Assembly: GCA_946886245.1 (NCBI GenBank)
Contig: CAMPIF010000136.1
Coordinates: 1-9,358, forward strand
Length of the DNA: 9,358 bases
From: Ectopseudomonas composti
GTDB taxonomy: Bacteria > Pseudomonadota > Gammaproteobacteria > Pseudomonadales > Pseudomonadaceae
Reading direction: 5' to 3'
The position numbers and the translations under genes are program-made. Shown here piece after piece: positions 1 through 9,358 of the stretch; position 1 is the first letter of the stretch; every line of letters starts with the position of its first letter. Below the pieces are notes generated by a model that saw nothing but the letters and a program-made list of their open reading frames with translations, was not told where the DNA came from and did not search any database.

Positions 1-1
1 G

Positions 2-772
2 TGCTATCCCTTGGCCATCGGGTTTTACCCCGATGCGGTCGGTCACCAGATGCGTCGCGCGCAACCGGATGACCACCTGCTGATCTACTGCCGCTCGGGC
101 AAGGGCTGGTTGGAAACCACGGATGGACGATTCGAGGTCACTGCAGGTGATCTTCTATTGCTGCCCAAGGACGTGACGCATGCCTATGGCGCCGACGGCT
201 CAAGCCCCTGGACGATCTACTGGGTGCACTTCGACGGCAGTCTCGGCGAGGACTTCCTGCACCTGCTGGGCACGCAAACGCACCGGCGCATCGGCGTACA
301 GCCCAGGCTGATCGGCGATTTCGAGGCTTTGCTGGGCTTGCAGCGCCAGGGTCTCAATGCGTTGCCCTTCATCCACGCTGCGCACCGCTTGCAGGCGATG
401 CTCAGTTCGCTGGCGGTACTACCGGCGCGGGTCAACCTCAAGTCCGGGCGGGTGCTGGATATCGAAGCGGTGCAGGCGGTGATGCGCGAGCACCTGCACG
501 GCAGTCTCAATCTCGACGAACTGGCGGCGCAGTTCAAGCTGTCACGCTTTCACTTCGCCAAGACCTACCGCGCGCTGACCGGTCACGCGCCGATCCAGGA
601 CTTCATTCAGTTGAAGATGGCCCTGGCCTGCCGCCTGCTCGATCGCGGCGATGCCGAAGTGCGGCAGGTCGCCGAGCAACTGGGCTACGACGACCCTTAT
701 TACTTCTCACGGCTGTTTCGCAAGGTGGTGGGCATGGCGCCCAGTCATTATCGAGCGCTGCACCTGGGGTAG
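2..772 (+). CDS. AraC-family transcriptional regulator, 5' end cut by window
   Basis: This is a DNA-binding regulator with an N-terminal sugar-type cupin sensor and a C-terminal AraC double helix-turn-helix. The frame is open to the first bases of the window, and homologues normally have residues before the 'GFYPDA' segment. The TTG at 11 is therefore probably not the start, and the true start lies upstream. Counting from that TTG, the cupin-like ligand domain covers about residues 20-80 (HLLIYC, GDLLLLPKDVTHAYG). The first HTH is at about 167-190 (LDELAAQFKLSRFHFAKTYR) and the second at about 216-239. The family signature follows at about 225-248 (GYDDPYYFSRLFRKVVG then APSHYR). No target operon is adjacent: the next plus-strand gene is ung, and a small minus-strand gene is convergent 78 bp away. 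Family assignment is secure. The effector and regulon cannot be told from sequence. Confidence 0.93.
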   Translation, partial: CYPLAIGFYPDAVGHQMRRAQPDDHLLIYCRSGKGWLETTDGRFEVTAGDLLLLPKDVTHAYGADGSSPWTIYWVHFDGSLGEDFLHLLGTQTHRRIGVQPRLIGDFEALLGLQRQGLNALPFIHAAHRLQAMLSSLAVLPARVNLKSGRVLDIEAVQAVMREHLHGSLNLDELAAQFKLSRFHFAKTYRALTGHAPIQDFIQLKMALACRLLDRGDAEVRQVAEQLGYDDPYYFSRLFRKVVGMAPSHYRALHLG

Positions 773-790
773 GAGAGGGGGCTCAGGGTC

Positions 791-810
791 GGGTGCGCCA
801 TGCGCATCGC
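791..810. repeat. Short dispersed intergenic repeat, partial copy
   Basis: The core GGGTGCGCCATGCGCATCG here is nearly the same as the first part of the palindrome after ung (1889-1906, GGGTGCGCCGTGCGTACC). I recall this core as a common dispersed intergenic repeat in the P. mendocina/stutzeri group, where full copies are palindromic. Only one half is visible here. It lies between the stop codons of two convergent genes, the usual place for such repeats. Confidence 0.5.
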
Positions 811-850
811 CTGCTCAGTCAATGTAAGGTGATACACCGGCTGGAGGCTT

Positions 851-1036
851 TCAGGCCAGCATGCGCAGCCATAACTGTTGCTCGGCCAGCAGCTCATCGC
901 GCAGGCTGGTGAGCGGTTGTTCAAGCCCCAGTCGGCGGATGCGCATGGCCGCTTCCGGCATTTGCGGCACCTTGGCCTGACCTTTGAGAAAACGGGTGAG
1001 CAGGGCGAAGCGGATGGCGTCGGGGGACAGCGACAT
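851..1036 (-). CDS. Small conserved-looking protein (61 aa), HDOD-like N-terminal motif
   Basis: I do not recognise this gene by name. The minus-strand frame from the ATG at 1036 to the TGA at 851 encodes 61 residues beginning MSLSPDAIRF. Codon use is strongly GC-ending (CTG, CGC, GCC, ACC), like the real genes around it. Residues 23-60 (VPQMPEAAMRIRRLGLEQP, then TSLRDELL and LWLRMLA) resemble the opening helices of HDOD domains, which usually read LPxMPExAxRLLRL followed by a SLxELxxxI segment. The protein stops there, and no frame downstream continues an HDOD domain. No clear Shine-Dalgarno precedes the ATG, which lowers confidence. A 5-bp hairpin (1040-1052) sits just upstream of the start. 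It is convergent with the AraC gene and divergent from ung. The same frame stays open leftward into ung, but that part is antisense shadow. The HDOD resemblance is inference by eye. Confidence 0.6.
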   Translation of the reverse strand: MSLSPDAIRFALLTRFLKGQAKVPQMPEAAMRIRRLGLEQPLTSLRDELLAEQQLWLRMLA

Positions 1037-1120
1037 GATGGCAGGGACTGCCGTGAAACCGCAGCGGCTTAGTGAAATGCTGGCAGAGCCTTGGCCTGAA
1101 GCCGATGCTCGGCTGCTGCC

Positions 1121-1149
1121 TTGACTTGCCCGGCCCCCTTCACTAGCGT
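1121..1149 (+). promoter_or_regulatory. Putative sigma-70 promoter of ung
   Basis: TTGACT at 1121-1126 is a good -35 match. After a 17-nt spacer comes TAGCGT at 1144-1149, a weak -10. Transcription would start near 1156, giving a leader of about 28 nt before the ung ATG. Only the -35 is strong. Confidence 0.45.
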
Positions 1150-1183
1150 GCCTGCACTTGTTTTGACCCTGCAGGAAAACCGC

Positions 1184-1873
1184 ATGACCGATGATCGCAT
1201 CAAGCTCGAAGCCAGCTGGAAACACGCGCTGCGCGAGGAGTTCGACAAGCCTTACATGAGCGAGCTGCGTGCGTTCCTGCAGGCGGAGAAGGCGGCCGGC
1301 AAGGAAATCTTTCCACCAGGTCCGCTGATCTTCAATGCGCTCAACTCCACGCCGCTGGATCAGGTCAAGGTGGTGATCATCGGTCAGGACCCTTACCACG
1401 GTCCGGGTCAGGCGCATGGCCTGTGCTTCTCGGTGCAGCCGGGCGTGCAGACGCCGCCGTCGCTGCTGAACATCTACAAGGAGCTCAAACGCGACCTGAA
1501 CATCGACATTCCAGTCCACGGCTACCTGCAGAGTTGGGCCGACCAGGGCGTGCTGCTGCTCAACACCTCGCTGACCGTCGAGCGCGCCAATGCCGGCTCG
1601 CATGCCGGCAAGGGCTGGCAGTTCTTCACTGATCGGGTGATCGAGGTGGTCAGCGAACAGCAGTCCAAGCTGGTGTTTCTGCTCTGGGGCGCCCATGCGC
1701 AGAGCAAGCAGCGCCTGATCGACCCGACCAAGCACCTGGTGCTGCGCTCGCCACATCCGTCGCCGCTGTCGGCGCATCGTGGCTTCATCGGCAATGGTCA
1801 TTTCAGTCGCTGCAACCAGTTCCTCAGCCAGAACGGCATGAGCCCCATCGACTGGCGCTTGCCGGCGCTATAG
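1184..1873 (+). CDS. ung: Uracil-DNA glycosylase, family 1
   Basis: This enzyme excises uracil from DNA, the first step of base-excision repair after cytosine deamination or dUTP misincorporation, and acts in the cytoplasm. The ATG at 1184 is chosen because AGGAAAA (1173-1179) is correctly spaced before it and the protein then begins like family members. An upstream in-frame TTG at 1121 would add 21 residues that do not fit. The 229-residue length is normal. All motifs are present: the water-activating loop GQDPYHG at 67-73 (catalytic Asp69), the uracil-stacking Phe82 in LCFSV, the uracil-reading Asn127 in LLLNTSL, and the DNA-intercalating loop [13 protein letters not shown] at 189-201 with His191 and Leu195. 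These correspond to E. coli Asp64, Phe77, Asn123, His187 and Leu191. It appears to be a single-gene unit with its own promoter. Confidence 0.98.
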
Positions 1874-1882
1874 CGAGATCGC

Positions 1883-1944
1883 GTCGTAGGGTGCGCCGTG
1901 CGTACCGGCTTACTTGGTGCGTACGGCCTGGGTAGCCCCACGAC
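1883..1944. repeat. Imperfect palindrome (REP-like) between ung and the convergent lipoprotein gene
   Basis: The inner arms GCCGTGCGTACC (1895-1906) and GGTGCGTACGGC (1916-1927) form a 12-bp stem with two G-U pairs and a 9-nt loop. The outer arms GTCGTAGGG (1883-1891) and CCCCACGAC (1936-1944) pair at 8 of 9 positions. It starts 9 nt after the ung stop and lies before the stop of the minus-strand lipoprotein gene. There is no long U-tract, so terminator activity is uncertain. The core recurs at 791-810, which suggests a dispersed repeat. Confidence 0.65.
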
Positions 1945-1971
1945 ACCCTGAGTCTATCGGCTGCCGTTGTT

Positions 1972-2832
1972 TCAACGACTGACTACTGACTCGCCTCCCT
2001 GGCACTGTTGCGCAGCCAGGTCGGCATGCAGGCTTTTCAGGCGCGTATCGGCTCGCTCCATCTGTTTTGAGTCGGCTTGGGCGACCAGGTCCACGATCAT
2101 CTCGGCCATGGCCTGACGGGTCTTATCAAAACTGGCCTGGTAGGCCTCTGTGTAGAAGCGCTCGCGCTGTTGCAGCAGGGCGGTCATGCGCGCAGCGAAA
2201 TCGTCGCCACGGCGTACTTCCAATGCCTCACGCAGAGCCTGTTGCCAGGCCATGCGGTTTTCCAGCCAGATCTTGTTCTGTTCGCCCAGGCCCTGTGCCC
2301 AGCTCTGCACCCGCTCGCGCTGCCCGGCGTTCAGCGTGCCGAACCAGGGCTGCAGGCGCTCTTCCATACGCTCGGCGCGCCGACTGACCTGTTCCTGCAC
2401 GGGCGGCTCGAGAAACTCTTCACGCAGCTTGGCGTTCTGCTCGTCCATTGCCGCCAATAGCTGATCGACCTGACGCGGGCTGAGGCCGCGCAGCAGTTCG
2501 ATGGCGCTGGGTGTGATCTCCACGGCGATGCGCTGCATGGCTTGCTCGAAGTCGGCCAACTGGCTGGCCATCAGCTCGCTGTCACGGCTGCTCAGCGCCT
2601 GCTGACTGCGTTGCAGCCAGTCGAGATAGCGCGGCAGCTCGACGCTGCAGTGCCAGGCCAGGTGCTCCTGCAGTTGGGGTTTGAGCCAGGCGCTCTGTTC
2701 GCTGGTCAGCGCCACGTAGTCGCCCAGCTTCCAGGGGATCAGCCAGTCGAGGTTGCGATAGGCCAGGCCGACACGGCTGCAGGCGCTCAGCAGCAGGGTG
2801 ATGGCCAGTAGCAGGAGCAGAGGCTTGCGCAT
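1972..2832 (-). CDS. DUF6279-type lipoprotein
   Basis: This is a predicted outer-membrane-directed lipoprotein of unknown function. From the ATG at 2832 it has 286 residues. The signal peptide MRKPLLLLLAITLLLSAC carries a clear lipobox (LLSAC) with Cys18. Ser at +2 and no Asp argue for sorting to the outer membrane. After it, YRNLDWLIPWKLGDYVAL followed by a long, mostly helical region rich in Gln, Arg and Glu matches what I recall of the DUF6279 family common in Pseudomonas. Repeated motifs such as LREEFLEPPVQEQ and WFGTLNAGQRERVQSWAQG suggest a helical bundle. An in-frame TTG at 2889 would add 19 residues before the signal peptide and is rejected. No strong Shine-Dalgarno is visible. It is convergent with ung and divergent from the DUF599 gene. 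The lipoprotein call is firm; the family name is from memory. Confidence 0.88.
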   Translation of the reverse strand: MRKPLLLLLAITLLLSACSRVGLAYRNLDWLIPWKLGDYVALTSEQSAWLKPQLQEHLAWHCSVELPRYLDWLQRSQQALSSRDSELMASQLADFEQAMQRIAVEITPSAIELLRGLSPRQVDQLLAAMDEQNAKLREEFLEPPVQEQVSRRAERMEERLQPWFGTLNAGQRERVQSWAQGLGEQNKIWLENRMAWQQALREALEVRRGDDFAARMTALLQQRERFYTEAYQASFDKTRQAMAEMIVDLVAQADSKQMERADTRLKSLHADLAAQQCQGGESVVSR

Positions 2833-3268
2833 GAGCGGGACTCGCGAGAGTAGAGCTGTTGAGACTAATACTCGTCGAGGCTGACGCAAGAGGGCGGAAA
2901 TATTCGCTTAAGAGTTCGGTGATGTGAGGTTTGGATCGCGCTTAAAAGAGGAGGTTCTTTGCATGGTGTGGGAAAGTGCAGATTGATACCGAACTGGCAA
3001 GTTTGTGTTCGTATCGCTTACTGGCTTAGCACTATCCATTACCGCGTCTGCTGAACGTTTGGGTTGCGCCCCTTACGGGCGCCACACCTTGATTCGCTGC
3101 GCTCACCCTTCGGGCCAGCCTGCGGCTGTTACTCCGCTTCGCTGCGTTTCCTCGCTCCGGCGCCGCTGCGGGGGCAGGCTTACATGGGCCATCCTTGGCC
3201 CATTAAGCGGGGCCGCCATCGGTATTTCGCCGCATCCATGCGGCTCATCCCCCTACGCAACACCTCCG

Positions 3269-3398
3269 CTCGGCCTCCTGAAGGGGACCGGTTCGCGAGC
3301 TTGCAAAATCTTCGGAAGATCAAAGTCGGTAGCGTTTGGTTTTTGCTCTTGAAACGCGATCTCACAGACGACGCCCAAGTCCCCTTCAGGAGGCCGAG
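3269..3398. repeat. Perfect 20-bp inverted repeat at the heart of the large palindrome
   Basis: The arms at 3269-3288 (CTCGGCCTCCTG then AAGGGGAC) and 3379-3398 are exact reverse complements and enclose a 90-bp unpaired core (3289-3378). The core shows no repeat or convincing gene. It is the only pair in the large palindrome without a single mismatch. Confidence 0.85.
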
Positions 3399-3546
3399 TG
3401 GAATCACCGCGTAAGGGGTTGAGCGACATGGATGTCGCGAGAGCTGCGATGGGCCAGGGATGGCCCTTCGCAGCGTGCCCCTGGAGTGGTGATGGAACGA
3501 GGGAACCCCGGCGCAGCCGGGGCCGTATGTAGGGGTGTGTTTCTTT

Positions 3547-3595
3547 GCTTACTTTCTTTGCACAAGCAAAGAAAGTGAGTCGCCCGTAAGGGGCG
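3547..3595. repeat. Two adjacent short hairpins within the right arm
   Basis: ACTTTCTTTGC (3551-3561), loop ACAA, and GCAAAGAAAGT (3566-3576) form a perfect 11-bp stem. With G-U pairs it extends to about 15 bp (3547-3580). Immediately after, CGCCC (3581-3585) and GGGCG (3591-3595) form a second small stem. The first hairpin has no counterpart in the left arm, so it looks like a separate module inserted in or retained by one arm. I recall this TTTCTTTGC-type hairpin as a frequent Pseudomonas intergenic motif. Confidence 0.7.
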
Positions 3596-3740
3596 AAACC
3601 CATCAAGCCAGGCGGCGTGCTAATGGAGAGTGCCAGGTCATCGACAGCTAACACGTAATTGCCAGTCCGGTGTCAAGCGTATCCGCCCCACGAAAATGCG
3701 AAGAACCTTTTTTGTCGAACAAGGAAAGAGGCAGCCTGGC

Positions 3741-3746
3741 TATAAT
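3741..3746 (+). promoter_or_regulatory. Putative -10 element for the DUF599-MAPEG operon
   Basis: TATAAT, a perfect -10 hexamer, lies 26 nt before the start codon at 3773. Transcription would begin near 3753. No good -35 is found at 16-18 nt spacing. The sequence TTGTCG at 3712-3717 is too far away. The hexamer lies just outside the end of the large palindrome (3708). Confidence 0.45.
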
Positions 3747-3772
3747 CCGCAGCAGTCTTGCAAGGAGTTGGC

Positions 3773-4507
3773 ATGCTCAACAGCTATCCGTATCTGCCTC
3801 ATTTTCTGGCCGCTCTGTGGTTCGTTCTGTGCTGGGGCGGCTACACCCGCTATGCCTCCTTGAAGGCGCGAACCACGCCCTGTCTGGCCAGCGTCCTGCA
3901 CCTGTACCGTGAAGACTGGATGCGCCGCATGCTGCTGCGTGACAATCGCATTGCCGATGCCAACGTGATCGGCAACCTCGAGCGCAACGCCTCGTTCTTT
4001 GCCTCCAGCACGCTGATTATCCTGGCCGGTATCCTCACCGTGCTGGGCGCTTCCGACCGCGCCCTGTCGCTGCTGGCCGACATTCCTTTCGTGCAGCAGG
4101 CCAGTCGTGGTTTATCCGAGATCAAGCTGCTGTGCCTGGGCATCATCTTCGTCTATGCCTTCTTCACCTTCAGCTGGTGTATGCGCCAGTACAACTTCGC
4201 AGCGGTGCTGGTGGGCTCGGCGCCAATGGTGGGTGAGCGGCATGTCACCGAGCAGGAGCGCAAGGCTTTCGCAGAGCGCACAGCGCGGGTGATCTCGATG
4301 GCCGCCAACCAGTTCAACTTCGGTTTGCGCGCCTACTATTTTGGTATGGCAACCCTGGCCTGGTTCATCAACCCCTGGTTCTTCATGCTGGTGACTGCTG
4401 GCGTGGTCGTGGTGCTGTATCGCCGCGAGTTCCACTCGGATGTGCTGGAAGTGATGGTGTATACCCCAACGCCGGCCGCCGAGGTGGCCAAGGAGAAGAG
4501 TGAATGA
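3773..4507 (+). CDS. DUF599 family integral membrane protein
   Basis: This inner-membrane protein of unknown function has 244 residues. The ATG at 3773 is preceded by AAGGAG (3762-3767). A TTG at 3758 overlaps the region before that site and is rejected. Hydrophobic segments lie at about residues 9-24 (FLAALWFVLCWGGY), 74-93 (FFASSTLIILAGILTVLGAS), 119-135 (LLCLGIIFVYAFFTFSW) and 188-216 (two helices split by INP at 199-201), giving four or five passes. Between the first two lies the family-typical stretch LLRDNRIADANVIGNLERN (54-72). Together with ASSTLIILAGILTVLGA it is what I recognise as DUF599. The C-terminus is short and charged. The stop overlaps the next start by 4 nt (ATGA, 4504-4507), indicating translational coupling with the MAPEG gene. 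Confidence 0.9.
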   Translation: MLNSYPYLPHFLAALWFVLCWGGYTRYASLKARTTPCLASVLHLYREDWMRRMLLRDNRIADANVIGNLERNASFFASSTLIILAGILTVLGASDRALSLLADIPFVQQASRGLSEIKLLCLGIIFVYAFFTFSWCMRQYNFAAVLVGSAPMVGERHVTEQERKAFAERTARVISMAANQFNFGLRAYYFGMATLAWFINPWFFMLVTAGVVVVLYRREFHSDVLEVMVYTPTPAAEVAKEKSE

Positions 4508-4899
4508 GCCTGCCGTTCTGGTGCGTCTTTATCAGCGCCTTGTTGATCTTCATCGCCAAGGCCCCGGTGGCCAAGGCCATGGCCAAGGAGGGCGGTGGTC
4601 GTTACGACAACCATCACCCACGCGCCCAGCAGGCGCGTCTGACGGGTTTCGGCGCGCGTGCCCTGGCAGCGCATCTGAACAGCATCGAGGCTTTCCCACT
4701 GTTCGCGGCAGGTGTGCTGATGGCGCACACCACGCAGACTTACGGCTTTCTGGTCGACATTCTGGCCGTCACCTTCGTCGTCAGCCGCGTGCTGTACCTG
4801 CTGTTCTACTGGTGGGATCTGCACTGGCAGCGCAGCCTGGTCTGGGTGGTGGGCCTGGCCTGTAGCCTGCTGCTGATGATCAGCCCGGCGCTGAAATGA
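4504..4899 (+). CDS. MAPEG family membrane protein
   Basis: This small 131-residue inner-membrane protein is of the MAPEG type (membrane-associated proteins in eicosanoid and glutathione metabolism). Bacterial members are mostly uncharacterised. Helices lie at about residues 4-19, 52-76, 80-103 and 110-128. The conserved segment YDNHHPRAQQARLTG followed by GARALAAHLNSIEAFPLFA (about 34-68) is characteristic, including the AHxNxxEAxPLF pattern thought to face the glutathione site in family members. The start overlaps the DUF599 stop by 4 nt, so the pair is co-translated. The last codons and the stop lie inside the stem of the terminator hairpin (4889-4937). Glutathione transferase activity is possible but not shown by sequence. 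Confidence 0.92.
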   Translation: MSLPFWCVFISALLIFIAKAPVAKAMAKEGGGRYDNHHPRAQQARLTGFGARALAAHLNSIEAFPLFAAGVLMAHTTQTYGFLVDILAVTFVVSRVLYLLFYWWDLHWQRSLVWVVGLACSLLLMISPALK

Positions 4900-4937
4900 A
4901 AGAAGGCCCGCAATGCGGGCCTTCTTTCATTTCAGCG
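4889..4937. terminator. Bidirectional intrinsic terminator, 23-bp perfect stem
   Basis: The arms at 4889-4911 and 4915-4937 are exact reverse complements with a 3-nt loop (AAT). The GC-rich top (GGCCCGC/GCGGGCC) is followed on either strand by TTCTTTCATTT, which supplies a U-rich tail in both directions. It lies between the convergent MAPEG and acidic lipoprotein genes and overlaps the MAPEG stop codon. The minus-strand gene stops 5 nt beyond the stem. Confidence 0.92.
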
Positions 4938-4941
4938 GAGG

Positions 4942-5232
4942 TTACTGGCCGTCGACTGCGTCTTTGGCTTCGTCGCCGGCATCCTCGATGGCGTCGGCCG
5001 CATCGCTGGCCGCATCCTCAATTTTTTCGCCAGTGGTAGGTTCATTACCCAAGGCTTCGTTGGTCTTCTGTTCGATAGCATCGCCAGTGTCTTTGGCTGC
5101 ATCGCCCAGGTTCTCCATCGCTTCGGAGACTGACTCCTTGGCCGACTCCATCTTGTCTTCCGGGGTTTTCTCGCAGGCGGCGAGACCCAGGGCAGTGGCA
5201 AGCAGCAGGGCATAAGTCAGAGGTTTGTTCAC
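4942..5232 (-). CDS. Small acidic Ala/Asp/Glu-rich lipoprotein
   Basis: This is a predicted lipoprotein of unknown function, 96 residues from the GTG at 5232. The signal MNKPLTYALLLATALGLAAC has a lipobox (LAAC, Cys20). I chose GTG because GGAG lies 8 nt before it. The in-frame ATG at 5238 and GTG at 5241 are only 2 nt or less from that site, but the ATG cannot be excluded. The mature part is about 77 residues with 24 Asp/Glu and 7 Lys, no Arg, and few large hydrophobics. Repeated blocks such as AAKDTGDAI, AASDAADAI and AGDEAKDAV, separated by Gly/Pro-rich turns, resemble LEA-like or coiled amphipathic repeats. It converges on the MAPEG gene across the shared terminator and is divergent from the thioesterase operon. 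No enzymatic motif is seen. Confidence 0.87.
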   Translation of the reverse strand: MNKPLTYALLLATALGLAACEKTPEDKMESAKESVSEAMENLGDAAKDTGDAIEQKTNEALGNEPTTGEKIEDAASDAADAIEDAGDEAKDAVDGQ

Positions 5233-5254
5233 GGTCATCACTCCATGTGTGAGA

Positions 5255-5260
5255 GTTATA
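5255..5260 (-). promoter_or_regulatory. Putative -10 element for the acidic lipoprotein gene
   Basis: On the minus strand this reads TATAAC, five of six matches to the -10 consensus, about 22 nt before the GTG start. No convincing -35 is visible, so the assignment is tentative. Confidence 0.3.
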
Positions 5261-5341
5261 AGTGGCTGGGCTGACCCCAGAGCACACAGTCACTTCGAAT
5301 GTCGGCGATGCCAATAAGTTCCCCTGGACTTGAGAGCAAGC

Positions 5342-5363
5342 CCCGGACGGGTGTGAGTCCGGG
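5342..5363. other. Short hairpin in the divergent intergenic region
   Basis: CCCGGAC (5342-5348) and GTCCGGG (5357-5363) pair perfectly around an 8-nt loop. It lies between the divergent lipoprotein and thioesterase genes, just before a weak -10-like TATCAT at 5374-5379. Its role, if any, is unknown. It could be an operator-like site or a chance stem. Confidence 0.35.
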
Positions 5364-5412
5364 AGCAAGGCGCTATCATGCGCAGCCTTTTTTGCGGCAG
5401 AGCGGCAGTGTG

Positions 5413-5892
5413 ATGAGTGAGCAGTCGATCGAGGAGCGGGCGCAGCGGTTTCTGGCAGCATTGCGTCATTGTCAGGTGCTGGGCATGAGTGTCGAGTCGG
5501 CCGATGGCAAAGGACTGACGCTGCGCTTGCCGTACGCGCCGCATATTGTCGGCAACCCGGACACTGGTGTGATCCACGGTGGCGCCATTACCACGCTGAT
5601 GGACACCACCTGCGGTATCTCCACGGTCTGTGTGCTGCCGGAATTCGAGATCTGCCCGACACTCGATCTGCGCATCGATTACATGCACCCGGCCGAGCCC
5701 GACAAGGACGTCTTCGGCTTTGCCGAGTGTTACCGGGTCACGCCCAACATCATCTTCACTCGCGGCTATGCCTATCAGGATGACCCCGAGCAGCCGATTG
5801 CCCACGTGGTTGGTACCTTCATGCGCATGGGCAAGGCAGTGCAGGGCGGCGGTGAGCTGAAGCGCAATATCCAGCAAGGCGGTGGTGCATGA
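5413..5892 (+). CDS. PaaI-type hotdog-fold thioesterase (first of a pair)
   Basis: This predicted acyl-CoA thioesterase of the 4HBT/PaaI hotdog superfamily has 159 residues and is probably cytoplasmic. The start is the ATG at 5413, where the family-like N-terminal helix (MSEQSIEERAQRFLAAL) begins. The 38 codons open upstream do not look like protein. The Shine-Dalgarno is weak. The active-site segment GNPDTGVIHGGAITTLMDT (47-65) carries the HGG turn (His55-Gly57) and the acidic residue Asp64 at the start of the central helix, as in PaaI-type enzymes. The strands LDLRIDYMHPA (85-95) and IFTRGYAY (114-121) complete the fold. The stop overlaps the start of the second thioesterase by 4 nt (5889-5892). 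The substrate is unknown. No phenylacetate genes are nearby, so the name paaI is not used. Confidence 0.92.
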   Translation: MSEQSIEERAQRFLAALRHCQVLGMSVESADGKGLTLRLPYAPHIVGNPDTGVIHGGAITTLMDTTCGISTVCVLPEFEICPTLDLRIDYMHPAEPDKDVFGFAECYRVTPNIIFTRGYAYQDDPEQPIAHVVGTFMRMGKAVQGGGELKRNIQQGGGA

Positions 5893-6335
5893 GCGAGCTG
5901 AGCCTGGAGCAACTGGTGGCGCGTGCGCACCAGCAGAACGATTATGACTCGCTGATCAACCTGATCCCCTACGCCAAGCTGCTGGGCATCGAATGCCTGC
6001 GTCTGGGCGATGACATGGTCTTTCGTCTGCCAGCCAACCGCGACAGCATCGGTAACCCGGTACTGCCGGCGTTACATGGCGGTGTAATCGCTGGTTTCAT
6101 GGAGCATGCGGCCATGCTTCATCTGTTGATGTTCATGGGCATTCCACATTTGCCCAAAATCATCGACTTCTCGATAGATTACCTGCGCGCCGGCCATTAT
6201 CGTGACACCTATGCGCAGTGCCAGGTCTGGCGGCAGGGGCGTCGGGTGGCCAACGTGGCGATCACCGCCTGGCAGACCAAGCAGACCGAACCGATTGCCA
6301 CCGCCCGTGCCCACTTCAAGGTCGATGAGCCCTGA
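5889..6335 (+). CDS. PaaI-type hotdog-fold thioesterase (second of a pair, Glu variant)
   Basis: This second hotdog protein has 148 residues. It starts at the ATG overlapping the previous stop (ATGA) and is therefore translationally coupled. The motif GNPVLPALHGGVIAGFMEHA (55-74) aligns with that of its neighbour: HGG at 63-65 and an acidic residue nine positions after His, here Glu72 instead of Asp. IDFSIDYLRAGHYRD (92-106) aligns with the partner's LDLRIDYMHPAEPDKD. The helix MLHLLMFMG after the acidic residue is more hydrophobic than in the partner. Glu is used as the catalytic acid in some hotdog thioesterases (Arthrobacter 4HBA-CoA type), so activity is plausible. A structural role in a hetero-oligomer is also possible. 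The next gene begins 69 nt downstream on the same strand. Confidence 0.9.
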   Translation: MSELSLEQLVARAHQQNDYDSLINLIPYAKLLGIECLRLGDDMVFRLPANRDSIGNPVLPALHGGVIAGFMEHAAMLHLLMFMGIPHLPKIIDFSIDYLRAGHYRDTYAQCQVWRQGRRVANVAITAWQTKQTEPIATARAHFKVDEP

Positions 6336-6404
6336 GTTCTTGAGACTTGCCCGGCAGTCGGAGCGGATCGGCAGCGCAGCGAAATCATGACAAGGACCCT
6401 GTAG

Positions 6405-7652
6405 ATGGATGCGTTGCTGATAATTGGTGGCCTGGTGCTGATGCTGGCCGGTCTGGTATGGCTGGTCATGCGCGCGTTCGCCACCAGTCTGTTGTGGGGC
6501 TGGGGCAGTCTGATCCCGCCGATCACCTTGATCTACGTGGTACGCCACTGGCGGCGAGCGTGTAGCGCGGTCACGCTGATCGGGCTTGGCGTCATCCCGC
6601 TGGTGGTGGGCTTGACCTTGCTGGCCAGCAAGGATGCCGAGCGTCTGGCGGCGATCGTCCGTCTGGACTGGCTCAAGCCCGAGGTGCAGGTGCCGGCAGA
6701 GCTGGCCATCGATCTGGACGGTGAGCTCAACGGCCAGCCGTTTCGCCCGCAGCAGGCTGAGCTGATCGATGGGGTGTTGGTGCTGCGCGAGGGCCTGGAT
6801 TTCTTCGCCCTGCGCGAGTTGAGCATCCGACTGCCGCAGCCAGTCGATGGTCCGGTGCGTATCGACGTATTGCCCCAGGACAGCGGTAACCTGCCAGAGG
6901 TAGAGCTGAACTGGCTGTTGCCGGAGCAGGATCTGCCCGAGGCTCGTCGCCTGAGTCGTGGCTACACCCTGCATCTGGACCTGCAGCCGCAGGAACCGAA
7001 TCGTCTGGTCGGTGATTTCCACCTGGTCCTGCCGCCACGCTTCAAGACCAGCCTGAGCGGCCGGGTCGAGCTGTATCGTGATCGCCTGCGCTATGTCGAT
7101 GGCAAGGTCGATGCCCGGTACGACTCGAGTGACACCATCGTCCATGTCCTGCAGGACTATCTGCAACGACGTTTCGCCACGCGCGATGTGCGTGAGTTGA
7201 AACTGCCGGTGTTCACCTTCGAGGGCGATACCCTGGAATTGCAGGTTGACGCGCAGATCGACGGGCGTGGTGAGCGCTTGCCAATTCGTCTGCACAAGCG
7301 CCCTGAACAAGGCTGGATGGTGGATGGCGATCACTTCCCGGCATTGCCCTCCGTTGCGGCCAGGCAACCGGCACAGCAAATTGAAGTGACGGCCGTCGAG
7401 GAGCGTCTCAGTCGTCCGCTCGACCGTCGTCAGCGTTTCAGCCTGGCACGTTTGCAGCGCAACCCGGAGCAGTACCGCAACCTCCGCATGCGCCTGAGCC
7501 GCGCCAGTGGCGGCACGGTAGAGGGGCGTTTCGTTGGTGTCGATGACGATGGCAGCCTTCGCCTCAGTCAGCAGATGGGCAGTGGCGGCGGCCAGGCCAG
7601 CTTCAGGTTCAAGCCGGAGGAAATCGGTCGCCTGGAACTGCTGGAGCCTTAG
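6405..7652 (+). CDS. Membrane-anchored protein of unknown function (415 aa)
   Basis: I do not recognise the family with confidence. The ATG at 6405 has AAGGA (6392-6396) 8 nt upstream. The N-terminus has two or three hydrophobic segments at about residues 3-24 (LLIIGGLVLMLAGLVWLVM), 27-46 (TSLLWGWGSLIPPITLIYVV) and 54-75 (SAVTLIGLGVIPLVVGLTLL). About 340 soluble residues follow, apparently beta-rich, with motifs such as ELAIDLDGELNGQPF, FHLVLPPRFKTSLSGRVELY (215-234) and RYVDGKVDARYDSSDTIV. The last 60 or so residues (NLRMRLSRASGG, then EGRFVGVDDDGSLRLSQ and FRFKPEEIGRLEL) look like a small strand-rich Sm/SH3-like barrel. It follows the two thioesterases by 69 nt and is probably co-transcribed; htpG downstream has its own promoter. 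Homologues are sometimes labelled MFS transporter, which the short membrane part does not support. Confidence 0.85.
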   Translation: MDALLIIGGLVLMLAGLVWLVMRAFATSLLWGWGSLIPPITLIYVVRHWRRACSAVTLIGLGVIPLVVGLTLLASKDAERLAAIVRLDWLKPEVQVPAELAIDLDGELNGQPFRPQQAELIDGVLVLREGLDFFALRELSIRLPQPVDGPVRIDVLPQDSGNLPEVELNWLLPEQDLPEARRLSRGYTLHLDLQPQEPNRLVGDFHLVLPPRFKTSLSGRVELYRDRLRYVDGKVDARYDSSDTIVHVLQDYLQRRFATRDVRELKLPVFTFEGDTLELQVDAQIDGRGERLPIRLHKRPEQGWMVDGDHFPALPSVAARQPAQQIEVTAVEERLSRPLDRRQRFSLARLQRNPEQYRNLRMRLSRASGGTVEGRFVGVDDDGSLRLSQQMGSGGGQASFRFKPEEIGRLELLEP

Positions 7653-7701
7653 GGCGGGTGCAACCCGCCATATTCGGCTAGCGGGAGGTTTTACCTGCCC
7701 G
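7653..7701. repeat. Pair of GC-rich hairpins after the 415-aa gene; possible terminator/repeat
   Basis: GGCGGGT (7653-7659), loop GCA, and ACCCGCC (7663-7669) form a perfect 7-bp stem directly after the stop codon. A second stem follows: CGGGAGGT (7682-7689) with ACCTGCCCG (7693-7701), loop TTT and one bulged G. The two stems resemble each other (GGCGGGT.ACCCGCC against CGGGAGGT.ACCTGCCCG), as in a degenerate paired repeat. I recall a GGCGGGT..ACCCGCC intergenic repeat as common in this group. It could also end transcription before htpG, although no U-tract follows directly. Confidence 0.6.
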
Positions 7702-7727
7702 AGACGATGATGCGCCTGCTCCAAGCC

Positions 7728-7755
7728 CTTGAAATTCATCCAGCAGGCCCCATCT
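7728..7755 (+). promoter_or_regulatory. RpoH (sigma-32) heat-shock promoter of htpG
   Basis: CTTGAA at 7728-7733, a 14-nt spacer, and CCCCATCT at 7748-7755 match the sigma-32 consensus (CTTGAA, then CCCCATnT) exactly, with the same spacing as the E. coli dnaK P1 promoter. Transcription should start near 7762, leaving a leader of about 47 nt before the htpG ATG. The -10 overlaps the first arm of a perfect inverted repeat (7750-7760). Confidence 0.9.
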
Positions 7756-7796
7756 GTAGGTCATCGCCGCGATAGCGGTTCCTGTCCTACAGATGG
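7750..7796. repeat. 11-bp perfect inverted repeat spanning the htpG -10 and leader
   Basis: CCATCTGTAGG (7750-7760) and CCTACAGATGG (7786-7796) are exact reverse complements. Inside, CCGC (7767-7770), GATA and GCGG (7775-7778) form a small inner stem. The left arm is part of the RpoH -10 and should not be transcribed if initiation is near 7762. The right arm abuts the Shine-Dalgarno GGAG (7795-7798). The CTGTAGG..CCTACAG ends recall a common Pseudomonas REP element, so it may be a degenerate REP. Confidence 0.75.
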
Positions 7797-7808
7797 AGTT
7801 AGCAGACC

Positions 7809-9358
7809 ATGAGTGTGGAAACTCAAAAAGAAACCCTGGGCTTCCAGACCGAGGTGAAGCAACTGCTTCACCTGATGATCCATTCCCTGTACTCGAACAA
7901 GGAAATCTTCCTGCGCGAGTTGATCTCCAACGCTTCCGACGCCGCTGACAAGCTGCGCTTCGAGGCGCTGGCCAAGCCCGAGCTGCTCGAAGGTGGCGCC
8001 GAGCTGAAGATCCGCCTGTCCTTCGACAAGGATGCCAAGACCGTCACCCTCGAAGACAACGGTATCGGCATGAGCCGCGAGGAAGTCATCGCGCACCTGG
8101 GCACCATCGCCAAGTCCGGCACTTCCGACTTCCTGAAGAATCTCTCCGGTGACCAGAAGAAGGATTCGCACCTGATCGGCCAGTTCGGTGTGGGCTTCTA
8201 TTCGGCCTTCATCGTTGCCGATCAGGTCGAGGTGTTCAGCCGCCGAGCCGGTAGCCCGGCCAGCGAAGGCGTGTACTGGTCCTCGAAAGGCGAGGGTGAG
8301 TTCGAGGTCGCGACCGTCGAGAAAGCCGAGCGTGGCACGCGCATCGTTCTGCACCTGAAAAGCGGCGAAGAAGAGTTCGCCGACGGCTGGCGCCTGCGCA
8401 ACATCGTCAAGAAGTACTCGGATCACATCGCGCTGCCGATCGAACTGCCGAAAGAGCATCAGGGTGAAGACAAGCCTGCTGAGGTCGAGTGGGAAACCGT
8501 CAACCGCGCCAGCGCCCTGTGGACCCGTCCGCGTACCGAGATCAAGGACGAGGAGTACCAGGAGTTCTACAAGCACGTCGGCCACGACTTCGAGAACCCG
8601 CTGAGCTGGAGCCACAACAAGGTCGAAGGCAAGCTGGAGTACAGCTCGCTGCTCTACGTGCCGGGGCGTGCGCCGTTCGACCTGTACCACCGCGAAGCGC
8701 CCAAGGGCCTCAAGCTCTATGTGCAGCGCGTATTCATCATGGATCAGGCCGATCAGTTCCTGCCGTTGTACCTGCGCTTCATCAAAGGTGTGGTCGACTC
8801 CAACGACCTGTCGCTGAACGTCTCCCGCGAGATCCTGCAGTCCGGCCCGGTCATCGACTCGATGAAATCGGCACTGACCAAGCGTGTGCTGGACATGCTG
8901 GAGAAGCTGGCCAAGGACAAGCCGGACGACTACAAGACCTTCTGGAAGGCCTTTGGCCAGGTGCTCAAGGAAGGCCCGGCCGAAGACTTCGCCAACAAGG
9001 AGAAGATCGCCGGTCTGCTGCGTTTCGCCTCCACCGCCGGCGAAGGCGACGAGCAAGCGGTTTCGCTCGCCGACTACCTGGGTCGCATCAAGGAAGGTCA
9101 GGACAAGATCTACTTCCTCACGGGCGAAAGCTATGCACAGATCAAGAACAGCCCGCACCTGGAAGTCTTCCGCAAGAAGGGCATCGAGGTGCTGCTGCTG
9201 ACCGATCGCATCGACGAGTGGCTGATGAGCTACCTCACCGAGTTCGACGGCAAGCAGTTCGTGGACGTTGCACGCGGGGATCTGGATCTCGGCAAGCTGG
9301 ACACGGAAGAGGACAAGAAAGCGCAGGAAGAAATTGCCAAGACCAAGGAAGGCCTGGT
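7809..9358 (+). CDS. htpG: Molecular chaperone HtpG (Hsp90), 3' end cut by window
   Basis: This is the bacterial Hsp90, a cytosolic ATP-dependent chaperone acting with DnaK on client folding. The ATG at 7809 follows GGAG (7795-7798) by 10 nt. About 516 of the roughly 634 residues normal for the family lie in the window, and the frame is open to the right edge. The GHKL ATPase motifs are all visible: [16 protein letters not shown] (35-50, catalytic Glu37 and Mg-binding Asn41), LEDNGIGMS (81-89, nucleotide-binding Asp83), GTIAKSGT (98-105, ATP lid) and GQFGVGF (124-130). In the middle domain, LNVSREILQ (336-344) holds the gamma-phosphate-contacting Arg340. The C-terminal dimerisation domain begins near the edge. 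Expression is expected to be heat-induced from the RpoH promoter at 7728-7755. A 465-codon antisense open frame across it is a shadow of codon bias. Confidence 0.98.

Follow-up and report, generated by a model that had tools for sequence, protein, structure and literature searches.

The TwoAYGGAY motif was described by Weinberg et al. (2010, PMC2864571) from the human gut, gamma-Proteobacteria and Clostridiales, and is presented there as probably an RNA and not cis-regulatory. A 2014 study of RNA motifs (PMC4333381) proposed that this RNA binds CsrA. In publications screened mostly at the level of titles and abstracts, we found no link between TwoAYGGAY and mobile DNA. Mobile repeats are known in Pseudomonas: the R0, R2 and R6 repeats (Silby et al. 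2009, PMC2718517) are MITE-like, intergenic and non-autonomous, some with inverted-repeat ends, and the excerpts consulted have them moved, it is thought, by insertion sequence (IS) transposases in trans.

We describe here a 755-bp palindromic element that shares these traits with R0, R2 and R6. The latter differ in being 50-352 bp long and, in a comparison made by description only, no RNA family is named for them in the excerpts consulted. Nor does the element belong by size to the REP/REPIN class, which, as summarized in the sources at hand, consists of palindromes of 20-40 bp, single or paired, whereas ours has 755 bp, ISL3-type ends and 8-bp duplications. With ISL3 insertion sequences and their MITEs it has in common terminal repeats starting with GG, an 8-bp target duplication and the nature of a small derivative devoid of a transposase gene; however, its 755 bp consist of predicted folded RNA units, not of a shortened transposase gene, and it shows a preference for the T-tracts of terminators. 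At a probability of roughly 0.75, we interpret it as a transposable element that is non-autonomous, carries ends of the ISL3 type and has for its body two divergent copies of one structured RNA unit related to TwoAYGGAY.

The element lies in a 9,358-nucleotide stretch from Ectopseudomonas composti, the whole of which is referred to as the window. The initial annotation had noticed a large imperfect palindrome, at 2952..3708, between two divergent genes. This palindrome is real: its arms align locally with a score of 213, against a mean of 38.4 (standard deviation 6.3, maximum 67) for 100 dinucleotide shuffles, a clear anti-diagonal runs across it, and three long arm pairs stand out (3022-3090/3572-3640 at 72%, 3146-3203/3449-3506 at 76% and 3227-3288/3379-3440 at 79%). 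Its true ends are one base further in on each side, at 2953 and 3707, the limits common to copies at unrelated sites. The outermost pair, as had been supposed, forms terminal inverted repeats, GGTTCTTTGCAT (2953..2964, plus strand, where the likeness to ISL3 ends spans about 37 nt) and ATGCGAAGAACC (3696..3707, minus strand). A central spacer (3289..3378) separates two divergent units; no sigma-70-like promoter was found in it, and a simple promoter and terminator scan yielded neither signal. Four ORFs of at least 60 amino acids lie wholly inside the element, none with a Pfam match, in agreement with the transposase-free body proposed earlier. The flanking genes encode a DUF6279 protein (1972..2832, minus strand, start codon chosen within ORF 1972-2889), on the side of what we call site A, and a DUF599 protein (3773..4507, plus strand, start codon chosen within ORF 3758-4507), on the side of site B; they are divergent in the window but are not neighbours in relatives. 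Elsewhere in the window, a long perfect inverted repeat, GAAATGAAAGAAGGCCCGC-AAT-GCGGGCCTTCTTTCATTTC, was seen by eye at the end of a 131-aa ORF (4893-4933); it is terminator-like and has no element inserted in it.

The window belongs to a Pseudomonas chromosome. The nearest compared genome, G001, shares 60% of its sampled 31-letter words, and the element's DNA gives 27 matches in it, some of which are one place read on both strands. Of 95 relatives sampled, 47 have matches with E-values up to 0.001, some of which cover nothing but short inner stretches, and aligned copies at unrelated sites end at identical points. A 28-letter core pattern retrieved 110 loci, all titled Pseudomonas, mostly from the mendocina/oleovorans/alcaliphila/chengduensis/composti group with some from argentinensis, straminea and punonensis; since the pattern was taken from the mendocina-type group, this is no measure of breadth. 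The 127 loci searched hold 133 copy regions, 112 of them clear of locus edges and 61 with both ends (at most three mismatches), and many copies are decayed, mosaic or truncated. Among plasmids, the search returned only two records, both from Caballeronia, in which the matches span 41-48 bp; phages and viral contigs searched with the element gave no match. No convincing ISL3-type end pair was found at 27 loci with older relatives (L030-L056); single ends are recognisable by eye in G009 (L321) and, less alike, in G029 (L327). Dispersed copies with terminal inverted repeats and no transposase support the suggestion of a MITE-like non-autonomous element, as opposed to a single-copy sequence encoding a conserved protein. 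Within the left arm of the window copy, the module at 3090-3156 is unlike most of the 12 other aligned copies. Two loci, L068 and L069, carry both left-arm modules in tandem, so modules have been exchanged.

Copies with both ends allowed us to analyse insertion sites. Fifty-five of them differ in their flanks, corresponding to 33 sites when flank-sharing copies are joined. An exact 8-bp target duplication is present in 14 of the 55 copies, and 22 are within one mismatch, compared with 1.5% and 6.3%, respectively, in a control that pairs the left and right sides of different copies and thus corrects for the T-richness of flanks. Sizes of 5, 6, 7, 9, 10 and 11 gave 6, 5, 5, 0, 0 and 0 exact duplications; counted by site, 13 of 33 have at least one copy with an exact 8-bp duplication. 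The multiple copies and target duplication envisaged for a mobile element are therefore both seen in the family. A T-rich flank reads towards the element in 49 of 55 copies, and a hairpin of -8 kcal/mol or lower followed by a T-tract adjoins it in 48 (27 of 33 sites), although this cut is loose and is passed by 77% of shuffled flanks. For the 49 T-rich flanks the mean hairpin energy is -19.5, versus -10.6 when the hairpin part is shuffled and -10.3 at 336 other T-tracts, taken from the loci of the copies themselves; an energy of -12 is reached in 45 of these 49 flanks, against 30% of shuffled flanks and 33% of the other T-tracts. Since the hairpins go beyond both controls, the family, as read from the flanking sequences, inserts mostly in the T-tracts of intrinsic terminators. 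One copy, L070, was a candidate recombinant for want of a duplication and was dropped: the sequence on its right is a repeat present in several copies, and another insertion explains the missing duplication. The stretch of about 999 bp adjoining the right end of this copy (G013:C1:4163.3-4164.3 kb) is found again, identical, in two other places and, in part, in one more.

Which enzyme moves the element? The sequence of its ends, GGTTCTTCGCAT, is similar to that of the termini of insertion sequences of the ISL3 family. In Pseudomonas, a group of ISL3 elements with a 436-aa product (PF01610) has ends GGCTCTTCGCAT and 8-bp duplications (two loci, by eye); a mostly 406-aa group has ends GGTTCTTCACGG, and 18 of its 22 copies keep an exact 8-bp duplication; and a 400-aa group has ends GGTTCTTCGC and an exact duplication in 4 of 7 copies, with one more matching at 7 of 8 positions, bearing in mind that ISL3 end pairs were picked partly by their duplication. 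Copies of the 406-aa and 400-aa groups lie, in an uncontrolled reading, mostly in T- or A-tracts, often near a hairpin. The left end of the 400-aa group aligns with the first 37 or so letters of both arms with a median score of 22 (shuffles: mean 12.6, maximum 24 of 1000), that is, the similarity is short; the right end (score 15) and the interior of this group have no standout likeness to the element. Genome G001 contains six ISL3-type matches, and the two stretches viewed hold only a broken relative with GGTTCTTCGC-type ends. The family thus has the attributes of an ISL3-driven MITE, namely GGTTCTTCGC-like terminal repeats, an 8-bp duplication (seen in the family, the window copy being without one) and no transposase gene, and an ISL3 transposase supplied in trans is, to judge from these ends, its most likely driver. 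Weak PF01610 matches of roughly 40 bits, which almost all of the Pseudomonas genomes searched contain once, were not counted as transposases; that of G013 (L090) is a 450-aa ORF that reads by eye as a membrane desaturase. In the literature, titles and abstracts reported no terminator preference for ISL3, and the accessible text of PMC4133298 makes no mention of one; PMC11702846 describes, for Enterococcus, an 8-bp duplication that is linked to ISL3 and lies at the terminator of an rRNA. Two copies of a 1308-bp ISL3 element in G274 (L291 and L292, at 3.03 and 2.53 Mb) have unlike 8-bp flanks, an A-tract facing a T-tract across the element, which is what the two products of an inversion, about 0.5 Mb apart, would look like.

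The copy in the window has no target duplication: its left flank, AAAGAGGA (2945..2952, plus strand), differs from its right flank, TTTTTTGT (3708..3715, plus strand), the T-tract that follows the brnQ terminator hairpin in relatives. When the window flanks were joined and used as a query, the two matched separate contigs of G001 and of G009, while in G013 a distance of 0.66 Mb lies between them. In four relatives (P. chengduensis 402, ZH-FAD, P. alcaliphila and P. indoloxydans), site A consists of DUF6279, the element and livF, the last with a terminator; P. composti LY1 has the same DUF6279 side, the opposite side lying beyond the stretch seen. Site B consists of brnQ, a terminator hairpin, TTTTTTGT and DUF599 (the names livF and brnQ are our own reading of the ORFs). 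Both sites also occur without the element: site B is empty in G001, in G013 and, in a diverged form, in G009, and site A is without element in G013. At this last locus (L249), a REP-pair-like intergenic inverted repeat between DUF6279 and livF was seen by eye in place of the element. The window joins the DUF6279 side of site A to the DUF599 side of site B. Because its flanks are separate loci in relatives and the duplication is missing, the window copy marks, on the evidence of these comparisons, the junction of a chromosome rearrangement. It would be a recombinant, in which the left part of site A (DUF6279, element, livF) was joined to the right part of site B (brnQ terminator, DUF599), either by exchange between copies or by a transposition event linking the two sites. 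Copy exchange and aberrant transposition may both give such a junction, and we do not rank them.

Other copies may have had a similar history. Among 57 copies compared for flank sharing, 37 pairs have both flanks in common and 15 pairs one flank; one-flank pairs involving L126, L164, L197 and L207, where one flank is shorter than 300 bases, were set aside. L111 (P818) has the left flank of L162 and the right flank of L125 and L179, copies whose own octamers differ at 1 of 8 positions; those of L111 differ at 6 of 8. The two flanks of L111 are separated by about 173 kb in G013, by 305 kb in G028 and by 125 kb in G009. In L128 (PA27), one flank is also that of L172 and the other also that of L165, the octamers of L128 differ at 5 of 8, and its flanks are on different contigs of G002. 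The duplication of L165 is exact, and that of L172 differs at 4 of 8, so L172 is no clean parent of L128. By their flanks, L111 and L128 appear to behave like the window copy. This recalls the Galileo-type elements of Drosophila, copies of which generate inversions by ectopic recombination; host and sequence are unrelated, and arms made of RNA units are a feature of the present element.

Each arm carries a copy of one predicted structured RNA unit. A covariance model recovers the right unit at 3379..3529 (plus strand; core, R1 182.3 bits, E = 5.9e-45), with an arm module extending to 3600, and a divergent left unit at 3127..3288 (minus strand; R1 104.4 bits, E = 1.7e-25), aligned with an 18-nt insertion by the first hairpin and with a module extending to 3062; besides these two strong units, the window gives one chance-level match and nothing else. 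The right unit is one of the 49 in the model, the left is outside them. In the right unit, the hairpins GCGACATGGATGTCGC (3423..3438, plus strand, helix 5) and GGGCCAGGGATGGCCC (3451..3466, plus strand, helix 7) present ATGGA and AGGGA loops. The initial proposal that both arms stem from one unit placed head to head is supported by a unit on each arm and by the existence of solo units, and the palindrome is symmetrical because two copies of this unit stand head to head. The inner arms, rightly noted as the best preserved, owe this to CCCCTTCAGGAGGCCGAG, a nearly invariant part of the unit that sits there.

Sixty-two units were found, of which 12 of odd length were kept out of alignment A1 and a spurious one (L114:440-584) was dropped before alignment A2, leaving 49 that comprise right arms, left arms, solo units and older copies. 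The alignment has 36 pairs, 26 of them with compensatory change, and 97.9% of cells pair, against 84.9% of shuffled cells. Double-changed cells number 247, compared with 55.4 +/- 9.9 in shuffles and 6-37 when the sides are slid by one to three columns, and none of 500 shuffles reaches any of five covariation measures; as the units are related and the structure derives from their own alignment, these controls flatter the covariation somewhat, and the counts are not independent events.

At 3416..3480 (plus strand), the right unit has a match to the Rfam model of TwoAYGGAY (RF01731) of 39.1 bits (E = 1.5e-4), below the cut-off of 43; on the left arm the model's one match, to a single hairpin, does not exceed chance (18.5 bits, E = 7), and no Rfam family matches the window at curated cut-offs. 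The cut-off is passed by 2 of 7 loci, L057 (44.6 bits) and the solo unit L364 (43.1 bits), and by 4 of 18 loci of another set. As in TwoAYGGAY, two neighbouring stem-loops with GGA in their loops lie inside an outer stem, but neither window arm has two AYGGAY terminal loops: the second loop of the right arm is AGGGAU after AUGGAU, and the left arm has AUGGAU and AAGGAU. The units described here further differ from TwoAYGGAY in being mobile, high-copy and head-to-head, with extra 3' hairpins. ANGGA occurs in loop 1 of all 49 units and in loop 2 of 48, the remaining one being without the middle base, and several stem pairs change in step while these loops stay. On the outward strand, GGA is found 7.9 times per right unit (n = 44), 9.4 times per left unit (n = 39) and 9.1 times per solo unit (n = 18), while the other strand (TCC) has 0.02, 0.31 and 0.61, respectively; flanking DNA has 2.5 GGA and 2.6 TCC per 215 nt. 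The window arms have 7 and 8 GGA. Several GGA with ANGGA in hairpin loops are a trait of CsrA/RsmA-binding small RNAs, so the pattern is as expected of a CsrA/RsmA decoy, keeping in mind that it is shared by descent among related units. CsrB, RsmX, RsmY and RsmZ display the same repeated GGA and ANGGA loops; unlike these decoys, our units are dispersed, mobile and multi-copy, and their expression and binding are predicted. From these likenesses we infer that the unit is related to the TwoAYGGAY RNA and binds CsrA/RsmA.

Units were detected in at least 50 of 59 genomes of the genus, with up to 52 of the best candidates scored in each, and in at least 19 of 299 genomes and 9 of 153 genera of a phylum-wide sample, with the best 10 scored in each. 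Two of the latter genera are further members of the family, another belongs to the order (up to 94 bits), and remoter ones reach 29-51 bits. Head-to-head pairs, counted by eye, account for 18 of 30 units in G009, 8 of 8 in G621, 4 of 6 in G191 and 2 of 10 in G393; there is none among the ten best units of G150, G205 and G389, where partners may score lower. The back-to-back layout thus recurs, alongside solo units. In G002, a second, non-palindromic repeat (L360-L371) carries one RNA unit with the same series of hairpins, several copies lying between inverted ends AGAACCTGTTCACGATCTTT and AAAGATCGTGAACAGGTTCT, and the unit is accordingly present in two or more kinds of repeat. When the surroundings of 30 RNA matches were searched generically for terminal repeats, no clear common end emerged.

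Is RNA structure what has been preserved in this palindrome? Its position between divergent genes in the window had suggested that it forms a cruciform, or buffers supercoiling, between their divergent promoters, a role the comparison of copies does not uphold. In 37 copies, arm-to-arm pairing gives 86 double-changed cells, no excess over shuffles (mean 77, maximum 100 of 200), whereas local hairpins give 62 (mean 18.7, maximum 26); the large cruciform is therefore not the conserved feature. Most copies, besides, stand at terminators, and the divergent setting results from the rearrangement; we find the buffer explanation scarcely credible. The local hairpins themselves might act as DNA, single-stranded or as small cruciforms, in transposition, replication or protein binding, with covariation produced by template switching, which is known in palindromes. 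Short hairpins do covary within copies, as this would predict, and G-U compared with A-C does not single out a strand when only pairs common to both are counted: this test, telling at first, was withdrawn after a reverse-strand control, since the G-U excess appears in structures predicted on either strand and the 23 shared pairs give 7 versus 9. However, the outer stem (helices 1-4), with sides up to 112 columns apart, covaries too, a result not easily accounted for by template switching within hairpins. In the folding of both strands, a check proposed initially, the outward strand is more stable than its reverse (-70.8 versus -46.3), and GGA is strand-specific. A purely DNA role therefore seems unlikely to us.

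The element may also be a passive fossil, a MITE with functionless cargo kept by transposition alone, and the many decayed, mosaic or truncated copies would fit. Compensatory changes and conserved loops in units of two or more kinds of repeat make this a poor account, and we give it very little credit. Of the roles first put forward, that of an RNA is favoured by covariation, although no transcript was seen.

Our preferred reading, a transposable element built of two RNA units, would work as follows. An ISL3 transposase in trans probably moves the element into the T-tract of a terminator, which is duplicated upon insertion, leaving the terminator on the hairpin side whole; with its T-tract duplicated, the terminator would stay usable and the insertion harmless. 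Each arm would be read outward from the centre, so that read-through from either side carries one sense unit, and this unit may bind or titrate CsrA/RsmA. That the element is a mobile CsrA/RsmA-decoy RNA, a pair of divergent sponges offering a sense copy in either orientation to read-through transcription at terminator T-tracts, is a tentative extension that we hold possible but doubtful.

A large palindrome that looked like a fossil would thus have a reason, two RNA units back to back, and TwoAYGGAY, an RNA family of unknown function, would be tied to mobile DNA in Pseudomonas, which makes its predicted link to CsrA directly testable. Our results also point to a preference of ISL3-type elements for terminator T-tracts, and suggest that, for copies at rearrangement junctions, a lost target duplication marks the event. 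If the decoy hypothesis is true, the tens of units in a genome could determine how much of a global regulator is free.
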